This document shows positions 1 to 64,000 of a stretch of DNA of 64,000 nt, piece by piece. The position numbers and the translations under genes are program-made. This DNA is from Aurantimonas marina (GTDB taxonomy: Bacteria > Pseudomonadota > Alphaproteobacteria > Rhizobiales > Rhizobiaceae), in contig NZ_JADDXW010000005.1 in NCBI RefSeq assembly GCF_017183135.1, forward strand, positions 62,001 through 126,000, read 5' to 3'. Numbering within the stretch: position 1 is the stretch's first letter; every line of letters begins with the position of its first letter. Under the pieces are notes generated by a model. The model did no database searches. It was not told the DNA's origin and saw only the letters and a program-made list of their open reading frames with translations.

Positions 1-308
1 AGGAAGGGAGCGGGGCCGGCTAGGCAACCCTCCCGATCGATTAAAAGGCCGAAGTTTCCGGCCGCGGCGAACTGGTGCGCAAGGTGGCGCATCTCAGCCC
101 ACCGATTGACTGAGCGACATCTTTCCCGGATAGCGGTCTCCCAGCTCCCGGGGGATGAGCGGCCTGCACCTCGTCCGTGCAAGATGCGCGGTCCGACGAC
201 GGTGCAGTGCGGTCACGGTAACCAATCGATTTCGCGTGCTCGCGAGAGCTTGTATTGCTCCCTGATGGTCGGCGGGCGACATTGCCGACGTTCGAACAAG
301 GAATCCTC
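1..308. other. Left-edge non-coding stretch
   Basis: I see no convincing gene in the 308 bases before the first start codon. Short open frames occur on both strands, but none has family-like composition or a ribosome binding site. The stretch probably holds the 5' region of the YbjN-like gene at 309 and perhaps the end of a gene lying outside the window. Confidence 0.5.
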
Positions 309-920
309 ATGCCTCACCATCTGCTGCGCCGTCTGCGCCGCGCGGCGCCCTGGAGCGTTGCACTTGGCCTTGCTGTGACCAGTGCCGCCTTTGCGCCGAG
401 CGCTCGCGCTGTGGGAGAAACCGAACGAAGCGGTTCGCCGAATACGCAGGATCCCGCGACGGCAGGAAAAGCGGAGGTTCCCGCGACGCGCGGGACGGCC
501 GGCGCGTCATCGGAAATCATCCCCGCCGACGATCTCGCCACCATGCTCGAACTCGCCCAGGGCTATGGCGAGGCCGAACTGACCGCCGTCGAGGATGGCG
601 ACCCTGTCATCGTCGGCGAGATCAACGGCGTCGCCTACCAGTTGTTCTTTCTGAACTGCGCGGACAACCACACCGGCTGCGCCATCATGAACTTCTACGC
701 GATCTGGGATGTCCAGGACGTCGCCATCAGTGCCATCAACGCATTCAACCGCACCCAGCCGTTCAACAAGGCGTATCTGACCGCGGACAATCTCCCGGTG
801 GTCGAGCTCAACCTGTCGACGGAGGGCGGCATGACGCGCGGCCAGCTCGACAACGCGTTCGAGCGCTGGACCATCGTGCTGGCGGAGTTTCCGAGGCAGG
901 TGCTGGGCGAAACGCGGTAA
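309..920 (+). CDS. Secreted YbjN-domain protein
   Basis: 203-residue protein. Residues 1-34 form a signal peptide: basic n-region (RRLRR), hydrophobic stretch VALGLAVTSAAFA, and an ARA cleavage site at about 34. A low-complexity linker follows to about 70, then a YbjN-like sensory domain to the end. Two cysteines, C117 and C124, lie in the domain and could form a disulfide in the periplasm. The ATG at 309 is preferred because it starts exactly at the signal peptide; an in-frame upstream start at 255 would bury it. YbjN proteins have no settled biochemical function. A second YbjN-domain gene without a signal peptide lies at 20342. Confidence 0.75.
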   Translation: MPHHLLRRLRRAAPWSVALGLAVTSAAFAPSARAVGETERSGSPNTQDPATAGKAEVPATRGTAGASSEIIPADDLATMLELAQGYGEAELTAVEDGDPVIVGEINGVAYQLFFLNCADNHTGCAIMNFYAIWDVQDVAISAINAFNRTQPFNKAYLTADNLPVVELNLSTEGGMTRGQLDNAFERWTIVLAEFPRQVLGETR

Positions 921-1038
921 GGGGACACCGTCCCCATTTCGCCGCGCTTGCGCGTTGCGTCGCGACGAAGCATAAGCAAGCCTGAGCAAATGGTCGCCGG
1001 CACGACCCGCGACTCCGTTGGACCATCCGAGAATTGCA

Positions 1039-1752
1039 TTGACCGAATCCGCCCGATCGGAGACCCGCGCCGCGCTGCGCCAACTCCTGCCCGTGCTTCT
1101 CGCCGTCGTCCCATTCGGCATGGTGTATGGCGCCATCGCGGTCGGCGCCGGGCTGACGCTGTGGCAGACAATGGGCTTTTCGGCGACCGTCTACGCCGGC
1201 GCCTCGCAGCTTGCCGCCTTGCAATTGATCGGTCTCGGAGCGCCGGTCTGGTCGGTGCTCCTGGCCGTCGTCGCGCTCAATTTCCGGCACGTCCTCTATT
1301 CGGCCTCGGTGGGCCGGCATCTGACGCGCTTTTCCGCGCCGCAAAAGGCCGCTGCGTTTTTTTTCCTAGTCGATCCTGTGTTCGGCGCCGCCGAGGCGCG
1401 GGCGAGCGGCCAGAAACTGACCAAGACCTATTATTTCGTCTACGGGATCGTGCTCTATTTCGGCTGGCTCGCGGCGACTTTGGCAGGCGCGGTATTCGGC
1501 GCAATGATCGACGACCCGCGCGCCTACGGCCTCGACTTCATCCTGCCGGTCTATTTCCTGACGCTGTTGATGACATTCCGATACCGCAGCCTGTTCTATC
1601 CGGTGGCGCTGGCAAGCGCGGCGGCATCGATCCTCGTCTACGTCACGATCGGGCCGCCCTGGCACGTCACCATTGGCGGGTTTGCCGGCATCGCCCTCGC
1701 GGCGTTTGCCCGACCTGCCGGCCATTCAACCGGGGAGGGCGCCGATGGCTGA
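1039..1752 (+). CDS. azlC: AzlC family branched-chain amino acid exporter, large subunit
   Basis: About 237 residues with several hydrophobic helices and the AzlC hallmark region FGMVYGAIAVGAGLTLWQT followed by YAGASQLAALQLI. AzlC pairs with the small protein AzlD (next gene) to export branched-chain or related amino acids across the inner membrane. I chose the TTG at 1039, preceded by GAGA at a usable distance; a TTG at 1018 in the same frame is the alternative. The stop lies inside the start of azlD (8-bp overlap), so the two are translationally coupled. Confidence 0.85.
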   Translation: MTESARSETRAALRQLLPVLLAVVPFGMVYGAIAVGAGLTLWQTMGFSATVYAGASQLAALQLIGLGAPVWSVLLAVVALNFRHVLYSASVGRHLTRFSAPQKAAAFFFLVDPVFGAAEARASGQKLTKTYYFVYGIVLYFGWLAATLAGAVFGAMIDDPRAYGLDFILPVYFLTLLMTFRYRSLFYPVALASAAASILVYVTIGPPWHVTIGGFAGIALAAFARPAGHSTGEGADG

Positions 1753-2041
1753 CATCTGGTGGATCATCCTGCTCGCCGGTCTGCTGACCTATCTGACCCG
1801 AGCCGGCGGACATCTCCTGCTGGCGCGGATCGGCGTGATGCCGCCGCGGCTGGAAGCGGCGCTGAACGCCGTGCCGGCGGCGGTACTCACGACCATCGTC
1901 ACTCCCGTCCTGGTGACCGGCGACTGGCCGGAGCGCGCCGCGATCCTTGTCTGCCTGGTCTTGTCGCTGCGGCTGCCGCTGATCGCGGTCGTCGCCATCG
2001 GCACGGGGCTGGTTGCGGCGGCGCGAGCGGCCGGCTTCTGA
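1745..2041 (+). CDS. azlD: AzlD family transporter, small subunit
   Basis: 98-residue membrane protein with three to four hydrophobic segments and the family pattern LAGLLTYLTRAGGHLLL near the N-terminus, then VPAAVLTTIVTPVL. It is the small partner of AzlC. The ATG at 1745 overlaps the end of azlC by 8 bp. A perfect bidirectional hairpin follows 26 bases after the stop, so azlCD is probably a two-gene operon ending there. Confidence 0.85.
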   Translation: MADIWWIILLAGLLTYLTRAGGHLLLARIGVMPPRLEAALNAVPAAVLTTIVTPVLVTGDWPERAAILVCLVLSLRLPLIAVVAIGTGLVAAARAAGF

Positions 2042-2066
2042 CCCCAGGAACGACGACGACCGAAAA

Positions 2067-2099
2067 CGCAAACGGGCCGGCAGTGCCGGCCCGTTTGCG
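2067..2099. terminator. Bidirectional hairpin between convergent azlD and Tim44-like gene
   Basis: A perfect 15-bp inverted repeat with a 3-base loop (left arm 2067-2081, loop AGT, right arm 2085-2099). It lies between the stop of azlD and the stop of the minus-strand Tim44-like gene. The arms end in AAA/TTT, so it can act on both strands although the U tract is short. Confidence 0.75.
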
Positions 2100-2102
2100 G
2101 GA

Positions 2103-3107
2103 TCAGGATTCCTGGATGGCGGAAAGTTTCCATTCGCCGCCATCCTGGCGCACGAAGGTCCACAATTCCGTCGTCTCCGTGGCATGGTCCGGATCGCCCT
2201 CTACCACCTCTCCGGTGGTCCGGTCGCGCATCACGTCGATCGACGAGTAGCGCATCGCAAGGCTCGCATAATCGCGTTCCCCCTCGCGCCAGGCTTCGGC
2301 GATATCGCCCTGTTCGAGCTTGACGTCGAGAACATCGTTCTTGCGGCCCGACGTGGCGTTCTCCGACAGTTCCTCGGCGAGATAGGACATGACCTCCGGC
2401 GTGGTGATCGCCCGCAGCGCTGCGTAATCCTCGCGCGAGAACGCCGCCTGCACCTCGTGAAGCTTCTGCTCGAAGGTGTCGAGGTCGGCGTTGGTGATGC
2501 CGATCTCGTCGGACGGTTCGCTCGCTGCGGTTGCCGCTCCCGTCGCGGCGCTGCCGCCCAGACCGGCACCCGAGCCGATCGAGGGGATGCGGAAGCTGCC
2601 ATTGCCGGCCGGCTGCGCCGGCTCCTCATAGGCGCGGCGCGCGGCCGGATCGGCGCCATTCGCGCGGGCCGGGCTCGGATTGCGGCCCCGGAACAGCCGC
2701 ATCAGCAACGACGCTCCGACTACGATCAGCAGGATCTGCATGATCATCGCCAGAATGCCGCCCATGCCGCCGAAGCCGCTTCCCATCAGCATGCCGAACA
2801 GGCCGCCGAGCATCAAGCCGCCGAGAAGACCACCGCCCAAGCCGCCGAACAGCCCGGGACGACGGGCGGCGATGCCGTTCTGAGCAGCGCCCGCGCCCGG
2901 CTGCGCGGCCTGGCCTGGGGTCATAGAGCGCTGGACCGGCGCAAAGGATTTGGGTGCCGTGGTTGTGGTCGGCGCCGACTGGAAGGTGCGGAAGCCCCGG
3001 CTGCCGAAGCTGCCCCCGCGACGGGCGTCGGCGTAGTCGACAGCGACGAACGAGAAAGCGAGGAAGAGGCTTGCGAACACTGCACCGAAGCGAAGGCGAT
3101 TGACCAT
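2103..3107 (-). CDS. Tim44-like domain membrane protein
   Basis: 334 residues from the ATG at 3107; a TTG at 3122 is a weaker alternative. The N-terminus is a hydrophobic signal or anchor ending near DYADA. A basic/Gly/Ser stretch follows, then a Gly- and Met-rich transmembrane region (about 115-175, GGLGGGLLGGLMLGGLFG and ILAMIMQILLIVVGASLL), then a soluble Tim44-like domain over the last 140 residues. Alphaproteobacteria often carry such proteins, thought to act as membrane-tethered adaptors; the exact role here is unknown. It ends at the shared bidirectional terminator. Confidence 0.75.
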   Translation of the reverse strand: MVNRLRFGAVFASLFLAFSFVAVDYADARRGGSFGSRGFRTFQSAPTTTTAPKSFAPVQRSMTPGQAAQPGAGAAQNGIAARRPGLFGGLGGGLLGGLMLGGLFGMLMGSGFGGMGGILAMIMQILLIVVGASLLMRLFRGRNPSPARANGADPAARRAYEEPAQPAGNGSFRIPSIGSGAGLGGSAATGAATAASEPSDEIGITNADLDTFEQKLHEVQAAFSREDYAALRAITTPEVMSYLAEELSENATSGRKNDVLDVKLEQGDIAEAWREGERDYASLAMRYSSIDVMRDRTTGEVVEGDPDHATETTELWTFVRQDGGEWKLSAIQES

Positions 3108-3191
3108 GTGATGTTCCGTCAAATTGGCGTCCGGCGCAATATGGGAGGCCGAAGCCCCTGTCGCCAGCGGTCCGCGCCGAATTCTTGAGCC

Positions 3192-4382
3192 TCAGCGCGC
3201 CAATTCACGTGTCGCGTCCTCGATACCCTTCAAAGTCATCTCAAACATCCGATCGCCAGTCGCCTCGCGGATCAACTGGATCGATTGCGTCCAGTCCCAG
3301 TGTTCGCGCTTGACCGGGTTCAGCCAGACGGTCTTCGGCCATTTGGCGGTAAAGCGTTCCAGCCAGACGAAGCCTGGCTCGGCATTCCAGTGCTCGACCG
3401 ACCCACCCGGCATGGCGATCTCATAGGGGCTCATCGAGGCGTCGCCGACGAACACCGCCTTGTAGTCCGATCCGAAAGTGTGGAGCACGTCCATGGTGGA
3501 GATCGTCTCGGCATGGCGGCGACGATTGTCCTTCCACAACCGCTCATACGGGCAATTGTGGAAGTAGAAGAATTCGAGGTGCTTCAGCTCCGAGCGGGCG
3601 GCGGAAAACAGCTCCTCGACCGCCCGGACATGGTCGTCCATCGACCCGCCGATATCGAGAAACAGGAGTACCTTGACGGCGTTGCGCCGCTCCGGCCGGG
3701 TCTTGACGTCGAGATAGCCGTGCTCGGCGGTGGAGCGGATCGTGGCGGGAAGGTCGAATTCCTCCTCGGCCCCGTCCCTAACCCAGCGGCGCAGCCGCTT
3801 CAGCGCGACCTTGATGTTGCGGGTGCCGAGCTCGATGCCGTCGTCGAGATTGCGGAACTCGCGCCGGTCCCAGACCTTCACCGCCTTGCGGTGGCGGCTC
3901 TCCTTCTGGCCGATACGGACGCCTTCCGGGTTGTAGCCATAGGCGCCGAACGGCGAGGTTCCGCCGGTGCCGATCCATTTCGAGCCGCCCTGGTGGCGCC
4001 CTTGCTGCTCTTCGAGGCGTTCTTTGAGCGTCTCCATAAGCTTCTCGAAGCCGCCGAGGGATTCGACCAGCTTCTTCTCGTCTTCCGTGAGGTGCTTCTC
4101 GGCGAGCCGGCGCAGCCATTCCTCGGGCAGTTCGCGCATATCTACGCCGCCGCCGGCCTCGCCGGATACCGCTTCCACGCCCTTGAAGTTTTCGGCGAAG
4201 ACCCGGTCGAACCGGTCGACGAAGCGCTCGTCCTTCACCAGGCTGGCGCGCGCCAGATAGTAGAAGCCCTCGACGTCGTAGGTGACGAGATCGGCCGCCA
4301 CCGCGTCGAGAAAGGCCAGGTGCTCGCGCAGCGTGACCGGGACACCGGCGGCCTTGAGCTTGAGGAAGAACGTCAGGAACAT
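3192..4382 (-). CDS. CoxE-type VWA domain protein
   Basis: 396 residues starting MFLTFFLKLKAAGVPVTLRE, the usual N-terminus of CoxE-like VWA proteins. The VWA domain occupies the C-terminal half; its metal-site motif reads DIGGSMD, the CoxE-family form rather than canonical DxSxS. Proteins of this family work with a MoxR AAA+ ATPase to insert metals or remodel protein complexes. The matching MoxR gene lies 3 kb away at 7381-8229 on the same strand, with five unrelated genes between them. The frame stays open upstream to 4649, but that extension is not family-like. Confidence 0.8.
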   Translation of the reverse strand: MFLTFFLKLKAAGVPVTLREHLAFLDAVAADLVTYDVEGFYYLARASLVKDERFVDRFDRVFAENFKGVEAVSGEAGGGVDMRELPEEWLRRLAEKHLTEDEKKLVESLGGFEKLMETLKERLEEQQGRHQGGSKWIGTGGTSPFGAYGYNPEGVRIGQKESRHRKAVKVWDRREFRNLDDGIELGTRNIKVALKRLRRWVRDGAEEEFDLPATIRSTAEHGYLDVKTRPERRNAVKVLLFLDIGGSMDDHVRAVEELFSAARSELKHLEFFYFHNCPYERLWKDNRRRHAETISTMDVLHTFGSDYKAVFVGDASMSPYEIAMPGGSVEHWNAEPGFVWLERFTAKWPKTVWLNPVKREHWDWTQSIQLIREATGDRMFEMTLKGIEDATRELAR

Positions 4383-4462
4383 GAGGCAAGGGTAGGGCAG
4401 GGAGTGGCGCTTGTCAGCCGGCGCATTGTTTCGCCGGAATCGGCAATCTAGGATTGGGTTGG

Positions 4463-4491
4463 TTGATCGCGATACGTCAGTGGCGTATACT
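4463..4491 (+). promoter_or_regulatory. Sigma-70 promoter with overlapping inverted repeat, TA operon 1
   Basis: TTGATC (4463-4468), 17-base spacer, TATACT (4486-4491), only 10 bases before the toxin ATG at 4502. An inverted repeat ATACG-N7-CGTAT (4472-4488) sits between the two elements and is well placed as the operator for the HTH antitoxin. Transcripts would have a very short leader. Confidence 0.6.
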
Positions 4492-4501
4492 AGGGGCGGA
4501 G

Positions 4502-4822
4502 ATGGCGTTGAAGATCGAAGTTGGTGAAACCCGACGCTTTCTGCTCGACCGTGCGTTCTACGGCCTGTCCGACGATCGCAAGGATCGCATGTTCGCTCAG
4601 CTGGAATCCGATCCCGCGATCGGAACGCCGCGGGCCGACCGGACGTCACTTTGGGATTGGCGGTTTGGAGGGTTCGACGTCACCTACGCGATCAGCAACG
4701 ATTTCAGCAAGATCGTGCTGCTGGAACTTCGACCCCGGACCGAGAAACCCGCGCCGCTTCTGGAGCGCACGTGGGACGCCATCGACAAGATCAATAAGAT
4801 CAAGCGTTTGATTGGTCTGTGA
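4502..4822 (+). CDS. Putative HigB/RelE-like toxin of a type II TA pair
   Basis: 106 residues. The middle (LESDPAIGTPRADRTSLWDWRF, then FDVTYAIS and KIVLLELRPR) has the beta-sheet spacing of RelE/ParE-superfamily toxins, which usually cleave ribosome-associated mRNA or poison gyrase. Its family is not certain from sequence alone. It directly precedes an HTH antitoxin gene (2-base gap), the toxin-first order of HigBA-type systems. The ATG at 4502 follows a strong promoter at 4463-4491; an upstream in-frame ATG at 4454 lies within that promoter and is rejected. Confidence 0.6.
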   Translation: MALKIEVGETRRFLLDRAFYGLSDDRKDRMFAQLESDPAIGTPRADRTSLWDWRFGGFDVTYAISNDFSKIVLLELRPRTEKPAPLLERTWDAIDKINKIKRLIGL

Positions 4823-4823
4823 T

Positions 4824-5171
4824 ATGAGAAATGCGATGAAGAAAAGGAAGACCGAGGAGGAGGCGGCCGAGCATCTGGCAGAGTCCCTCGAACAGGCGCT
4901 GAAATGGTTTCAGGGCGACGCTTCCGACGTCACGGTTCACACGTTTACGATCGAGGTGCCGGACGTCGCCAAGCTGAGGCGCAAGCTGAAGCTGACGCAG
5001 GCGGATTTTGCCCTGAAGATCGGCGTTCCGGTGGCCACGCTGCGCAATTGGGAGCAGGGCCGGCGCTATCCGACCGGTCCGGCGCGCGTCCTCCTCAATG
5101 TTCTGGCGCGGCGGCCCGATCTGGTGATGGAGGCGATCGAGGCTTCCCAACCGGTCGAGGCGGCGGAATAA
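4824..5171 (+). CDS. XRE/HigA-like (NadS-type) antitoxin
   Basis: 115 residues. An N-terminal segment (about 1-50) probably binds the toxin. An XRE helix-turn-helix follows at about 58-105, with TQADFALKIGVPVATLRNWE and GRRYPTGPARVLL, the pattern of NadS/HigA antitoxins. It should neutralise the toxin encoded just upstream and repress the promoter at 4463-4491. ATG at 4824 starts two bases after the toxin stop; an internal ATG at 4836 is also possible. Confidence 0.8.
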   Translation: MRNAMKKRKTEEEAAEHLAESLEQALKWFQGDASDVTVHTFTIEVPDVAKLRRKLKLTQADFALKIGVPVATLRNWEQGRRYPTGPARVLLNVLARRPDLVMEAIEASQPVEAAE

Positions 5172-5242
5172 CCGCAGTGCCGGCGCAAGGCCGATGCTTC
5201 CTTCTCGCTCACCCTGCCTTCGAGGCCGGTCGTGCAAATGCA

Positions 5243-5830
5243 CTATTGTGCGAGCTTGTCGCGGAATTTCTCAGGCACCTGATCGAGCGTCAGTTTCTTC
5301 TGCTCCTTGACGTCGTGCGCGAAGGCGACCAGGTCGGCAAGATCCTGGCCGCTCAGATCGATGACCGCGCCCAGTTCCGCTTCCTGCATCGCCGCCATCG
5401 CGGGGGCGCCGCGCCACATGCGGGCGGCGAATTCAAAGGCGTTCATCGGCGATGGCATCTCGGCGGCGTCAAGCGACGGGCCGACTTCGACCCCGACGCC
5501 GTTGACCGAATGGCAGACGACGCAACCCTTGTCGACGAACAGCTGGCGTCCCCGTTCGGCGTCGAGCGGTGGCATGGCGATACCGATATCGCGCATGAAC
5601 CCCATCATGCGGTCGACCTGTTCGGGCGGCATCTCCTCGATCGCTTCGAAATCGTGGCCATGCTCGTGGCCCTGGTGCATTTCGCGCATCTCTTCAAGCG
5701 GAGCAGACGCGCCGTGGCCGTCGTTTTCCGTCTCCGAGGAATGACCGGGAGCGGCCATGGCGCCGACCGGCGCAAGCGCCACGGTTACGGCCACGGCCGC
5801 TGCGGCAAGCGTGACAGGGGACATCGTCAT
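5243..5830 (-). CDS. Periplasmic c-type cytochrome
   Basis: 195 residues. A signal peptide ends at about AMA27. The mature N-terminus is rich in His, Met and acidic residues (HGASAPLEEMREMHQGHEHG). A single class I haem c domain follows, with haem motif CVVCH at 103-107; the sixth ligand is probably a Met in the MPSPM or MWRG region (about 125-140). It is a small electron carrier in the periplasm, partner unknown. The gene stands alone and has an exact FNR/FixK-type box 150 bases upstream (5980-5993), suggesting induction under low oxygen. Confidence 0.85.
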   Translation of the reverse strand: MTMSPVTLAAAAVAVTVALAPVGAMAAPGHSSETENDGHGASAPLEEMREMHQGHEHGHDFEAIEEMPPEQVDRMMGFMRDIGIAMPPLDAERGRQLFVDKGCVVCHSVNGVGVEVGPSLDAAEMPSPMNAFEFAARMWRGAPAMAAMQEAELGAVIDLSGQDLADLVAFAHDVKEQKKLTLDQVPEKFRDKLAQ

Positions 5831-5979
5831 ATTCCTTTCAGATCATCGTAACGGCACCGCCCGCGCCCTTCAGAATCTGCAAAGGACGCAGTCGGTCCAG
5901 GAAGCACCACACCATCTCGTCCGAAAGCCGAAACTGCTCGGCGGCAACGATGCCGTAGCACCGAACACGGGATCGAGCG

Positions 5980-5993
5980 TTGATTCACATCAA
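5980..5993. promoter_or_regulatory. FNR/FixK-type box upstream of cytochrome c gene
   Basis: TTGATTCACATCAA is an exact match to TTGAT-N4-ATCAA, the palindrome bound by Fnr, FixK, Anr and related CRP/FNR regulators. It lies 150 bases before the start of the minus-strand cytochrome c gene and after the end of phzF, so it can only serve the cytochrome. No regulator of this family is encoded in the window. Confidence 0.75.
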
Positions 5994-6030
5994 TCCCGCG
6001 CTGCGCCACGTTGAGGGGCGCCTTACAAAT

Positions 6031-6069
6031 TTCTGAAAAACAGCACCGTTTTCTGAAAAACAGCACCGT
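6031..6069. repeat. Two tandem copies of a 20-base unit
   Basis: TTCTGAAAAACAGCACCGTT at 6031-6050 is repeated at 6051-6069, lacking the last base. It sits between the phzF stop and the FNR-type box upstream of the cytochrome gene. It could be a replication-slippage duplication or a paired protein binding site. On the minus strand each copy carries a run of five T. Confidence 0.7.
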
Positions 6070-6093
6070 CCGGATCGGTTAGACCGGCGCGGT

Positions 6094-6930
6094 TCAGCTT
6101 GGCAGAGTAATCTCGCCCTTGAGATAGAGCACCCCCTGGCCGGCCACCACGGCGGTCTCACCGTCCAGCCGGCAGCGCAGATCGCCGCCGCGCTTCGACA
6201 CTTGCCGCGCCGTGAAGTCGCTCTTGCCCAGCCGCTCGGCCCAATAGGGCACCAGCGAGCAATGCGCCGAGCCGGTCACCGGGTCCTCGTCGATGCCGGC
6301 CTTCGGCGCGAACATGCGCGAGACGAAATCGATGCCGAAGCCCGGCGCGCCCTTTGCCGTGGCGATGATATTGCGCGGCGGCAAGGCCGCGATCGCCCTT
6401 ATGTCCGGCGCCAGCGCCTCGACCTCGGCGGAGCTATCCATAACGGCCAGCCAGGACGTGTCGTTCGGCACGGTGAAAGAGAGCACCGCCTGCGGCCGGG
6501 CGCCTAGGGCGTCGGCCAGCCTGTCGATATCGGCCGCATCGACGGTCCCGGCCTCGTGACGACGCGGGAAGCGCATCGCATACCAGCCGTCAGCGCCCCG
6601 CGTCACGGTGAGCTCGCCCGATTCCCGTGTGACGAAGGTCAGGGTCGCGGCGGTCTCGCCGAGATATTCGGCGAGGACGAATGCGGTGGCGAGCGTCGCG
6701 TGGCCGCAGAGCGGCACCTCGATGGTCGGGGTGAACCAGCGCAGCTCCCAGCGCGCCGCGCCGGCCGGCACGAAGAAGGCAGTTTCGGCGAGATTGTTCT
6801 CGGCGGCGATCGTCTGCATCGTGGCGTCCGGCAGCCACGTCTGCAGCGGCACCACAGCGGCCGGATTGCCGGAAAACAGTCGGTCGGTGAAGGCATCGAC
6901 TTGGTAGAGGGGGAGGCGAGTCGCTGTCAT
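6094..6930 (-). CDS. PhzF family isomerase/epimerase-like protein
   Basis: 278 residues with PhzF-family landmarks: YQVDAFTDRLFSGNPAAVV at the N-terminus, NLAETAF with the catalytic-region Glu, CGHATLATAF, and DPVTGSAHCSL in the second half. The fold is two diaminopimelate-epimerase-like halves. Family members act on small hydroxy or keto acids; only true PhzF makes phenazines, and no phenazine genes are present. ATG 6930 is preferred over 6984 because homologues begin just before LPLYQVDAF. A GNAT gene lies 7 bases upstream, so the two are probably co-transcribed. Confidence 0.85.
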   Translation of the reverse strand: MTATRLPLYQVDAFTDRLFSGNPAAVVPLQTWLPDATMQTIAAENNLAETAFFVPAGAARWELRWFTPTIEVPLCGHATLATAFVLAEYLGETAATLTFVTRESGELTVTRGADGWYAMRFPRRHEAGTVDAADIDRLADALGARPQAVLSFTVPNDTSWLAVMDSSAEVEALAPDIRAIAALPPRNIIATAKGAPGFGIDFVSRMFAPKAGIDEDPVTGSAHCSLVPYWAERLGKSDFTARQVSKRGGDLRCRLDGETAVVAGQGVLYLKGEITLPS

Positions 6931-6937
6931 GTCGGTC

Positions 6938-7378
6938 TCAGCGCTGATATTTGATGAACGGCGTTTTGCTCCCGATTCGATCATAGAGCTGGCGGCCCGT
7001 ATAGTTGAACTCCTGCGTCATCCAGTAGACGCTGGGACAACCGGCGTCGTCCGCCGCCGCATAGACGGCTTCGATCAGCTTTCGGCCGACGCCCTGGCCT
7101 CGTACGGCCGGGTCGGCGAAGAGATCCTGCAGATGGACGACGTTCTCGCTGCGCCAACAATGGCGATGCTGCAAGTAGTGCACGAGACCGACAATCTGGC
7201 CGTCACGGACCGCCAGCAGGCCGCATGGGTCGTAGAGCACGTGGCCGAGCAATCGCGCAAAGGTCGTTGCGTAGACCTCCTCGGTCGTCGTGGTCCCGTA
7301 GAAGTCGAGATAGGCAGTCCAGAGCCGTCGCCAATCGGCTTCGTCCGAGGTTTCCAACGGGCGGATCGTAATGGTCAT
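6938..7378 (-). CDS. GNAT family N-acetyltransferase
   Basis: 146 residues, one GNAT domain. The acetyl-CoA binding motif A is visible as LQDLFADPAVRGQGVGRKLI (Q/RxxGxG), and the C-terminal motif is YWMTQEFNYTGRQLYDRIGSK with the conserved late Tyr. The acceptor substrate is not predictable. It lies between moxR (2-base gap upstream) and phzF (7 bases downstream) on the same strand, so moxR-gnat-phzF may form one transcript. Confidence 0.85.
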   Translation of the reverse strand: MTITIRPLETSDEADWRRLWTAYLDFYGTTTTEEVYATTFARLLGHVLYDPCGLLAVRDGQIVGLVHYLQHRHCWRSENVVHLQDLFADPAVRGQGVGRKLIEAVYAAADDAGCPSVYWMTQEFNYTGRQLYDRIGSKTPFIKYQR

Positions 7379-7380
7379 GC

Positions 7381-8229
7381 CTACCCCTTCCGCCTTGCCA
7401 GAAACGCCAGGCGCTCGAACAGGTGCACGTCCTGCTCGTTCTTGAGCAGCGCGCCGGCGAGCTTCGGCAGAGCGCTGGTCGGGCTCTCGCGCAGATCCTT
7501 GGGTTCGATGTCCTCGGCGACGAGCAGGCGAATCCAGTCCAGCGCCTCCGAGGTCGACGGCCGTTTCTTGACGCCCGGCTGCTCGCGCAGCTCGTAGAAC
7601 TGGGTCAACGCGGCGCGCACCAGCTCCTTCTTAATGCCGGGATGATGCACCTCGACGATCTTCGCCAGCGTCTCGGGATCGGGGAACTGGATGTAATGGA
7701 AGAAGCAGCGGCGCAGGAACGCGTCCGGCAACTCCTTTTCGTTGTTCGAGGTCACCACGACGATAGGCCGGTGCCTGGCCCTGACCGTCTCGTCGGTCTC
7801 GTAGACATCGAACTCCATCCTGTCGAGCTCCTGCAGGAGATCGTTCGGGAACTCGATGTCGGCCTTGTCGATCTCGTCGATCAACAGGACGACGCGCTCG
7901 TCGGAGGCGAAGGCCTCCCACAGCTTGCCGCGGCGGATATAGTTGCGGATATCGTTGACCTTCTCGTCGCCGAGCTGGCTGTCGCGCAGCCGCGAGACGG
8001 CGTCATATTCGTAAAGCCCCTGCGCCGCGCGCGTGGTGGACTTCACCGTCCACTGGATCAGCCTGAGCCCCAGCGCCTCGGCGATCTGGAAGGCGAGTTC
8101 CGTCTTGCCGGTGCCCGGCTCGCCCTTGACCAGCAATGGACGTTCGAGGGTGATCGCGGCGTTGACCGCGATCATCAGATCCTTGCCGGCCACATAGGCG
8201 TCGGTTCCGGTAAAGCGCATGCGTGTCAT
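7381..8229 (-). CDS. MoxR-type AAA+ ATPase
   Basis: 282 residues. Walker A is GEPGTGKTE, Walker B is VVLLIDEIDKAD, and sensor I with the arginine finger region reads VVVTSNNEKELPDAFLRRC. MoxR ATPases act as chaperones with VWA proteins; the partner here is probably the CoxE-type protein at 3192-4382. ATG 8229 has GGAAC at a suitable distance; ATG 8220 is also possible. The open frame extends to 8505, but that sequence is not family-like and overlaps the divergent MFS promoter region. Confidence 0.85.
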   Translation of the reverse strand: MTRMRFTGTDAYVAGKDLMIAVNAAITLERPLLVKGEPGTGKTELAFQIAEALGLRLIQWTVKSTTRAAQGLYEYDAVSRLRDSQLGDEKVNDIRNYIRRGKLWEAFASDERVVLLIDEIDKADIEFPNDLLQELDRMEFDVYETDETVRARHRPIVVVTSNNEKELPDAFLRRCFFHYIQFPDPETLAKIVEVHHPGIKKELVRAALTQFYELREQPGVKKRPSTSEALDWIRLLVAEDIEPKDLRESPTSALPKLAGALLKNEQDVHLFERLAFLARRKG

Positions 8230-8234
8230 CCTGT

Positions 8235-8261
8235 GTTCCGTTGCTCGGAACCATAAGGTTC
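8235..8261. promoter_or_regulatory. Interleaved inverted repeats between moxR and MFS gene
   Basis: GTTCC-N7-GGAAC (8235-8251) overlaps GAACC-ATAA-GGTTC (8248-8261), giving three half-sites in the divergent intergenic region. This is the kind of array a dimeric repressor could bind. It starts only 5 bases before the moxR ATG, so it may act mainly on the divergent transporter gene. Its function is inferred. Confidence 0.35.
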
Positions 8262-8398
8262 GGCGAGGCGGTGGCAAGCGGGGGGAAGGGTGCTTTGGCG
8301 CCACGTCCCGCCGGCCGGGCTTATCGAGCCGCTGCTCTGCCCTATGTTGCGGCTGCGAAGTGCCGGCCCGCGTGATGCTCCAGGAGAATTCACCGTCC

Positions 8399-9601
8399 AT
8401 GACCCAACCGAGCTTTGCCGCGCAATCTGGCGCCACTGGTGAGGGCGCTCTCGGCACCGTCCTGACTGTGTTGTTCGCGCTTGCCTGCGGCGCGCTCGCG
8501 GCCAATCTCTATTACGCCCAGCCGCTGGTCGCGCTGATCGGCGACGACACCGGCCTGTCGGCCGCGACCGAGAGCATGATCGTCACCGTCGCGCAGATTG
8601 GTTACGCGGTCGGCCTCGTCCTCTTGGTGCCGCTCGGCGACCTTATTGAGAACCGCAAGCTGATCCTCGTCACGATGGCGGCGAACGTCGTCAGCCTCGC
8701 CGGCCTCGCGCTGGCGCCGGGCCTGACGACACTGTTCGCCATGATGCTGGTCGTCGGCATCACCTCGACGGCGGCGCAAATGCTGGTGCCGCTCGCCGCC
8801 AATCTCGCGCCCGCCGCCGAGCGAGGCAAGGTCGTCGGCAACGTCATGAGCGGGCTTCTCGGCGGCATATTGCTGGCCCGGCCGGTCTCCAGTTTCCTCG
8901 CCGACTATGTCGGCTGGCGCGGCGTGTTCGGCCTGTCCGCGGGGCTCATCGCAGCGCTTGGTCTGGCTGGTCTGATCCTGTTGCCGCGCCGCGAGCCCCA
9001 CGGCGAACGGAGCTATGCCGTGCTGATCGGCTCGCTCGGCAGGCTGTTCGTCCGCCAGCCGGTGCTGCGCCGGCGCGGGATCTACCATGCCGCGATGTTC
9101 GGGGCGTTTTCACTATTCTGGACGGCCGCGCCGGTGATCCTTCTGCGCGCTCCCTACAATTTCACCCCGAGTGGCGTCGCGCTGTTCACGCTGGCCGGCG
9201 TCCTCGGCGTCTTCGCCGCACCGGTCGCCGGGCGGCTCGCCGATCGCGGCTACACCCGCGCCGGCACCATCGTAGCAATCGCAACTGTGATCGCTGCGTT
9301 CGTCGCGGCGCTGTTCGGCGGCGTATCGCTGGCCGCCCTGGTCGCCGCAGGCATCCTGATCGACCTCGGGGTGCAGGCCAATCTCGTCTTCGGCCAGCGC
9401 GAGATCTACCAGCTTGACGCGACCATCCGGAACCGGCTCAACGCCGTCTACATGACCACCTTCTTTCTCGGCGGGGCGATTGGATCTGCACTATCGAGCC
9501 CGGTGCTCGAAGCCTTCGGCTGGGTGGGCGTCTGCATTATCGGCATCGCCATGCCGACTGCGGCGCTGATTTATTTCCTCTTGGCCGACGAGACGGGCTG
9601 A
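8399..9601 (+). CDS. MFS transporter
   Basis: 400 residues with about 12 hydrophobic segments. The cytoplasmic loop after helix 2 reads LVPLGDLIENRKLILVTM, the MFS signature (GD-x3-RK). The sequence LACGALAANLYYAQPLVALI is typical of a subgroup of DHA1-like efflux transporters annotated as multidrug or sugar exporters; the substrate is unknown. The ATG at 8399 follows CAGGAGAA; an in-frame ATG at 8375 is an alternative. The 3' end overlaps the convergent hexapeptide transferase gene by 31 bp. Confidence 0.85.
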   Translation: MTQPSFAAQSGATGEGALGTVLTVLFALACGALAANLYYAQPLVALIGDDTGLSAATESMIVTVAQIGYAVGLVLLVPLGDLIENRKLILVTMAANVVSLAGLALAPGLTTLFAMMLVVGITSTAAQMLVPLAANLAPAAERGKVVGNVMSGLLGGILLARPVSSFLADYVGWRGVFGLSAGLIAALGLAGLILLPRREPHGERSYAVLIGSLGRLFVRQPVLRRRGIYHAAMFGAFSLFWTAAPVILLRAPYNFTPSGVALFTLAGVLGVFAAPVAGRLADRGYTRAGTIVAIATVIAAFVAALFGGVSLAALVAAGILIDLGVQANLVFGQREIYQLDATIRNRLNAVYMTTFFLGGAIGSALSSPVLEAFGWVGVCIIGIAMPTAALIYFLLADETG

Positions 9602-10308
9602 GCGGCGATGTCGGCCGTTTCCCACTTGTCGAGGAAAGCTTCGATCGGCAGCGCCTGCATGTCGGGGATCGCCGCAAACAGCACCTCCGGCAACCAGTCC
9701 CACCAGGCCAGACGCCGGAGCCGCTCGACGCTCTCTGGCGGAAACCGTTCGCGCAGTAGCCGTGCCGGTACGCCCGCGACAATGGCATAGGACTCGACAT
9801 TCTTGGTCACAACAGCATTGGCGCCGACCACCGCGCCGTCGCCGATCTGGACGCCGGGCATGATCACCGCGCCATGACCGACCCAGACATCGTGGCCGAT
9901 CGTCACGCGCTTTGCCCTGCGGTGTTCGCGCCAGTCGGCGTCGATCGGCAGAAAGCGGAAATATTCGTTCGGCCTGTAGCTGATCTTGTGCGTTGTGGGG
10001 CGCTCCAGTGGGTGTTCGAGCGCGTTGATCCTGACATTCGCCGCGATCGAGCAGAATTTGCCGAGATCGGTGTAGATCGCCTCGCCGCCGCGCTCGAAAT
10101 AGGAAAAATCGCCGACCGAGACGTCCCGCAGGAGCACTCGCTGGCCGATCTCGACGAAACGCCCGAGGCGCGTTTCCTTCAGTTCCGCCGACGGGTGAAT
10201 GCGCGGTTCGGACGACCGCAGGCGCAAATCGTCGTCCCGGTCATCGGCGTGGTCATCCGTTGCGGCGCTTGTCGGAAGGCTCGGCTCTTGTGGATCGTCG
10301 GTCATCAT
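9571..10308 (-). CDS. Hexapeptide-repeat acetyltransferase of the phosphonate-metabolism type
   Basis: 245 residues. After a disordered acidic N-terminus (1-45) comes a left-handed beta-helix with hexapeptide repeats (VTIGHDVWVGHGAVIMPG, VQIGDGAVVGANAVVTKNV) and the catalytic-type His. The downstream pattern YAIVAGVPARLLRERFPPE then WWDW resembles CatB/xenobiotic acetyltransferases, specifically the hexapeptide subfamily that accompanies C-P lyase genes. No phn gene is adjacent here, but phnN and phnM lie at the far right of the window. Its 3' end overlaps the convergent MFS gene by 31 bp. Start is at adjacent ATGs 10308/10305. Confidence 0.75.
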   Translation of the reverse strand: MMTDDPQEPSLPTSAATDDHADDRDDDLRLRSSEPRIHPSAELKETRLGRFVEIGQRVLLRDVSVGDFSYFERGGEAIYTDLGKFCSIAANVRINALEHPLERPTTHKISYRPNEYFRFLPIDADWREHRRAKRVTIGHDVWVGHGAVIMPGVQIGDGAVVGANAVVTKNVESYAIVAGVPARLLRERFPPESVERLRRLAWWDWLPEVLFAAIPDMQALPIEAFLDKWETADIAAQPVSSAKRK

Positions 10309-10481
10309 CCGCCCATAACCTGCAACATGGCGGTGGTACAGGGCAGCCGGAAATCGGCCGCCTCGCCGCGAAGGTAAGGCGAACCACGAATGTTTTGATT
10401 TTGCAGCGGCCGCGCCACCTGCCATGCTGCCCTCCGGTGGCGAAGGGTCAACTGTCGCACCAGCGATCTTGGGAGGATCCG

Positions 10482-11837
10482 ATGGCTGAGAATGGTTGTT
10501 GCGGGCCGGGCTATGCATCGCCGAAGGAGGCAATGCAGGCCGAGCGGGAGAAGCTGCTTTACACGGTGGCGCTTTATGTCGGGACGGGCGTGGAGAAGCC
10601 GGATTATCTGGCGACGGTGGATGTCGACCCGGATAGCCCGACCTATTCCAGCGTCGTCGCGCGAACCGAAATGCCGGGGATCGGCGACGAGCTGCACCAT
10701 TCGGGCTGGAACGCCTGCTCGTCCTGTCATGACGATGCGTCGAAATCCCGGCGCTATCTGCTAATGCCCGGCGTGCGCACCTCGAACATCAATGTGATCG
10801 ACACGGCCGATCCGACGAATCCGAAGCTGCACACGGTTGTATCCGGCGACGAGATCAAGGCGAAGACCGGTTTGTCGGCGCCGCACACGGTCCATTGCCT
10901 CGGCTCGGATATCATCATTTCCATGCTCGGCGACGCCGAGGGCAACGGCCCCGGCGGCTTTCTGCATCTCGACGAGAATTTCAACATCGTCGGCCGCTGG
11001 GAGAACGAGCTCAACGGCATGAAGTACAATTACGACTTCTGGTACCAGCCGCGCCACAACATGATGGTGAGCTCGGAATGGGCCGCGCCGAACACCTTCA
11101 TGCCGGGCTTCGAACTGGAGGATGTGGCCGCCGGAAAATATGGTCAGTCGGTGCATTTCTGGGACTTCAAGGCAAAGGCGGTCGCGAAATCCGTCGATCT
11201 TGGCGCCGAGGGCATGATTCCGCTGGAGGTCCGAGGGCTGCACGATCCCGAATCCCATCACGGTTATTTCGCCGCGACATTGTCCTCCAACGTCTTCCAC
11301 TGGTGGAAGGATGACAATGGCGAACCCCAGCTGGAGAAGGTGATCGACATCCCGACCATCGATGTCGCGGGCTTCCCGGTGCCGATGCCGAGCCTGATCA
11401 CCGACATCCTGATCTCGATGGACGACCGTTACATCTATTTCGCCAACTGGCTGCACGGCGATCTCAGGCAGTACGACATCACCGACCGCTCGAACCCGAA
11501 ACTGACCGGTCAGGTCTGGCTCGGCGGCATGCTCGGCAAGGCGTCGGAGGTGAACGGCGTTGCGGTGCAGGGTGCCCCGCAGATGATCCAGCTGTCGCTG
11601 GACGGCAAGCGGCTCTACGTCACGACATCATTGTTTTCGACCTGGGACAACCAGTTCTATCCGGGCATGAAGGACAAGGGCGCGCAGATGTTCATGGTCG
11701 ACTGCGACACCGAGAACGGCGGTATGAGCATCAATTCCGACTTCCTGGTCGATTTCGGCAAGGAGCCAAACGGTCCCTCGCGCTGCCACGAGATGCGCTA
11801 TCCGGGCGGCGATGTGACCAGCGACATCTGGATGTGA
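10482..11837 (+). CDS. mtoX: Methanethiol oxidase (SELENBP1/SBP56 family)
   Basis: 451 residues strikingly like animal selenium-binding protein 1 along its whole length: CGPGYASPKEAM at the N-terminus, ELHHSGWNACSSC (C79, C82) at the position of the selenium-binding Cys, YDFWYQPRHNMMVSSEWAAP, FANWLHGDLRQYDI and HEMRYPGGDVTSDIWM at the end. The family oxidises methanethiol to formaldehyde, sulfide and hydrogen peroxide using copper. Unlike the described Hyphomicrobium MtoX, I see no signal peptide, so it looks cytosolic. The ATG at 10482 follows GGGAGGA. A ferredoxin and a SCO1/SenC gene follow, matching the known mtoX-SCO1 linkage. Confidence 0.9.
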   Translation: MAENGCCGPGYASPKEAMQAEREKLLYTVALYVGTGVEKPDYLATVDVDPDSPTYSSVVARTEMPGIGDELHHSGWNACSSCHDDASKSRRYLLMPGVRTSNINVIDTADPTNPKLHTVVSGDEIKAKTGLSAPHTVHCLGSDIIISMLGDAEGNGPGGFLHLDENFNIVGRWENELNGMKYNYDFWYQPRHNMMVSSEWAAPNTFMPGFELEDVAAGKYGQSVHFWDFKAKAVAKSVDLGAEGMIPLEVRGLHDPESHHGYFAATLSSNVFHWWKDDNGEPQLEKVIDIPTIDVAGFPVPMPSLITDILISMDDRYIYFANWLHGDLRQYDITDRSNPKLTGQVWLGGMLGKASEVNGVAVQGAPQMIQLSLDGKRLYVTTSLFSTWDNQFYPGMKDKGAQMFMVDCDTENGGMSINSDFLVDFGKEPNGPSRCHEMRYPGGDVTSDIWM

Positions 11838-11877
11838 GTCGGGTGGGCGGTCGGTCCCTCGACGGACGGTACGGACA

Positions 11878-12228
11878 GTGAAATCCCACCGGGTTACGCT
11901 GGTGAATCGGAACGGCCGCGTCCTGGATGTTGGTGAGGACCAGCCGATCCTCGACGCCGCAGAGGCGGCCGGGCTCGTCCTGCCGGTCGCCTGCCGTTAT
12001 GGCGGGTGCATCACCTGCGCCGGGCGACTGATCTCGGGCAAGGTGCGCCAGCCGAAGGGGACGGCGCTGAACCGCCGGCAGAGCGCCGCCAGCTATATCC
12101 TGCTTTGCATTGCGCGGCCCCGCTCCGATTGCGCCATCGCCGTCGGCGTCGAGAGCCATGATGACCTTTATCGAAACCCCTTCGCCGACTCCCCGGCGTC
12201 GGGCAAGGGATCGCGAGGACGGCCATAG
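11878..12228 (+). CDS. [2Fe-2S] plant-type ferredoxin
   Basis: 116 residues with cysteines C39, C44, C47 and C77 in the pattern CRYGGCITC...LLC (CX4CX2CX29C), which binds a plant-type [2Fe-2S] cluster. It is a small soluble electron carrier. GTG start at 11878, 40 bases after the methanethiol oxidase stop. The position between mtoX and SCO1 suggests co-expression, though a ferredoxin is not a known requirement of methanethiol oxidase. The C-terminal 25 residues are unstructured and family-atypical. Confidence 0.85.
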   Translation: MKSHRVTLVNRNGRVLDVGEDQPILDAAEAAGLVLPVACRYGGCITCAGRLISGKVRQPKGTALNRRQSAASYILLCIARPRSDCAIAVGVESHDDLYRNPFADSPASGKGSRGRP

Positions 12229-12332
12229 GGTCTCGCATCCGGCGGGGCGGCTATGCTATTCGCATCCCGATACCAATCGGATGCGCGGGAGAGGCGGGCC
12301 GGGTCTTAAACACACCCGTGCACGATGATGAC

Positions 12333-12926
12333 ATGAACGGACTTTCGTTGTTTCGAGCCGGTCTTTGGGCCGTCGTCGCGCTACTTGCAGGCGCAGTCGC
12401 GGCGCTGATATTGTTTTACGCTCCGGTCGGCCCGGTCAGCGGCGAGGGACCCTTCGGGACGCCCTTTGCGCTCGTCGATCAGAACGGCTCGGCGATCACC
12501 GAGGCCGATCTGAATGGGACGCCCTCCGCAGTGTTCTTCGGCTTCACCCATTGCCCGGAGGTCTGTCCGACGACGCTTTACGAGCTTGCCGGTCATCAGA
12601 AGCGGCTGAAGCAGGAGGGCAAAGACCTGCAGGTCGTCTTCGTCACCGTCGATCCGGAACGCGATACGCCCGAAATCCTCAAGGATTATGTCAGCGCCGT
12701 CGGTGCAGACATCACCGCGATCACCGGTGCGCCGGACAAGATCGCGACGATGCTGAGGGGCTGGGGCGTCTATGCGGCGAAGGTGGGCGAGGAGCCCGAT
12801 TATTCCATGGACCATACGGCAACGACATTCCTTTTGGACGCCGATGGCGCGCTGGCCGGCACGCTAGCATACGGCGAAAATTCCGACACTGCGCGCGCCA
12901 AGCTGGATCGGCTTGTCGGGCTTTGA
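12333..12926 (+). CDS. SCO1/SenC family copper chaperone
   Basis: 197 residues. A single N-terminal membrane anchor (about 9-30) is followed by a thioredoxin-like domain facing the periplasm. The copper ligands are visible as C74 and C78 in THCPEVCP and H161 in DYSMDHTATTF. The family delivers copper or reduces disulfides for cuproenzymes, classically CuA of cytochrome oxidase. No oxidase gene is nearby; linkage to mtoX, a copper enzyme, suggests that partner. ATG 12333 is chosen; an in-frame GTG at 12318 is the alternative. Confidence 0.85.
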   Translation: MNGLSLFRAGLWAVVALLAGAVAALILFYAPVGPVSGEGPFGTPFALVDQNGSAITEADLNGTPSAVFFGFTHCPEVCPTTLYELAGHQKRLKQEGKDLQVVFVTVDPERDTPEILKDYVSAVGADITAITGAPDKIATMLRGWGVYAAKVGEEPDYSMDHTATTFLLDADGALAGTLAYGENSDTARAKLDRLVGL

Positions 12927-13049
12927 CGCGACCTCTTAAACGCGCCGTGCGAAATCGGACACGGGACCTGCGACTAGCGATCGCTGCGCCCATTCCCTTC
13001 TTGCCTCTCCGGTCTAATTGGGCGGCGTCGCTCGCAAGGATAATCGCAT

Positions 13050-14951
13050 ATGGATGATCTCGCCGCCCAGATCGCTCTCATTGGTGCCGCGGGCATCGCT
13101 TCGCAGTGGCTTGCCTGGCGCCTGCAGATTCCGGCGATCGTGCTCTTGCTCGCAGTCGGTCTCGTCTTCGGCCCGTTCACCGGCTTCATGAATCCACGCG
13201 CGGATTTCGGCGACCTCTACACGCCATTGGTGTCAACAGCCGTCGCAATCGTGCTGTTCGAGGGTGGGCTGACGCTGAATTTTCGCGAGATTCGCGAGAC
13301 ATCGACAGCGGTACGGCGCATCGTCATCGTGTCCGGCCCACTCGTCTGGCTGATGACGGCGCTCGCCGCCCATTATATCGGTAATCTGTCCTGGCCGACG
13401 GCGATCATCCTCGGCGCAGTGCTGGTGGTCACCGGGCCGACGGTGATCATGCCGCTTTTGCGCCACGCCAAACTGAAGACCCGGCCGGCGTCGATCCTCA
13501 GATGGGAGGCGATCGTCAACGACCCGCTCGGCGCGTTGTTCGCGGTCATCTCCTTTGAAACATTCCTCGTGCTCACAGGGGCGCACGAGGCCGAGAACCT
13601 GATCCTCAACGTGATCCTGGCGATCATCGTCGCGGTTCCAGGCGGTATCGCGGTGGGGCGCGCACTCAGCTGGCTGTTCAGCCGCGGCCACGCTCCCGAA
13701 TATCTGAAAGCGCCGATCCTCTTCGCCGCCGTCGTTGCGATGAATTCCATCACCAATCTGGTACTCGAGGAGGCTGGGCTGCTCACTGTGACCGTGATGG
13801 GTATCACCATGGCCAATGCCCGGATCGCCAGCATTACCGAACTCCGGCGGTTCAAGGAGACGATCACCACGCTACTCGTTTCGGGCCTGTTCATTGTACT
13901 GACCGCCTCGCTGCAGATGGACGTGATCCGCAGCCTCGAATGGCGGGTTGTCGGCTTTCTGGCTGTCGTATTGTTCCTGGTGCGGCCATTGGCCGTCTTC
14001 GTGGCGACGATTGGCGCGGGCCTGAACTGGAAGGAACGGTTGCTTGTCGGTTGGATCGCACCGCGCGGTATCGTCGCGGTTGCGGTTGCCGGCCTATTCG
14101 GCGCGACGCTTGCGCGCATTGGGGTGACCGATGGCGACCGCATGATCGCCTATACGTTCGCCCTGGTCGCCGCGACGATCGTCCTGCACGGCTTTTCGCT
14201 CGGGCCGCTGGCCCGACTTCTCGATCTCAGATCGGCGGATCGGCCGGGCGTCCTCTTCGTCGGCGCGTCGCGGTTCACCATCGCCTTCGCCCGCCGGCTC
14301 AAGGCGCAGGAGGTTCCTGTTCTCATCGCCGACGGCAATTGGTCGCGCGCATCCGAAGCGCGGCTGGCCGAAGTCGAGGTTTGGTATGGCGAGATCCTGT
14401 CGGAACAGGCTCACCATTCCCTCAATCTCTCGCGCTTCGACCATATGGTGGCGGCGACCGATAACGACGCCTACAATGCATTGATCTGTACGGATTTCGC
14501 GCCGGAGATCGGCCGTTCCGACGTGTTCCAGATCGGCGATCTCGGCGCTTCCGATCGCCAGTCGATGAACTTCACCATCGGCGGCTTGCCGCTGTTCAAG
14601 CCCGGCAAGACATATGCCCAGTTGCGTGATCTTGTCGTCGACGGCTGGACGTTCCAGGCAACGCGGCTAACCGAGGAATTCGGCTACGAGCGCTTCGTCG
14701 AGACGCGGCCGGCGGAAACCCACGTGCTGTTGTGGATCAAGCCCTCAGAAAGTCTCGTCTTCGCCGCGTCCGAAGGATCGGGCGAGCCGGACGAAGGCGA
14801 CACCATCATTTCCTTCGGCCCGCCGCGACCGGAGCGCGAGCAGGATAAGATCGTGAAGGCGACAACGACCGAACGCGAGGCCCGCGCCGAAAAGGCGCGC
14901 AAGACCACCGAAGCAGCGTCCGCCAACGTCAACGCCGCGACCGCCGGCTGA
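13050..14951 (+). CDS. NhaP-type cation:proton antiporter with TrkA-N domain
   Basis: 633 residues. Residues 1-390 hold about 12 membrane helices of the CPA1 family, with VLFEGGLTLNF and EAIVNDPLGAL (the acidic ion-binding ND motif). Residues about 395-510 form a Rossmann-like TrkA-N domain (FVGASRFTIAFARRL, then VAATDNDAYNALIC), a regulatory nucleotide-binding module. The last 60 residues are charged and Ala/Lys/Glu rich. It exchanges Na+ or K+ for protons. The stop overlaps the ATG of prmA (TGATGG), so they are translationally coupled. Confidence 0.85.
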   Translation: MDDLAAQIALIGAAGIASQWLAWRLQIPAIVLLLAVGLVFGPFTGFMNPRADFGDLYTPLVSTAVAIVLFEGGLTLNFREIRETSTAVRRIVIVSGPLVWLMTALAAHYIGNLSWPTAIILGAVLVVTGPTVIMPLLRHAKLKTRPASILRWEAIVNDPLGALFAVISFETFLVLTGAHEAENLILNVILAIIVAVPGGIAVGRALSWLFSRGHAPEYLKAPILFAAVVAMNSITNLVLEEAGLLTVTVMGITMANARIASITELRRFKETITTLLVSGLFIVLTASLQMDVIRSLEWRVVGFLAVVLFLVRPLAVFVATIGAGLNWKERLLVGWIAPRGIVAVAVAGLFGATLARIGVTDGDRMIAYTFALVAATIVLHGFSLGPLARLLDLRSADRPGVLFVGASRFTIAFARRLKAQEVPVLIADGNWSRASEARLAEVEVWYGEILSEQAHHSLNLSRFDHMVAATDNDAYNALICTDFAPEIGRSDVFQIGDLGASDRQSMNFTIGGLPLFKPGKTYAQLRDLVVDGWTFQATRLTEEFGYERFVETRPAETHVLLWIKPSESLVFAASEGSGEPDEGDTIISFGPPRPEREQDKIVKATTTEREARAEKARKTTEAASANVNAATAG

Positions 14952-15823
14952 TGGCCCAGTCGCGCTATTTCCTGCGGGCTGGCAAGGCCGAGGCTGAAGC
15001 CGTCTATGAGGCCCTTGACACAGCCTTCGAAGAACATGGCTCGCCGGTGGCAATCAGCGAAATCAACGAGACGAGGGGGCTCTTCGAGGTCTCGGCCTAT
15101 TTCGACACCGAGGACGCGGACGCCTGGGAAAGCATCTTCGCGGATGCGGTCGGACCGGAGCTAGCCGGTCGAATCGAGCGCGAGGAGCTTCCCGATAAGG
15201 ATTGGATGGCTGATGTTCTCAAAACATTGAAGCCGGTGCGCGCCGGCCGCTTCCTTGTTCATGGTGCCCATGATCGCGAAAAGATCGCCGCCAACGACCT
15301 GTCCATCGAGATCGAGGCCGGGCAAGCCTTCGGCACCGGGCATCATGGCACGACGGCTGGCTGTCTGACGATGATCGGGCAGATTGCCGCGCGGCGCCGT
15401 CCACGCAACGCGCTCGACCTCGGCACGGGAAGCGCGGTGCTCGCGATCGGCCTGGCCAAACTCGCCCGCGTACCGGTGCTCGCGACCGACATCGACCCGG
15501 TGGCCGTGCGTGTCGCCAAGGCCAATGTCATTGCCAATGGCGTCGCCCCCTTCGTCACCAGCGCCACCGCCGTCGGCTTCGCGGGGCCCGCGATCCGCGC
15601 GCGCGCGCCGTTCGATCTGATCGTCGCGAACATTCTCGCCGGGCCGCTGATGAAGCTGGCGCCGCAATTCACGCGGCATCTGGCGCGGCACGGCGACATC
15701 GTCCTGTCGGGCATTCTGGTCAGCCAGCGGGACGCGGTTCTTTCGGCTTTTCGCGCGCAAGGGCTATTCCACCGATGCACATTGGTGAGGGGCGATTGGG
15801 TGACGCTGCATCTGGTCCGGTGA
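14951..15823 (+). CDS. prmA: Ribosomal protein L11 methyltransferase
   Basis: 290 residues. N-terminal L11-recognition domain, then a SAM-dependent methyltransferase domain: motif FGTGHHGTTAGCL before the SAM site, motif I LDLGTGSAVLAIGLAKL, acidic motif II ATDIDPVAV, and the VANILAGPL motif that replaces NPPF in PrmA. It trimethylates L11 of the large ribosomal subunit. Starts one base before the end of the antiporter gene. Length and motifs match the family. Confidence 0.9.
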   Translation: MAQSRYFLRAGKAEAEAVYEALDTAFEEHGSPVAISEINETRGLFEVSAYFDTEDADAWESIFADAVGPELAGRIEREELPDKDWMADVLKTLKPVRAGRFLVHGAHDREKIAANDLSIEIEAGQAFGTGHHGTTAGCLTMIGQIAARRRPRNALDLGTGSAVLAIGLAKLARVPVLATDIDPVAVRVAKANVIANGVAPFVTSATAVGFAGPAIRARAPFDLIVANILAGPLMKLAPQFTRHLARHGDIVLSGILVSQRDAVLSAFRAQGLFHRCTLVRGDWVTLHLVR

Positions 15824-15846
15824 GGGGCGAAAGCGGCCTCAAGACA

Positions 15847-15885
15847 CGAAAACGCCGGCGCGCGGTGACCGCCGCCGACGTTTCG
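15847..15885. terminator. Imperfect bidirectional hairpin between prmA and small convergent gene
   Basis: CGAAAACGCCGGCG (15847-15860) pairs with CGCCGACGTTTCG (15873-15885) with one mismatch and one bulge, loop of 12 bases. Each strand ends in a short T run. It sits between the stops of two convergent genes. Confidence 0.5.
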
Positions 15886-15909
15886 ATGCTGCGTGGAAAT
15901 GCCGCTGGA

Positions 15910-16119
15910 TCAGCGACGCTCGGGCGTGCGTCCCTCGAACAGCGACTCTCGCCCGGCCAGTTCAAGGCCATCGCGTCCGAGAAACGCCATGCGGTCTTCG
16001 ATGTAGCGTCGGGCCTCACGCTCGCGCGCTTCGATCATGCGGTCCAGCATGCTGCGCATGAAGCCTTTGGAGCGGCCGGTGCCGCGGTGGGACAATTCAG
16101 TGTAGGTCGTCGTGGCCAT
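15910..16119 (-). CDS. Small basic hypothetical protein
   Basis: 69 residues: MATTTYTELSHRGTGRSKGF, then an amphipathic helix (MRSMLDRMIEAREREARRYIE) and a short charged tail. It has no membrane segment or catalytic motif. It is rich in Arg and Glu and looks like a small helical, possibly nucleic-acid or membrane-surface associated protein. It converges on prmA and ends near a hairpin. The start ATG 16119 has GGAGAT at proper spacing, which supports it being a real gene. Confidence 0.6.
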   Translation of the reverse strand: MATTTYTELSHRGTGRSKGFMRSMLDRMIEAREREARRYIEDRMAFLGRDGLELAGRESLFEGRTPERR

Positions 16120-16359
16120 CGCAATATCTCCTGATGCGCTTCGCTGGCCTCCCCTTGCAGCCAATATGCGACCTGGAGCGTGATCGCGGTAGAGTCATTC
16201 CTGCATAGGTGCCTCCCGTTATTGCATTGCACAACGGCAGGGCGATTCATGTCTCGTTAACCTTTCGCGCCGCCCTCTGCGCGCCTATGGTCCCCGCCGT
16301 CGGCCGCGGGTCGCGCCATTTTTCACCCCGTCTTTACTCGTATCCTGCCAGAGCCTCCG

Positions 16360-18189
16360 ATGTTTCAGAATTTCGACCAGACCGCCGATTTCTCGCGCAG
16401 TGCCGAACGGGTCCGTCGGCTCCGCGCTGCTTTCGCAGAATCCGGCATCGACGGTTTCATCGTCCCGCGCGCCGACGAGTACCAGGGCGAGTATATCCCC
16501 CCCTCGGCCGCACGGCTTGAATGGCTGACCGGCTTTTCCGGCTCGGCGGGGGTGGCAGCCGTCTTCGCCGATCGCGCCGTGATTCTGGTCGATGGGCGAT
16601 ATACCTTGCAGGTCCGCTCCGAGATCGATCTTGCGGTCTTCGAGCCATTGTCGTCTGGCGAGACCTCGCTCGCCGACTTTCTCAAGGCCGCCGCGCCCGG
16701 CAAGCGGATCGGCTACGACCCGTGGCTGCATACGGTGTCGGAGATTCGCACGCTGACGGACGTGATCGAGGCGGCCGGCGGACATCTCGTCGCACTTCCG
16801 GCCAATCCGATCGACCGGATCTGGAATGATCGTCCTGCGCCCCCAAAGGCGCGGGCGGTCGTCCATCCAGAGCGCTTCGCCGGACGCCCAGCAACGGAGA
16901 AACTTTCCGATCTGGCCGGGCGGATTGGCGAGGCAAAGGCCGATGCCGCGCTTCTCACCGACCCCGCTTCGATCGCCTGGGCCTTCAACCTTCGCGGCGC
17001 CGACGTGCCGCACACCCCGCTGATGCTGGCCTTTGCCATCCTGCCCGCCGACGGCCGTCCGACCCTCTTCGTCGATCCGGACAAGCTCGGCGCCGAAATC
17101 CGCGCTTATCTTGCGGCGCTCTGCGCTCTGGCATTGCCGGAGGATTTCGAGCCGGCGTTGAAACGGGAGGCGGCTGGGCGCGCAATCGGTCTCGACCCGC
17201 AATTGGGCGCGGCGCGGCTGGCGACCATCGTCGAGGCGGCTGGCGGCACGCTCGTCGATATGCCCGACCCGGCGCGGTTGCCGCGAGCGATCAAGAATGC
17301 CGGCGAGATTGCCGGCTCACGGGCCGCTCACCGACGCGACGGCGCGGCGGTATCGAGCTTTCTCGCCTGGCTCGACCGCCAGCCGCCGGGAAGCCTCACC
17401 GAGATCGCCGCGGTCGAGCGGCTGGAAGCGTCGCGTGCCGAATATGGCGAACGGGACGGAAGCCCCTTGAAGGACATTTCCTTCGATACGATCGCCGGCT
17501 CCGGCCCGAACGGCGCGATCGTGCATTATCGCGTTAACCGGGGGAGCGACCGGCTTCTCGGGGAGGGCGAGCTCTTTCTGCTCGATTCCGGCGCCCAGTA
17601 CGAGGACGGCACCACCGACATCACGCGGACGATCCCGATCGGCCAGCCGAGCGCGGAGATGCGGGAAAAGTTCACGCTGGTGTTAAAGGGCATGATCGCC
17701 ATTGCCACGGCGCGGTTTCCCAAGGGCACGCGTGGCGTCGATCTCGATCCGCTGGCCCGGATCGCGCTGTGGAAGGCCGGCTGCGACTACGCCCATGGCA
17801 CTGGTCATGGCGTCGGCTCCTATCTCGCCGTGCATGAGGGGCCGCAGTCGATCTCCAGGCGCGGCATGGCGGTGCTCGAAGCCGGCATGATCCTGTCCGA
17901 CGAGCCGGGCTATTATCGTGAAGGCGCCTACGGCATCCGGATCGAGAATTTGATCCTGATCGAGCCCGCGACGGCCGTAGCGGGCGGCGATCTCCCAATG
18001 CATTCATTCGAGACATTGACCCTCGCGCCGATCGACCGCCGGCTCATCGAGCCGATGCTGATGAGCCGTGAGGAAATCGACTGGGTCGATACCTACCACG
18101 CAACCGTGCGGGCTGCGCTGACCGCCTTGCTGCCGGCTGCGGATCAGGACTGGTTGGAGGCAGCGACGCGTCCCGTCGACGCAGCATGA
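16360..18189 (+). CDS. Aminopeptidase P family protein (M24B, Xaa-Pro aminopeptidase)
   Basis: 609 residues: two creatinase-like N-terminal domains (about 15-310) and a C-terminal pita-bread catalytic domain. Metal ligands are visible as the two Asp in LLDSGAQYEDGTTDITRT, His in GTGHGVGSYLAVHEGP, and Glu in SDEPGYY and IRIENL. It removes the N-terminal residue from peptides with Pro in second place. The three-domain length matches the large eukaryote-like form common in alphaproteobacteria. ATG 16360 is clear. It appears monocistronic, with a 240-base upstream gap. Confidence 0.9.
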   Translation: MFQNFDQTADFSRSAERVRRLRAAFAESGIDGFIVPRADEYQGEYIPPSAARLEWLTGFSGSAGVAAVFADRAVILVDGRYTLQVRSEIDLAVFEPLSSGETSLADFLKAAAPGKRIGYDPWLHTVSEIRTLTDVIEAAGGHLVALPANPIDRIWNDRPAPPKARAVVHPERFAGRPATEKLSDLAGRIGEAKADAALLTDPASIAWAFNLRGADVPHTPLMLAFAILPADGRPTLFVDPDKLGAEIRAYLAALCALALPEDFEPALKREAAGRAIGLDPQLGAARLATIVEAAGGTLVDMPDPARLPRAIKNAGEIAGSRAAHRRDGAAVSSFLAWLDRQPPGSLTEIAAVERLEASRAEYGERDGSPLKDISFDTIAGSGPNGAIVHYRVNRGSDRLLGEGELFLLDSGAQYEDGTTDITRTIPIGQPSAEMREKFTLVLKGMIAIATARFPKGTRGVDLDPLARIALWKAGCDYAHGTGHGVGSYLAVHEGPQSISRRGMAVLEAGMILSDEPGYYREGAYGIRIENLILIEPATAVAGGDLPMHSFETLTLAPIDRRLIEPMLMSREEIDWVDTYHATVRAALTALLPAADQDWLEAATRPVDAA

Positions 18190-18244
18190 CAACTCCCTCG
18201 CCGCCCATTCTAGGGCGCGGTCGGGACTGCGTCGTCGTTTCGCC

Positions 18245-18724
18245 TCAGCGGCAGAGCCGCCGCTTGCCATGATACGGCTGGAAGGTTCCCGAGCGAGCGT
18301 CGAACGACCGGTACTTGGCCGCGCAATAGCGATACCACTCGCCTGTCCAGGCGGCCGGCCTGCCGCGGTAGTAGCGCGGGGCGGCCCGATAATAACGCGG
18401 TGCCGGGCGGTAGTAGCGCGGCTGGCTGGCGATCGCTGCGCCGATGCCGAGGCCCACGATACCGCCGATAATCGCCGCGCCGCCGGAACCGAGGCCCCGG
18501 TGGCGACGATAGTAACGGCGGTCACCACGGAAGCCACGGTGGCCGCCATACTGCCGGCCACCGCGATAATGTCGGCCACCGCCAAAGGACCCGCCGCCAT
18601 AGTGGCCGGCCTCGGCCTGCGATATCCCGACGAGCGGCGTGTTGGCGGGCACCGCGGCCGGGGCGACCGACAGCGCAAGCGCCAGTGCCAGGGATTTGAC
18701 TGCCAACGGTTTGAAGAAATTCAT
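18245..18724 (-). CDS. BA14K family secreted protein
   Basis: 159 residues. Signal peptide MNFFKPLAVKSLALALALSV with cleavage near AEA38. A Gly/Arg/Tyr/His-rich region follows, then a glycine-zipper-like hydrophobic segment (AAIIGGIVGLGIGAAIA) and repeated PRYYR-type motifs (RYYRPAP, RYYRAAP, RYYRGRP). The C-terminal BA14K motif reads EWYRYCAAKYRSFDARSGTF with a terminal Cys. BA14K is a lectin-like immunoreactive surface protein first known from Brucella, restricted to Hyphomicrobiales. ATG 18724 has AGGAGG at ideal spacing. Confidence 0.85.
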   Translation of the reverse strand: MNFFKPLAVKSLALALALSVAPAAVPANTPLVGISQAEAGHYGGGSFGGGRHYRGGRQYGGHRGFRGDRRYYRRHRGLGSGGAAIIGGIVGLGIGAAIASQPRYYRPAPRYYRAAPRYYRGRPAAWTGEWYRYCAAKYRSFDARSGTFQPYHGKRRLCR

Positions 18725-18944
18725 GTCGACCTCCTGCATTACCAATAGTTTAACACTTAGGTAACGATTGGGAAGCTGAACGGCTCCTGAACAAGATGGC
18801 CGCTCACGAAAGCGTGGTCGGGAACCTTGAACCGCCGGGAAGGCAATGGCCGTCAACACGGCCCCTTGCCGGCATCTTCTTGCGCGACAGGTGAAGCGCG
18901 TGGTGCTGTACCGCCACGCATAACTCGAAAGGCCGCCCGACATC

Positions 18945-19610
18945 ATGTCCGACAACCCGTCTTCATTCCCGCAAACGCCCCATTTGATCTATTTCGCCGA
19001 TCCCATGTGCTCATGGTGCTGGGGCTTCGCGCCTGTCATCGAGGCGATCGCCGAGCTCTATCCGGATTTGGCGATCCGCCTCGTCCTCGGCGGTCTCCGG
19101 CCGTTTACCGACAAACGCATGGACGCGAGCGCCAAGGCGGATATCCGCAACCATTGGGAGCATGTGCGCGACGCCTCGGGGCAGCCCTTCGACTTTTCCT
19201 TTTTCGAGCGGGACGATTTTGTCTACGACACCGAACCGGCCGCGCGGGCGGTCGTGGCGGGCCGTCAGCTCGGGCCGGAGAAGGCCATCGCACTCGAACA
19301 CAGGATCGCCCGGGCATTCTATGCCGAGAACCGCGATGTCACCGACTCCGAAACACTGGCCGATCTGGCGGCGGAATTGGGCTTCGATCGCACGGCATTT
19401 CAGGCGGCGTTCGCGCGGGAGGATACCAGGCAGGAAACGCTGGGCGATTTCGCCCTGTCCCAGCACGCCGGCGTTACCGGCTTTCCGACCCTCATCGCCG
19501 GGCCGCAGGCGGACGGCAATTATGCCCTCGTCACTGCGGGCTTTCAGCCGTCCGAGCCGGTCCTCGCCCGGGTAGGGTTGTGGCTCGAGCAGCAAAGAGC
19601 GGTGGCGTGA
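18945..19610 (+). CDS. DsbA family oxidoreductase (FrnE-like)
   Basis: 221 residues with a thioredoxin fold interrupted by a helical insertion. The active-site motif CSWC (C22-C25) sits in YFADPMCSWCWGFAPVIEA, and the cis-Pro loop is GVTGFPTLI. There is no signal peptide, so it acts in the cytoplasm, as FrnE-type proteins do in oxidative-stress and disulfide handling. It is divergent from the BA14K gene and has its own ATG at 18945. Confidence 0.8.
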   Translation: MSDNPSSFPQTPHLIYFADPMCSWCWGFAPVIEAIAELYPDLAIRLVLGGLRPFTDKRMDASAKADIRNHWEHVRDASGQPFDFSFFERDDFVYDTEPAARAVVAGRQLGPEKAIALEHRIARAFYAENRDVTDSETLADLAAELGFDRTAFQAAFAREDTRQETLGDFALSQHAGVTGFPTLIAGPQADGNYALVTAGFQPSEPVLARVGLWLEQQRAVA

Positions 19611-19776
19611 GGAAACTCGGCTTGACGATCTGCTCGCGATAAAATCGAAGCAGGGATTCGGATTTCCCGAGCATGCCGCTTGCCGTCTTCCCTCCTGGCC
19701 GGCCATTGTCTTCCGGGTGGGGGCTCTCTACCTCCAAACGCAGCGAACGCGCACACAGCCACAGCGGAGACGATCC

Positions 19777-20064
19777 ATGTCCACTTCAGGTCCCGGCCGG
19801 CAAGGCCCCAATCGCATGCTCGACGAGTTCGCGCGGATGATGACCGACGCCGCCGGTGCTGCCCAAGGGGTGCGGCGCGAGGTTGAGACGGTGTTCCGGG
19901 CGCAAGGCGAGCGCTTCCTCAACCAGATGGACCTCGTCCAGCGCGAGGAATTCGAGGCCGTTCGCGATATGGCGGCGAAGGCGCGCATGGAAAACGAAGT
20001 CCTGAAGAAGCGGCTCGATGACCTTGAGGCACGCGCTCCCAGTGCCAAGCCGAAGGCCGGCTGA
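19777..20064 (+). CDS. ubiK: Ubiquinone biosynthesis accessory factor UbiK-like (BMFP domain)
   Basis: 95 residues, almost all helix. The pattern NRMLDEFARMMTDAAGAAQG, then FLNQMDLVQREEFEAVRDMA and a coiled coil (MENEVLKKRLDDLEARA), is the BMFP/YqiC family. UbiK binds UbiJ and lipids and supports late ubiquinone synthesis in E. coli. In alphaproteobacteria the function is inferred by homology. ATG 19777 has GGAGAC upstream. Confidence 0.8.
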   Translation: MSTSGPGRQGPNRMLDEFARMMTDAAGAAQGVRREVETVFRAQGERFLNQMDLVQREEFEAVRDMAAKARMENEVLKKRLDDLEARAPSAKPKAG

Positions 20065-20341
20065 CAGGTTCTCCACAGGCAATCAACAGGTTGCAAACAA
20101 CCTTTGGTCGAACCGGATTATCCTTTGCCGAGAGTCGCTTAAGACTCCCGGCGAGGCCCTTCTCCTGGGTGCCCAAATCGATTGATGGTGAATATTTGGT
20201 TAACGCCCCTTAGCGCGAGGACTCGCGGTCTATATGCTGATTCATAAGGGTGATTCGACGCTGTGCGGTGGCGGTGTCATCCCTGCGGGGCGGCTTGGCG
20301 GCAATCGGCATCCCCGCCGAATTGGATACGGGGACGTTGAC

Positions 20342-20842
20342 ATGAGTCTGATTGAATTTGCCTCTTTGAGGCAATCTCATCCGGTCGATATGATCGAATG
20401 GGTCGCTGCGGCGCGGGAATGGGCGTTCGAACGCTCGGGCGACGACGAGATCGCGGTGGCGGTGGCCGGAGTCTGGACCGATTACTCGGTTTCGTTCTCC
20501 TGGCTGGAGAATATCGAGGCGCTGCATTTGGGTTGCGCCTTTGACCTCAAGATACCCGCGCATCGTCGCTCCGAAGTGCTCCGGCTGCTGGCGTTGATCA
20601 ACGAGAAGCTACTCGTCGGACATTTCGACCTTTGGCAGCAGGAAGGGGCGGTGATGTTCCGCCATGCGCTGTTGCTATCAGGCGGCGCCGAACCGACCAG
20701 TCAGCAGGCCGAACGGATGCTGGCGACGGCGCTGGAAAGCTGCGAGCGTTTCTATCAGGCGTTTCAGTTCGTCGTGTGGGCCGACAAGATGGCTGACGAT
20801 GCACTGGCTTGCGCGATTTTCGAGACCGAAGGCGAGGCCTGA
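20342..20842 (+). CDS. Cytoplasmic YbjN domain-containing protein
   Basis: 166 residues without a signal peptide. The single YbjN-like domain spans about 12-160: HPVDMIEWVAAAREWAFER, then YSVSFSWLENIEALHLGCAF, and LLALINEKLLVGHFDLW. Similar genes stand directly upstream of proC in many Hyphomicrobiales. ProC starts 2 bases after its stop, so the two are an operon. YbjN proteins are related in fold to type III secretion chaperones; the partner here is unknown. Confidence 0.8.
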   Translation: MSLIEFASLRQSHPVDMIEWVAAAREWAFERSGDDEIAVAVAGVWTDYSVSFSWLENIEALHLGCAFDLKIPAHRRSEVLRLLALINEKLLVGHFDLWQQEGAVMFRHALLLSGGAEPTSQQAERMLATALESCERFYQAFQFVVWADKMADDALACAIFETEGEA

Positions 20843-20844
20843 GC

Positions 20845-21660
20845 ATGACGGGCGGGCCGGACCGCATCCTGCTTCTGGGCGGCGGCAATATGGGCGCGGC
20901 GCTGCTCGGCGGCTGGCTGGAGAGTGGCTTGGAGTCGTCGCGCGTGCTTGTCGTCGATCCGAAGATCGGGGACGCCTTGCGCCAGTTGATCGACCGCCAC
21001 GGCGTCCGCCATGCGACAAGCGTGCCGGATGAGGCGTTCGATGTCGCGCTGCTGGCGATCAAGCCGCAGATGATGGGCGAGGCGCTGCCGTCGCTACGGG
21101 CCGCGCTGAAGCCTGAGAGCCTCATCGTGTCGATCGCCGCCGGCACGAGCGTTGCGGCCATCGAGACACGGCTTGGCGAACGGCCCGTGGTGCGCGCCAT
21201 GCCGAACACGCCGGCGCTGATCGGCCGGGGCATCACGGGTGCCTACGCCAATGCGCGAGTCGAGGCCGCGGGGCGCGCCGTTGCGGACGGTCTCCTGTCG
21301 GCGAGCGGCCCGGTTGAATGGGTCGACAGCGAGGCCCTGATCGACGCGGTCACCGGTGTCTCGGGCAGCGGCCCGGCCTATGTGTTCTATCTCGCCGAAT
21401 GTCTGGCGAGAGCCGGCGGGGCGGCCGGACTGCCGGCCGAACTCGCGATGCGGTTGGCGCGGCACACGATCGCCGGCGCGGGCGAGTTGATGATCCGGTC
21501 AGAGGATACGCCGGAAAAATTGCGCCGGAACGTCACGTCGCCGAATGGCACCACCCAGGCCGCGCTCGATGTCTTAATGGCGGACGACGGTTTGGCCGCT
21601 CTGATGCTGCGGGCCGTACAAGCCGCGCGTGACCGCGCCGAGGCACTGTCGAAGGAGTAG
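20845..21660 (+). CDS. proC: Pyrroline-5-carboxylate reductase
   Basis: 271 residues. N-terminal Rossmann fold with ILLLGGGNMGAALLGGWL, then IKPQMM, VRAMPNTPALIG and the C-terminal dimer domain with the ProC signature VTGVSGSGPAYVFYLAE and TSPNGTTQAAL. It catalyses the last step of proline synthesis, NAD(P)H-dependent reduction of pyrroline-5-carboxylate. Starts 2 bases after the YbjN gene and is followed 4 bases later by the CsaA-like gene. Confidence 0.95.
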   Translation: MTGGPDRILLLGGGNMGAALLGGWLESGLESSRVLVVDPKIGDALRQLIDRHGVRHATSVPDEAFDVALLAIKPQMMGEALPSLRAALKPESLIVSIAAGTSVAAIETRLGERPVVRAMPNTPALIGRGITGAYANARVEAAGRAVADGLLSASGPVEWVDSEALIDAVTGVSGSGPAYVFYLAECLARAGGAAGLPAELAMRLARHTIAGAGELMIRSEDTPEKLRRNVTSPNGTTQAALDVLMADDGLAALMLRAVQAARDRAEALSKE

Positions 21661-21664
21661 GCGA

Positions 21665-22024
21665 ATGGCGACACGTAAGGGTCCGGCGCCGGAAATCGGC
21701 TTCGACGATTTCATGAAGGTCGATATCCGCGTCGGCACGATCGTAGCGGCGGCGCCGTTTCCCGAAGCGCGCAAGCCGGCGTTTCGCCTGACCATCGACT
21801 TTGGCGCGCCGATCGGCCGCAAGAAATCTTCCGCTCAGATCACAGCGCATTACGAGGCGGAGGCGCTGGTCGGCCGGCAGGTGCTCGCCGTCGTCAATTT
21901 TCCGCCCCGGCAGATCGGCCCGATGATGTCGGAGGTGCTGACCCTCGGCGTACCGGACGCGGCTGGCGAGGTCGTGCTGCTCGGGCCGGGCCATAAAGTG
22001 CCCGACGGCGGCCGGATGTTCTGA
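21665..22024 (+). CDS. CsaA-like tRNA-binding domain protein
   Basis: 119 residues, a stand-alone EMAPII-like OB fold: DDFMKVDIRVGTIVAAAPFP, FGAPIGRKKSSAQIT, VNFPPRQIGPMMSEVL and the Leu/Gly-rich end. CsaA proteins bind tRNA and show chaperone activity linked to protein export. Third gene of the ybjN-proC-csaA operon. Its stop lies only 6 bases from the stop of the convergent histidine kinase gene. Confidence 0.85.
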   Translation: MATRKGPAPEIGFDDFMKVDIRVGTIVAAAPFPEARKPAFRLTIDFGAPIGRKKSSAQITAHYEAEALVGRQVLAVVNFPPRQIGPMMSEVLTLGVPDAAGEVVLLGPGHKVPDGGRMF

Positions 22025-22030
22025 GTGGGG

Positions 22031-23485
22031 CTACGCCGGCACGCGAATGAGCGCCCGCAGGCCGCCGAGATCGCTGTCTGACAGGAGGATGTCGCCGCCG
22101 TGGCTGCGGGCGATGTCGCGGGCGATCGCAAGGCCGAGGCCGGTGCCGCCGCTGTCGATGTTGCGTGCGGTGTCGAGGCGCACGAACGGCTTGAACACTT
22201 CCTCGCGCTGCTCGGCGGCGATTCCGGCGCCGTTGTCCTCGACCGTGATGGTCAGCCAGCGTCCCTCATGGCTGGCGCACACACGGATGCGGTCGCCATG
22301 GCGCAAGGCGTTGGTGACGACGTTGGTCACCATGCGGGTGAAGGAATCCGGCCGCACCGCGAGGCGGGGATCGCCGGCGATCTCCACCGCGATCTGCTTA
22401 CCCTTCAATTTGGCTTCGGTCCGGAATTTTCCGAGCACCGGGACCAGATCGAGTTCACCGACCTCCTCGGCCGCCTCGTCCTTGGCAAAGGCCAGATAAC
22501 CCTCGAGCATCCGCTGCATTTCGTCGACGTCGGCGTTCAACTCGTCCTGGTCTTCGCCTTCGCCGAGCAGGGCAAGTTGCAGCCGGAAGCGCGTCAGGAT
22601 GGTCCGCAGATCGTGGCTGACGCCGGTCAGCATGGCCGTGCGCTGTTCCATCTGCCGCTCGATGCGATCGCGCATCTGGATGAAGGCGAGTGAGGCGCGC
22701 CGAACCTCCGAGGCGCCGCGCGGGCGGAAATTCGGCGGCATCGGTTGGCCGCGCCCAAAACCCTCGGCCGCCGCTGCCAGAGCCTGGATCGGGCGAATCT
22801 GGTTGCGCAGAAACAGGATGGCGATGATCATGAGCACCAGCGAGGTGCCGACCATCCAGACCAGGAAAATATGGGTGTTCGAGGCGTAGGCCGAGTTACG
22901 GGGCGCGAACACGCGCAAAACCTTGCCGTCCAGCTGGATGCGAACTTCGACGATCTTGGATTGGCCGACCGTGTCGATCCAGAAGGGGCGCCCGATCCGT
23001 TTGGTGATCTCTTCGCTGAGGATGCCGTCGAGGATGTTGAAGAACGGCTTCGGAGCAAGGGCGGGCAACGGTTCGGGCGGCAGCACCGAAACATTGAGGC
23101 CAAGCCGGTCGCGGGCGATCCCGATGACCCGCGAATAGTTGCTCCCCGGCGGCTGCGCTTCGACGAGGTCGGTGATCGCTGCGATGTCGCGCACCACGGC
23201 GGTCGACAGCCGATGGGTCACGAGCTGCCAGTGACGCTCCATGAACACCACCGTCACCACGCCCTGCAGCAGGACCACCGGCGCGATGATGATGATCAGG
23301 GAGCGTGCGTAGAGCCCCTTCGGCATGAAGTGCTGGGTGATGCGCGGAATGGGCCGCAGGAGTCCGCGCCAGATGTCGATCGTCGGCAGCTTGTCCCACC
23401 GCCAGCGCGGTGGCCACGCGTGGCGCCGGATGAGCGTGCGGAACCGCCACCGGCGTTTTTGGATGAGGCGTTCGATCGAGGTCAC
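22031..23485 (-). CDS. EnvZ-type sensor histidine kinase
   Basis: 484 residues. A basic N-terminus, membrane segment 1 (SLIIIIAPVVLLQGVVTVVFM), a periplasmic domain of about 140 residues, membrane segment 2 (LVWMVGTSLVLMIIAILFL), HAMP, then the kinase core. The H-box reads GVSHDLRTILTRFRLQL; the usual Pro after HDLRT is replaced by Ile. N-box NVVTNALRHG, G-boxes VEDNGAGI and GGTGLGLAI. It should phosphorylate the response regulator encoded directly upstream (12-base gap). Organisation MarR-regulator-kinase is typical of Hyphomicrobiales. Confidence 0.9.
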   Translation of the reverse strand: MTSIERLIQKRRWRFRTLIRRHAWPPRWRWDKLPTIDIWRGLLRPIPRITQHFMPKGLYARSLIIIIAPVVLLQGVVTVVFMERHWQLVTHRLSTAVVRDIAAITDLVEAQPPGSNYSRVIGIARDRLGLNVSVLPPEPLPALAPKPFFNILDGILSEEITKRIGRPFWIDTVGQSKIVEVRIQLDGKVLRVFAPRNSAYASNTHIFLVWMVGTSLVLMIIAILFLRNQIRPIQALAAAAEGFGRGQPMPPNFRPRGASEVRRASLAFIQMRDRIERQMEQRTAMLTGVSHDLRTILTRFRLQLALLGEGEDQDELNADVDEMQRMLEGYLAFAKDEAAEEVGELDLVPVLGKFRTEAKLKGKQIAVEIAGDPRLAVRPDSFTRMVTNVVTNALRHGDRIRVCASHEGRWLTITVEDNGAGIAAEQREEVFKPFVRLDTARNIDSGGTGLGLAIARDIARSHGGDILLSDSDLGGLRALIRVPA

Positions 23486-23497
23486 GGCCAGTCGGCC

Positions 23498-24223
23498 TCA
23501 GTCTGTGTTCAGGCGATAGCCGATGCCGCGCACCGTCTGTAGCCACAAGGGGTTTGCCGGATCGCTTTCAATTTTTCGGCGCAGGCGGTTGATCTGGACG
23601 TCGACGGTACGTTCACCGACATCGGTCTCGTCGCCGAGGAGATCCTGACGCTGGATCGTCTCGCCCGGATTGCCAGCGAACTGCGACATCATCTCCTGCT
23701 CGCGTTCGGTCAGGCGGATGACCTCCGGGCCGCGTTTCAATTCGCGGCGTGACAGCGTGAAGGTGAACGGGCCGAAACGCACATGTTCCAGCTTTTGGAT
23801 CGGCGCCTGGCTCCCGCGTCGCAAGATGTTGTTGATGCGCAGAAGCAGTTCGCGTGGATCGAACGGCTTCGGCAGATAATCGTCGGCGCCGGCCGCCAAC
23901 CCTTCGATCCGCTGCTCGGTCTCCGAGCGCGCCGTCAGCATCAGCACCGGCGACTGGCGGTCGACGCGGAACGAGCGCACCAGCTCGATGCCATTCTCGC
24001 CTGGCATCATGACGTCGACGATCAAAAGATCGAAGTCGAGCCCCTCGAGGATGCGCCGGGCCTCCCTGGCATCGGCCGCCACCGAGACGCGGAAATTCTG
24101 CTCCGACAGGAACCGCGACAGCAGCGAGCGGATGCGACGGTCGTCGTCGACGACGAGAATATGGGGGGCGTCGTCTCCCAGCGATGTCATCTCGCCCGAA
24201 GTCTCCCCGGCGAACTCGTTCAT
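23498..24223 (-). CDS. petR: OmpR-family response regulator, PetR-like
   Basis: 241 residues. Receiver domain about 20-135 with acidic pocket DDD at 26-28 and phospho-acceptor D70 in LLIVDVMMPG; conserved Lys in YLPKPFDP. A winged-helix DNA-binding domain follows (DVGERTVDVQINRLRRKIE, TVRGIGYRL). The MarR-regulator order matches petP-petR of Rhodobacter capsulatus, where PetR is an essential OmpR-type regulator. ATG 24223 overlaps the MarR stop by 4 bp; ATG 24190 is an alternative. Kinase partner is downstream. Confidence 0.85.
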   Translation of the reverse strand: MNEFAGETSGEMTSLGDDAPHILVVDDDRRIRSLLSRFLSEQNFRVSVAADAREARRILEGLDFDLLIVDVMMPGENGIELVRSFRVDRQSPVLMLTARSETEQRIEGLAAGADDYLPKPFDPRELLLRINNILRRGSQAPIQKLEHVRFGPFTFTLSRRELKRGPEVIRLTEREQEMMSQFAGNPGETIQRQDLLGDETDVGERTVDVQINRLRRKIESDPANPLWLQTVRGIGYRLNTD

Positions 24224-24768
24224 AGCGGGTCTTTCCAATTGATACCTTGCTTCGCGAACCACTCCCGCGTCGCCGGCCGGTCCGCCGCCATCTGTCTGAG
24301 AAAGGCGCCGATCGGCGCGGCGTCCGAGGGCGCCGCGTCGCTCAGCGCGGCTTCGATCCGGCGCGCCTGGGCTCGCGAAAGCTCCAGCGTCAGCTCGCGT
24401 CCCTTCACGGTCGGATAGAGACAGCGCTGCCGACGATCCTCCGCCCCCGGCATCTGACGGATGAAGCCATCGTCGATGAGCTGGCGCAATACCCGCGATA
24501 GCGATTGCTTGGTGATCTGCAGCAGATCGAGGAGATCGGTGATGGTCATGCCGGGGGCGCGGTTGACGAAATGCAGGATCCGGTGATGGGCACGCCCGAA
24601 CCCGTAGCGGGCCAGAATTGAATCGGCATCGGCGGTGAATTCGCGATAGGCGAAAAACAACAGCTCGATCATCCGGAAGTCCGGATGTCCGAAGGTCGGC
24701 AGGGGCTCCCGCACAATGGCTTCGGCGGCATCGTCCGTGCGCACATCGGGGGTCAGGGCAGCATCCAT
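24220..24768 (-). CDS. petP: MarR family transcriptional regulator, PetP-like
   Basis: 182 residues. Winged-helix domain centred on MTITDLLDLLQITKQSLSRV and LIDDGFIRQMPGAEDRRQRC, the MarR wing. The N-terminal helix FRMIELLFFAYREFTADADS and C-terminal helices make the dimer interface. It overlaps the downstream OmpR-type regulator by 4 bp, as in the PetP-PetR pair. Its target genes cannot be read from the sequence; autoregulation is plausible. It is divergent from ilvE. Confidence 0.8.
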   Translation of the reverse strand: MDAALTPDVRTDDAAEAIVREPLPTFGHPDFRMIELLFFAYREFTADADSILARYGFGRAHHRILHFVNRAPGMTITDLLDLLQITKQSLSRVLRQLIDDGFIRQMPGAEDRRQRCLYPTVKGRELTLELSRAQARRIEAALSDAAPSDAAPIGAFLRQMAADRPATREWFAKQGINWKDPL

Positions 24769-24951
24769 AATTTAGGTCAGCACCATTGACGTAATTTCCT
24801 TCCATTGTTACACCGGACAGCGAAGAGTGGAAACCGTCGCTGTTCAGCCATACAGGGACCGGAGACATTGACGCGGCTCCACCCCTCGGCCAACAGTCGA
24901 CTGCCGCCAGACGATGATAGGGAGGACGCCGGAACAGGCGTCGCGAGCACC

Positions 24952-25842
24952 ATGAGCAATGTTCCATTCGACCAGCTTGACGGCGAAATCTGGTTCAACG
25001 GCCAGTTCGTGCCCTGGAAGGACGCCAAGATCCACGTGCTGACGCACGGGCTTCACTATGCGAGCGCCGTCTTCGAGGGCGAGCGGGCCTATGGTGGCAC
25101 GGTCTTCAAGCTGCGCGAGCACACCGAGCGCTTGATCGCGTCGGGGCGCATGCTCGGCTTTGAGATACCCTACGGCGCCGACGAGATCGACGCGGCGACG
25201 AATGAACTGCTCGACCGGCAGGGTTTTGCCGACGCTTATGTCCGGCCGATCGCCTTCCGTGGCTCGGAGATGATGGGCGTCTCGGCCCAGAAGAACCGCA
25301 TCAACGTCGCCATCGCCATCTGGCAGTGGCCGAGCTATTTCGATCCCGAGCAGCGCATGAAGGGCATCCGGCTCGATCTCGCCGAGTATCGCCGGCCGGA
25401 CCCACGCACCGCGCCCTCCAAGGCCAAGGCCACCGGCCTCTACATGATCTGCACGATCTCCAAGCACGCGGCGGAAGCCAAGGGCTATGCCGACGCGTTG
25501 ATGCTCGACTGGCGCGGCCAGGTGGCCGAGGCGACCGGCGCCAACGTCTTCTTCGTCAAGGACGGCGTCGTGCATACGCCGACGCCCGACTGCTTCCTCG
25601 ACGGCATCACCCGCCGGACCGTGATCGATCTGGCGCGCCGGCGCGGCATCGAGGTGAAGGAGCGGGTGATCATGCCGGAGGAACTGGCGAGTTTCGAGGA
25701 ATGCTTCCTCTGTGGCACGGCGGCCGAGGTGACGCCGGTCTCCGAGATTGCCGACTGGCGGTTCACTCCCGGCGAGACGACCCGGCGGCTGGTCGAGGAT
25801 TACACCGGCACCGTGCAGCCGAAGCGCGCGGCGGCGGAGTAG
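24952..25842 (+). CDS. ilvE: Branched-chain amino acid aminotransferase
   Basis: 296 residues, PLP fold type IV. HVLTHGLHYASAVFEGERAY at the N-terminus; the PLP lysine lies in PSKAKATGLYM at about 150; the cofactor loop is DGITRRTVIDLARRRG and LCGTAAEVTPV. It transfers the amino group between glutamate and 2-keto acids of Leu, Ile and Val, and so connects with the leucine degradation genes at 42-50.7 kb. The ATG at 24952 fits homologues; an upstream frame to 24805 does not. Confidence 0.9.
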   Translation: MSNVPFDQLDGEIWFNGQFVPWKDAKIHVLTHGLHYASAVFEGERAYGGTVFKLREHTERLIASGRMLGFEIPYGADEIDAATNELLDRQGFADAYVRPIAFRGSEMMGVSAQKNRINVAIAIWQWPSYFDPEQRMKGIRLDLAEYRRPDPRTAPSKAKATGLYMICTISKHAAEAKGYADALMLDWRGQVAEATGANVFFVKDGVVHTPTPDCFLDGITRRTVIDLARRRGIEVKERVIMPEELASFEECFLCGTAAEVTPVSEIADWRFTPGETTRRLVEDYTGTVQPKRAAAE

Positions 25843-25877
25843 GGCGCGCGGGAGGACAGCCGGACGGAGACGCGGCG

Positions 25878-26549
25878 ATGATCCCCTGGGAAAAGCTGGA
25901 CAACGCGACGATTCCCGGGACGACCGCTGAGCTCCGGCTGATGCGGCGCGGCACTGAATTCTCGATCATGCTCGGCGATAACGAGCTGATGAACAGCCGG
26001 CTCTCGGGCTCGGAAGAAGCGCTTGCGCGCCTGTCCTGCGAGAGGATCGCCGACCGGGCGAAGCCGCACGTGCTGGTCGGCGGGCTCGGCATGGGGTTTA
26101 CGCTCCGCGCCGTCCTGTCTCGTCTTGGCGGCGACGCGAGCGTTATTGTCGCCGAGCTTGTGCCGGCGGTGGTCGCTTGGGCGAAAGGCCCGATGGCGCA
26201 TCTCGTCGACGGGAGCCTCGACGATCCCCGCGTCAGTATTGCGGTAACGGATGTCGCCGAGCTCATTCGCGGCGCCCCGGCGGCCTACGACGCGATCCTT
26301 CTGGACGTCGACAACGGCCCCGAGGGCCTGACGAGCCGTGCCAATGACGGCCTTTACGATCTTGGGGGATTGGAAGCGGCGCGACACGCGCTGCGTCCCG
26401 GCGGGGTGCTGGCGGTCTGGTCACAGGGACCCGACAGCGGCTTTACCGGACGGCTCCGCAAGGCAGGCTTCCGCGTCGACGAGCAGCGTGTGCGCGCCAG
26501 CCGCACGGGCCGTGGCGCCCGGCACGTCATCTGGATCGCCGCGACATAG
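25878..26549 (+). CDS. Spermidine synthase-like methyltransferase-fold protein
   Basis: 223 residues with a Rossmann-like fold: VLVGGLGMGFTLRAVL (nucleotide loop), VIVAELVPAVVAWAKG, AYDAILLDVDNGPEGL (the DxDNG pattern of polyamine synthase relatives) and LRPGGVLAVWSQGPD. It may be an aminopropyltransferase relative rather than a true spermidine synthase, because it is shorter (usual about 285) and lacks the N-terminal beta domain. It follows ilvE by 35 bases and is probably co-transcribed. Confidence 0.75.
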   Translation: MIPWEKLDNATIPGTTAELRLMRRGTEFSIMLGDNELMNSRLSGSEEALARLSCERIADRAKPHVLVGGLGMGFTLRAVLSRLGGDASVIVAELVPAVVAWAKGPMAHLVDGSLDDPRVSIAVTDVAELIRGAPAAYDAILLDVDNGPEGLTSRANDGLYDLGGLEAARHALRPGGVLAVWSQGPDSGFTGRLRKAGFRVDEQRVRASRTGRGARHVIWIAAT

Positions 26550-26725
26550 GTCCGCGCGCAGCCGAGGCCACGTCCAAGCGTCTCGCGAAATCGACCCCCT
26601 GAGCCAGGCAGCATTTGCGCCAGGGGGCGGCGGCGGTTATTCCCCTGCCCAACACGGTAGCCGCGCGATCTTGACTAATGTTGGAGATGAACCGCGGCGC
26701 CCAACTGGTTGAGGAGACTCCCGTT

Positions 26726-27367
26726 TTGACGCAACTCAGCGCCCAGATCGTGCCCGTCACGCCGTTCCAGCAAAACTGCTGCATCCTCTATGACACCGAG
26801 GCCAAGACCGGCGTCGTGGTCGACCCTGGCGGCGATGTCGACCGGATCGTCGCGACGATCGAGGCCGCCGGCATTGCCATCGAGGCGATCTGGCTGACCC
26901 ACGGCCATATCGACCACGCGGGCGGTGCCATGGAGCTGAAGGAACGGCTCGGCGTCGACATCATCGGTCCCCATCGTGACGACGCGTTCCTGCTGTCAGG
27001 CCTCGAGGCCCAGGCGCAGATGTTCGGCGTCGGCGGCGCGGTCCGCAATTGCACGCCGGACCGCTGGCTGGAGGAGGGCGAGACGGTCGGCTTCGCCGGG
27101 CATGTCTTCGAGGTGCTGCACACGCCGGGCCACGCGCCCGGTCATGTCGTGTTCTTCCATCGCCAGGCGAAGTTCCTGCATGCCGGCGACGTCCTGTTTG
27201 CCGGCTCGATCGGACGCACCGATTTGCCGGGCGGCGACCATGCCGCGCTGATCCGCTCGATCAAGCAGAAGGTCCTGCCGCTCGGCGACGATGTCGGCTT
27301 CATCTGCGGTCACGGGCCGGGCGGACGCCTCGGCGACGAGCGACGCACCAACCCGTTTCTGACCTGA
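26726..27367 (+). CDS. MBL-fold metallo-hydrolase (glyoxalase II/YcbL-like)
   Basis: 213 residues. The metal-binding motif is THGHIDHAGG (HxHxDH), with later ligands in TPGHAPGHVVF, HAGDVLFAGSIGRTD and ICGHGPGG. QIVPVTPFQQNCCILYD at the N-terminus is typical of the small YcbL-like group, cytosolic hydrolases of thioesters such as hydroxyacylglutathione. I chose the TTG at 26726 because GAGGAG stands 9 bases upstream and the protein then begins where homologues do; ATG 26678 is the in-frame alternative. Confidence 0.85.
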   Translation: MTQLSAQIVPVTPFQQNCCILYDTEAKTGVVVDPGGDVDRIVATIEAAGIAIEAIWLTHGHIDHAGGAMELKERLGVDIIGPHRDDAFLLSGLEAQAQMFGVGGAVRNCTPDRWLEEGETVGFAGHVFEVLHTPGHAPGHVVFFHRQAKFLHAGDVLFAGSIGRTDLPGGDHAALIRSIKQKVLPLGDDVGFICGHGPGGRLGDERRTNPFLT

Positions 27368-27377
27368 TAGCCGCGCC

Positions 27378-27393
27378 CCGCCGGGCCCGGCGG
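27378..27393. terminator. GC palindrome between convergent MBL and BA14K-like genes
   Basis: A perfect 16-base palindrome CCGCCGGGCCCGGCGG fills most of the 26-base gap between two convergent stops. It can fold as a short hairpin on either strand, but there is no T run, so Rho-independent termination is doubtful. Confidence 0.3.
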
Positions 27394-28200
27394 TCAGCCG
27401 CCGGCGCAGAATAGCGAATTGCCCGCCGCGTCCATATAGGTGCCGAAATTCGGATCGAAGCTGGGGTGGGCGCGGGTGCAAGCGCTCAGCCATTCCCGCG
27501 TCCACGGCTCGCCGGCGCGGGCTTTGCGTGCAGGACGCGCGCTCCGATCCAACTCTGCGGCGGCATGCCGGTCATAGTTCGGAGCGATGCGAATGATCTT
27601 CGAGCCGCCGGTCTCGATGATGTCGATGCCGGACGCCGGCAGGGGACGGCGATCCAGCCGTTCGCGCGCCACATCGATGATCCGCGGTCCGTTCGGCACA
27701 GCGTCGAATCCGTATTGACGTTTCCATGCCGAGGCGCGGGAGGGCACGGCGCGGTGACCGGAAGCACCGGTGGACATTATCGTGAAGGACCCTTGCGAGC
27801 GTGTCGCAACACCCCGTGGCTCGACCACGCGCCAAGCGCGATTTCGCCCACGCACCGTGAGCACGTCGAAATTTGGCTTGCGTTTGATCGAACCGCCGTC
27901 CTCTAGAAACTCCTCGCGTTCATTGGTGGAATAGATATCGGGAGCGGTTCGGATGCCGCCGCCATCCTCGAGAAACTCCTCCCGCTCGTCGGTGACGTAG
28001 ATATCGGGCGCGGTGCGGATGCCACCTCCATCCTCGAGAAAATCCTCGCCCTGAGCGGAAAAGTCGATGATTTGGGCGGTTCTGACGCCGCCGCCTCCGC
28101 TGTCGATGGACTGTTCGCTCGTGGCGGGCACGGAGGCCAGCATTAGAAAGGAAAGCGCAGCTGCGGTCGTGTGCGTTGCCAGGCGGTTTCGGCTTTGCAT
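27394..28200 (-). CDS. Secreted repeat protein with degenerate BA14K-like C-terminus
   Basis: 268 residues. Signal peptide 1-28 (TAAALSFLMLASVPATS). Residues 32-112 consist of four tandem repeats of 22 residues, consensus FLEDGGGIRTAPDIYxTxEREE; the first copy is diverged and the last truncated. A basic middle region follows. The last 35 residues (EWLSACTRAHPSFDPNFGTY, terminal Cys) match the spacing of the BA14K motif seen in the protein at 18245 but are diverged. Function unknown; probably periplasmic or surface exposed. ATG 28200 has GGGAGAT upstream. Confidence 0.65.
   Translation of the reverse strand: MQSRNRLATHTTAAALSFLMLASVPATSEQSIDSGGGGVRTAQIIDFSAQGEDFLEDGGGIRTAPDIYVTDEREEFLEDGGGIRTAPDIYSTNEREEFLEDGGSIKRKPNFDVLTVRGRNRAWRVVEPRGVATRSQGSFTIMSTGASGHRAVPSRASAWKRQYGFDAVPNGPRIIDVARERLDRRPLPASGIDIIETGGSKIIRIAPNYDRHAAAELDRSARPARKARAGEPWTREWLSACTRAHPSFDPNFGTYMDAAGNSLFCAGG
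27865..28107 (-). repeat. Four 66-base in-frame tandem repeats
   Basis: Inside the secreted repeat protein. Units run 28107-28042, 28041-27976, 27975-27910 and a partial 27909-27865 on the minus strand. The two central units are nearly identical; the outer ones are diverged, which suggests recent duplication in the middle. Copy number may vary between strains. Confidence 0.75.
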
Positions 28201-28307
28201 GACGATCTCCCGTTTAGGCCCCTTGCGAGGCATTCGGCAGAGCCCTTGCACGCGGCGTGCCAGACGATTCTGTTCCATTCCGGTACTCCACCACTAAGGT
28301 GGGAGAC

Positions 28308-28339
28308 AAAAAAGCCCGCCGTGCGATGCGCGGCGGGCT
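28308..28339 (-). terminator. Rho-independent terminator of cold-shock gene
   Basis: On the minus strand AGCCCGCCG pairs with CGGCGGGCT (9 bp, 9-base loop) and is followed by TTTTTT. It lies 64 bases after the stop of the cold-shock gene and is one of the clearest terminators in the window. Confidence 0.85.
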
Positions 28340-28402
28340 ATCCCAAGCTTTTCGTGCCGGCGCGGCACTCTCGCGCCGGTTTGACCGGCGTTTCCGTCCG
28401 CC

Positions 28403-28618
28403 TCAGTCGGTCGCTTCGAGGTTGACCGCCTTGGGGCCCTTGCCGCGCTTGTCGGGTTCGGTTTCGTACGAGACCTTCTGGTTTTCCTCGAGGCCCGGCA
28501 GGCCGGAGGCCTGCACCGCCGAGATATGAACGAAGATGTCCGCGCCGCCGTCGTCCGGCTTGATGAAGCCGAAGCCCTTCTCGGTATTGAAGAATTTGAC
28601 CGTCCCGGTTTGTGCCAT
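28403..28618 (-). CDS. Cold-shock protein, CspA family
   Basis: 71 residues, one cold-shock domain. RNP1 is GFGFIKPDDGG (K-GFGFI), RNP2 is DIFVHISAV. It binds single-stranded RNA and DNA and melts mRNA structure. ATG 28618 gives the usual length; an upstream in-frame extension to 28699 is not family-like. It is followed by a strong terminator and preceded by a palindrome-rich leader. Confidence 0.9.
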   Translation of the reverse strand: MAQTGTVKFFNTEKGFGFIKPDDGGADIFVHISAVQASGLPGLEENQKVSYETEPDKRGKGPKAVNLEATD

Positions 28619-28913
28619 TATCGGAGTCCTTATCCTGGCATTACGTGTCGCCGTGTGGCGGTGGCAGGCAAGTCTTGACGAGGAAGGGAACCGATACATC
28701 GTGGTTTCCGGTTTCGGTATACCACCCGGAGGAGGCGCCTCCGATACGCAGTTCGTCCGTTACCTTTGTTCGCGAAATTGCCCAAACGTCCCTTGAATGC
28801 TATCCCGCGCCGGGCGTTGCAAGTAAAAGTTTTTGGGCAAGCTTCAGGTTTCATTTCGGCACGGGCGGTCTCGCCGTGCCTCCCGCGCCCGCCCGCCATT
28901 CCCGTTCAGGCTC
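28619..28913. promoter_or_regulatory. Divergent intergenic region with palindromes, probable csp leader
   Basis: The 295 bases between csp and pcp hold no gene. They contain a perfect 12-base palindrome GGAGGCGCCTCC (28731-28742), a GGTATACC palindrome (28716-28723) and an enclosing GTGGT/ACCAC repeat (28701-28725). Because csp mRNAs often have long structured leaders, these may fold in its 5' UTR; they could equally be operators. Confidence 0.35.
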
Positions 28914-29573
28914 ATGCGTTCCATGTCGTTACTCTTCGCCGGCTTTTCTTCCTTTCCGAGCGCGCCGCGCAATCCGACCGAGGATCTGGCGCGCGCGTTG
29001 CAGTGCGAGAGGGGCTGCTCCGACGGTCTCCACGCTGAGATTCTGCCCGTCGAATGGGAGGGCAGCTGGTCGCGGCTCAAGGCTGCGATCGAAGCCGTGC
29101 GCCCGACGACCGTCGTGCTGTTCGGCCTCCACCAGCGCGCCGAACGCCTTCGCATCGAACTGGTCGCGCGCAATCGTCGTGAGCTCGGCCATGCCGACGC
29201 GGTCGGCGGCTTCCCGTCCGGACCGGCGGTGCTGGACGGTCCCCAGTCGCTGCCCGCAAATCTGCCGTGGAACGACGTCGCCGCTGCCTTGCGCAGTGCC
29301 GGCGCCTCCTTCGAGTGGTCGACCAATGCCGGCGGTTATCTCTGCAACGATACCTTCTACCGCCTTGCCCATCATGCCGCCTCGCTCGGCGTGCGGCGTT
29401 ACGGTTTCATCCATGTTCCGCTGAGCGACGAGGCCGTAGCCGAAACCGTCGCGAGCGAAACCGTGCCGGACGTGTTTTGCAGCGTGCCGGCGGCAACCAT
29501 CGAACGGGCGGCGCGGGCGCTGGCTGCAACATTAGGCGGGGTTCCGAACGCGATGCCGGAGACAAGCGCATGA
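28914..29573 (+). CDS. Pyroglutamyl-peptidase I (C15) homologue
   Basis: 219 residues. The N-terminus LLFAGFSSFPSAPRNPTEDL corresponds to the TGFEPFGGxxxNPS motif of Pcp. VVLFGLHQRAERLRIELVARN covers the oxyanion/Glu region. The catalytic Cys is in STNAGGYLCNDTFYR and His in GFIHVPL. It removes N-terminal pyroglutamate from peptides. The alternative ATG at 28923 would align better with homologues. The stop overlaps the next gene by 4 bp. Confidence 0.8.
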   Translation: MRSMSLLFAGFSSFPSAPRNPTEDLARALQCERGCSDGLHAEILPVEWEGSWSRLKAAIEAVRPTTVVLFGLHQRAERLRIELVARNRRELGHADAVGGFPSGPAVLDGPQSLPANLPWNDVAAALRSAGASFEWSTNAGGYLCNDTFYRLAHHAASLGVRRYGFIHVPLSDEAVAETVASETVPDVFCSVPAATIERAARALAATLGGVPNAMPETSA

Positions 29574-30391
29574 GCGGGTTCGACGAAGCGGCGTTGACGG
29601 ACGCCTATGAACGGGCGCTGTCGCTCGAGAAGGCTGGCGCGCACGCCGCCGCGGCCGAAGCCTATCGCGAGTGTCTGGCGATTGATCCTGAGGACCATGG
29701 CGGCGCGGCGGTCCGCATCGCGGCCATGGGTCTGGGGGAGGCGCCTGAATCGGCGGGCGACGCCTATGTGGCGACGCTGTTCGACCAGCATGCAGAGGCG
29801 TTCGAGGACATTCTGGTGCGCCAGCTCGGCTACGGCGTGCCGGGGCTGATGGCGGCGCGGCTCGCGGAGATCGCACCCGGTCGCCACCAGCGCGTGCTTG
29901 ATCTCGGTTGCGGCACCGGGTTGGCCGGCGAGACACTGCGTGACCGGGCTACGACACTGATCGGCGTCGATCTGTCGGAAGGCATGATCGAGACCTGTTT
30001 CGACAAGGGCGTCTACGACGATCTCTATATCGGCGAGGCGGTCGGCTTCCTCGCGGACTTCGACGAGGAAGACCCCTTCGACCTGATAGTTGCCGCCGAC
30101 GTGCTGCCTTATCTCGGCGGACTCGACGGACTCTTTTCCGGGGTCGCCGCACGGCTGGCGGGCGGCGGAATCTTCGGTTTCTCCACCGAGACACTGTCCA
30201 ATGCGGCATTCGACGGGCGCGATTTCATGGTCGGCCCGCACCAGCGCTTTCATCACCGCGAGGCGTATCTTCAGGACCGGCTCACGGCGCACGGCTTCGA
30301 TTGTCTGGAATGCGGATCGATCATCGTCCGCCTCCAGGAGGGGCAGCCGGCCCCTGGTCATCTGGTGCTGGCGCGGCGTCGGGACTGCTGA
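29570..30391 (+). CDS. TPR-like/class I SAM methyltransferase
   Basis: 273 residues. Residues 5-45 form one TPR-like helical pair (AYERALSLEKAGAHAAAAEA). The methyltransferase domain starts near 65, with motif I VLDLGCGTGLAGETL, motif II GVDLSEGMIE and FDLIVAADVLPYLG. Similar TPR-methyltransferases in alphaproteobacteria lack a known substrate. ATG 29570 overlaps the pcp stop (ATGA), so the pair is translationally coupled. Confidence 0.8.
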   Translation: MSGFDEAALTDAYERALSLEKAGAHAAAAEAYRECLAIDPEDHGGAAVRIAAMGLGEAPESAGDAYVATLFDQHAEAFEDILVRQLGYGVPGLMAARLAEIAPGRHQRVLDLGCGTGLAGETLRDRATTLIGVDLSEGMIETCFDKGVYDDLYIGEAVGFLADFDEEDPFDLIVAADVLPYLGGLDGLFSGVAARLAGGGIFGFSTETLSNAAFDGRDFMVGPHQRFHHREAYLQDRLTAHGFDCLECGSIIVRLQEGQPAPGHLVLARRRDC

Positions 30392-30478
30392 GCCGGCACT
30401 GCGTCAGATTTATACAGCGGCGGCAGGGCGGGGGCGCTTCACGAGTCTTGCCGGCCATCCCCGCCGCTGATCGCCAAG

Positions 30479-31321
30479 TCAGGCCGAAACGACTGTCTGT
30501 TTCTGCTCGCCGAGCCCTTCGATCCCCAGCGCCATGACATCGCCCACCTCCAGATATTTCGGCGGCTTCATGCCCATGCCGACGCCCGGCGGTGTGCCGG
30601 TGGAGATCACATCTCCCGGCATCAGTGTCATGAACTGCGACAAATAGGACACGATGTGCGGCACGTTGAAGATCAGCGTGTTGGTACTGCCGGTCTGGCG
30701 GCGTTCGCCGTTGACGTCGAGCCACATGGCGAGATTGTGAACATCGCCGAGTTCGTCGCGGGTCACCAGCCAGGGACCGAGCGGACCGAAGGTGTCGTGG
30801 CTCTTGCCCTTGGTCCACTGGCCCATGCGCTTGGTCTGGAAGTCACGCTCGGAGACGTCATTCATGATCGCGAAACCGGCGACGTGGTCCATCGCGTCGG
30901 CTTCCTCGACGTATTTCGCCTTGGTCCCGATGACGATCGCAAGCTCGACCTCCCAGTCGAGCGCTGTCGAACCGCGCGGCATCTCGACATCGTCATTCGG
31001 CCCGCAGAGCGCCGAGAGCGCCTTGGCGAAGATGATCGGCTCGCTGGGGACCTCGGCGCCGGTCTCGGCCGCATGGTCGGAATAATTGAGCCCGATGCAG
31101 ACGATCTTCTGGATCTGCCCGACGCAAGGCCCCATGCGCGGCCAGCCGTCGACCACGGGGAGGCTGGAAGGATCGAGAGCCTTCAGCTTGGCGAGGCCGG
31201 CCTCGGAGAGAACCTCCCCGGCGATGTCGCCGACATGGGCGGAAAGGTCGCGCAGCGTGCCGTCGGCGTCGACAAGGCCGGGCTTTTCTTCGCCCGAGGG
31301 GCCATAGCGAACGAGTTTCAT
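30479..31321 (-). CDS. Fumarylacetoacetate hydrolase family protein
   Basis: 280 residues with the FAH fold. Metal-binding region LDWEVELAIVIG (ExE) and DVSERDFQTKRM; substrate-loop IQKIVCIGLNYSDHAAE; C-terminal MTLMPGDVISTGTPPGVG. Family members hydrolyse C-C bonds or act as lyases on 2-keto acids. Pairing with an SDR dehydrogenase 51 bases upstream resembles the non-phosphorylative L-fucose/L-rhamnose route (2-keto-3-deoxy acid dehydrogenase, then 2,4-diketo hydrolase). That assignment is inference; no sugar dehydratase is present here. Confidence 0.85.
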   Translation of the reverse strand: MKLVRYGPSGEEKPGLVDADGTLRDLSAHVGDIAGEVLSEAGLAKLKALDPSSLPVVDGWPRMGPCVGQIQKIVCIGLNYSDHAAETGAEVPSEPIIFAKALSALCGPNDDVEMPRGSTALDWEVELAIVIGTKAKYVEEADAMDHVAGFAIMNDVSERDFQTKRMGQWTKGKSHDTFGPLGPWLVTRDELGDVHNLAMWLDVNGERRQTGSTNTLIFNVPHIVSYLSQFMTLMPGDVISTGTPPGVGMGMKPPKYLEVGDVMALGIEGLGEQKQTVVSA

Positions 31322-31372
31322 GACGTTTTTTCCGTGTTCCGAATGTGGTGGGAGAGAAGAAGTGTCGGCGCT

Positions 31373-32119
31373 TCAGTAGACGGCGCGGCCGCCGGAAATG
31401 TCGAACACCGCGCCGGTCGAGAACGAGCAGTCCTCGGAGGCGAGCCAGGCGATCATGGCGGCGACCTCGGCCGGCTCAACGAAGCGGTTGAGCGGGATTT
31501 TCGACAGCATGTAGTCGATGTGCTCCTGGCTCATCTGGTCGAAGATCGCGGTGCGCGCGGCAGCCGGAGTGATGCAGTTGACCAGGATGCCGGTTCCAGC
31601 GAGCTCCTTGCCGAGCGATTTGGTCAGCCCAATGAGGCCGGCCTTCGAGGCCGAATAGTGCGAGGCGTTGGGATTGCCTTCCTTGCCGGCGATCGAGGCG
31701 ACGTTGACGATTCGGCCATAGCCCTTGTCCATCATCAGCGGCACGACGGCCCGGCTGGTCAGAAACGGCGCCACGAGGTTTACCTCGACCGTGCGGCGCC
31801 AGACGTCGGGCTCCAACTCCCAGGTCTTGCCATTGCCGCCGGTGATGCCGGCATTGTTGACGAGAATGTCGACCGAGCCGGCCTTGGCGAAAGCGGCCTT
31901 GGCGGCATCCGCGACGGCGTCCACATCGGTCAGTTCCACCGCTTGGCCGCTGGCCTTCGCGCCGAGCTGCGCCACCGCCTCCTCGATTGCCGTGCCGTCG
32001 ACGTCCCACAGCACCGCCGATCCGCCGCTGGCGAGGACCCGCTCGGCGGTGGCAAGGCCGATGCCGCGCGCGCCGCCGGTGATGATCGCGGTGCGTCCCT
32101 CCAGATCGATGCGGTTCAT
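31373..32119 (-). CDS. SDR family NAD(P)-dependent oxidoreductase
   Basis: 248 residues, classical SDR. Cofactor motif TGGARGIGLA, NNAG at about 93-96, catalytic Ser in NVASIAG and YSASK (Tyr/Lys). Asp at the end of beta-2 (LWDVDG) suggests NAD preference. Followed by an FAH-family gene, which suggests oxidation of a 2-keto-3-deoxy sugar acid. It starts 142 bases after the LIV ATPase genes on the same strand, so the transporter may supply its substrate. Confidence 0.85.
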   Translation of the reverse strand: MNRIDLEGRTAIITGGARGIGLATAERVLASGGSAVLWDVDGTAIEEAVAQLGAKASGQAVELTDVDAVADAAKAAFAKAGSVDILVNNAGITGGNGKTWELEPDVWRRTVEVNLVAPFLTSRAVVPLMMDKGYGRIVNVASIAGKEGNPNASHYSASKAGLIGLTKSLGKELAGTGILVNCITPAAARTAIFDQMSQEHIDYMLSKIPLNRFVEPAEVAAMIAWLASEDCSFSTGAVFDISGGRAVY

Positions 32120-32194
32120 GGTTTCTCCCTTTGGCCGGTGCGCGCCCGCGGCGCAACGCTCGTGGGGCTCATGACATATCGGCGTCGGGAGCGC

Positions 32195-32206
32195 AATGTA
32201 TACGTT
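32195..32206. promoter_or_regulatory. GTATAC-centred palindrome upstream of SDR gene
   Basis: AATGTATACGTT (32195-32206) is a near-palindrome about 76 bases before the SDR start. GTATAC cores are common in operators of FadR-type GntR regulators, which often control sugar-acid catabolism. No such regulator gene is adjacent, so this is a weak call. Confidence 0.3.
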
Positions 32207-32261
32207 AAAGATGGCGCCTGTTCTGTCGCAAGGCCGGCATCACCGTTCCGGGAAAGAGGTG

Positions 32262-33032
32262 TTAGAGCGCCAGGTACTGGAGCCGCAATTCCTTGTTGTC
32301 GATGATCTCCTGGGCGGTGCCATCGAAAACCACTTCGCCCATTTCCAGGATGATCGCCCGGTCCGCCAAATGAAGGGCGGCGATGGCGTTCTGCTCCACT
32401 AGGATGGTGGTAATGCCGAGCTGCTTGATCTCTTCGAGAATCCGCTCGATTTCCTGCACGATCACTGGCGCCAAGCCTTCATAGGGCTCGTCGAGCAGCA
32501 GGAGCTTCACCTCGCGGGCGAGCGCCCGCGCCACCGCGAGCATTTGCTGCTCGCCGCCGGACATCGTCGTACCCTCCTGGGTGCGACGCTCGGCGAGGCG
32601 CGGGAAGTGATCGTAGATGCGCTCTAGCGGCCAGCCGATCGGTTTTTCGATCTGGGCGAGCTTGAGGTTTTCCTCGACGCTTAGGCCGGGAATGATCCGC
32701 CGGTCCTCGGGCACGAGCTGGATACCGGCCTGGGCCGCCTGATAGCTCTGCATTTCGTGCAACGGCTGGCCTTCCAGCCAGATCTCGCCGCGCTTGAGTT
32801 CGGGCTGGCCGGCGCGGGCGATGGTCCGCAATGTGGAGGTCTTGCCGGCGCCGTTACGGCCAAGTAGCGCCAGGATCTCGCCCTCGCGCACTTCGAAGGA
32901 TACGCCTTGGACGATGTAGCTTTCGCCGTAATAGGCGTGCAGGTCCCGCGCCGCGAAGAATGGCGTCCCACCGGTTCCGGCCACAGGGTGGGGGGAGGCC
33001 GGGCGTTCCGTCGTGGCGATGGTCTCGCTCAT
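32262..33032 (-). CDS. LIV-type ABC transporter ATP-binding protein (LivF-like)
   Basis: 256 residues. Walker A LLGRNGAGKTST, Q-loop LVPEDRRIIPGL, signature MSGGEQQMLAVARAL, Walker B LLLLDEPYEGLAP, switch His replaced by Gln in VEQN as usual for LivF. About 28 residues precede the usual LivF start. It powers import together with the LivG-like ATPase, with which it overlaps by 4 bp (ATGA). Last gene of the five-gene transporter operon. Confidence 0.9.
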   Translation of the reverse strand: MSETIATTERPASPHPVAGTGGTPFFAARDLHAYYGESYIVQGVSFEVREGEILALLGRNGAGKTSTLRTIARAGQPELKRGEIWLEGQPLHEMQSYQAAQAGIQLVPEDRRIIPGLSVEENLKLAQIEKPIGWPLERIYDHFPRLAERRTQEGTTMSGGEQQMLAVARALAREVKLLLLDEPYEGLAPVIVQEIERILEEIKQLGITTILVEQNAIAALHLADRAIILEMGEVVFDGTAQEIIDNKELRLQYLAL

Positions 33033-33784
33033 AGATGCGCTCCCCCGAGATAGGCTTCCTGCACGCGCGGATCGGTCTTGATGTCCTGCGGCGTGCCCTC
33101 GGCGATGACGGTCCCCTGGGCCATGACGCTGACGGTGTCGGCGAGCGAGAAGACCACATGCATGTCGTGCTCGATGATAACCTTGGTGATCTTGCGCTTG
33201 GCGATCTTCTTCAACAACTCGACCGTGTTGTTGGTATCGGCGCGCGACATCCCGGCGGTCGGCTCGTCGAGCAGCAGGAGTTTGGGTTTTTGAACCAGGC
33301 ACATGGCCAGCTCCAGCCGCCGTTTGTCGCCGCGCGACATCGAATTGACGATCTGATCGCGCTGGTCCGCAAGATGCAGATCTTCGAGGATCTCCTCGGC
33401 TTCCGCCTTGACCTTCCGCCTGTCCGCCGCGCGTTTCCAGAGATTTATCCGGAATGCCCCGTCGGCCGAAGCGAAAGCCGGGATCATGACGTTTTCCATC
33501 ACCGTCATCTCGCCGAAGACCTCCGGCGTCTGGAACACCCGCGCGATGCCGGCCTGATTGATCTGGTGGGGATGGCGGCCCAGCAGCCCATGGCCATCGA
33601 AGTCGACCGAACCTTCGTCCGGGACGATGCGGCCGACCAGACAATTGAGCAGCGTCGATTTGCCGGCGCCGTTGGGGCCGATGATGGCGTGGATCGTTCC
33701 TTCCTTGACGTTCAGATTGACGTTGTCGAGCGCCTTGAGGCCGCCGAAGCGCTTGTTGACACCGCTGATCGCGAGAATATCCAT
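33029..33784 (-). CDS. LIV-type ABC transporter ATP-binding protein (LivG-like)
   Basis: 251 residues. Walker A IIGPNGAGKSTL, Q-loop ARVFQTPEVFGEMTV, signature variant SMSRGDKRRLELAMCL (SRGDK instead of the usual LSGGQ), Walker B LLLLDEPTAGMS, switch HDMHVVF. The signature variant is seen in this LIV subgroup. It works with the LivF-like ATPase and two permeases. ATG 33784 is 10 bases after the LivM stop. Confidence 0.9.
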   Translation of the reverse strand: MDILAISGVNKRFGGLKALDNVNLNVKEGTIHAIIGPNGAGKSTLLNCLVGRIVPDEGSVDFDGHGLLGRHPHQINQAGIARVFQTPEVFGEMTVMENVMIPAFASADGAFRINLWKRAADRRKVKAEAEEILEDLHLADQRDQIVNSMSRGDKRRLELAMCLVQKPKLLLLDEPTAGMSRADTNNTVELLKKIAKRKITKVIIEHDMHVVFSLADTVSVMAQGTVIAEGTPQDIKTDPRVQEAYLGGAHL

Positions 33785-33794
33785 GCCGGTTCCT

Positions 33795-35036
33795 CTATTC
33801 GGCGGCCGAATGGGCCGATTGCGGCATGTCGGGCATCTGTTTTTCGCCCGCCATTTTCGGTTTGCGGGCGATGCCGCCGATCCGGCGCAGCCCTTCCATG
33901 ATGCCGCCCGGCAGCACGATGACGATGAGCATGAACAGAAGGCCGAGGGTCAGCAGCCAGCCTTCGCCGACGAAGGGGCTGGTGATCGCGACCATCGTCT
34001 CCTGTGCCCAATTGGGCAGGAAGTCGAAGGTGCGATAGAGGAAGCTGTCATTGAACGAGGAGAAGATCTGCTCGAGATATTTCATCACGGCCGCGCCGAT
34101 AACCGGCCCGAGCAGCGTGCCGACGCCACCGAGGATGGTCATCAGCACGACTTCGCCGGAGGCTGTCCACTGCATGCGGTCCGCGCCCGCGAGGGGGTCG
34201 GTGACGGCCAGCAGGCCCCCTGCAAGCCCGGCATACATGCCGGAAATGACGAAGGCCGTCAGCAGATAGGGGCGGGTGCTGAAGCCGGTGAACGCCATCC
34301 GGTTCTGATTGGATTTTATGGCCAGCAGCATCATGCCGAAGGTCGAGTTCTTGATCCGCATCGCCAGGAAGAAGGCAAGGATCAGGAGGAACGCGCAGAA
34401 GTAGAAGCCGGCCCAGCCCTGTAGCTCGATGCCGAAGAAGTTCGGCGAGGGGAGCGATGCCGAACTCGTTCCGAAGGCGCGATCGATGATGCGCGGGTCG
34501 CTGCGGGATATCTGCAGGCCGGTCTCGCCATTGGTGATCGGCGTGAGCACCGAATAGGCGAGGTTGTAGGACATCTGCGCGAAAGCCAGCGTCAGGATCG
34601 AGAAGTAGATGCCCGACCTGCGCAGGCTGACGAAGCCGATGGTCAGCGCGAACACGCCTGCAATGATGATCGCGAAGACCAGCGCGAAGACCGCGTTCAT
34701 CGACAAGAGCTTGAACATCCAGACCGCGGCGTAGGACCCCGCGCCGAGAAAGGCGGCATGGCCGAACGAGAGGTAGCCGGAGAAGCCGAACAGAATGTTG
34801 AAGCCGAGCGCGAAGATGCCGAAGATCGCGAATTTCTGCAGGATGTCGGGATAGCCGGCACCGATGGGCGCCAGCCACAGCGGCATGGTCAGGATCGCCG
34901 CCGCGAACAGCGCGACATAGACATACTCGCCCACGGCGCCGTCAAAGAAGCGGCGCCTTCGTCCGGCGGTCGGCGGAGCCGACCGGTGTTGACCGGCCTC
35001 CGCGGCGGATGGGGAAGGCGAAACTGCGCTGCTCAT
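33795..35036 (-). CDS. LIV-type ABC transporter permease (LivM-like)
   Basis: 413 residues with about ten membrane helices. Family motif [26 protein letters not shown] and the EAA-like loop ESGxx region [17 protein letters not shown]. Longer than E. coli-type LivM cores because of a 40-residue N-terminal tail and an 80-residue insertion (about 170-220). ATG 35036 is chosen; upstream GTG-type start at 35057 would overlap livH. Confidence 0.9.
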
Positions 35037-35040
35037 CGGA

Positions 35041-36054
35041 TCAGGCCTCCATGACACCCTTGCGGCCCATCAGGCCGCGCGGACGAACCAGCAAGACGAC
35101 GACGGCGACGAGATAGATGATGATCTGGTCGATGCCCGGAACGATGGCCTTGATTTCGGTAAGCGAGGCAAAGGACTGCAGGATTCCGAGCAGGAATCCG
35201 GCGACCACAGCGCCGGGCAGCGATCCCATTCCCCCGACAACCACCACGACGAATGACAGGACGAGGAAGTCCATGCCCAGATGATAGTTGGGAGCGAGAA
35301 TCGGCGTGTACATGACGCCGGCGAGGCCCGCGACGACGGCGGCCAAGCCGAAGACGATCGAGAACTTGCGACCGATATTGATGCCCAGCAGGCCGACGGT
35401 CTCGCGATCCGCCATTCCCGCGCGGACTACCATGCCGAAGGTGGTCAATTGCAGGAAGGCGAAGACGGAGGCGATGACGGCGAGCGAGAACAGGAAATAG
35501 ACGATGCGCCACATCGGATAACTGATGCCGGTGACGCCGAACCATTGGCCGATATCGGCGCTTCCGGCCAGCATCGGTGGCGCGGTCAGCGGGATCGGGT
35601 TGGCGCCGAAATAATGCTTGACGATCTCCTGCAGGACGATCGCGAGGCCGAAGGTCACCAGGATCTGCTCGGCATGGCTGCGCTTGTAGAAGAACCGGAT
35701 GAGGCCGCGCTCCATGGCAAGGCCAATCAGGAGCATGACCGGGATCGCCATGAAAATCGACAGGGGGACCGCCCAGTCGACGATCGCGCGGCCGGTGTCT
35801 CCCCACCAGATCTCCAGATAGGGAATTTCCTTGTACGCCTCGAAAAAGGTGACGCTCTCGTCGCGGACGCGTTCGGAAATCGTCAGAAATTTGGTGAAGG
35901 CGACGGCGCAGAAGGCGCCGAGCATGAACAGCGCGCCGTGGGCGAAATTGACGACGCCGAGTGTGCCGAAGATCAGCGTCAGCCCCAAGGCAATCAGCGC
36001 ATAGGCGCCGCCCTTGTCGAGCCCATTCAAGATCTGAAGAATAATGGCGTCCAT
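35041..36054 (-). CDS. LIV-type ABC transporter permease (LivH-like)
   Basis: 337 residues, eight or so membrane helices. [36 protein letters not shown] is split over the typical LivH start (GLxxGGxYALxALGLxLIFG), and [20 protein letters not shown] is the conserved permease loop. A 30-residue soluble insertion ([20 protein letters not shown]) is found in this subgroup. Second gene of the operon; four bases separate its stop from the LivM start. Confidence 0.9.
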
Positions 36055-36092
36055 GGTTCCTCTGACCGATCCTCTCGATCTCTCGCGAAAGC

Positions 36093-36136
36093 CTGATGGA
36101 CCGCCCGACTCATCGCAGGCGGTCCCATCCCATCAG
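36093..36136 (-). terminator. Intercistronic hairpin between substrate-binding protein and permease genes
   Basis: CTGATGG-ACCGCC (36093-36105) can pair with GGCGGT and CCATCAG (36118-36136), leaving a bulge of about six bases. There is no strong T run. Its place after the substrate-binding gene suggests an mRNA-stabilising or partial terminator hairpin that lets the binding protein be made in excess, as in many ABC operons. Confidence 0.45.
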
Positions 36137-36143
36137 CCGTGGA

Positions 36144-37508
36144 TCAGGCCGCGCAGCCCTTGACTTCCGAAGGGCCGAGTTCGCCGCCGAAGATCTCCGG
36201 ATCGTAGGTCACATCGTCGCGCCCCACCACCTTGACGATCTCCATGAGGTCAAACTGGTTGGTCGGCTCCTGCTTGCCGCGCACAACCAGAACGTCCTTG
36301 AAGCACTGGTGGTCGGATCCGCGATACAGCGTCGGACCGTTGCCGAGGCCGTCGAACTCGAAGTCCTCGAGCGCCTTGATCAGTTCCGGCGGGTAGAAGG
36401 TGCCGGCGGTCTCGGCGGCGTTGGCGTAGAGCAGCGTTTGCGCGTAGCAGGTCTGTGCCGCCTGCGACGGCGGACGGCCATAGGCTTCGCCGAAGGATTT
36501 GGAGAAGGCCTTGGTCGCCTCGTTGTCGAGCTTCCAATCCCAGTTAGCGGTGCCGAGAATGCCCTTCACGGCATCGCCGGCGCCCTGCGCCATCAACTCG
36601 GAGAAGAGCGGCACGACGATCTCGAACTGTTTGCCGTTGACCTGTTTGCTCTTCATGTCGAACTGCGTGACGGCCTGACGCAGCGAATTGACCATGTCGC
36701 CGCCGTAGTGATTGAGGATCAGGACGTCGGCGCCGGAATTGAGAACCGGCGTCAGATACTGCGAGAAATCGCCGGCGCCGAGAGGTGTGCGAACGGCTTG
36801 CGACGTTTTCCAGCCGAGCGCCTCGGTGGCGTTCTTGATCGATTCTTCCTGGGTCCAGCCCCAAGTGTAGTCGGCCGTCAGGTGATAGGCGACGCGATCC
36901 TTGCCGTATTCCTCCGCGAGCACCGGTCCGAGCGCCTGGCCGGACATATAAGCGTTAAAGAAATGGCGGAAGCCATAGCGACGCTTGTCCTTGCCAGTGG
37001 TGTCGTTGGAGTGGGTGAGACCCGCCATGAAGATGACGCCCATCTCCTGACAGAGCGACTGCACCGCAACCGCGACCCCCGAGGACGAGCCGCCGGTGAT
37101 CATGATCGCGCCGTCGGCCTCGATCATGCGCTTAGCCGAGGCGCGGGCCGCGTCCGACTTGGTCTGTGTGTCGCCGGTGACAAAGGCGACCTTCTTGCCG
37201 AGAATGCCGTTACCCTTGAGGTTGGAAGGCTTCAGCAGCGGGATCAGGCCACCGTCGCCTTCACCATTCAAGTGCTTGACGGCCAGCTCGTAGGCCCGCA
37301 ACTCGTCAGCGCCTTCGTCGGCATAGGGGCCGGACTGGGGGACGTTGAAGCCGAGGGTGACGGTGTCGCCGCTCGGATTGTTGCAAAAAGCCTGATCCTG
37401 CGCCCAGGCGCCGCGCGTGAAGACGTGCGGCATGGCGAGGCCGGCGCCAACGCCGACGCCCGTCGTGAGCAACTGCCGACGGGTCCATCCGTCCTTGAAA
37501 AATGCCAT
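36144..37508 (-). CDS. LIV-type ABC transporter substrate-binding protein
   Basis: 454 residues, periplasmic-binding-protein type 1 fold. The N-terminus TRRQLLTTGVGVGAGLA is a twin-arginine signal, cleaved near AWAQDQ; the protein is thus probably exported folded. The domain opens with TVTLGFNVPQSGPYADEGAD. It is longer than LivJ (about 345 mature), with a long N-terminal extension and a Cys pair, typical of a subgroup with amide, peptide or organic-acid ligands; the true ligand is unknown. First gene of the minus-strand operon. Confidence 0.9.
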   Translation of the reverse strand: MAFFKDGWTRRQLLTTGVGVGAGLAMPHVFTRGAWAQDQAFCNNPSGDTVTLGFNVPQSGPYADEGADELRAYELAVKHLNGEGDGGLIPLLKPSNLKGNGILGKKVAFVTGDTQTKSDAARASAKRMIEADGAIMITGGSSSGVAVAVQSLCQEMGVIFMAGLTHSNDTTGKDKRRYGFRHFFNAYMSGQALGPVLAEEYGKDRVAYHLTADYTWGWTQEESIKNATEALGWKTSQAVRTPLGAGDFSQYLTPVLNSGADVLILNHYGGDMVNSLRQAVTQFDMKSKQVNGKQFEIVVPLFSELMAQGAGDAVKGILGTANWDWKLDNEATKAFSKSFGEAYGRPPSQAAQTCYAQTLLYANAAETAGTFYPPELIKALEDFEFDGLGNGPTLYRGSDHQCFKDVLVVRGKQEPTNQFDLMEIVKVVGRDDVTYDPEIFGGELGPSEVKGCAA

Positions 37509-37885
37509 TGGTGACCTCCCGAATTATTGGATTCCGCCCGAGCGCCGGGCGTCGACCGTGTGGCCGCTGAACGCCGACAATCAGCTTGAACAACCACTAT
37601 CGTCCCTGAAGTCCGGCTGTTCGCCAATAGTACTTTCGGATGACCGACGAAGGGGCAAGTTATACTGCGTTGCAACATGTGTGGTGGAAAATTCATGAGC
37701 TGATATTGCGTTGCAACAGCAGCTCACTGCCGCATAGGTGCAACCTATGCCTGCGGAATACCTCCGTGAGAGTGGCAGGTAGCTATTGTCAAAACCTGCA
37801 ACCTGGCCAACTTCCAAAAACTGGATTGCGTCATGGGCCACACTGGGCGATAGACGCGCAGGGACGCTGATAACAAGGGCATGAA
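37509..37885. promoter_or_regulatory. Divergent control region with repeated TGCAAC motifs
   Basis: The 377 bases between the transporter operon and the rsb-like operon carry no gene. Motif TGCGTTGCAACA occurs twice (37666-37677 and 37707-37718, 41 bases apart). A perfect palindrome GCATAGGT-GCA-ACCTATGC lies at 37732-37750. TGCAAC recurs at 37798-37803, so four copies fall within 133 bases. The first two contain the 8-base palindrome GTTGCAAC. They look like operators; which operon they control is unclear, and no dedicated regulator gene is adjacent. Confidence 0.5.
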
Positions 37886-38749
37886 ATGGCAGTCGAAACA
37901 TCACCCACGGTGACGCTTCTCCGGACGGAATTCGAGACGGTTCTCGCCAGATGGCTGAAGGCCCAGGCGCGGGAAGGCGTCAAGCGAACCGATCTTGTTT
38001 CCGCAAGGGAAACCGAGCGGCAAAGCCGTGACCTCCTAACGGCTCTTGCCGCGGCGATGGAAAACGCGGCAGTCGACGACGGTTTCGATCTCGCCAAGCC
38101 GGCGTGGGATTCGGTCCGCCAAACACTGGAGGAGATCACCGAAAGCCGCACGCAGCGCGGCGTTTCCGCAGGGGAAATGGGCTGGTTCATCGCCTCGATC
38201 AAACAGCCTGTGTTCGATCTGTTGCGACCGATTCTCGCCGACACTCCCCAAGCGTTCACAGAAGAGATTTGGAATACGACGCGGGTCATCGATCAGATCG
38301 TCCTTCAGGCCGTCGAGTATCTCGTTCAAAAGCGCGAGGCGGTGATCGAGCGCCAGCAGGCAGAGATGACCGAAGTGTCGGCGCCGGTCGTCAAGATCTG
38401 GGATCGGATCGTGACGGTCCCGCTTATCGGGACGCTCGACTCGTTCCGCGCGCAGGCAGTGATGGAGAATTTGCTCGACTCGATCGTGCAGTGGGAGGCG
38501 GAAGTCGCCATCATCGATATCACCGGTGTTTCGACAGTGGACACGCTGGTGGCCCAGCACCTGTTGAAGACAGCAGCTGCGGTGCGTCTTATGGGGGCCG
38601 AGTGCGTCATCTGCGGTATCAGCCCGAAGATCGCCCAGACGATCGTCAATCTCGGCGTGGAACTGCCCAACATCATCACGCGCGTCGATTTGCAGAGCGG
38701 TCTCGCCTATGCTTTCGAGCGCATCGGTGTTTCCGCGAAGGAGAGATAA
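37886..38749 (+). CDS. rsbR: RsbR-like stressosome scaffold/sensor protein
   Basis: 287 residues. N-terminal helical sensor domain (about 8-155, non-haem, no obvious ligand motif), then a STAS domain at about 168-285. The STAS core VAIIDITGVSTVDTLVAQHLL and ISPKIAQTIVNLGVELPNI is close to RsbRA of Bacillus; T213 and T252 fall at the positions of its two phosphorylated threonines. RsbR with RsbS builds the stressosome that holds RsbT until stress. First gene of a five-gene operon; the next starts 3 bases later. Confidence 0.85.
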   Translation: MAVETSPTVTLLRTEFETVLARWLKAQAREGVKRTDLVSARETERQSRDLLTALAAAMENAAVDDGFDLAKPAWDSVRQTLEEITESRTQRGVSAGEMGWFIASIKQPVFDLLRPILADTPQAFTEEIWNTTRVIDQIVLQAVEYLVQKREAVIERQQAEMTEVSAPVVKIWDRIVTVPLIGTLDSFRAQAVMENLLDSIVQWEAEVAIIDITGVSTVDTLVAQHLLKTAAAVRLMGAECVICGISPKIAQTIVNLGVELPNIITRVDLQSGLAYAFERIGVSAKER

Positions 38750-38752
38750 GGG

Positions 38753-39115
38753 GTGGAATCGTCCTTCGGCATCACCCCCATTGTCACGATCACCGGATGC
38801 GTGGTTGTCGCGATCCGAGACGATCTCGATGACCAAGGGGTCGTGACTCTTCAGGATCAACTCGTCGAGGAAGTGGCGCGTCGCAAGGCCCGCGGTGTCG
38901 TCATCGACATCTCCAGTCTTGAAATCGTCGATACTTTCGCTGGACGAATGCTGGGGGCAATGGCCCAGATGGCGCGTATGATGAATGCGCGCACGATCGT
39001 TGTCGGTATGCGTCCGGCCGTGGCGATGACGCTCGTCGAGCTCGGCATGACGCTGGAAGGCGTCGAGACGGCACTGAATGCGGACAGGGCGGTCAACCTG
39101 ATCCTCAACTCATAG
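38753..39115 (+). CDS. rsbS: RsbS-like STAS protein
   Basis: 120 residues, single STAS domain, GTG start. GVVIDISSLEIVDTFAGRML and VVGMRPAVAMTLVELGMTLE match RsbS almost position by position. The RsbS phospho-serine (in IDSF of Bacillus) is replaced by threonine T61 in VDTF, so phosphorylation by an RsbT-like kinase is still possible. RsbS is the core of the stressosome and the RsbT antagonist. Third-base spacing of only 3 to rsbR and 4 to rsbT indicates tight co-expression. Confidence 0.85.
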   Translation: MESSFGITPIVTITGCVVVAIRDDLDDQGVVTLQDQLVEEVARRKARGVVIDISSLEIVDTFAGRMLGAMAQMARMMNARTIVVGMRPAVAMTLVELGMTLEGVETALNADRAVNLILNS

Positions 39116-39119
39116 AGCA

Positions 39120-39536
39120 TTGGGCCGATCCTTGAGCGAGGAAGTTGTGACCGTCAGGCTCGCCCGAGCTACCGATGTGGCTTTCGCGCGCCAAGCCGCT
39201 ATGAAGGCGATGACGTCTCTTGGCGCCAGCGCGATCAAGCGGACGAAATTCGTCACGGCCGTGTCGGAGATTGCCCGCAATGCGATCGTCTATGGCGGCG
39301 GCGGAGTAATTTCATTTGTTATCGTCGGGAACGGCTCGTTCCGCAAGGTCGTTGCTACATGCTCGGACCGAGGCCCGGGCATCGACGATATCAAGCAGGC
39401 TCTCATTGACGGTTTTACGACTGGAAACGGGCTTGGTCTCGGGCTGAGCGGCGCACGTCGCCTGGTCGACCGGCTCGATGTCGAATCGTCCCGCGAAAGC
39501 GGAACAACCGTCATATTGGAGTCCGCCGCCCGATGA
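39120..39536 (+). CDS. rsbT: RsbT-like serine/threonine kinase
   Basis: 138 residues from TTG 39120, a GHKL ATPase of the anti-sigma kinase type. N-box VSEIARNAIVYGGGG, G1-box CSDRGPGIDDI, G2-box GNGLGLGLSGARRLVD. RsbT phosphorylates RsbR and RsbS and, when released, activates a downstream partner (RsbU in Bacillus); no RsbU-type phosphatase with an RsbT-binding domain is encoded here. GTG 39147 has AGGAAG just upstream and would align better with RsbT. Its stop overlaps the next gene by 4 bp. Confidence 0.85.
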   Translation: MGRSLSEEVVTVRLARATDVAFARQAAMKAMTSLGASAIKRTKFVTAVSEIARNAIVYGGGGVISFVIVGNGSFRKVVATCSDRGPGIDDIKQALIDGFTTGNGLGLGLSGARRLVDRLDVESSRESGTTVILESAAR

Positions 39537-40534
39537 TCTCGCTACCAGTCACGGAAATCAGCCAGGTCGGCGCGGCGCGCAGAAGAGCCCTGCATGAAGC
39601 CGAGGGACTTGACCTGCCGACCGAGGCCCGCGAACGGCTGGCATTGGTGGTGACCGAAGCTGGAACAAACCTGGTCCGCCACGCTCGCGGAGGGGAGATT
39701 CTCCTGATTCTCCGTGGCAGGGGTCAATCGGCGGGGATCGATATCATCGCACTTGATGAGGGCCCCGGGCTTGCCAATGTCGAGGCCGCGATGACCGACG
39801 GCTACAGCACGGCGGCGGCGGGCGAACGGGGAATAGGGGGCGGATTGGGAGCGATCTCGCGCCTGTCGGAGTCGTTCGACATCTATACGGATGCCAGAGG
39901 AACGAGCGTCGTGGTTACGATCGGGAAGCTGCACCAGGATTCGGATGGGCCCATGGAGTCCGCCGGCCTGATCGTGCCCAAACCGAATTTCGATCAGGGC
40001 GGGGACGCATTTTGTTTGCGTCACGAAGCCGACAGAACGTTGATCATGCTGATGGATGTGCTCGGCCATGGCCCAGCCGCCGCAAGCGAGGCCGACAAGG
40101 CGATCGCCGCGTTTGCGCAAACGGCAGGAGCCTCATTGGAAGAGACCGAGCAGGAAGTTTCCACGGCTTTGCGGGGAGGGCGCGGGGCTGCGGCGCTGTT
40201 CGTCGAATTGCCGCATGCCGCTGGCAGATTACGGGCGATGGGACTCGGCAATGTGCGTGGGGAAATTGCCGCTATCGAAGGCCCCAGGTTCGGAATCCCC
40301 TCGATGCCGGGGATCGTGGGCGCCGCCGCCAAGCCACCGCGAGTAACGGAACACGATTGGTCGAGCCAAGCGGTGTTGTTGCTTTCCACCGACGGTCTAC
40401 GCGGCGGCGACCGCGCGCCAGAACCGCCATCGCTGTTCTTTCGAGACCCGATGACGATCGCAGCATCCATTTACAAGCGCCGGCGGCGAGGAACCGACGA
40501 TTGCGGCGTCGTCGTCGCGCGAGCCAGAACGTGA
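39533..40534 (+). CDS. Fused GHKL ATPase and RsbX-like PP2C phosphatase
   Basis: 333 residues, two domains. Residues 1-135 are a GHKL anti-sigma-type ATPase: N-box VVTEAGTNLVRHARGG (E42, N46), G1 DEGPGL (75-80), G2 GIGGGLGAI. Residues 150-330 are a PP2C/SpoIIE-type phosphatase: MDVLGHGPAAAS (D175, H179), LLSTDGL (D287), TDDCGV (D322-D323). In Bacillus RsbX is a single-domain PP2C that resets RsbR and RsbS. Here it carries its own kinase-like domain. ATG overlaps the rsbT stop; its own stop overlaps the following GTG. Confidence 0.85.
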   Translation: MISLPVTEISQVGAARRRALHEAEGLDLPTEARERLALVVTEAGTNLVRHARGGEILLILRGRGQSAGIDIIALDEGPGLANVEAAMTDGYSTAAAGERGIGGGLGAISRLSESFDIYTDARGTSVVVTIGKLHQDSDGPMESAGLIVPKPNFDQGGDAFCLRHEADRTLIMLMDVLGHGPAAASEADKAIAAFAQTAGASLEETEQEVSTALRGGRGAAALFVELPHAAGRLRAMGLGNVRGEIAAIEGPRFGIPSMPGIVGAAAKPPRVTEHDWSSQAVLLLSTDGLRGGDRAPEPPSLFFRDPMTIAASIYKRRRRGTDDCGVVVARART

Positions 40535-41643
40535 AAGCGGTCGTCACCTCGATACGCGTTGAGCGCGACGGGGACGTCACCCACACGCGTCGTACCGCGC
40601 GCATTGCGGCTCAAGTCGCCGGTGCCGCCACGCGCGATCAGATTCGCTTTGCGACGGCGGTGTCCGAAATCGCCCGGAACGCACTGCAATATGCGGGCGG
40701 CGGGGTCGCCGAGTTCTCCTTCGACCGCCTGGAAAAGCGAACCCGCTTGATGGCTCGGGTGCAGGACAAGGGGGCCGGAATCGAAGCCGTCGAGACAATG
40801 CTTCGCGCACGTCACCAGTCGCATACCGGTTTGGGGCTCGGGCTGAGCGGATCGCAGAAGTTGGTCGATCATTTCGACCTGAAGACCGGTTCGGGCGGAA
40901 CGCTGGTAACGCTGGGCCTTCATCTGAATGGCAACCGCGGTGCCGACGAACTCGCGAAGGCGGCCGCCGGCGCCCTCATCAACGCGGCGCAGGGCTCTCC
41001 GATCGAGGAACTCGCCGAGCAGAACCGCGCTTTGCGCGATTCCTTGGCCGAACAGCAATTCCTGCTGCGCGAAATCCACCACAGGACCAAGAACAATCTG
41101 GCGATCATCCAGTCGCTGGCGCTGATGCAGGCGCGGCAGGCCAAATCGGAGGAGACGCAGGAAGCGCTCGGGATTTTGACCAACCGCATCCAGGCCTTTG
41201 CCAACGCCCACAATTTCTTGCATCAGGCTGAGGACGTGACGCAGGTGGATCTGCGTCAGCATTTGGAGAGCCTCACCGACAGGCTCGCCTCGGCCTTCGG
41301 CTCCGCCGGCTTAACGATTGCCTGCCACGCGGAGGCGATTTCCATTGGGTTCGAGGCAGCGACCGAGATCGCGCTGGTGGTCAATGAACTGGTGACCAAC
41401 GCCGCGAAATACGGCGGCGACAACGGCCATGTGGACATCGCGGCGTATCAGCAAGGGCCCAATTTTTGTCTTCGCGTCGGCGACGATGGGCCGGGAATGG
41501 ATAATCCGGAGACGGTTCTTCGTAATTCCAAGTCGCTTGGCTGGCGGATCGTGGAAGGCTGCGCCCGCAAACTGAACGGCAGCCTCGACGTCGAGGGGAC
41601 GAACGGGCTGTCGGTCCTGCTGACCATTCCCAACGACCGGTAA
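40531..41643 (+). CDS. RsbT-like domain fused to HisKA_2 histidine kinase
   Basis: 370 residues. Residues 1-132 are an RsbT-like GHKL domain (FATAVSEIARNALQYAGGG, DKGAGIEAVE, TGLGLGLSGSQKLVDHF) clearly similar to the rsbT product two genes upstream. A coiled linker follows (about 157-178). Then a HisKA_2 dimerisation domain with phospho-His in LREIHHRTKNNLAIIQSLAL (H183/H184) and a second catalytic domain: N-box LVVNELVTNAAKYGG, G-box VGDDGPGMDN, GWRIVEG. There is no membrane segment and no receiver domain. GTG 40531 overlaps the previous stop by 4 bp. HisKA_2/HWE kinases drive the PhyR general stress response in alphaproteobacteria; this link is inference. Confidence 0.85.
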   Translation: MKAVVTSIRVERDGDVTHTRRTARIAAQVAGAATRDQIRFATAVSEIARNALQYAGGGVAEFSFDRLEKRTRLMARVQDKGAGIEAVETMLRARHQSHTGLGLGLSGSQKLVDHFDLKTGSGGTLVTLGLHLNGNRGADELAKAAAGALINAAQGSPIEELAEQNRALRDSLAEQQFLLREIHHRTKNNLAIIQSLALMQARQAKSEETQEALGILTNRIQAFANAHNFLHQAEDVTQVDLRQHLESLTDRLASAFGSAGLTIACHAEAISIGFEAATEIALVVNELVTNAAKYGGDNGHVDIAAYQQGPNFCLRVGDDGPGMDNPETVLRNSKSLGWRIVEGCARKLNGSLDVEGTNGLSVLLTIPNDR

Positions 41644-41689
41644 AAGAGAGACGCGGCCACCGTTACTTCTCGGCGAAACGCGCTTCTTG

Positions 41690-41915
41690 CTTGCGTCAGT
41701 GTTTCATTTCGATCTGCATCTTCAGAACATGCTCGACCCGAGCCTCGCGCCGATGATCATCGCGACATGGCCGGGCGCCGCGCGCCTTGGTGTGGGCATG
41801 GACGCCGATGGCCAAAGGCTCGACCATGGCACCCGCGGCGAAGGAGACGGAGTCCGGCAGCGGGAAGGTGAAGGCCTCGGGGTGGATAACGCTTGATCTG
41901 AGGATGCCAGGCACC
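41690..41915 (-). pseudogene. Remnant of zinc-dependent alcohol/polyol dehydrogenase
   Basis: On the minus strand [20 protein letters not shown] and [15 protein letters not shown] match the middle of sorbitol/xylitol-type Zn dehydrogenases. After a frameshift near 41775 the match continues in another frame as [13 protein letters not shown], the start of the nucleotide-binding domain. Both ends of the gene are missing. It lies in the 363-base gap between the rsb-like operon and ivd; the rest of that gap shows no gene. Confidence 0.65.
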
Positions 41916-42006
41916 AGCGGCGTCGCCCCGACCCCCTCCGGAAACCATGTTGCGGGTCGTGCCCAATGCCGCCAGATTGGCGGCGGCGGGATTCTAAGGA
42001 GCAGAT

Positions 42007-43170
42007 ATGTTCGACAAGGGGATGAACTTCGCGCTCGGCGAGGAGATCGACGCGCTGCGCAACATGGTGCATCGCTTTGCGCGGGAAAAGATCGCGCCGC
42101 GCGCCGCCGAGATCGATCGGAGCAACGAATTTCCCAACGAGCTCTGGAAGGAGCTGGGCGCGCTCGGCCTGCTCGGGGTCACGGTGGAAGAAGAGTATGG
42201 CGGCTCGGCCATGGGCTATCTGGCACATTGCATCGCGATCGAGGAGATCTCGCGTGCCTCGGCTTCGGTGGGTCTGTCCTACGGCGCCCATTCCAACCTC
42301 TGCGTCAATCAGATCCGTCGCAACGGTACCGAGGACCAGAAGCGGAAATATCTGCCCAAGCTTGTCTCCGGCGAGCATGTCGGCTCGCTGGCGATGTCGG
42401 AGAGCGGCGCCGGGTCGGACGTTGTCGGCATGCGGCTCAGGGCCGAGAAGCGCAACGACCGCTTCGTCCTCAACGGCACCAAGATGTGGATCACCAACGG
42501 TCCCGACGCCTCGACCCTGATCGTCTACGCCAAGACCGATCCGGACGCCGGCCCGCGCGGCATCACCGCCTTCCTGATCGAGAAGGAGATGGCGGGGTTT
42601 TCGACCGCGCAGAAGCTCGACAAGCTCGGCATGCGCGGCTCCAACACCTGCGAGCTCGTCTTCGAGGATTGCGAGGTGCCCTATGAGAATATTCTCGGCG
42701 AGGAGGGCGGCGGCGCCAGGGTGCTGATGAGCGGCCTCGATTACGAGCGGGTCGTGCTGTCGGCCGGCCCGCTCGGCATCATGGCCGCCTGCATGGATGT
42801 GGTCGTCCCTTACGTCCACGAGCGCAAGCAGTTCGGCCAGCCGATCGGCGAGTTCCAGCTGATGCAGGGCAAGCTCGCCGACATGTATGTGACGATGAAC
42901 GCCTGCCGGGCCTATGTCTACGCGGTGGCGGCGGCCTGCGACCGCGGCGAGACCAGCCGCAAGGATGCCGCCGGCTGCATCCTCTATGCCGCCGAGAAGG
43001 CGACGCAGATGGCGCTGGAGGCGATCCAGGCGCTCGGCGGCAACGGTTATATCAACGAGTATCCGACCGGCCGGCTGCTGCGTGACGCCAAACTCTACGA
43101 GATTGGTGCCGGCACCAGCGAAATCCGGCGGATGCTGATCGGTCGCGAGTTGTTCCGGGAGACGGATTGA
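42007..43170 (+). CDS. ivd: Isovaleryl-CoA dehydrogenase
   Basis: 387 residues, acyl-CoA dehydrogenase fold. The catalytic Glu is in [15 protein letters not shown], the position used by isovaleryl-CoA dehydrogenases, and the usual later Glu site reads [14 protein letters not shown]/substrate loops [14 protein letters not shown] and WITNGPDA are intact; C-terminal [17 protein letters not shown] matches. It oxidises isovaleryl-CoA to 3-methylcrotonyl-CoA in leucine breakdown, passing electrons to ETF. ATG 42007 follows AAGGAG. mccB, mccA and the hydratase lie downstream. Confidence 0.9.
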
Positions 43171-43209
43171 CGAGATATAGATACCTATCTACAGTTACCT
43201 ATATAGGTA
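43167..43209 (+). promoter_or_regulatory. Promoter and palindromic operator of TA operon 2
   Basis: TTGACG (43167-43172, overlapping the ivd stop), 17-base spacer, TACAGT (43190-43195). Immediately after is the perfect palindrome TACCTATATAGGTA (43196-43209), and half-site TACCTAT also occurs at 43182-43188. This fits autoregulation by the AbrB-type antitoxin encoded from 43247. The stretch is markedly AT-richer than its surroundings. Confidence 0.6.
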
Positions 43210-43246
43210 GGTTGTTTATGGTTGGCCGTTTTAGACGGAGGGCTTC

Positions 43247-43753
43247 ATGAACGCGGATCAAGATACCATGAGAACGATCACCAACGGTCTTCCAAGCAAG
43301 GCCGCGAAGATCCGCGCGCTGGACGAGCGAGGTTTCCAGCGGGCCGATATCGCCCGCTTCCTCGGTATCCGCTATCAGCACGTCCGCAACACCCTCGAGA
43401 GACCGCGTGCGGAAAGCCCGAAGATGGCAACTCCGGATCGGAACGCGTTCACGATGCATCCGGAGGCGGACGCCTTCACGCGTGTGTCGGTCGACGCGGA
43501 AGGCCGGATCGTGATCCCCGAGACATTCCGGCGCCTTATGAAGCTCGGCGAGGGCGGTAAGCTCATCGTCAGGGTCGACGAGGATGGAGAGTTGCGGCTG
43601 ACCTCACCCATGGCGGCGATCGATAAGGTTCGAAGAATGATCGCCGAGAACAGCTTTGGCGGCGGGTCGCCCGTCGATGAGTTGATCGCGGAAAGGCGCG
43701 CGGAGGCTCTGCGGGACGAGGCCGAGACGCTTCAGCATCTGCCCAAATCGTGA
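43247..43753 (+). CDS. AbrB/MazE-type antitoxin with N-terminal HTH
   Basis: 168 residues. Residues 12-55 form a helix-turn-helix (SKAAKIRALDERGFQRADIA, then FLGIRYQHVRNTL). Residues 75-115 are a SpoVT-AbrB swapped-hairpin domain (TRVSVDAEGRIVIPETFRRL). The C-terminal 50 residues (MAAIDKVRRMIAEN...) are likely the toxin-binding arm. It should neutralise the PIN toxin encoded next and repress from the palindrome at 43196. Stop overlaps the toxin GTG by 4 bp. The double DNA-binding layout is typical of AbrB antitoxins in Hyphomicrobiales. Confidence 0.85.
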   Translation: MNADQDTMRTITNGLPSKAAKIRALDERGFQRADIARFLGIRYQHVRNTLERPRAESPKMATPDRNAFTMHPEADAFTRVSVDAEGRIVIPETFRRLMKLGEGGKLIVRVDEDGELRLTSPMAAIDKVRRMIAENSFGGGSPVDELIAERRAEALRDEAETLQHLPKS

Positions 43754-44130
43754 CGGTCGTTCTCGATAGCTCGGCCGTCCTGGCCTATCTGTGGAGTGAG
43801 CCGGACAGCGACAGGATTGGCGAATTTATCCGGGAAGGAATGATATCGAGCGTCAATGTCGTGGAAGTGTTGTCCAAGCTGATCGACCATGGGATGGCCG
43901 GAGAGGCGGCGAACTTGATGTTTGCAGGCCTGAATCTCTCCGCGATCGCCTTCGATGCAGATCAGGCACGGCTGGCCGGCGATCTTCGATCACCCACCCG
44001 CAGATATGGCCTATCGCTCGGTGATCGGGCTTGTCTGGCTTTGGCGATACGGGAAAAGGCACAAGTCATAACCGCCGATAGAATATGGGCCGAGCTTGAC
44101 CTTGGCATCGAAATCGAGGTCATCCGATAA
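43750..44130 (+). CDS. PIN-domain toxin (VapC-like ribonuclease)
   Basis: 126 residues, PIN fold with the four acidic catalytic residues visible: D6 in VLDSSAVLAYL, E39 in NVVEVLSKL, D92 in SLGDRACLALA and D110 in ITADRIW. It is a Mg-dependent RNase expected to cleave tRNA or rRNA when free of antitoxin. GTG start at 43750 overlaps the antitoxin stop (GTGA). The module lies between two leucine-degradation genes, ivd and mccB. Confidence 0.9.
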   Translation: MTVVLDSSAVLAYLWSEPDSDRIGEFIREGMISSVNVVEVLSKLIDHGMAGEAANLMFAGLNLSAIAFDADQARLAGDLRSPTRRYGLSLGDRACLALAIREKAQVITADRIWAELDLGIEIEVIR

Positions 44131-44252
44131 CCGTTGCCGCAAGCCGCGCGGTGGTGACCCATCATTTGGGCGCCGGCCGGGTGGGGGAGATCGAACGCGA
44201 ATTTTGGCTGCTTCCAACGCCCGTTTATGGGCACGCGAACCAAGGAAAGTCC

Positions 44253-45008
44253 ATGCCGCTCAACGACCGTCAGGAAGCGCTCTGCAAGGGGCATGATTTC
44301 GACTTCAGCAATTTGAAGGCGGTGATCGTCAACTGCACGCTGAAGCGCAGCCCTGAACCCTCGCACACGGACGATCTCTTGTCCGTTCCCCGTGAGATCA
44401 TGGAGCGGAACGGCATCGCGGTCAGCCAATTCCGCCCGGTCGACCATCCCATCGCCTACGGGGTCATGCCCGACATGACCGAACACGGTGCCGCGACCGA
44501 TGCCTGGCCTGAACTCTGGCAGACGGTGAGAGAGGCCGAGATCCTCATTCTCGGCACCCCGATCTGGCTTGGCGAGGAGAGCTCGGCCTGCCGGCTGGTG
44601 ATCGAGCGGCTTTACGGCATGAGCGGGCTGAAGAACGACAAGGGCCAGAGCTTTTTCTACGGCAAGACCGGCGGCTGCGTGGTCACCGGCAATGAGGACG
44701 GCATCAAGCATGTCGCGATGACCTGTCTCTATGCCCTCGGCCATCTCGGCTACACGATCCCGCCCCAGGCCGACTGCGGCTGGATCGGCGAGGCCGGGCC
44801 GGGGCCGAGCTACGGCGACGACGTGGAAGGAAAACCCGCCGGGCATGACAACGACTTCACCCAGCGAAACGCCACCATTATGACCTGGAACCTGATGCAC
44901 ATGGCGCGGATGCTGAAGGATGCGGGCGGCCTGCCGCGCCACGGCAACGACCGCGACGCCTGGGAGGCCGGCTGCCGGTTCGATCATCCCAATCCGGACT
45001 ACCGGTAG
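44253..45008 (+). CDS. Flavodoxin-fold NAD(P)H-dependent oxidoreductase
   Basis: 251 residues. FMN-binding pattern [20 protein letters not shown] (phosphate loop), [23 protein letters not shown] (loop 2) and [20 protein letters not shown]. It belongs to the FMN reductase/flavodoxin superfamily; substrate unknown. ATG 44253 has AAGGAAAG upstream; the open frame from 44151 is less likely. It sits between the TA module and mccB, 68 bases before the latter, and may be transcribed with it. Confidence 0.85.
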
Positions 45009-45076
45009 CAGGGCGGGGACTTCTATGGCTATGGTCTGGGACGACCACGTCGCCCGCAGCCAAACCTGAGCACCTC

Positions 45077-46684
45077 ATGTCCGTCCTGACCTCCGCCATG
45101 TCGCCGCGCTCCGAAAGCTTTTCCGAAAACCGCAAGGTGATGACGCGGCGGTTGAAGGCGGTCGAGGAAGCCGCCGAGGCCGCGATGGCCGGCGGCGGCG
45201 AGAAGGCCCGCGAACGGCACCTCGCTCGCGGCAAGCTTTTACCCCGCGATCGCGTCGAGGGGCTGCTCGATCCGGGCTCGCCGTTTCTCGAAATCGGACT
45301 GTTTGCGGCGAACGGGATGTATGACGACGCGGTGCCGGCGGCGGGCATGATCGCCGGCATCGGCCGGGTATCGGGCCGCGAGGTGATGGTGCTGGCCAAC
45401 GACGCCACGGTGAAGGGCGGCACCTATTTCCCCCTGACCGTGAAGAAGCACCTGCGAGCCCAGGAGATCGCCGCCGAGAACCATCTGCCTTGCGTCTATC
45501 TGGTGGATTCCGGCGGTGCCAATCTGCCGAACCAGGACGAGGTGTTTCCCGACCGGGATCATTTCGGCCGCATCTTCTACAATCAGGCGCAGATGTCGGC
45601 CAAGGGCATCGCCCAGATCGCCGTCGTCATGGGCTCCTGCACGGCCGGCGGCGCCTATGTGCCGGCGATGAGCGACGAGACCATCATCGTGCGCGAACAG
45701 GGCACGATCTTCCTGGCCGGCCCGCCGCTGGTCAAGGCGGCGACCGGCGAGGTGGTGTCGGCCGAGGATTTGGGTGGCGGCGACGTCCACACGCGGTTGT
45801 CGGGCGTCGCCGATCATTTGGCCAGGGATGATCTCCACGCTCTGGCGCTGGCTCGCCACGCCGTCGCCCATCTCAACCGCGAGAAACGGCCGGCTGTGGA
45901 GTTTCGGTCGCCGGAGGAGCCGGCCTACGACCCGGAGGAGATCCTCGGGATCGTCCCGGCCGACGCCAGGACGCCCTATGACGTGCGCGAGGTGATCGCC
46001 CGCATCGTCGACGGGTCGAGAGTCCACGAGTTCAAGGCCCGCTACGGCCCGACCCTGGTCTGCGGCTTCGCCCATCTTCGCGGCATGCCGGTCGGCATCA
46101 TCGCTAACAATGGCGTGCTGTTCTCCGAGAGTGCCGTGAAGGGCGCGCATTTCGTCGAGCTTTGCTCGCAGCGCAATATCCCGCTGGTGTTCCTCCAGAA
46201 CATCACCGGCTTCATGGTCGGGCGGCAATATGAGGCGGGCGGCATCGCCAAGCACGGGGCGAAGCTCGTCGCCGCCGTCGCGACGACGGCCGTGCCGAAG
46301 ATCACCATGCTGATCGGCGGCTCCTACGGCGCCGGCAATTACGGCATGTGCGGGCGGGCGTATTCGCCGCGCTTCCTGTGGACCTGGCCGAACAGCCGTA
46401 TCGCGGTGATGGGCGGCGAGCAGGCGGCCGGGGTGCTGGCGAGCGTCACGCGCGCCGGCATCGAGCGGCGCGGCGGCGAGTGGTCGGCGGAGGAGGAGGC
46501 CGACTTCAAGCGCCCGACGATCGCGATGTTCGAGCGCCAGAGCCACCCGCTCTATGCCTCGGCGAGATTGTGGGACGACGGCATCGTCAACCCGGCCAAA
46601 ACCCGCGATATTCTGGCGCTGTCGCTCGCCGCCGCGCTGAACGCGCCGATCGCGGAGACGCGGTTCGGGCTGTTCCGGATGTGA
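45077..46684 (+). CDS. mccB: Methylcrotonyl-CoA carboxylase, carboxyltransferase (beta) subunit
   Basis: 535 residues with the acyl-CoA carboxyltransferase fold: [53 protein letters not shown] (split over the N half), [16 protein letters not shown], and the C half [40 protein letters not shown]. These are MCC-beta signatures. It transfers carboxyl from biotin to 3-methylcrotonyl-CoA. Together with mccA (47865) it forms the leucine-degradation carboxylase; the two are separated by an opposite-strand transporter gene. Confidence 0.9.
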
Positions 46685-46736
46685 GGAAATCGGCCTTTGA
46701 GCGAGAGGCCATTGTGCTATCACGCGAGCCCTGCCG

Positions 46737-47594
46737 CTATCCTGTCGCCAGCAGGATCACGCCGCCCAGGATGACCACCGCCCAGAACAGGCGTTGCCGC
46801 AACTGGCCCTCACGCAAGAGCAGGCTGCCCATCAGGACGGTCAGAACGACGCTGAGTTCGCGGGTCGGCGCCACATAGATGATCGGCGTGAAGGTGAGGG
46901 CGTAGAGGACGAGGATGTAGGCGAGCGGGCTGAGAATGGCGATCGCGACGACACTTGCCCGATGATTCGCCCAGAGCGCCGTCACCATCGCCCGGCGTCG
47001 TAGTGCGTAAGGCGTGAGCAGCATCACCCGGCCGATGTTGGAGACATACTCGAGCAGCAGCGGCGGAATCAGCAAGGCGGTGACCGTATAGGCGTCCCAG
47101 AGGGTATAACTGGCGATCAAGAAGCCGACGCCGACGCCGAACAGGATCGAGGCCGTGACGCTTTTGGAACCGCGCTTGAGCCCGCCCGATAGAAACAGCA
47201 CGCCGGTGATGATGACGATCGCGCCCAGGGCGATCTGCCACGTCAACGGGTCGCCCAGCATCGTGACGGCGAAGATCGTGGCCAGGAATGGCCCGGTCGC
47301 GCGGGCGGTCGGATAGACGATCGAGAGTTCGCCATCGCGATAGCCGCGCTGCAGCAGCAGTATGTAACCGAGGTGCAGCCCGGTGCTGCCGAGGATGAAG
47401 CCGATTTCCCAGCCGCCGAAATCGGGGGGATCCAACACGATGACATAGGCGGCCAGCGGCAGATAGAGGACGAGCGTGACCATCGAGAAGAGCCAGACCA
47501 GCTCGGGGCCGCCGCGAATTTTCTTGACCAGGAGATTCCAGGTCGCATGGCAGACCGCCGCCGCCAGCACGAGGACAAAACCGGAAACTGACAT
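46737..47594 (-). CDS. EamA/DMT superfamily transporter
   Basis: 285 residues with ten hydrophobic segments in two EamA repeats. N-terminal repeat starts LVLAAAVCHATWNLLVKKI; YPTARATGPFLATIFA and the C-terminal LREGQLRQRLFWAVVILGGV follow. It is probably an inner-membrane exporter of a small metabolite. It is inserted on the minus strand between mccB and mccA. ATG 47594 is family-like; the frame up to 47690 is not. Confidence 0.85.
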   Translation of the reverse strand: MSVSGFVLVLAAAVCHATWNLLVKKIRGGPELVWLFSMVTLVLYLPLAAYVIVLDPPDFGGWEIGFILGSTGLHLGYILLLQRGYRDGELSIVYPTARATGPFLATIFAVTMLGDPLTWQIALGAIVIITGVLFLSGGLKRGSKSVTASILFGVGVGFLIASYTLWDAYTVTALLIPPLLLEYVSNIGRVMLLTPYALRRRAMVTALWANHRASVVAIAILSPLAYILVLYALTFTPIIYVAPTRELSVVLTVLMGSLLLREGQLRQRLFWAVVILGGVILLATG

Positions 47595-47864
47595 GAGGGC
47601 TCCTGAAGACGATCGGGACGAAAAAAGGCGCGCAAAAACGCACCCAGCCATCCCCCTAGTTTTTTCGTCTTTCAGGTGTCTGCCGTACACGGCTCATAAC
47701 GGCGCTCGGACCAGCTTGCGAAGGCAACGGAACCCTAGCCGCACATGGATGGGCGGAATCACATTAGACCGGTCTCGACTCGTGTGGAAGGATCGGCTCC
47801 GATCAATGTCGCGACCGGCGGGGATTCGCGGCCCATGCCGCATGACTGGGATGTGACGACGACG

Positions 47865-49889
47865 ATGTTCACCACTTTGCTCATCGCCAATCGTGGCGAG
47901 ATCGCCTGCCGTGTCATCAAGACCGCACGGCGGCTCGGAATGCGCACCGTCGCGGTGTTCTCCGACGCCGACCGCGACGCGCTGCACGTCGAGATGGCCG
48001 ACGAGGCGGTGCATATCGGCCCGGCGCCGGTCGGTGAGAGCTATCTCAAGGGCGAGCGCATCATCGCCGCGGCGAAGCGGACCGGCGCCGAGGCGATCCA
48101 CCCCGGCTACGGCTTCCTGTCCGAGAATCCGGATTTCGTCGCGGCGGTCGAAGCGGCAGGGCTGATCTTCGTCGGCCCGTCGGCTTCGGCGATTCGGGCG
48201 ATGGGCCTGAAGGACGCCGCCAAGAAGTTTATGCACGCGGCCGGCGTTCCGGTCGTTCCGGGCTACCACGGCGAAGAACAGAATCCCGATTTTCTCGCCG
48301 GTGAAGCCGGTGAGATCGGCTATCCGGTGCTGATCAAGGCCCGGGCCGGCGGCGGCGGCAAGGGCATGCGCCGCGTCGACGATCCGGCCGCTTTCGCGGC
48401 GGCGCTGGAAGGCGCCCGGCGCGAGGGCGCGGCGTCGTTCGGCGACCCGCATTGCCTGATCGAGAAATATGTCGAAAAGCCCCGCCATATCGAGATCCAG
48501 GTGTTCGGCGACAGCCACGGCAACGCCGTGCATCTGTTCGAGCGCGACTGCTCCTTGCAGCGGCGCCACCAGAAGGTGATCGAGGAAGCGCCGGCGCCTG
48601 GTATGACGGCTGAGATGCGCGCGGCGATGGGCAAGGCGGCGGTCACTGCCGCCAAGGCGATCGGTTATGCGGGGGCGGGCACGATCGAATTCATCGTCGA
48701 CGCCTCCGATGGTCTCAGGCCCGACCGCTTCTGGTTCATGGAGATGAACACGCGGCTGCAGGTCGAGCATCCGGCGACGGAAGCGATCACCGGCCTCGAT
48801 CTGGTCGAACTGCAATTGCGCGTCGCGGCCGGCGAGGCATTGCCGTTCAGGCAGAACGATCTGACGATCTCCGGCCATGCCTTCGAGGCGCGGATCTATG
48901 CCGAGGATCCGGAGCGCGGCTTCCTGCCGGCCACCGGCACGCTGACGCATCTCGGCTTTCCGGCGGGCGAGGGGGTTCGGATCGACACCGGGGTACGCGC
49001 TGGCGACCGGATCACCCCGCATTACGACCCGATGATCGCCAAGCTGATCGTCCACGGCCCGGACCGCCCCTCGGCGCTCCGGCTTTTGCGCCGGGCTCTG
49101 GCCGGGACGCATATCGCCGGCTCAGTGACCAATGTCGCGTTCCTCGGCCGGCTCGCGGCGCATGAGGATTTCGCCGCAGGCGATGTCGACACCGGCCTGA
49201 TCGGCCGCGACCAGGAGGCGCTGACGGCAATCGCGCCGGCCTCGCCGGAAATCGTGGCGACCGCCGCGCTGGCGCAGCTCGGCCATCTGGAGGGACCTGT
49301 CGCGGCCAAGGCCGGCGACGATCCCTGGACCCGTTTGCGCGGCTTTCGCAATTGGGGCGTTGCCCGCCAGACCGCGCGCTTCGAGACCGGGGAAGGAGGA
49401 CGCCGCGATGTCGCGGTCGTCGATCGCGGCGACGGCCGTTTCGCCGTGGATGCTGGACAAGCGACGCTGAACCTTGCGGTCGTCGCGGTCGCGGGCGACG
49501 CTGTGCGCCTGTCGCTCGACGGCCGCATTTTCGGGGTGACGCTAGCGCGGGAGGTCGAAGCGGTCACGGTGTTCGCCGATGGCGCAGCGCACCGTTTCGC
49601 CCGCTGGAGCGCGAGCGCCCATGCCGAGGAGGGGATCGCCAGCGACACGATCGCCGCGCCGATGCCGGGACTCGTCAAGCTGGTTTCCGCGAAGGCAGGC
49701 GGAGCTGTGAAAAAGGGCGAGGCGCTGATCGTGCTCGAAGCCATGAAGATGGAACACACGCTGAAGAGCCCGCGCGACGGGACCGTCGCCGAGATTCTGG
49801 TCTCGCCCGGCGATCAGGTCGAGGACGGCACGCTCTTGCTGGCGTTGGAGCCGGAGAGCGCGGCCGGGACGGCGGGGAGGGACGATTGA
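47865..49889 (+). CDS. mccA: Methylcrotonyl-CoA carboxylase, biotin carboxylase/biotin carrier (alpha) subunit
   Basis: 674 residues. Biotin carboxylase domain 1-450: LLIANRGEIACRVIKTARRL, ATP loop KARAGGGGKGMR, FMEMNTRLQVEHPATEAITG. A BT-like linker domain follows, then a biotinyl domain at the end with AMPGLVK-like APMPGLVKLVS and EAMKMEHTL, where the Lys carries biotin. It carboxylates biotin for the MccB subunit. ATG 47865 matches the usual MFTTLLIANRGE start. The hydratase gene overlaps its stop. Confidence 0.9.
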   Translation: MFTTLLIANRGEIACRVIKTARRLGMRTVAVFSDADRDALHVEMADEAVHIGPAPVGESYLKGERIIAAAKRTGAEAIHPGYGFLSENPDFVAAVEAAGLIFVGPSASAIRAMGLKDAAKKFMHAAGVPVVPGYHGEEQNPDFLAGEAGEIGYPVLIKARAGGGGKGMRRVDDPAAFAAALEGARREGAASFGDPHCLIEKYVEKPRHIEIQVFGDSHGNAVHLFERDCSLQRRHQKVIEEAPAPGMTAEMRAAMGKAAVTAAKAIGYAGAGTIEFIVDASDGLRPDRFWFMEMNTRLQVEHPATEAITGLDLVELQLRVAAGEALPFRQNDLTISGHAFEARIYAEDPERGFLPATGTLTHLGFPAGEGVRIDTGVRAGDRITPHYDPMIAKLIVHGPDRPSALRLLRRALAGTHIAGSVTNVAFLGRLAAHEDFAAGDVDTGLIGRDQEALTAIAPASPEIVATAALAQLGHLEGPVAAKAGDDPWTRLRGFRNWGVARQTARFETGEGGRRDVAVVDRGDGRFAVDAGQATLNLAVVAVAGDAVRLSLDGRIFGVTLAREVEAVTVFADGAAHRFARWSASAHAEEGIASDTIAAPMPGLVKLVSAKAGGAVKKGEALIVLEAMKMEHTLKSPRDGTVAEILVSPGDQVEDGTLLLALEPESAAGTAGRDD

Positions 49890-50677
49890 CCGGGACGATC
49901 CGCATCGAGACCGACGCGCGCGGCGTGGCGACGCTGACGCTGGCGCGGCCGGACAAGCACAATGCCATGAACGCCTCGATGATTGCCGAACTGACAAAGG
50001 CGGCCGAAGAGCTGGGCGCCGACCCCACCGTGCGTGTCGTCGTCCTGACCGGCGAAGGCCGGAGCTTCAGCGCCGGGGCGGACCTTGCCTGGATGAAGGC
50101 GCAGTTTGCAGCCAGCCGCGATGAGCGCATCGCCGAGGCGACGACGCTGGCGCGGATGCTGAAAGCCCTCAACGAGATGCCGAAACCGCTGATCGGCCGC
50201 GTTCAGGGCCAGGCCTTCGGCGGCGGCCTCGGCTTGATCTCGGTCTGCGATGTCGCGATCGGCAGCGACGCAGCGCGCTTTGCCTTCACCGAGACAAAAC
50301 TGGGTCTGATCCCGGCGACGATCTCGCCTTACGTGCTGGCTCGCATGGGCGAAGGAAGCGCACGGCGGGTGTTCATGTCGGCGCGGCTGTTCGACGCCGA
50401 TGAGGCCGTATCGCTCGGCCTTCTCGCCCAGGCGATACCGGCGGACGATCTCGACGCGGCCGTCGGGGCCGAAATCGCCCCCTATCTCGCCTGCTCTCCG
50501 GCGGCCGTGGCGTCAGCGAAGGCGCTCGCCCGCTCGCTGGGTCCGGTCATCGACGAGGCGACGATCGCTGACACCGCCCGGCGCCTTGCCGATATTTGGG
50601 AGACAGCCGATGCTCGCGAGGGGGTCAGCGCCTTTTTCGACAAGCGCTTGGCGACCTTTGTTGAGACGGAGGATTAG
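49886..50677 (+). CDS. Enoyl-CoA hydratase, probable methylglutaconyl-CoA hydratase
   Basis: 263 residues, crotonase fold. LARPDKHNAMN at the N-terminus, oxyanion loops SFSAGADLAWMK and VQGQAFGGGLGLISVCDVAI, and KLGLIPATISPYVLAR in the active site with a Glu in FTETKLG. AGADLAWM and PATISPYV are typical of 3-methylglutaconyl-CoA hydratases (LiuC). TTG start overlaps the mccA stop (TTGA) with GGGGAGGG upstream. It hydrates methylglutaconyl-CoA to HMG-CoA, the step after the carboxylase; an HMG-CoA lyase gene is not in the window. Confidence 0.85.
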   Translation: MTGTIRIETDARGVATLTLARPDKHNAMNASMIAELTKAAEELGADPTVRVVVLTGEGRSFSAGADLAWMKAQFAASRDERIAEATTLARMLKALNEMPKPLIGRVQGQAFGGGLGLISVCDVAIGSDAARFAFTETKLGLIPATISPYVLARMGEGSARRVFMSARLFDADEAVSLGLLAQAIPADDLDAAVGAEIAPYLACSPAAVASAKALARSLGPVIDEATIADTARRLADIWETADAREGVSAFFDKRLATFVETED

Positions 50678-50723
50678 GCCGGACGTTGCCCGGTGGCCGC
50701 CGGAATTCCGTTTTGTTCCCGTC

Positions 50724-51680
50724 TCAATTTTCCGACGAAAGACAGTCTGTCAGCGACGCCGCGAGGTTGCCGATCAGTTCGAAATAGAGCTCCGGCCCAT
50801 CCTTCAGCGCCGCGCCTTCCGGGTCGAGCATGCCGGCCTTCGCCTCGGTGCCCTCGATGACCACATCGACAAGCGCCGGCTCAAATTGCGGCTCGGCGAA
50901 GACGCAGGTCGCGCCGACCGCCTTCACCTTGGCCTGAAGTTCGGCGATCCGTCGCGCGCCCGGGGGCGTCTCCGGGCTGACGGTGATCGATCCGGCGGCC
51001 GGCATCGCGAAGCGGCGCTCGAAATACTGATAGGCGTCGTGGAAGACGATGAAGGGCCGACCCCTCACGCCGGCGAGGTCGGCCTTGATCGTCGCGATCA
51101 GCGCGTCGAGCCGCACCTCGAGCTTGTCGGCGTTGGCCGTATAGGTCTCGGCATGGACCGGGTCGGTGGCGATGAGCGCCGTCTCGATCGCGCCGACCAT
51201 CGCCTTTGCATTGACCGGGTCGAGCCAGACGTGCGTGTCGAAGGCGCCGCCATCGTCTTCGTGCGCGGCCGCGCTGGCGGTTTCGCCCTCGTGCGCGTCG
51301 GCCTCGAACGGTCCGCCCTCGCGCAGCGGCAGCCTCTCGACGCCCGGTGCATCGACCAGCTCAACGCTTTTCGCTGTCGCCCCGAGCGTTGCGAGCGGCT
51401 TGACCAGAAACGCCTCCAGATAAGCGCCGGCCCAGAAGACGACATCGGCGGACTGAAGCGCCGCGGCCTCCGACGGCTTCATCCGATAGGTATGCGGCGA
51501 GCCGGCCCCCTGAACGATCAGCATCGGTTCGCCGACACCCTCCATGACACCGGCGACGAGCGAATGGATCGGCTTGATCGAGGCGACCACGGCGGGCGCG
51601 GAGCCAGAGTCGCCCGCCTGGGCGGCGGGTGTGAGGGTAGACAGGGCAGCGGTGAGGAGGAGCAGGCGGAGCATCGGCAT
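50724..51680 (-). CDS. znuA: Zinc ABC transporter substrate-binding protein
   Basis: 318 residues, cluster A-I binding protein. Signal peptide MPMLRLLLLTAALSTLTPAAQA. Zinc ligands: H in GSPHTYRMKP, H in DTHVWLDP, H in VFHDAYQYFE. Between the first two is an acidic His-containing loop (ADAHEGETASAAAHEDDGG), typical of ZnuA. It binds Zn in the periplasm and hands it to ZnuBC. It is divergent from znuC, and a Zur-type palindrome lies between the two. Confidence 0.9.
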   Translation of the reverse strand: MPMLRLLLLTAALSTLTPAAQAGDSGSAPAVVASIKPIHSLVAGVMEGVGEPMLIVQGAGSPHTYRMKPSEAAALQSADVVFWAGAYLEAFLVKPLATLGATAKSVELVDAPGVERLPLREGGPFEADAHEGETASAAAHEDDGGAFDTHVWLDPVNAKAMVGAIETALIATDPVHAETYTANADKLEVRLDALIATIKADLAGVRGRPFIVFHDAYQYFERRFAMPAAGSITVSPETPPGARRIAELQAKVKAVGATCVFAEPQFEPALVDVVIEGTEAKAGMLDPEGAALKDGPELYFELIGNLAASLTDCLSSEN

Positions 51681-51732
51681 GGCGGGGTCTTTCTGGACGA
51701 TACACATTTCGGCGCGCTCGGGCACCGGTGTT

Positions 51733-51755
51733 GATATGTTATGTCATTACATATC
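51733..51755. promoter_or_regulatory. Zur-box palindrome between znuA and znuC
   Basis: A 23-base site with outer arms GATATGT and ACATATC and inner TTATG-type bases. Aligned with the E. coli Zur box (GAAATGTTATA-N-TATAACATTTC) it matches at 17 of 22 defined positions. It lies 53 bases before the znuA start and 63 bases before the znuC start, so one site may repress both directions. The zur gene itself is the last gene of the znuCB-zur operon. Confidence 0.8.
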
Positions 51756-51756
51756 G

Positions 51757-51779
51757 ATTGTGTAATGCTATAACGTTTG
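51757..51779. promoter_or_regulatory. Second, degenerate Zur-type half palindrome
   Basis: Directly next to the first Zur box. The right half TATAACGTTTG matches the Zur consensus half-site at 9 of 11 positions, while the left half is weak. It could bind a second Zur dimer cooperatively, giving stronger control of znuC. Confidence 0.4.
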
Positions 51780-51817
51780 GCATAAGTCTCCGCAAGCCAT
51801 CGTTTTTCGGGCATCGA

Positions 51818-52711
51818 ATGACCACTCGTTCCTCTTTTGACGACTCGACCCTGGTCGCAATGCGCGGCGTCGGCGTGCGCCGCTCCGGCGGCTGGATGGT
51901 GCGCGGCGTCGACCTGACGCTACGCCGAGGCGAGATCGTGACGCTGATCGGCCCAAATGGCTCCGGCAAATCAACGACCGCCAAGACCGCGATCGGGATC
52001 TTGAAGCCCGACGAGGGCACGGTCCGTAGGGCGAGCCGGCTGACGGTCGGCTACGTGCCGCAGCAGCTGAGCATCGACTGGACGCTGCCGCTCAGCGTCG
52101 AGCGGCTGATGACGCTGACCGTCCGGGCGTCGCGCGCGGCGATCGCCGATGCGCTGCACCGCGTCGGCATCGCCCATCTCGCCAAGGCCGAGGTGCATCG
52201 TCTGTCCGGCGGCGAGTTCCAGCGGGCGCTGCTTGCCCGCGCGATGATCCGCAAGCCGGATCTTCTGGTCCTCGACGAGCCGGTCCAGGGCGTCGATTTC
52301 AGTGGCGAGATCGCGCTTTACGATCTGATCTCCGACTTACGCGATGCGGCGGGCTGCGCGGTATTGTTGATCTCGCACGATCTGCATGTGGTGATGGCCA
52401 AGACCGATACGGTGATCTGTCTCAACGGCCATGTCTGCTGTGAGGGGACGCCGCAATCGGTTGCCAATTCGCCGGCGTATCAGCGCATGTTCGGCCCGCG
52501 TGCGGCGGAGACGCTGGCGATCTATTCGCACCATCACGATCACACCCATCTGCCGGATGGGCGGGTGCGTTTCGCAGACGGCACGATCGGCGACGAATGC
52601 AGCACCCCGAAAGGCGGTGACGGGTCCGATCATGCTCACGATCAGGGCCATGACCATGACGAGCCCGCATCCCATCGTCCGAAGGATCGGGAGCCAGCCG
52701 ATGTTCGATGA
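51818..52711 (+). CDS. znuC: Zinc ABC transporter ATP-binding protein
   Basis: 297 residues. Walker A LIGPNGSGKSTT, Q-loop VGYVPQQLSIDW, signature RLSGGEFQRALLARAM, Walker B LLVLDEPVQGVD, switch His in LLISHDLHVVM. The C-terminal 55 residues are rich in His and Asp (SHHHDHTHLPDG, DHAHDQGHDHDE), a probable zinc-binding tail seen in some ZnuC proteins. It powers zinc uptake with ZnuB. It overlaps znuB by 11 bp. Confidence 0.9.
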   Translation: MTTRSSFDDSTLVAMRGVGVRRSGGWMVRGVDLTLRRGEIVTLIGPNGSGKSTTAKTAIGILKPDEGTVRRASRLTVGYVPQQLSIDWTLPLSVERLMTLTVRASRAAIADALHRVGIAHLAKAEVHRLSGGEFQRALLARAMIRKPDLLVLDEPVQGVDFSGEIALYDLISDLRDAAGCAVLLISHDLHVVMAKTDTVICLNGHVCCEGTPQSVANSPAYQRMFGPRAAETLAIYSHHHDHTHLPDGRVRFADGTIGDECSTPKGGDGSDHAHDQGHDHDEPASHRPKDREPADVR

Positions 52712-53528
52712 TTTCTTCGTCCGCGCCGTGGTGGCCGGCATCGGCATCGCGCTGGTCGCCGGCCCACTCGGCTGCTTCGTCGTCTGGCGGCGCATGGCCT
52801 ATTTCGGTGATACCATGGCTCACTCGGCGCTGCTCGGCGTGGCCCTGTCGACGGCCTTCGAGATCGACCTGATGCTCGGCGTCTTCGCGGTCGCTGCTGT
52901 GGTCGCCGTTGCCCTCGTGCTGCTCGAGCGGCGCGGCGCGCTGTCGACCGACGCGCTGCTCGGCATCCTCTCCCATTCCACGCTGGCGCTGGGGCTGGTC
53001 ATCATTGCCTTCATGACCTGGGTGCGGATCGACCTGATGGGTTTCCTGTTCGGCGATATCCTGGCGGTCTCGCGCTTCGACCTGGCCGCGATCTTCGGCG
53101 GCGGCGCCATTGTCCTCGCCGGTCTGGCGATGCTTTGGCGCCCGCTGCTCGCCGCTACCGTCAGCACCGAACTCGCCGAAGCCGAGGGGCTTCGGCCGGA
53201 ACGCGCGCGATTTCTCTTCATGCTGCTGATGGCGGTGGTCATCGCCATCGCCATGAAGATCGTCGGCATCCTCTTGATCACCGCGCTGTTGATCATCCCG
53301 GCAGCGACCGCGCGGCGCTTCGCTTCGACGCCGGAGATGATGGCGCTCCTTGCGGCGTTCATCGGCGCGGCTGCCTCGACCGGTGGCCTCTTCGCCTCGC
53401 TGAATTTCGACACGCCGTCCGGCCCGTCGATCGTCGTCGCCGCGCTTGCGCTGTTTCTTGTCAGCCTGCTGCCGGTACCGGCATTTGCCGACCGCCGGGC
53501 GGAACCCGCCGGAAAGGCGCCACAGTGA
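52701..53528 (+). CDS. znuB: Zinc ABC transporter permease
   Basis: 275 residues, about eight membrane helices of the ABC-3 family. CFVVWRRMAYFGDTMAHSALLGVAL near the N-terminus is the family hallmark, followed by LSTDALLGILSHSTLALGLVII. It forms the inner-membrane zinc channel. Its start lies inside the end of znuC and its stop overlaps the zur GTG, so the three genes are translationally coupled. Confidence 0.9.
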   Translation: MFDDFFVRAVVAGIGIALVAGPLGCFVVWRRMAYFGDTMAHSALLGVALSTAFEIDLMLGVFAVAAVVAVALVLLERRGALSTDALLGILSHSTLALGLVIIAFMTWVRIDLMGFLFGDILAVSRFDLAAIFGGGAIVLAGLAMLWRPLLAATVSTELAEAEGLRPERARFLFMLLMAVVIAIAMKIVGILLITALLIIPAATARRFASTPEMMALLAAFIGAAASTGGLFASLNFDTPSGPSIVVAALALFLVSLLPVPAFADRRAEPAGKAPQ

Positions 53529-53935
53529 CCGCAGCGTCGAAACTGACGCGGAACCAGAGCCTCGTCTTCGACGCGCTGAGGGCGGCGGACGAGCCGCTGA
53601 GCGCCTATACGATTCTTGACCGACTCCGCGACGACGGATTTCGCGCGCCGCTGCAGGTTTATCGCGCCCTCGATACGCTTCTCGATCGCGGACTCGTCCA
53701 CCGGCTCGACAGCCTCAAGGCGTTCGTGCCCTGCGCCCATCCCCACGATCATCACGAGAGCGCGACGATCGCCTTCGGCATCTGCGGGCGATGCGCGCGG
53801 GTCTGGGAGTTTTCCGACGCGATCGTCGAGGAGCGACTGCGCGGCTGGGCCAAGGCCGAGGGGTTCTGCCCGCAGCGCACCGCGATCGAGATCAGCGGCC
53901 TGTGCGCAGATTGCGCCCGCGCCGGCATGGCTTGA
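53525..53935 (+). CDS. zur: Zinc uptake regulator, Fur family
   Basis: 136 residues. Winged helix (NQSLVFDALRAADEPLSAYT, then YRALDTLLDRGLVHRL) and a Zn-sensing dimer domain with HPHDHHE and two CxxC pairs (ICGRC and LCADC) for structural zinc. Zur with zinc represses zinc importers. The GTG start at 53525 overlaps the znuB stop. Because it is in the znuCB operon behind a Zur box, it is likely autoregulated. Assigned Zur rather than Fur by context. Confidence 0.85.
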   Translation: MTAASKLTRNQSLVFDALRAADEPLSAYTILDRLRDDGFRAPLQVYRALDTLLDRGLVHRLDSLKAFVPCAHPHDHHESATIAFGICGRCARVWEFSDAIVEERLRGWAKAEGFCPQRTAIEISGLCADCARAGMA

Positions 53936-54101
53936 TATAGCATTTCTTGCCGCTTCCATTCTGCCTTGACCCTTCGCGGCAACGGCCACGGCGGATCGCC
54001 TTGACAGGGTAAGGTCTTCTCCCGCAAATCCGCTCCATCACGCGGCCCTACGGACAAGGGAGGAGCCCTGTTCGGCATTTGCCGCCACGACGGGAGGAAT
54101 C

Positions 54102-55082
54102 ATGACGATCAGAACGCTAACCGCCGCCGGACTAGCCGCGCTTGCCGCCGTCTGGACAGTAACGACCGTCGATGCCGTCGAGCTGAAGCTCGGCTATTCG
54201 CTGTCCGAAACCTCGCATTATGGCGTTGGCGCCACGGCGATGGCCGAAGAACTCGAAAAACTCACCGACGGCAAATTCACCGTCAAGCAATTTCCGGCGA
54301 ATGCCCTCGGCGGTGAGCGCGAGATGGTCGAGGGAGCCCAACTCGGCACGGTCGACCTGGTCATCACCTCGACCGGTCCTGTCGGCAATTTCGTGCCGGA
54401 GACGTTGATCACCGACATTCCGTTCCTGTTTCGCGACTACGACCACGCCCATGCCGTCCTCGACGGGCCGATCGGCCAGGAATTGCTGGACAAGTTCCCC
54501 GACAACGGCCTGATCGCGCTTGCTTGGGGCGAGAACGGCTTCCGCAATCTGACCAATTCCAAGCGGGCGGTGACAACGCCCGAGGACGCCGAGGGCCTGA
54601 AGATCCGCACCATGGAGAACCAGGTGCACATGGAGGCCTTTTCCGAACTCGGCGTGCTGCCGACGCCGATGGCCTTTCCTGAGCTGTTCACCGCGCTACA
54701 ACAGGGCACCGTCGATGGCCAGGAAAACCCGATCGGCGTGATACTCTCGGCCAAGTTCGCGGAGGTTCAAAAGTACCTGTCGCTGACCAACCACGTCTAT
54801 TCGCCGGCCCTCATTCTGATGTCGCCGACGGTCTGGGACGGCTTGAGCGACGAGGAGAAAGAGGCCTTCCGCGAAGCCGCCAAGGCGGGCGCCGCCGCGA
54901 TGCGCGAGAAGGTTCGCTCCGACGCCGATTCGGGCGTGGCCACGCTGAAGGAGGCGGGCATGGAGGTGACCGAAGGCGTCGATCGCGCCGCCTTCGAGAA
55001 GGCGCTCGAGCCTTTGATGGCCAAATACGCCGAGCGGTTCGGCCAGGACAAGCTCGACGCCATCCGCGGCACCGGCAAGTGA
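54102..55082 (+). CDS. dctP: TRAP transporter substrate-binding protein (DctP family)
   Basis: 326 residues. Signal peptide 1-25 (TAAGLAALAAVWTVTTVDA). The domain shows LKLGYSLSETSHYGVGATAM, FPANALGGEREMVEGAQLGT and the substrate-binding region LTNSKRAVTTPEDAEGLKIRTMEN containing the carboxylate-binding Arg, then QQGTVDGQENPIGVI. It captures an organic acid in the periplasm. First gene of dctPQM. An ideal 15-bp hairpin separates it from dctQ. Confidence 0.9.
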   Translation: MTIRTLTAAGLAALAAVWTVTTVDAVELKLGYSLSETSHYGVGATAMAEELEKLTDGKFTVKQFPANALGGEREMVEGAQLGTVDLVITSTGPVGNFVPETLITDIPFLFRDYDHAHAVLDGPIGQELLDKFPDNGLIALAWGENGFRNLTNSKRAVTTPEDAEGLKIRTMENQVHMEAFSELGVLPTPMAFPELFTALQQGTVDGQENPIGVILSAKFAEVQKYLSLTNHVYSPALILMSPTVWDGLSDEEKEAFREAAKAGAAAMREKVRSDADSGVATLKEAGMEVTEGVDRAAFEKALEPLMAKYAERFGQDKLDAIRGTGK

Positions 55083-55098
55083 CGGATTTGTAAGACCA

Positions 55099-55134
55099 CG
55101 ACAGTGGCCGGACGGCGACGTCCGGCCACTGTCG
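55099..55134 (+). terminator. Intercistronic hairpin between dctP and dctQ
   Basis: A perfect 15-bp stem (55099-55113 with 55120-55134) and a 6-base loop, without a T run. In TRAP operons the binding protein is needed in excess; such a hairpin can stabilise the dctP message or partly terminate transcription before the membrane genes. Confidence 0.7.
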
Positions 55135-55162
55135 TCTTCGACACCAGCAACAAGGGCCGTCG

Positions 55163-55696
55163 ATGCTTACTGTTCTGCGCGCCATCGATCGCTGGGTCCT
55201 GCGTCTGTCGTTATGGACAGCCATGGCGCTGCTCGCGCTCATGTCGGTGATCACCTTCTGGCAGGTTCTGACCCGCTTCGTGCTGGAGCGACCGTCGACC
55301 TGGTCCGAGGTAACGGCGCGCTCGCTGATGATCTGGATGGTCTATCTCGGCCTGGTGGCGTGTCTGCGCGCCGGCTCGCTGATCTCGGTGGATCTTTTGA
55401 TCGCGCGCGTGCCGCCGGCGTTTCGCAAATTTCTCGCGATTGCTATTGCCGGTGTCACGCTCGGTGTCCTCGGTGTCATGGTCTGGTACGGTTGGGCGAT
55501 GACCGAGCGCACCGCGCGCCAGACGATCGCGGGCGTCAGCGATCCGTTCTTCGGCCAGAAGATATCCATCGGCTTCGTCTACGCGGCGATACCGGTCGGG
55601 GCGGCGCTGTCGATCGTCGCGACGCTCGCCCGCCTCGCCGAGGAACTCACAGGTACCCTGGTTCATCGGCAGGGTCCTGCCACGCACGACGTCTGA
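55163..55696 (+). CDS. dctQ: TRAP transporter small permease (DctQ)
   Basis: 177 residues, four membrane helices. TFWQVLTRFVLERPSTWSEVTARSLMIWMVYLG is the DctQ core (split: FWQVLTRFVL and WSEVTARSLMIWMV). It couples the binding protein to the DctM channel. ATG 55163; dctM follows 9 bases after the stop. Confidence 0.9.
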   Translation: MLTVLRAIDRWVLRLSLWTAMALLALMSVITFWQVLTRFVLERPSTWSEVTARSLMIWMVYLGLVACLRAGSLISVDLLIARVPPAFRKFLAIAIAGVTLGVLGVMVWYGWAMTERTARQTIAGVSDPFFGQKISIGFVYAAIPVGAALSIVATLARLAEELTGTLVHRQGPATHDV

Positions 55697-55705
55697 GAGA
55701 CATCG

Positions 55706-56977
55706 ATGTCCAGCTTCATGCTTCTCGCCCTCGTCGGCTTCTTCGCGCTCGGCCTGCCGATCGCGATCGCGATCGCCGCCGCCTCCATCGGCGGCATCGC
55801 CATCTTCACCAGCCTACCGCTGCTCGTCGTCGCGCAGAAGCTGATGACGACGCTGGATTCCTTTCCGCTGATGGCGGTGCCGTTCTTCATTCTCGCCGGC
55901 AACCTGATGGAAGCCGCCGGCATTTCCGGCCGCCTCGTCGAATTCGCCAAGACCATGGTCGGTGGCATCAGGGGTGGGCTCGCCGCATCCTGCGTGCTGA
56001 CCTGCATGATCTTCGCCGCGGTCTCGGGCTCCTCCGTCGCCACGACCTTCGCGATCGGCGCGATCGTTATCCCGGCAATGACCAAACACGGCTATCCGAC
56101 CGGCTTTGCCGCCGCGCTGCAGGCGACGTCGGCCGAACTTGGCGTGATCATCCCGCCGTCGATCCCGTTGATCCTCTACGGCGTCAGCGCCGAGGTCTCG
56201 ATCGGCGATCTGTTCATCGCCGGTCTCGGGCCCGGTCTGCTGATCGGGCTCGCGCTCATTCTCTTCGTCTATTTGTGGTGCCGCAAGAACGGTTGGGGCG
56301 AGCGCGATCACGAAGGCCGGCTGCCGTTCTGGCAATCGCTGAAGGCGGCGTTCCTGGCCCTGCTGATGCCGATCGTCATCATCGGCGGCATCTATGACGG
56401 TATCTTCACGCCGACCGAGGCCTCGGTCATCGCGGTGTTCTACGCCCTGTTCATCGGCATGGCGGTCTACCGCACGATCAGCCCGCGCGATCTTCTGCCG
56501 GTTCTGCACCGCTCGGTGATCTCCTCGACGATCATCCTGTTCGTCATCGCCGCCGCCGGGCTGTTCTCGTTCTTGATCACCAGGGCCGGCGTGCCCGCCG
56601 CGATCGGCGAATGGCTCGGCACCGTCATGGACGAGCCGGTCTATTTCCTGCTCGCGGTCAACGCGTTCCTGTTCGTCGCGGGGATGTTCATCGAGACCTC
56701 CGCGGCGATCATCGTGCTGGCGCCGATCCTCGCCCCGGTGGCGATCTCCTTTGGCATCGATCCGGTGCATTTCGGCCTGATCATGGTCGTCAACCTCGCG
56801 CTCGGCATGATCACGCCGCCCTTCGGCGTCAATCTCTTCGCCGCCTGCCAGGTCGCCGGCATTCCATTCGAGCAGATCGTGCCGCGGCTCTTGCCCTTCG
56901 TTCTCGTCATCATCGCCTGTCTGCTGGTGATCAGCTACGTGCCGGCGATCTCCGTCGGGCTGCTGACGCTGTTGTGA
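55706..56977 (+). CDS. dctM: TRAP transporter large permease (DctM)
   Basis: 423 residues, about twelve membrane helices. Signature segments MEAAGISGRLVEFAKTMVGG, AAVSGSSVATTFAIGAIVIP, ELGVIIPPSIPLILYGVSAE and NLALGMITPPFGVNLF. It is the Na+-driven channel subunit. The substrate is unknown; DctP homologues of this type carry C4-dicarboxylates or other small organic acids. Last gene of dctPQM. Confidence 0.9.
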   Translation: MSSFMLLALVGFFALGLPIAIAIAAASIGGIAIFTSLPLLVVAQKLMTTLDSFPLMAVPFFILAGNLMEAAGISGRLVEFAKTMVGGIRGGLAASCVLTCMIFAAVSGSSVATTFAIGAIVIPAMTKHGYPTGFAAALQATSAELGVIIPPSIPLILYGVSAEVSIGDLFIAGLGPGLLIGLALILFVYLWCRKNGWGERDHEGRLPFWQSLKAAFLALLMPIVIIGGIYDGIFTPTEASVIAVFYALFIGMAVYRTISPRDLLPVLHRSVISSTIILFVIAAAGLFSFLITRAGVPAAIGEWLGTVMDEPVYFLLAVNAFLFVAGMFIETSAAIIVLAPILAPVAISFGIDPVHFGLIMVVNLALGMITPPFGVNLFAACQVAGIPFEQIVPRLLPFVLVIIACLLVISYVPAISVGLLTLL

Positions 56978-57106
56978 GGGCCGGGATGCCGGCGCGGGCG
57001 TGCAATGCGCCAGCGCGCGTTGGGGCAAATGTCGATCGGGCCGACGAAATCGCAATGATCGCTTGCGGCGCGGAGGCGGCCCCGTTATATACCGCGCCGC
57101 AGGTCA

Positions 57107-57183
57107 CGGAGTGTAGCGCAGCCTGGTAGCGCACCTCGTTCGGGACGAGGGGGTCGCAGGTTCGAATCCTGCCACTCCGACCA
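57107..57183 (+). tRNA. tRNA-Pro (anticodon CGG)
   Basis: 77-base cloverleaf with encoded CCA. Acceptor CGGAGTG (57107-57113) pairs with CACTCCG (57173-57179). Anticodon stem CCTCG/CGAGG encloses loop TTCGGGA with anticodon CGG, reading proline codon CCG. The T arm has GTTCGAATC. The 5'-C and discriminator A fit bacterial tRNA-Pro. No integrase or phage gene is adjacent, so no island is apparent. Confidence 0.95.
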
Positions 57184-57456
57184 GCATTTCCCCGTATACG
57201 GCCCGGAGACATGGGTAAAAGCCTGTATCTGAGGCAAGAGCGACAGGCTGTTACCGAAAGGGTTGCGAGGCTTCGATTCCTGGTCAATTGATCCGGGCTC
57301 GCGAGCCATGACACTGGCGAGTCCGGTTCTCGAACGCCTTGCCGGCGATCCCGGGCCCTAGGTCGAGACGCGGATGTTTTCCGATGCATGCCGACGCGGC
57401 CGCGGGCTATATTGCTCGGCGGATTGCCGCACCATCGGACACAGGGATCAAGCGCC

Positions 57457-59052
57457 TTAATAGCCGACCGCCTGGCCGTCTTTGCGCGGGTCGGAGCCGG
57501 CCACATAGCCGCCGTCGATACGATGGACGATCTGTGCGCCGCCAAAACCGAACGCGACGGCGTCGCCTGTGTCGCGGACCACGCGATGCCCTTTCTTCTC
57601 AAGGGCCGAAAGCACGGCGTCTCCCGCCGCTGCCTCGACCGCCACTTCGAGCCCCTCCATCGCCCGCCAGCGTGGCGCATCGATCGCCGTCTGCGGGTCC
57701 TGTCCCCAGAGCTGAGTGCGCAACACCATCTGCACATGCCCTTGCGCCTGGATCGGCCCGCCCATGACACCGAAGCTCATCAATGGCTGACCATCCTTCA
57801 TCACGAAGCCCGGAATGATCGTATGGAACGGCCGCTTGCCGCCGGCCACCTCGTTCGGATGCCCCTTGGCCAAGGAGAAACCATGTCCGCGGTTCTGCAG
57901 GCTGATCCCGGTTCTGGGGACGACGACGCCGGAGCCGAAGCCGGAATAATTCGACTGGATAAACGAGACCATCATGCCGCTCTCGTCACCCACCGACAGA
58001 TAAACCGTACCGCCATGCTTCGGAGCGCCGGCCTTGAAATCCTGGGCCCGAGCGGGGTCGACCAGCTTTGCTCGCTCGGCGAGATAGTCTTGATTCAGAA
58101 GATGGGCCTCTTCGACCTCGCGCATGTGCCCGCGATCGGCGACGAACGCCCACATATCGCGGAAGGCGAGCTTCATCGCCTCGATCTGCAAGTGCAATGC
58201 CTCGACGCTGTCGGGATCGAACCGCTCGATGCGGAGATGCTTCAAAATGCCGAGCGCCATCAGAGCGGCGATGCCCTGACCGTTCGGCGGAATCTCGTGC
58301 AGATCGACCTCGCCGAAGCGCTGCTGAATCGTTCCGCACCAGTCGTTCTCGTGCGCGGCAAGGTCCTCCTCGGTCACGGCGCCGCCATGCTCTTTCGCGA
58401 ATGCCGCGATCCGGGCCGCAAGTTCCCCGCGATAGAAGGCCTCGCCCTTGGTCTCGGCGATCAGCCGCAGGGAACGCGCGAGATCGTCGCTGCGAAAGAG
58501 CGTGCCGGCGGCGGGCGTATGTCCACCTGGCATGAAGTGCTCGGCGAAGCCCGGCTGCTTGTGGAGAATTTCGCCACCCCTCGCCCAGAGCTCGGCGATG
58601 ATCGGCGAAACCAGAAAGCCGTTCTCGGCATAGCCGATCGCCGGCTCCAGTAGGGCCTCGAACGGCAGTTTGCCGAACCGCGCCGACAGGTCCCGCCAGG
58701 CGGAGACGGCACCGGGAATGGTGACGCTTTCCCAGCCGCGCATCGGCATCGCATCATGGCCGGCGAAGCGATTGGGCGTCCACGCCGCCGGGCTGCGGCC
58801 GGAGGCATTGAGGCCATGCAATTCCGCGCCATCCCACAGGATCGCAAAGGCGTCGCTGCCGAGTCCGTTGCCGGTCGGCTCCACGACGACCAGCACGGCT
58901 GCTGCCGCGATTGCCGCGTCGACGGCGTTGCCGCCCCTGGCGAGCATCGAAAGCCCGGCTTGCGAGGCGAGAGGCTGCGAGGTCGAGACGACATTGCGGG
59001 CGAAGATGGGCGAACGGCGGGACGCATAAAGCGCGTCATGGCGATAATGCAT
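57457..59052 (-). CDS. Gamma-glutamyltransferase-family protein, cytosolic type
   Basis: 531 residues. N-terminal LASQAGLSMLARGGNAVDAAIAAAAVLVVVEP is the GGT large-subunit start (split), with GRSPAAWTP and TIPGAVSAW. The self-cleavage nucleophile Thr is in PKHGGTVYLSVGD at about 350, followed by GGKRPFHTIIPGFV and GGPIQAQGHVQ. No signal peptide is visible, unlike periplasmic GGTs. It may cleave gamma-glutamyl bonds or a related amide. It starts 33 bases after the tctA stop and is probably the last gene of the tctCBA operon. Confidence 0.85.
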   Translation of the reverse strand: MHYRHDALYASRRSPIFARNVVSTSQPLASQAGLSMLARGGNAVDAAIAAAAVLVVVEPTGNGLGSDAFAILWDGAELHGLNASGRSPAAWTPNRFAGHDAMPMRGWESVTIPGAVSAWRDLSARFGKLPFEALLEPAIGYAENGFLVSPIIAELWARGGEILHKQPGFAEHFMPGGHTPAAGTLFRSDDLARSLRLIAETKGEAFYRGELAARIAAFAKEHGGAVTEEDLAAHENDWCGTIQQRFGEVDLHEIPPNGQGIAALMALGILKHLRIERFDPDSVEALHLQIEAMKLAFRDMWAFVADRGHMREVEEAHLLNQDYLAERAKLVDPARAQDFKAGAPKHGGTVYLSVGDESGMMVSFIQSNYSGFGSGVVVPRTGISLQNRGHGFSLAKGHPNEVAGGKRPFHTIIPGFVMKDGQPLMSFGVMGGPIQAQGHVQMVLRTQLWGQDPQTAIDAPRWRAMEGLEVAVEAAAGDAVLSALEKKGHRVVRDTGDAVAFGFGGAQIVHRIDGGYVAGSDPRKDGQAVGY

Positions 59053-59085
59053 GGGTGAGGTTTCCTCGCGGTGATATTGCCGACG

Positions 59086-60594
59086 TCAGGACTGACTCGG
59101 CGCCAGCATGCTCTTGCGGCCCTTCACGTAGGCGCGTGCGCTCCAGACGATCGACAGAACCGCTGCGACCAAAAGAAGGGCCGAGATCGGGCGGGTGAAG
59201 AAGGTCGTCCAATCGGCGTCGCTCATCAGGGCGCGGCGCAAATTGGTTTCCGCGATCGGACCGAGGATCACGCCAAGCACCAGCGGGGCCAACGGGTAGT
59301 CCAGCTTCTTCAGGACATAGCCCAGCAATCCGACGAAGCCGAGCAGATAGACATCGGTGATGCGATTGTTGAGCGCAAACGCGCCGACCACACAGAAGAC
59401 GGTGACCACGGGGACGATCACAAATTTCGGAATTTCCGTGACACGCAGGAAGAAGCGCATCGTGGTGAGGCAGATGATCAGCATCATCAGGCTCGCCACC
59501 ACCATAGCAATGAACATGCCGTAGACGAGGTCGCCATGTTCCATGATCAGACGCGGACCGACACTGATCCCATGCACCATTAGCGAGCCCATCAAGATGG
59601 CGTCTACCGCCGACCCGGGGATGCCGAGCGCGATCAGCGGGATCAGGCCGCCGCCGGAGGTCGCGGAATTGCCGGCCTCCGAAGCAACGACGCCGTCTGC
59701 GATTCCGGTACCGAATTTTTCCGGAGTCTTCGATGCCCGCTTGGCCTGGTCGTAGGTCAACAGGTTGGCGATCGAGCCGCCGGCCCCAGGAACGGCGCCG
59801 ACGAAAACGCCGAGAAGCGAAGATCTCACGAGGTTGCCGGGGCGCGCCAGGACTTCCTTCATGACGGTCCATGTGTGGAAATCGATCCGGCCCGAGATCA
59901 ACGCGGTATCCTCCTTGACCGCCGCGGGATTCTCGAGCTCGCTCATCAACTGGCTGATCGCGAAGATCCCGATCAGCACCACGATGAACGGCAGGCCGGG
60001 CGCCAGCATCTCGATATCGAAGGTGAAGCGCGGCCGCCCCATCATCGGGTCCGGCCCGATCACCGCAATCGCAAGACCGATGACGCCGGCGATCAATCCG
60101 CGCAGCAGCGACGCGCCGACCAGACTGGCGACGATCGTTAGGGCGAAGACGATCAGCGAAAAATATTCCCAAGGTCCCAGCCGAACGGCAACGATCGCTA
60201 GCGGCGGGGCGGCGACGATCAGCACGAGCGTCGACACGATCGTCCCGAAGAAAGAGGCCCAGATGCCGAGCGAGAGGGCGCGGCCGGGCTCTCCATTGCG
60301 CGCCATTGGAAAGGCGTCGAAGGTCGTGGCGACCGACGAGGGCGTGCCGGGAATGCCGAGCAGCGCCGCCGAGATGAGCCCTCCGGTGTAGCCGCCGACA
60401 TATACCGACAGCATCACCGAGATGCCCTGCAGCGGCGGCATGGTGAAAGTCAGCGGCAGCGTCAGGACGATCGCCATGGTGACGGTGAAACCGGGAATCG
60501 CGGCCGCTATGATACCCGCCAGCGAGCCGAGCGCCATGTAGAGAAGCGTGTCGGGGGCCAATACCTGGACAAGCCCGAGCAGAAAATCGTCCAT
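59086..60594 (-). CDS. Tripartite tricarboxylate transporter large permease (TctA)
   Basis: 502 residues, about twelve helices. GSLAGIIAAAIPGFTVTMAIVLTLPLTF, YVGGYTGGLISAALLGIPGTPSSVATTFDAFPMAR and its second-half repeat AVPGAGGSIANLLTYDQAKR with SEAGNSATSGGGLIPLIALGIPGS are TctA hallmarks. It is the large membrane channel of a TTT-type secondary importer. The 18-base gap to tctB indicates an operon. Confidence 0.9.
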   Translation of the reverse strand: MDDFLLGLVQVLAPDTLLYMALGSLAGIIAAAIPGFTVTMAIVLTLPLTFTMPPLQGISVMLSVYVGGYTGGLISAALLGIPGTPSSVATTFDAFPMARNGEPGRALSLGIWASFFGTIVSTLVLIVAAPPLAIVAVRLGPWEYFSLIVFALTIVASLVGASLLRGLIAGVIGLAIAVIGPDPMMGRPRFTFDIEMLAPGLPFIVVLIGIFAISQLMSELENPAAVKEDTALISGRIDFHTWTVMKEVLARPGNLVRSSLLGVFVGAVPGAGGSIANLLTYDQAKRASKTPEKFGTGIADGVVASEAGNSATSGGGLIPLIALGIPGSAVDAILMGSLMVHGISVGPRLIMEHGDLVYGMFIAMVVASLMMLIICLTTMRFFLRVTEIPKFVIVPVVTVFCVVGAFALNNRITDVYLLGFVGLLGYVLKKLDYPLAPLVLGVILGPIAETNLRRALMSDADWTTFFTRPISALLLVAAVLSIVWSARAYVKGRKSMLAPSQS

Positions 60595-60612
60595 CTACGA
60601 AGTGCCTCGCGC

Positions 60613-61173
60613 TCAGCCCAACAGGCCGCGGGGGAGAAAAACGGTAAAGCCTTCGGCAAACAGCCAGTTCAGACCGAAGGAAAAGATGACGGCCACCACG
60701 AGCCCGGTCACGATTGTCCGCCGGTCGCGCGGCGCAACGATCAATTGCGCGACGAGCAGGAAGAGGAAGGTCGCGATCGAGAAGCCGAGCGTCCGCAGGC
60801 CGGCGAGGTAGAGGCCGAAAGCCAGGAAGACGAGGAGCACCAGCCGGTGCGCCACGATGAAGGCGCGGATGCGGGCGGCCAGGCCATGCGGCCTTCCCCA
60901 ACGCGACAAACGTCGAGCCGACAGGGCGATCGCGATCACGCACAAGGCGGCTAGTAAACCCATGACGAGCTTCGGGAACGCGCCCGCGCCAAGCGGCTCC
61001 CATCGCGAGACCGGCAGGCCGATAGCTGCGACATACAATCCGGCGGCCGCGATCAGGAAGATGACGTAGGAGACGAGCTTGGCGACCTCGCTGGCGACGT
61101 CATCGTCCGAAATCTTCGGGGACGCCGCAAACACGGCATCCCCGTCAGAGGTTTTCTCGTCCGGAACGATCAT
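60613..61173 (-). CDS. Tripartite tricarboxylate transporter small permease (TctB)
   Basis: 186 residues with four to five membrane helices and the usual low conservation of TctB. A cytoplasmic N-terminus (1-30) is followed by LVSYVIFLIAAAGLYVAAIGLPVSRWEPLGAGAFPKLV, where GAGAFPKLV is the TctB loop. It supports TctA. The start ATG overlaps the tctC stop (ATGA). Confidence 0.85.
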   Translation of the reverse strand: MIVPDEKTSDGDAVFAASPKISDDDVASEVAKLVSYVIFLIAAAGLYVAAIGLPVSRWEPLGAGAFPKLVMGLLAALCVIAIALSARRLSRWGRPHGLAARIRAFIVAHRLVLLVFLAFGLYLAGLRTLGFSIATFLFLLVAQLIVAPRDRRTIVTGLVVAVIFSFGLNWLFAEGFTVFLPRGLLG

Positions 61174-62132
61174 CCCGCGAGACGGCCCACCAGGCGATCG
61201 ATCGTCGCATCGAGTTTTTCCAGGTATGTCCGATACTTTTCCTGGCCGCGGAAATCGACCTCGGCGCCGGCATTGTTGATCTGTTCGACGAAGGCCGGGT
61301 CCTGCGACAGCTTCTCGAGCGCCGATTCAAGCGTATCGCGCGCCTCTTTCGGCACCCCCTTCGGCATCACGATACCGCGGGTGATCGTCAGTTCGAGATC
61401 ATGGCCGAGTTCCTTCAGCGTCGGAACGTCGGGAGTGGCGTCCAGGCGCTCGGCCGCGCCGGTCGCCAGGAACCGCAGATCGCCGTTTTTGACGAATTCC
61501 AACGACGAGGAGATGTCGCCGATGGCCGCGTCGAGATTGCCGCCGACAAGGGCCCGAATACGCTCACCGGTTCCCTCGTAGCCAACATAGGACAGCTCGA
61601 TGCCCGCCGCGTCCTCGATCATCGCCGCGTGCAGATGCGGGACGCCGCCGAGCGTGACGCCGGTCTTGATCGCGCCGGGATTTTCCTTGGCGTAGGCCAC
61701 GAACTCCTCGAATGTCTTCCAAGGGCTGTCGGCGCGCACGACCAGATATTGCGGCGACGACGTCATCAGCGCGATCGGGTCGAACGTATCCCAGTTGATA
61801 TCCGTCAGGCCCGTCTTGTTCGCGACCGGCAGGCCTTCATGGATCTGGCTGATCGTATAGCCGTCGGCGTCGCGCTTGCTGGCTTCGGTCAGGCCGACGG
61901 TCCCGCCGACGCCCGGCATGTTGATTACCGCCAGGGGCTGGCCGAGATATTGCTCGGCATTGTTGGCGACGATCCGCATCAAGGTGTCGCTGCCGCCGCC
62001 GGGACCCCAGGGGACGATGAACTCGATAGCCCGCTCAGGATAGTCCTGAGCCTGCGTGGCTGTGACCAGACCTGTCAGCGTCGAAAGCGATACCGCGCCC
62101 GCGATAACCAGATTCTTCAGATTGACCAGCAT
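61170..62132 (-). CDS. Tripartite tricarboxylate transporter substrate-binding protein (TctC)
   Basis: 320 residues. Signal peptide ends near ATQA28. YPERAIEFIVPWGPGGGSDTLMRIV is the Bug/TctC family start, and INMPGVGGTVGLTEASKRDADGY the second motif. It captures an organic acid or amino-acid derivative in the periplasm for TctAB. First gene of the tctCBA-ggt unit. The linked gamma-glutamyltransferase suggests a glutamyl-type ligand, which is inference. Confidence 0.9.
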   Translation of the reverse strand: MLVNLKNLVIAGAVSLSTLTGLVTATQAQDYPERAIEFIVPWGPGGGSDTLMRIVANNAEQYLGQPLAVINMPGVGGTVGLTEASKRDADGYTISQIHEGLPVANKTGLTDINWDTFDPIALMTSSPQYLVVRADSPWKTFEEFVAYAKENPGAIKTGVTLGGVPHLHAAMIEDAAGIELSYVGYEGTGERIRALVGGNLDAAIGDISSSLEFVKNGDLRFLATGAAERLDATPDVPTLKELGHDLELTITRGIVMPKGVPKEARDTLESALEKLSQDPAFVEQINNAGAEVDFRGQEKYRTYLEKLDATIDRLVGRLAG

Positions 62133-62265
62133 GATTGTATCTAACTTTCTCTCTCCGGAAGGCCCGCCGGCCGTTGTGCGCCGGCGACGTCCAGTGATCT
62201 CTGTGGGAATGGGCGACTGGCTGCATGGTCAGCACCGTCCCGGCTACAGGTGACAAGAAGCCTAA

Positions 62266-62277
62266 GTGGTATACCTG
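62266..62277. promoter_or_regulatory. GGTATACC palindrome upstream of tctC
   Basis: GTGGTATACCTG lies about 135 bases before the tctC start. The GGTATACC core is typical of operators for FadR-type GntR regulators, which commonly control TctCBA-type transporters. A possible decayed GntR-type gene fragment starts 14 bases further on. Confidence 0.4.
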
Positions 62278-62290
62278 ATATTGGCAAGCC

Positions 62291-62512
62291 ATGCTTGCTG
62301 GACTCCAGGCTCTCGATGTCTCGCCAATGCAGCCGTTCGCTTTCGATGTCGACCATGCTTTCCGGCTCGCAGAGTCAGATTCAAGAATTCGCGAACAGGT
62401 CGAATATCTTGCGATGCGTCTCGTTAGCTTGCGGATGCTGGAACGGGGGCCCAAGCCGCTTTCGGTGGATCGCTCCCATCTATATCATTGTGCCGCCGTC
62501 ACGGTTCTGTAA
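62291..62512 (+). pseudogene. Possible remnant of GntR/FCD regulator C-terminus
   Basis: A 73-residue frame reads FDVDHAFRLAESDSRIREQV and MRLVSLRML, then RSHLYHC. This resembles the FCD ligand-binding domain of GntR regulators (D-x2-FH-x2-A...N-x-R-I...R...H). No winged-helix part is found upstream, so the gene would be broken. Position divergent from tctC behind a GGTATACC site fits a lost local regulator. The similarity is short; this could be chance. Confidence 0.3.
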
Positions 62513-62789
62513 GTCGGCCCATGGATGAACACGATCGGTATCGGGTCAGGTGAATCTGGTACCAGGGGATGCTGCGTCCTTTGGTCGTTTCCCGGGGAAG
62601 CGCAGCCCGTTTCGCGCACTACGGATTCCGGTGCCTTCATCATCGTTGAATGCCCAGCCGAAAAGGCTATGGGTGCAATTGCTGTTTCCCAACGAGCCGG
62701 TTCTGAGCAAGCAGATCGTTTGCGCGACCCGGAATGGCCGTGCGCCTCGGCCCGATCATATATCCCGTAAGCCGATCCAGTCAGGTGCT

Positions 62790-63470
62790 TCATAGATCGT
62801 CGATTTTTGGAACGGGCGAACTGGCGACCACTGACCCGGGCAGCGTGGCCGGCGCGTTGTCGCCGACCCGTCGCAGGATGGCAACAAAGGCGGCGGCCGC
62901 CGCGTCGATCGCCCCGGCATTGTCAATGCGATGGATCGCTTCGACCCCGAGGGGCACGTCGAGCGTCGTCTGGCGTCGTAGTCGCCGGTCGATCTCCTCC
63001 GGGGACTCCCGGCCTCGCGCGGCGATCCGCTCGACGAGCAGGTGGCGCGGGGCGGTGATTTCGATGACGTAAAGGCGGGGGAAGCGTTCCGCCGCGTTTC
63101 GCAAAGCGCCGCGCGAGATGTTGGCGACGACGGCTTCGCCGGCCTCCAGGCGTTTCGAAATCTCGGTCGGCAGGCCATAGGAGAGGCCGTGCGCCGACCA
63201 CGTCAGGCAGAAGGCACCTTCTGCCTCGGCCATGGCGAACGCCGCTGGCGTCAGGCTGTCATGATCTTCCGCCTCCGCGAGCGCAATGCGGGTGACGACG
63301 CGGCGGGGGAAGAAGAAGCCGGTGTCCGGAGCGAGCGTCGCGGCGGCGATCGCCAGCAGCGAATCCTTGCCGACGCCGCTTGGTCCGACTACCGCGACGA
63401 ACGGCCCGGGCAAACCGTTTTCGACAGGAGCCACCGCGCCGCGTTGGCCGGCGCCGGTGTCAGGCGACAC
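62790..63470 (-). CDS. phnN: Ribose 1,5-bisphosphate phosphokinase
   Basis: 226 residues, P-loop kinase of the guanylate-kinase-like PhnN group. VAVVGPSGVGKDSLLA is Walker A; FFPRRVVTRIALAEAEDHDSLTPAAF and CLTWSAHGLSYGLPTEI are PhnN signatures. It makes PRPP from ribose 1,5-bisphosphate in the C-P lyase pathway of phosphonate use. GTG start at 63470 overlaps the phnM stop by 11 bp, the normal phnMN arrangement. The C-terminal 30 residues are not conserved. Confidence 0.9.
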   Translation of the reverse strand: MSPDTGAGQRGAVAPVENGLPGPFVAVVGPSGVGKDSLLAIAAATLAPDTGFFFPRRVVTRIALAEAEDHDSLTPAAFAMAEAEGAFCLTWSAHGLSYGLPTEISKRLEAGEAVVANISRGALRNAAERFPRLYVIEITAPRHLLVERIAARGRESPEEIDRRLRRQTTLDVPLGVEAIHRIDNAGAIDAAAAAFVAILRRVGDNAPATLPGSVVASSPVPKIDDL

Positions 63471-64000
63471 GGTGATCCTCCCGCCAGACCGAGCGGACCA
63501 CCGGCGTCGCGCGGATGCGCACGAGATCGGCGCGCAGGCCCTCGGCGATCGCGCCGCGATCGGTAAGGCCGACGGCTTCGGCCGGGTTTTGGCTCACCAA
63601 TCGGATGGCATCCGGCAGATCGGCCGCGCCCTGATCGGCGAGATGAAAGACCGCCTGGAGCATCGAAAATGGCACATAGTCGGACGACAGCACGTCGAGG
63701 ACGCCGAGGCGCAGGAGTTCGATCGCCGAGACATTTCCCGAATGCGAGCCGCCGCGCACGATGTTCGGCGCGCCCATCAGCACATGCAGGCCGGCCTCGC
63801 GCGAAGCCCTGGCGGCCGCGACCGTCGTCGGAAACTCGGCGACGCTTGTGCCGAGCGCGATCGCTTCGTCCACATGGGCGGACGTCGCGTCATCATGGGA
63901 GGCGACCGCGATGCCGCGCACGCGGCAGCGGTCGGCGATCGCAAGGCGGCTTTGCGGCGCGAATTTCGCCGATTCGGCCCGCCGCCTGGCACTGAAGGCC
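63460..64000 (-). CDS. phnM: Alpha-D-ribose 1-methylphosphonate 5-triphosphate diphosphatase, partial
   Basis: The C-terminal 180 or so residues of PhnM; the gene continues past the right edge (64000), so the start is missing. Amidohydrolase-fold features: GIAVASHDDATSAHVDEAI with metal-binding His/Asp, EFPTTVAAARASREAGLHVL, GAPNIVRGGSHSGNVSA, and VLSSDYVPFSMLQAVFHLAD. It removes diphosphate from the ribosyl triphosphate intermediate before C-P lyase. The rest of the phn cluster presumably lies to the right. It overlaps phnN by 11 bp. Confidence 0.9.
   Translation of the reverse strand, partial: AFSARRRAESAKFAPQSRLAIADRCRVRGIAVASHDDATSAHVDEAIALGTSVAEFPTTVAAARASREAGLHVLMGAPNIVRGGSHSGNVSAIELLRLGVLDVLSSDYVPFSMLQAVFHLADQGAADLPDAIRLVSQNPAEAVGLTDRGAIAEGLRADLVRIRATPVVRSVWREDHRVA

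Follow-up and report, generated by a model that had tools for sequence, protein, structure and literature searches.

The five tightly packed genes at positions 37886-41643 (+) of the window, which is the whole stretch of 64,000 nucleotides of Aurantimonas marina DNA analysed here, may well encode a minimal stressosome that has a feedback phosphatase of its own and an output histidine kinase, the latter presumably tethered to the complex by a built-in RsbT. We assign this reading a probability of about 0.5. The features of the operon are listed in Table 1, and its layout agreed at all positions with the initial annotation: rsbR and rsbS are separated by 3 bases, rsbS and rsbT by 4 bases, and overlaps of 4 bases join rsbT (T1) to the gene of an ATPase-PP2C protein (TX) and the latter to the gene of the fusion protein (T'-HK). 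The identities proposed there for the five products (RsbR, RsbS, RsbT, ATPase-PP2C protein, RsbT-like-HisKA_2 fusion) were borne out by Pfam. Four genes on the opposite strand 5' of the operon encode parts of branched-chain amino-acid transport, and the first gene 3' of it encodes an acyl-CoA dehydrogenase (Pfam).

Table 1. Positions in the window of the five genes and of the parts of the fusion protein
Feature	Positions	Strand	Description
RsbR	37886-38749	+	RsbRD_N sensor domain residues 11-114, STAS 167-259 (Pfam)
RsbS	38753-39115	+	single STAS domain (Pfam)
RsbT (T1)	39120-39536	+	stand-alone GHKL switch kinase, TTG start (Pfam)
TX, RsbX-like	39533-40534	+	GHKL ATPase domain (~residues 1-135) and SpoIIE/PP2C phosphatase
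T'-HK	40531-41643	+	RsbT-like domain, linker and HisKA_2 histidine kinase, 370 aa, GTG start
T' domain	40531-40932	+	residues 1-134, RsbT-like GHKL domain
T'-HK linker	40933-41076	+	residues 135-182
T'-HK kinase half	41071-41634	+	HisKA_2 residues 181-254, catalytic ATPase ~262-368

For RsbR, Pfam returned the RsbRD_N domain (1.3e-18) and a STAS domain (2.6e-16), and the STAS domain of RsbS scored 8.3e-11. Both proteins match chains of solved stressosomes (6qcm, 7b0u, 6jhk), with best E-values of 2e-32 for RsbR (6qcm) and 1.1e-25 for RsbS (6jhk). As for putative phosphorylation sites, S186 of RsbR aligns with Listeria T175 and T220 with T209, and neither varies among the 16 aligned sequences, that of the window among them. 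T61 of RsbS corresponds to S56 of Listeria RsbS, and this position is Thr or Ser throughout (16/16 aligned sequences, window included). The roles of the Listeria sites are described in PMC6614362 and PMC3944199. RsbT (T1) was matched by HATPase_c (4e-12) and by SpoIIAB chains (E 4.4e-8), and TX by HATPase_c_2 (1.3e-10) and SpoIIE (3.9e-7). The E, N and D of the ATP site are present in 29 of 29 T1 rows, and E42, N46, D75, D158, D175, D287, D322 and D323 of TX are invariant in a 15-row alignment; we take these residues of RsbT and of the RsbX-type PP2C to be catalytic. Judged from sequence, the operon is an RsbRST(X) stressosome module, on which homology, phosphorylation sites and the catalytic residues of RsbT and RsbX all agree.

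The initial annotation had also reported that RsbU, RsbV, RsbW and a sigma factor are missing here, and Pfam detected none of them in the five operon proteins and eight neighbouring proteins. With no RsbV, RsbW or sigma-B in or beside it, the locus is not a sigma-B partner-switching operon. RsbU_N gave no match when the whole assembly was searched (the B. subtilis positive control matched), and the domain is absent from the output protein T'-HK (Pfam). The window operon contains no response regulator. Receiver genes do occur near related operons: L116 has a hybrid kinase as well as a single REC protein, L127 a REC-HisKA_2 protein next door and L138 a single REC protein upstream of rsbR.

In T'-HK, Pfam found two ATPase stretches with HisKA_2 between them. 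That a switch-like domain and a HisKA_2 kinase share one polypeptide, as had been proposed, holds here and in other genomes: the suggested database search for an RsbT-HisKA_2 architecture returned the fusion as a single reading frame from 14 named genomes (51-94% identity), six of which are also among the relatives of a 60-genome survey. Since the same fusion recurs in these 14 genomes, it is no sequencing artefact. A sequencing or assembly frameshift at 40531 that joins two genes, which had been named in advance as the finding that would undo the proposal, is refuted by the recurrence of the fusion at full length in 7 of the 60 surveyed genomes and in one frame in the 14 named genomes, and its probability is negligible. 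RsbRD_N scored above the cut-off in those seven fusion-bearing genomes and in G039 of the 60, a co-occurrence that involves related genomes. The weak match in G039 is an RsbRD_N-HisKA kinase. The architecture is rare: among 297 genomes of the order, 4 have it at E <= 1e-40. Of 21 distinct related loci, 20 show the gene order R-S-T-TX-T'HK, and the remaining one is truncated by a contig end. Among the related loci, L061 and L065 are copies of L117 and L118, and L120_3905 is an unfused HWE kinase.

Outside the profile set, six annotated plasmid loci again have T' in the product of their fifth and last gene. These include loci of Paraburkholderia, Deinococcus and, weakly, Streptomyces, where T' carries a PP2C phosphatase instead of a kinase. 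The Phaeobacter, Salipiger and Deinococcus loci were found through the fusion itself, and those of Paraburkholderia, Streptomyces and Sphingomonas were picked among 30 listed of 98 RsbS-bearing records. The survey made with the RsbS profile leans towards T' loci because this profile was built from 16 of them. The annotation of the Paraburkholderia record splits RsbR into two overlapping pieces. In Phaeobacter inhibens 2.10, the five genes lie on a plasmid and the last three are annotated only as ATP-binding protein. Across R-S-T-X operons of several phyla, the output half behind T' is exchangeable. GHKL domains are common and the interaction of T' with the core is a predicted one, so that the fusion might be co-transcribed with the stressosome genes but functionally separate, with a generic GHKL N-terminus in a chance operon position. 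We consider this very improbable, as the last-of-five position in several phyla, the RsbT-like clade of T', the co-occurrence in all seven relatives that bear the fusion and a shared linker argue against it.

In the tree, the T' domains form a single clade (24 domains, support 97/94) regardless of kinase class, separate from RsbT (T1) and from the phosphatase-linked ATPase domain (TX-N). T1 and T' stand on one side of a branch and TX-N on the other (97/89), the T1 rows having been named RsbT by position and profile, with B. subtilis RsbT not among the rows. The RsbT-type residue R49 was present in 29 of 29 T1, 24 of 24 T' and 0 of 26 TX-N domains; in this labelling, the fused domains of L127 and L120 were assigned to T' by hand, as they head a fused kinase, though plain RsbT scored slightly higher, and the stand-alone protein of L135 was assigned to TX-N by hand though RsbT scored slightly higher. 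By tree and residues, T' belongs with the RsbT (T1) side and not with the X-linked ATPase, and its domains are of common ancestry and make up a conserved branch of the RsbT-like domains. When T' alone was compared with solved sequences, no significant match was obtained (best E 0.021). The predicted model of T' reaches pLDDT values of 85-93 over residues 1-130, except for residues 81-110 (53-76).

The ATP site of T' is largely conserved, with E46 in 24/24, N50 in 22/24 and D79 in 24/24 domains. The T' of L127 is without parts of it. This conservation would also suit a T' that acts on the core as a serine/threonine kinase in addition to T1, by which the kinase network would be read into the stressosome as feedback or cross-talk. 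However, T' and the linker are constant and the output half varies between kinase classes and a phosphatase, which is the pattern of an input domain, and the architecture persists in Streptomyces with a degenerate T' that has lost the ATP-site motifs. A second core kinase is thus improbable, and T' is best read as a cis-acting RsbT that would tie a dimeric effector to the stressosome.

The segment between T' and the kinase carries a motif, P-x-x-E-L-x-x-Q-N-R, at residues 157-166. It follows T' in 27 of 30 proteins but is present in 0 of 41 unfused HisKA_2 kinases, counts that take in many close relatives, and in none of nine kinases that lack T' and are encoded in these operons or next to them. 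Hydrophobic residues recur at a spacing of 3-4, with Asn in the core, and the predicted model shows a helix (138-154), a break and a long helix (157-203) running into the kinase; this model of T'-HK is modest (pTM 0.45, pLDDT 58-63 over residues 151-180). According to PMC12143880, RsbU is activated when RsbT brings order to a coiled-coil linker. This precedent fits a trans-activation in which free T1, once released from the core, pairs with T' or with the linker, as RsbT does with RsbU_N in Bacillus, and switches the kinase on, T' never being on the core. T1 indeed has a gene of its own in all 20 complete loci, and T' occupies the place that RsbU_N-HisKA kinases take in two stressosome loci of the class (L133, L134). 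Moreover, T' may have lost RsbS/RsbR binding because T' and T1 separate in the tree. On the other hand, T' has an RsbT-type residue and, in most rows, the ATP site, features that would be superfluous in a mere docking domain, and the two RsbU_N loci have a short X whereas X is the long ATPase-PP2C protein in the eight T' loci of the class survey, a difference that hints at different wiring. We regard trans-activation as rather unlikely and prefer the cis-acting RsbT.

The initial annotation had suggested that the operon could feed the general stress response via PhyR, and this proposal stands in part. HisKA_2 of T'-HK was detected with an E-value of 4.2e-20 (72.1 bits, cut-off 22.3; Pfam), its HRXXN box reads HRTKN and includes H184, and such a box is present in 21 of 21 T'-HisKA_2 proteins. 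The best NCBIfam match of the kinase half, and of this half only, is PhyK (HisKinPhyk), but its 108.9 bits are far below the more than 750 bits required of a PhyK equivalog. The top Foldseek matches were the EL346 kinase and Brucella LOV-HK, in alignments that cover mainly residues 190-370. The genome carries a PhyR-NepR-EcfG cluster, and NepR was found in 17 of 19 T'-bearing genomes. Against the link, T' in other loci carries HisKA kinases or a phosphatase, and no EcfG-type promoter lies upstream of rsbR in the window operon. GAAC-N16,17-C/GGTT was found within 400 bases 5' of rsbR in 2 of 22 loci (L042, L117; about 0.3 expected at the background rate of the window); of two other patterns, GGAAC-N15-18-CGTT was found in 0 of 22 and GGAA(C/T)-N15-18-(C/G)GTT in 2 of 22 (L031, L032), several of the 22 loci being near copies; the PhyR/NepR region has one match to the first pattern. 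These counts therefore lend no support to sigma-EcfG control of the operon. The FATGUY motif of single-domain regulators was not found in any of the 30 receiver loci covered, of 37 in total, in a scan run without a positive control. From the HRXXN box, the PhyK likeness and the PhyR-NepR-EcfG cluster, phosphotransfer from T'-HK to PhyR is plausible.

The kinase half attached to T' is of the HisKA_2 or the HisKA type (L130 was labelled HisKA_2-type despite its cut-off kinase half and was excluded from the kinase-class test). The HisKA_2 halves (n=18) form one side of a branch at 60/73 only, and a single HisKA-type clade was not rejected (p-AU 0.163), so that the data allow for different numbers of kinase swaps.

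From these data we infer the following sequence of events. RsbR, with its RsbRD_N sensor, and RsbS would build the STAS core, which the switch kinase RsbT (T1) would phosphorylate on both proteins under stress and from which TX would strip the phosphates. T' would compete for or share the RsbT sites on the core, keeping the kinase inactive in resting cells, and would be released upon core phosphorylation. The freed T' domains might then allow the coiled-coil linker to zip up, so that the HisKA_2 kinase, as a dimer, phosphorylates itself at H184. The phosphate would then be handed on within the HRXXN network to a receiver, the likeliest being PhyR, either in one step or via a single-domain regulator. 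Tentatively, and with somewhat less confidence than in the tethered kinase itself, T' and the Q-N-R linker could be a general exchangeable output adaptor of a class of R-S-T-ATPase/PP2C-T'effector stressosomes in Pseudomonadota, Deinococcota and Actinomycetota. With RsbT in cis on a coiled coil, this adaptor would connect a single type of sensing complex with HisKA_2 kinases (general stress response), with HisKA-REC phosphorelays or with PP2C phosphatases and would replace the RsbT-RsbU_N pair.

The fusion bears on how stressosomes without sigma-B put out their signal. For Vibrio, the work described in section 10 of PMC9237108 did not succeed in showing an interaction of RsbT with the two-component protein encoded just downstream, and a covalent fusion of an RsbT-like domain to a kinase points at such contact. 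Its recurrence with other output enzymes in distant bacteria suggests how stressosomes that lack the Bacillus output chain may signal. If our reading is true, a cytosolic complex-based sensor would lie upstream of the alphaproteobacterial HRXXN kinase network, two general-stress systems would be linked, and T' would be a modular adaptor. Phaeobacter inhibens 2.10 offers a tractable host for the five-gene system.

HRXXN kinases usually receive their input from PAS, LOV or membrane sensors, whereas the input of T'-HK is an RsbT-like domain; its HRTKN box, its HisKA_2 domain, PhyK as best NCBIfam match and the EL346 and Brucella LOV-HK folds are what it shares with them. According to PMC4814048 and PMC5964349, kinases of this kind (HisKA_2/HWE) feed PhyR or MrrA/SdrG. 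With the Bacillus/Listeria sigma-B stressosome, as presented in PMC6614362 and PMC3944199, the operon has in common the STAS core, the positions of the phosphorylation sites, RsbT and an RsbX-type phosphatase; in contrast, the Aurantimonas assembly is without an RsbU_N match, RsbV, RsbW and SigB are not found beside the operon, and RsbR has an RsbRD_N sensor. The minimal rsbRSTX loci of Vibrio vulnificus and other Gram-negative bacteria, as described in PMC9237108, likewise have an operon that combines R, S and T with a PP2C of the RsbX type and has no sigma-B cascade, and their downstream signalling genes include HisKA/REC proteins. There, however, RsbR has a globin sensor, RsbX has a single domain and the outputs are described with RsbU_N or with no detected RsbU_N, whereas in Aurantimonas an ATPase domain is part of X and the output itself bears an RsbT-like domain. 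The RsbU_N-histidine kinases of stressosome operons share with T'-HK a kinase output and a helical linker between adaptor and kinase, but in those mentioned in PMC12143880 the RsbU_N adaptor is bound by RsbT in trans, whereas in Aurantimonas a relative of RsbT is present in cis.

The five genes of the operon had been read as a stressosome-like set in the initial annotation, and this description held up: they lie in tandem with gaps of 3-4 bases and two 4-base overlaps. Pfam assigned to their products, in order, the domains RsbRD_N-STAS (RsbR), STAS (RsbS), GHKL ATPase (T1, the stand-alone RsbT), ATPase-SpoIIE (TX, an RsbX-like ATPase-PP2C phosphatase, or X, with the ATPase domain TX-N) and ATPase-HisKA_2-ATPase (T'-HK, in which an RsbT-like GHKL domain, T', residues 1-134, is fused to the kinase). 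The metal-site aspartates and ATPase residues of TX, which we take to be the catalytic ones, are kept in 15/15 rows of our alignment. RsbR and RsbS are closely matched by solved stressosome subunits. Three phospho-sites of Bacillus and Listeria stressosome proteins are on record (PMC6614362, PMC3944199), and S186 and T220 of RsbR and T61 of RsbS align with them; each position carries Ser or Thr in 16/16 aligned sequences. The assembly comprises 66 contigs (4.03 Mb), and the genes flanking the operon belong to branched-chain amino-acid transport and acyl-CoA metabolism. Downstream lies a VapBC-like toxin-antitoxin pair, in which a MazE-type antitoxin gene (Pfam 2e-7) shares 4 bases with a gene for a PIN domain (1.7e-12).

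Coordinates of the features discussed (L, loci extracted from other genomes or plasmids)
Sequence	Position	Strand	Feature
Window	37886-41643	+	Five-gene stressosome operon
Window	43247-44130	+	VapBC-like pair
L123 (G039:C23, other genome of the order)	1191-2423	-	RsbR-kinase fusion
L127	3084-4133	-	REC-HisKA_2 kinase gene
L138 (Salipiger plasmid)	2451-2819	same as rsbR	Single-domain response regulator gene
L140 (Streptomyces microflavus plasmid)	8053-9429		Degenerate RsbT-like domain and SpoIIE phosphatase

The direct RsbT-HisKA_2 fusion, for which a database check had been proposed, proved to be a recurrent architecture. Our species collection, searched with the fusion, yielded 16 loci. In 14 of these the fusion is complete or nearly so, at 51-94% identity (six Aurantimonas, Mangrovicella, Lutibaculum, two Notoacmeibacter, Consotaella, Flavimaribacter, two Pararhizobium); in the remaining two the match was limited to the kinase half (28%). 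Among 60 genomes near that of the window, seven carried the full-length fusion, its own genome counted, and RsbRD_N exceeded the cut-off in these seven and in G039, where the weak match is an RsbRD_N-HisKA kinase. The fusion occurs patchily inside the genus (5/8 genomes) and rarely across the order (4/297 at E <= 1e-40). Gene order was compared in 29 loci, which represent 21 distinct operons, repeats and L123, which is without the genes; the order R-S-T-TX-T'HK was seen in 20/21, and the other operon (L047) ends at a contig edge. In L123 an RsbRD_N-like domain, slightly below threshold in the locus scan (22.9 bits vs 24.3), is joined straight to a HisKA histidine kinase.

A class survey with an RsbS profile detected a stressosome locus in 14/372 drawn genomes, and T' was present in eight of these 14 (7/13 without the window's own), a proportion biased towards T' because the profile had been built from 16 T' loci. 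Directly after X we found T'-HisKA_2 in five genomes (G000, G425, G676, G659, G534), T'-HisKA-REC in two (G603, G391) and a T' interrupted by the contig end in G508. Elsewhere, X is followed by the gene of a HisKA-REC protein lacking T' (G512), of GGDEF-EAL (G514), of RsbU_N-HisKA (G575), of RsbU_N-HisKA-REC (G683) or of HisKA (G152), and in G426 a PAS-HisKA-REC-Hpt hybrid, whose N-terminus faintly resembles RsbT (29.8 bits), lies near X. The long ATPase-PP2C form of X accompanies all eight T' loci, G512 and G514; in the remaining four, X has 194-212 residues and no ATPase-domain match. T'-HisKA-REC also occurs in two genomes outside the 372 drawn (G231, G147). In L127 the REC-HisKA_2 gene adjoins that of a T'-HisKA-REC-REC kinase, so the HisKA_2 class recurs in a stressosome operon although T' bears the other kinase class.

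Beyond the class, the best fusion matches in plasmid records were Phaeobacter inhibens and Salipiger proteins annotated merely as ATP-binding protein. Six annotated plasmid loci were analyzed, three reached via the fusion (Phaeobacter, Salipiger, Deinococcus) and three chosen among RsbS matches (Paraburkholderia, Streptomyces, Sphingomonas). Profiles from the earlier 24 T', 29 T1 and 26 TX-N domains scored highest at the expected gene position in all six. The output is HisKA_2 in Phaeobacter and Salipiger, HisKA-REC in Paraburkholderia and Sphingomonas, HisKA in Deinococcus and a SpoIIE PP2C in Streptomyces, where T' scores only 41 bits and the ATP-site motifs are mostly gone. The Streptomyces fusion (L140), encoded after X, may be an RsbU equivalent that has RsbT built in; a sigma factor gene, annotated SigF, lies 1.8 kb downstream of it on the other strand. 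The response regulator of L138, encoded about 0.5 kb upstream of rsbR, is a candidate phosphate acceptor of the fused kinase.

In a tree built on 134 columns from these 79 GHKL domains, all 24 fused T' form one side of a branch (support 97/94) and the 26 TX-N one side of another (97/89); the 29 T1 are the remainder, for which a single clade is not required. T' from HisKA and HisKA_2 kinases are interleaved, the test does not reject a single clade of the HisKA type (p-AU 0.163), and the 18 HisKA_2 halves group weakly (60/73). The one-branch grouping and the interleaving support a single origin of T' and one or more switches of kinase class. Four residues are mostly common to T1 and T' and mostly absent from TX-N (counts in T1, T' and TX-N): T42 (29/29, 24/24, 1/26), S45 (29/29, 21/24, 2/26), R49 (29/29, 24/24, 0/26) and G107 (28/29, 24/24, 1/26). 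The ATP site of T' is conserved at E46 (24/24), N50 (22/24) and D79 (24/24).

T' is followed by a Q-N-R/Q motif in 27 of 30 T' proteins, many of them close relatives, and by K-N-R, Q-N-K or Q-T-R in the other three. Its distance from the end of the T' profile match is usually 33-38 residues, with extremes of 17 in L127 and 71 in Streptomyces. It was absent from the 70 residues around the linker of unfused HisKA_2 kinases (0/41) and from the first 340 residues of kinases that lack T' and are encoded in or next to these operons (0/9). Hydrophobic residues recur around it at 3-4 spacing, with Asn at a core position. An AlphaFold model of T'-HK (15 sequences, pLDDT 79.8, pTM 0.45) displays GHKL-like secondary structure in T', a helix at 138-154 and a single helix at 157-203 running into the kinase, with a confidence of 58-63 across residues 151-180; its top Foldseek matches include the EL346 kinase and Brucella LOV-HK (rank 10). 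Another linker motif, E-T-N-x-G-V-x-A-L-Y-A/S-E-L, is located ahead of HisKA-type kinases as well as of the Streptomyces phosphatase (L115, L127, L129, L130, L140, L141; D-T-N in L116 and L142, S-T-N in L131); it is found in L131 although T' is missing there, and was not seen in L139.

According to PMC12143880, RsbT is held by the stressosome core and acts on RsbU through a coiled-coil linker, which it orders. Where a conserved RsbT relative is followed by a coiled linker, likewise conserved, and by an effector that can be exchanged, RsbT acting in cis is the simplest reading. The main rival is activation in trans by T1, encoded in the same operon. With action in cis, T' would be held at rest by RsbR and RsbS, phosphorylation would release it, and the released domain would order the linker and switch the effector on.

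As to the target, PhyR is controlled by HRXXN kinases (PMC4814048), and MrrA/SdrG are phosphorylated by HisKA2/HWE kinases (PMC5964349). HRXXN is present in 21/21 T'-HisKA_2 proteins, and PhyK was the best NCBIfam match of the window kinase and of 3/3 others, all far below the model cut-off. Neither a receiver gene inside the window operon nor an EcfG-type promoter upstream of it was found. PhyR, NepR, EcfG and an HWE kinase are clustered in this genome, PhyR and EcfG being named by sight of sequence. NepR was detected in 17/19 T'-bearing genomes (five weakly, E 3e-7 to 2e-5), a co-occurrence with little power because the PhyR-NepR-EcfG pathway is common in the class. Taken together, PhyR is a candidate target of T'-HK, direct or relayed, at roughly even odds.

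No paper on an RsbT-kinase fusion was found in the literature searched. The only paper found on stressosomes or RsbT with HisKA or a fused histidine kinase was PMC9237108; the outputs in its section 10 carry RsbU_N, or RsbU_N is undetected, whereas the window output carries the RsbT-like T'. The variant is apparently new, though an earlier mention may exist, for instance in the 2005 and 2017 reviews of Pane-Farre et al.: by each feature tested the system is a stressosome, and it is the output adaptor that sets it apart from known stressosomes.
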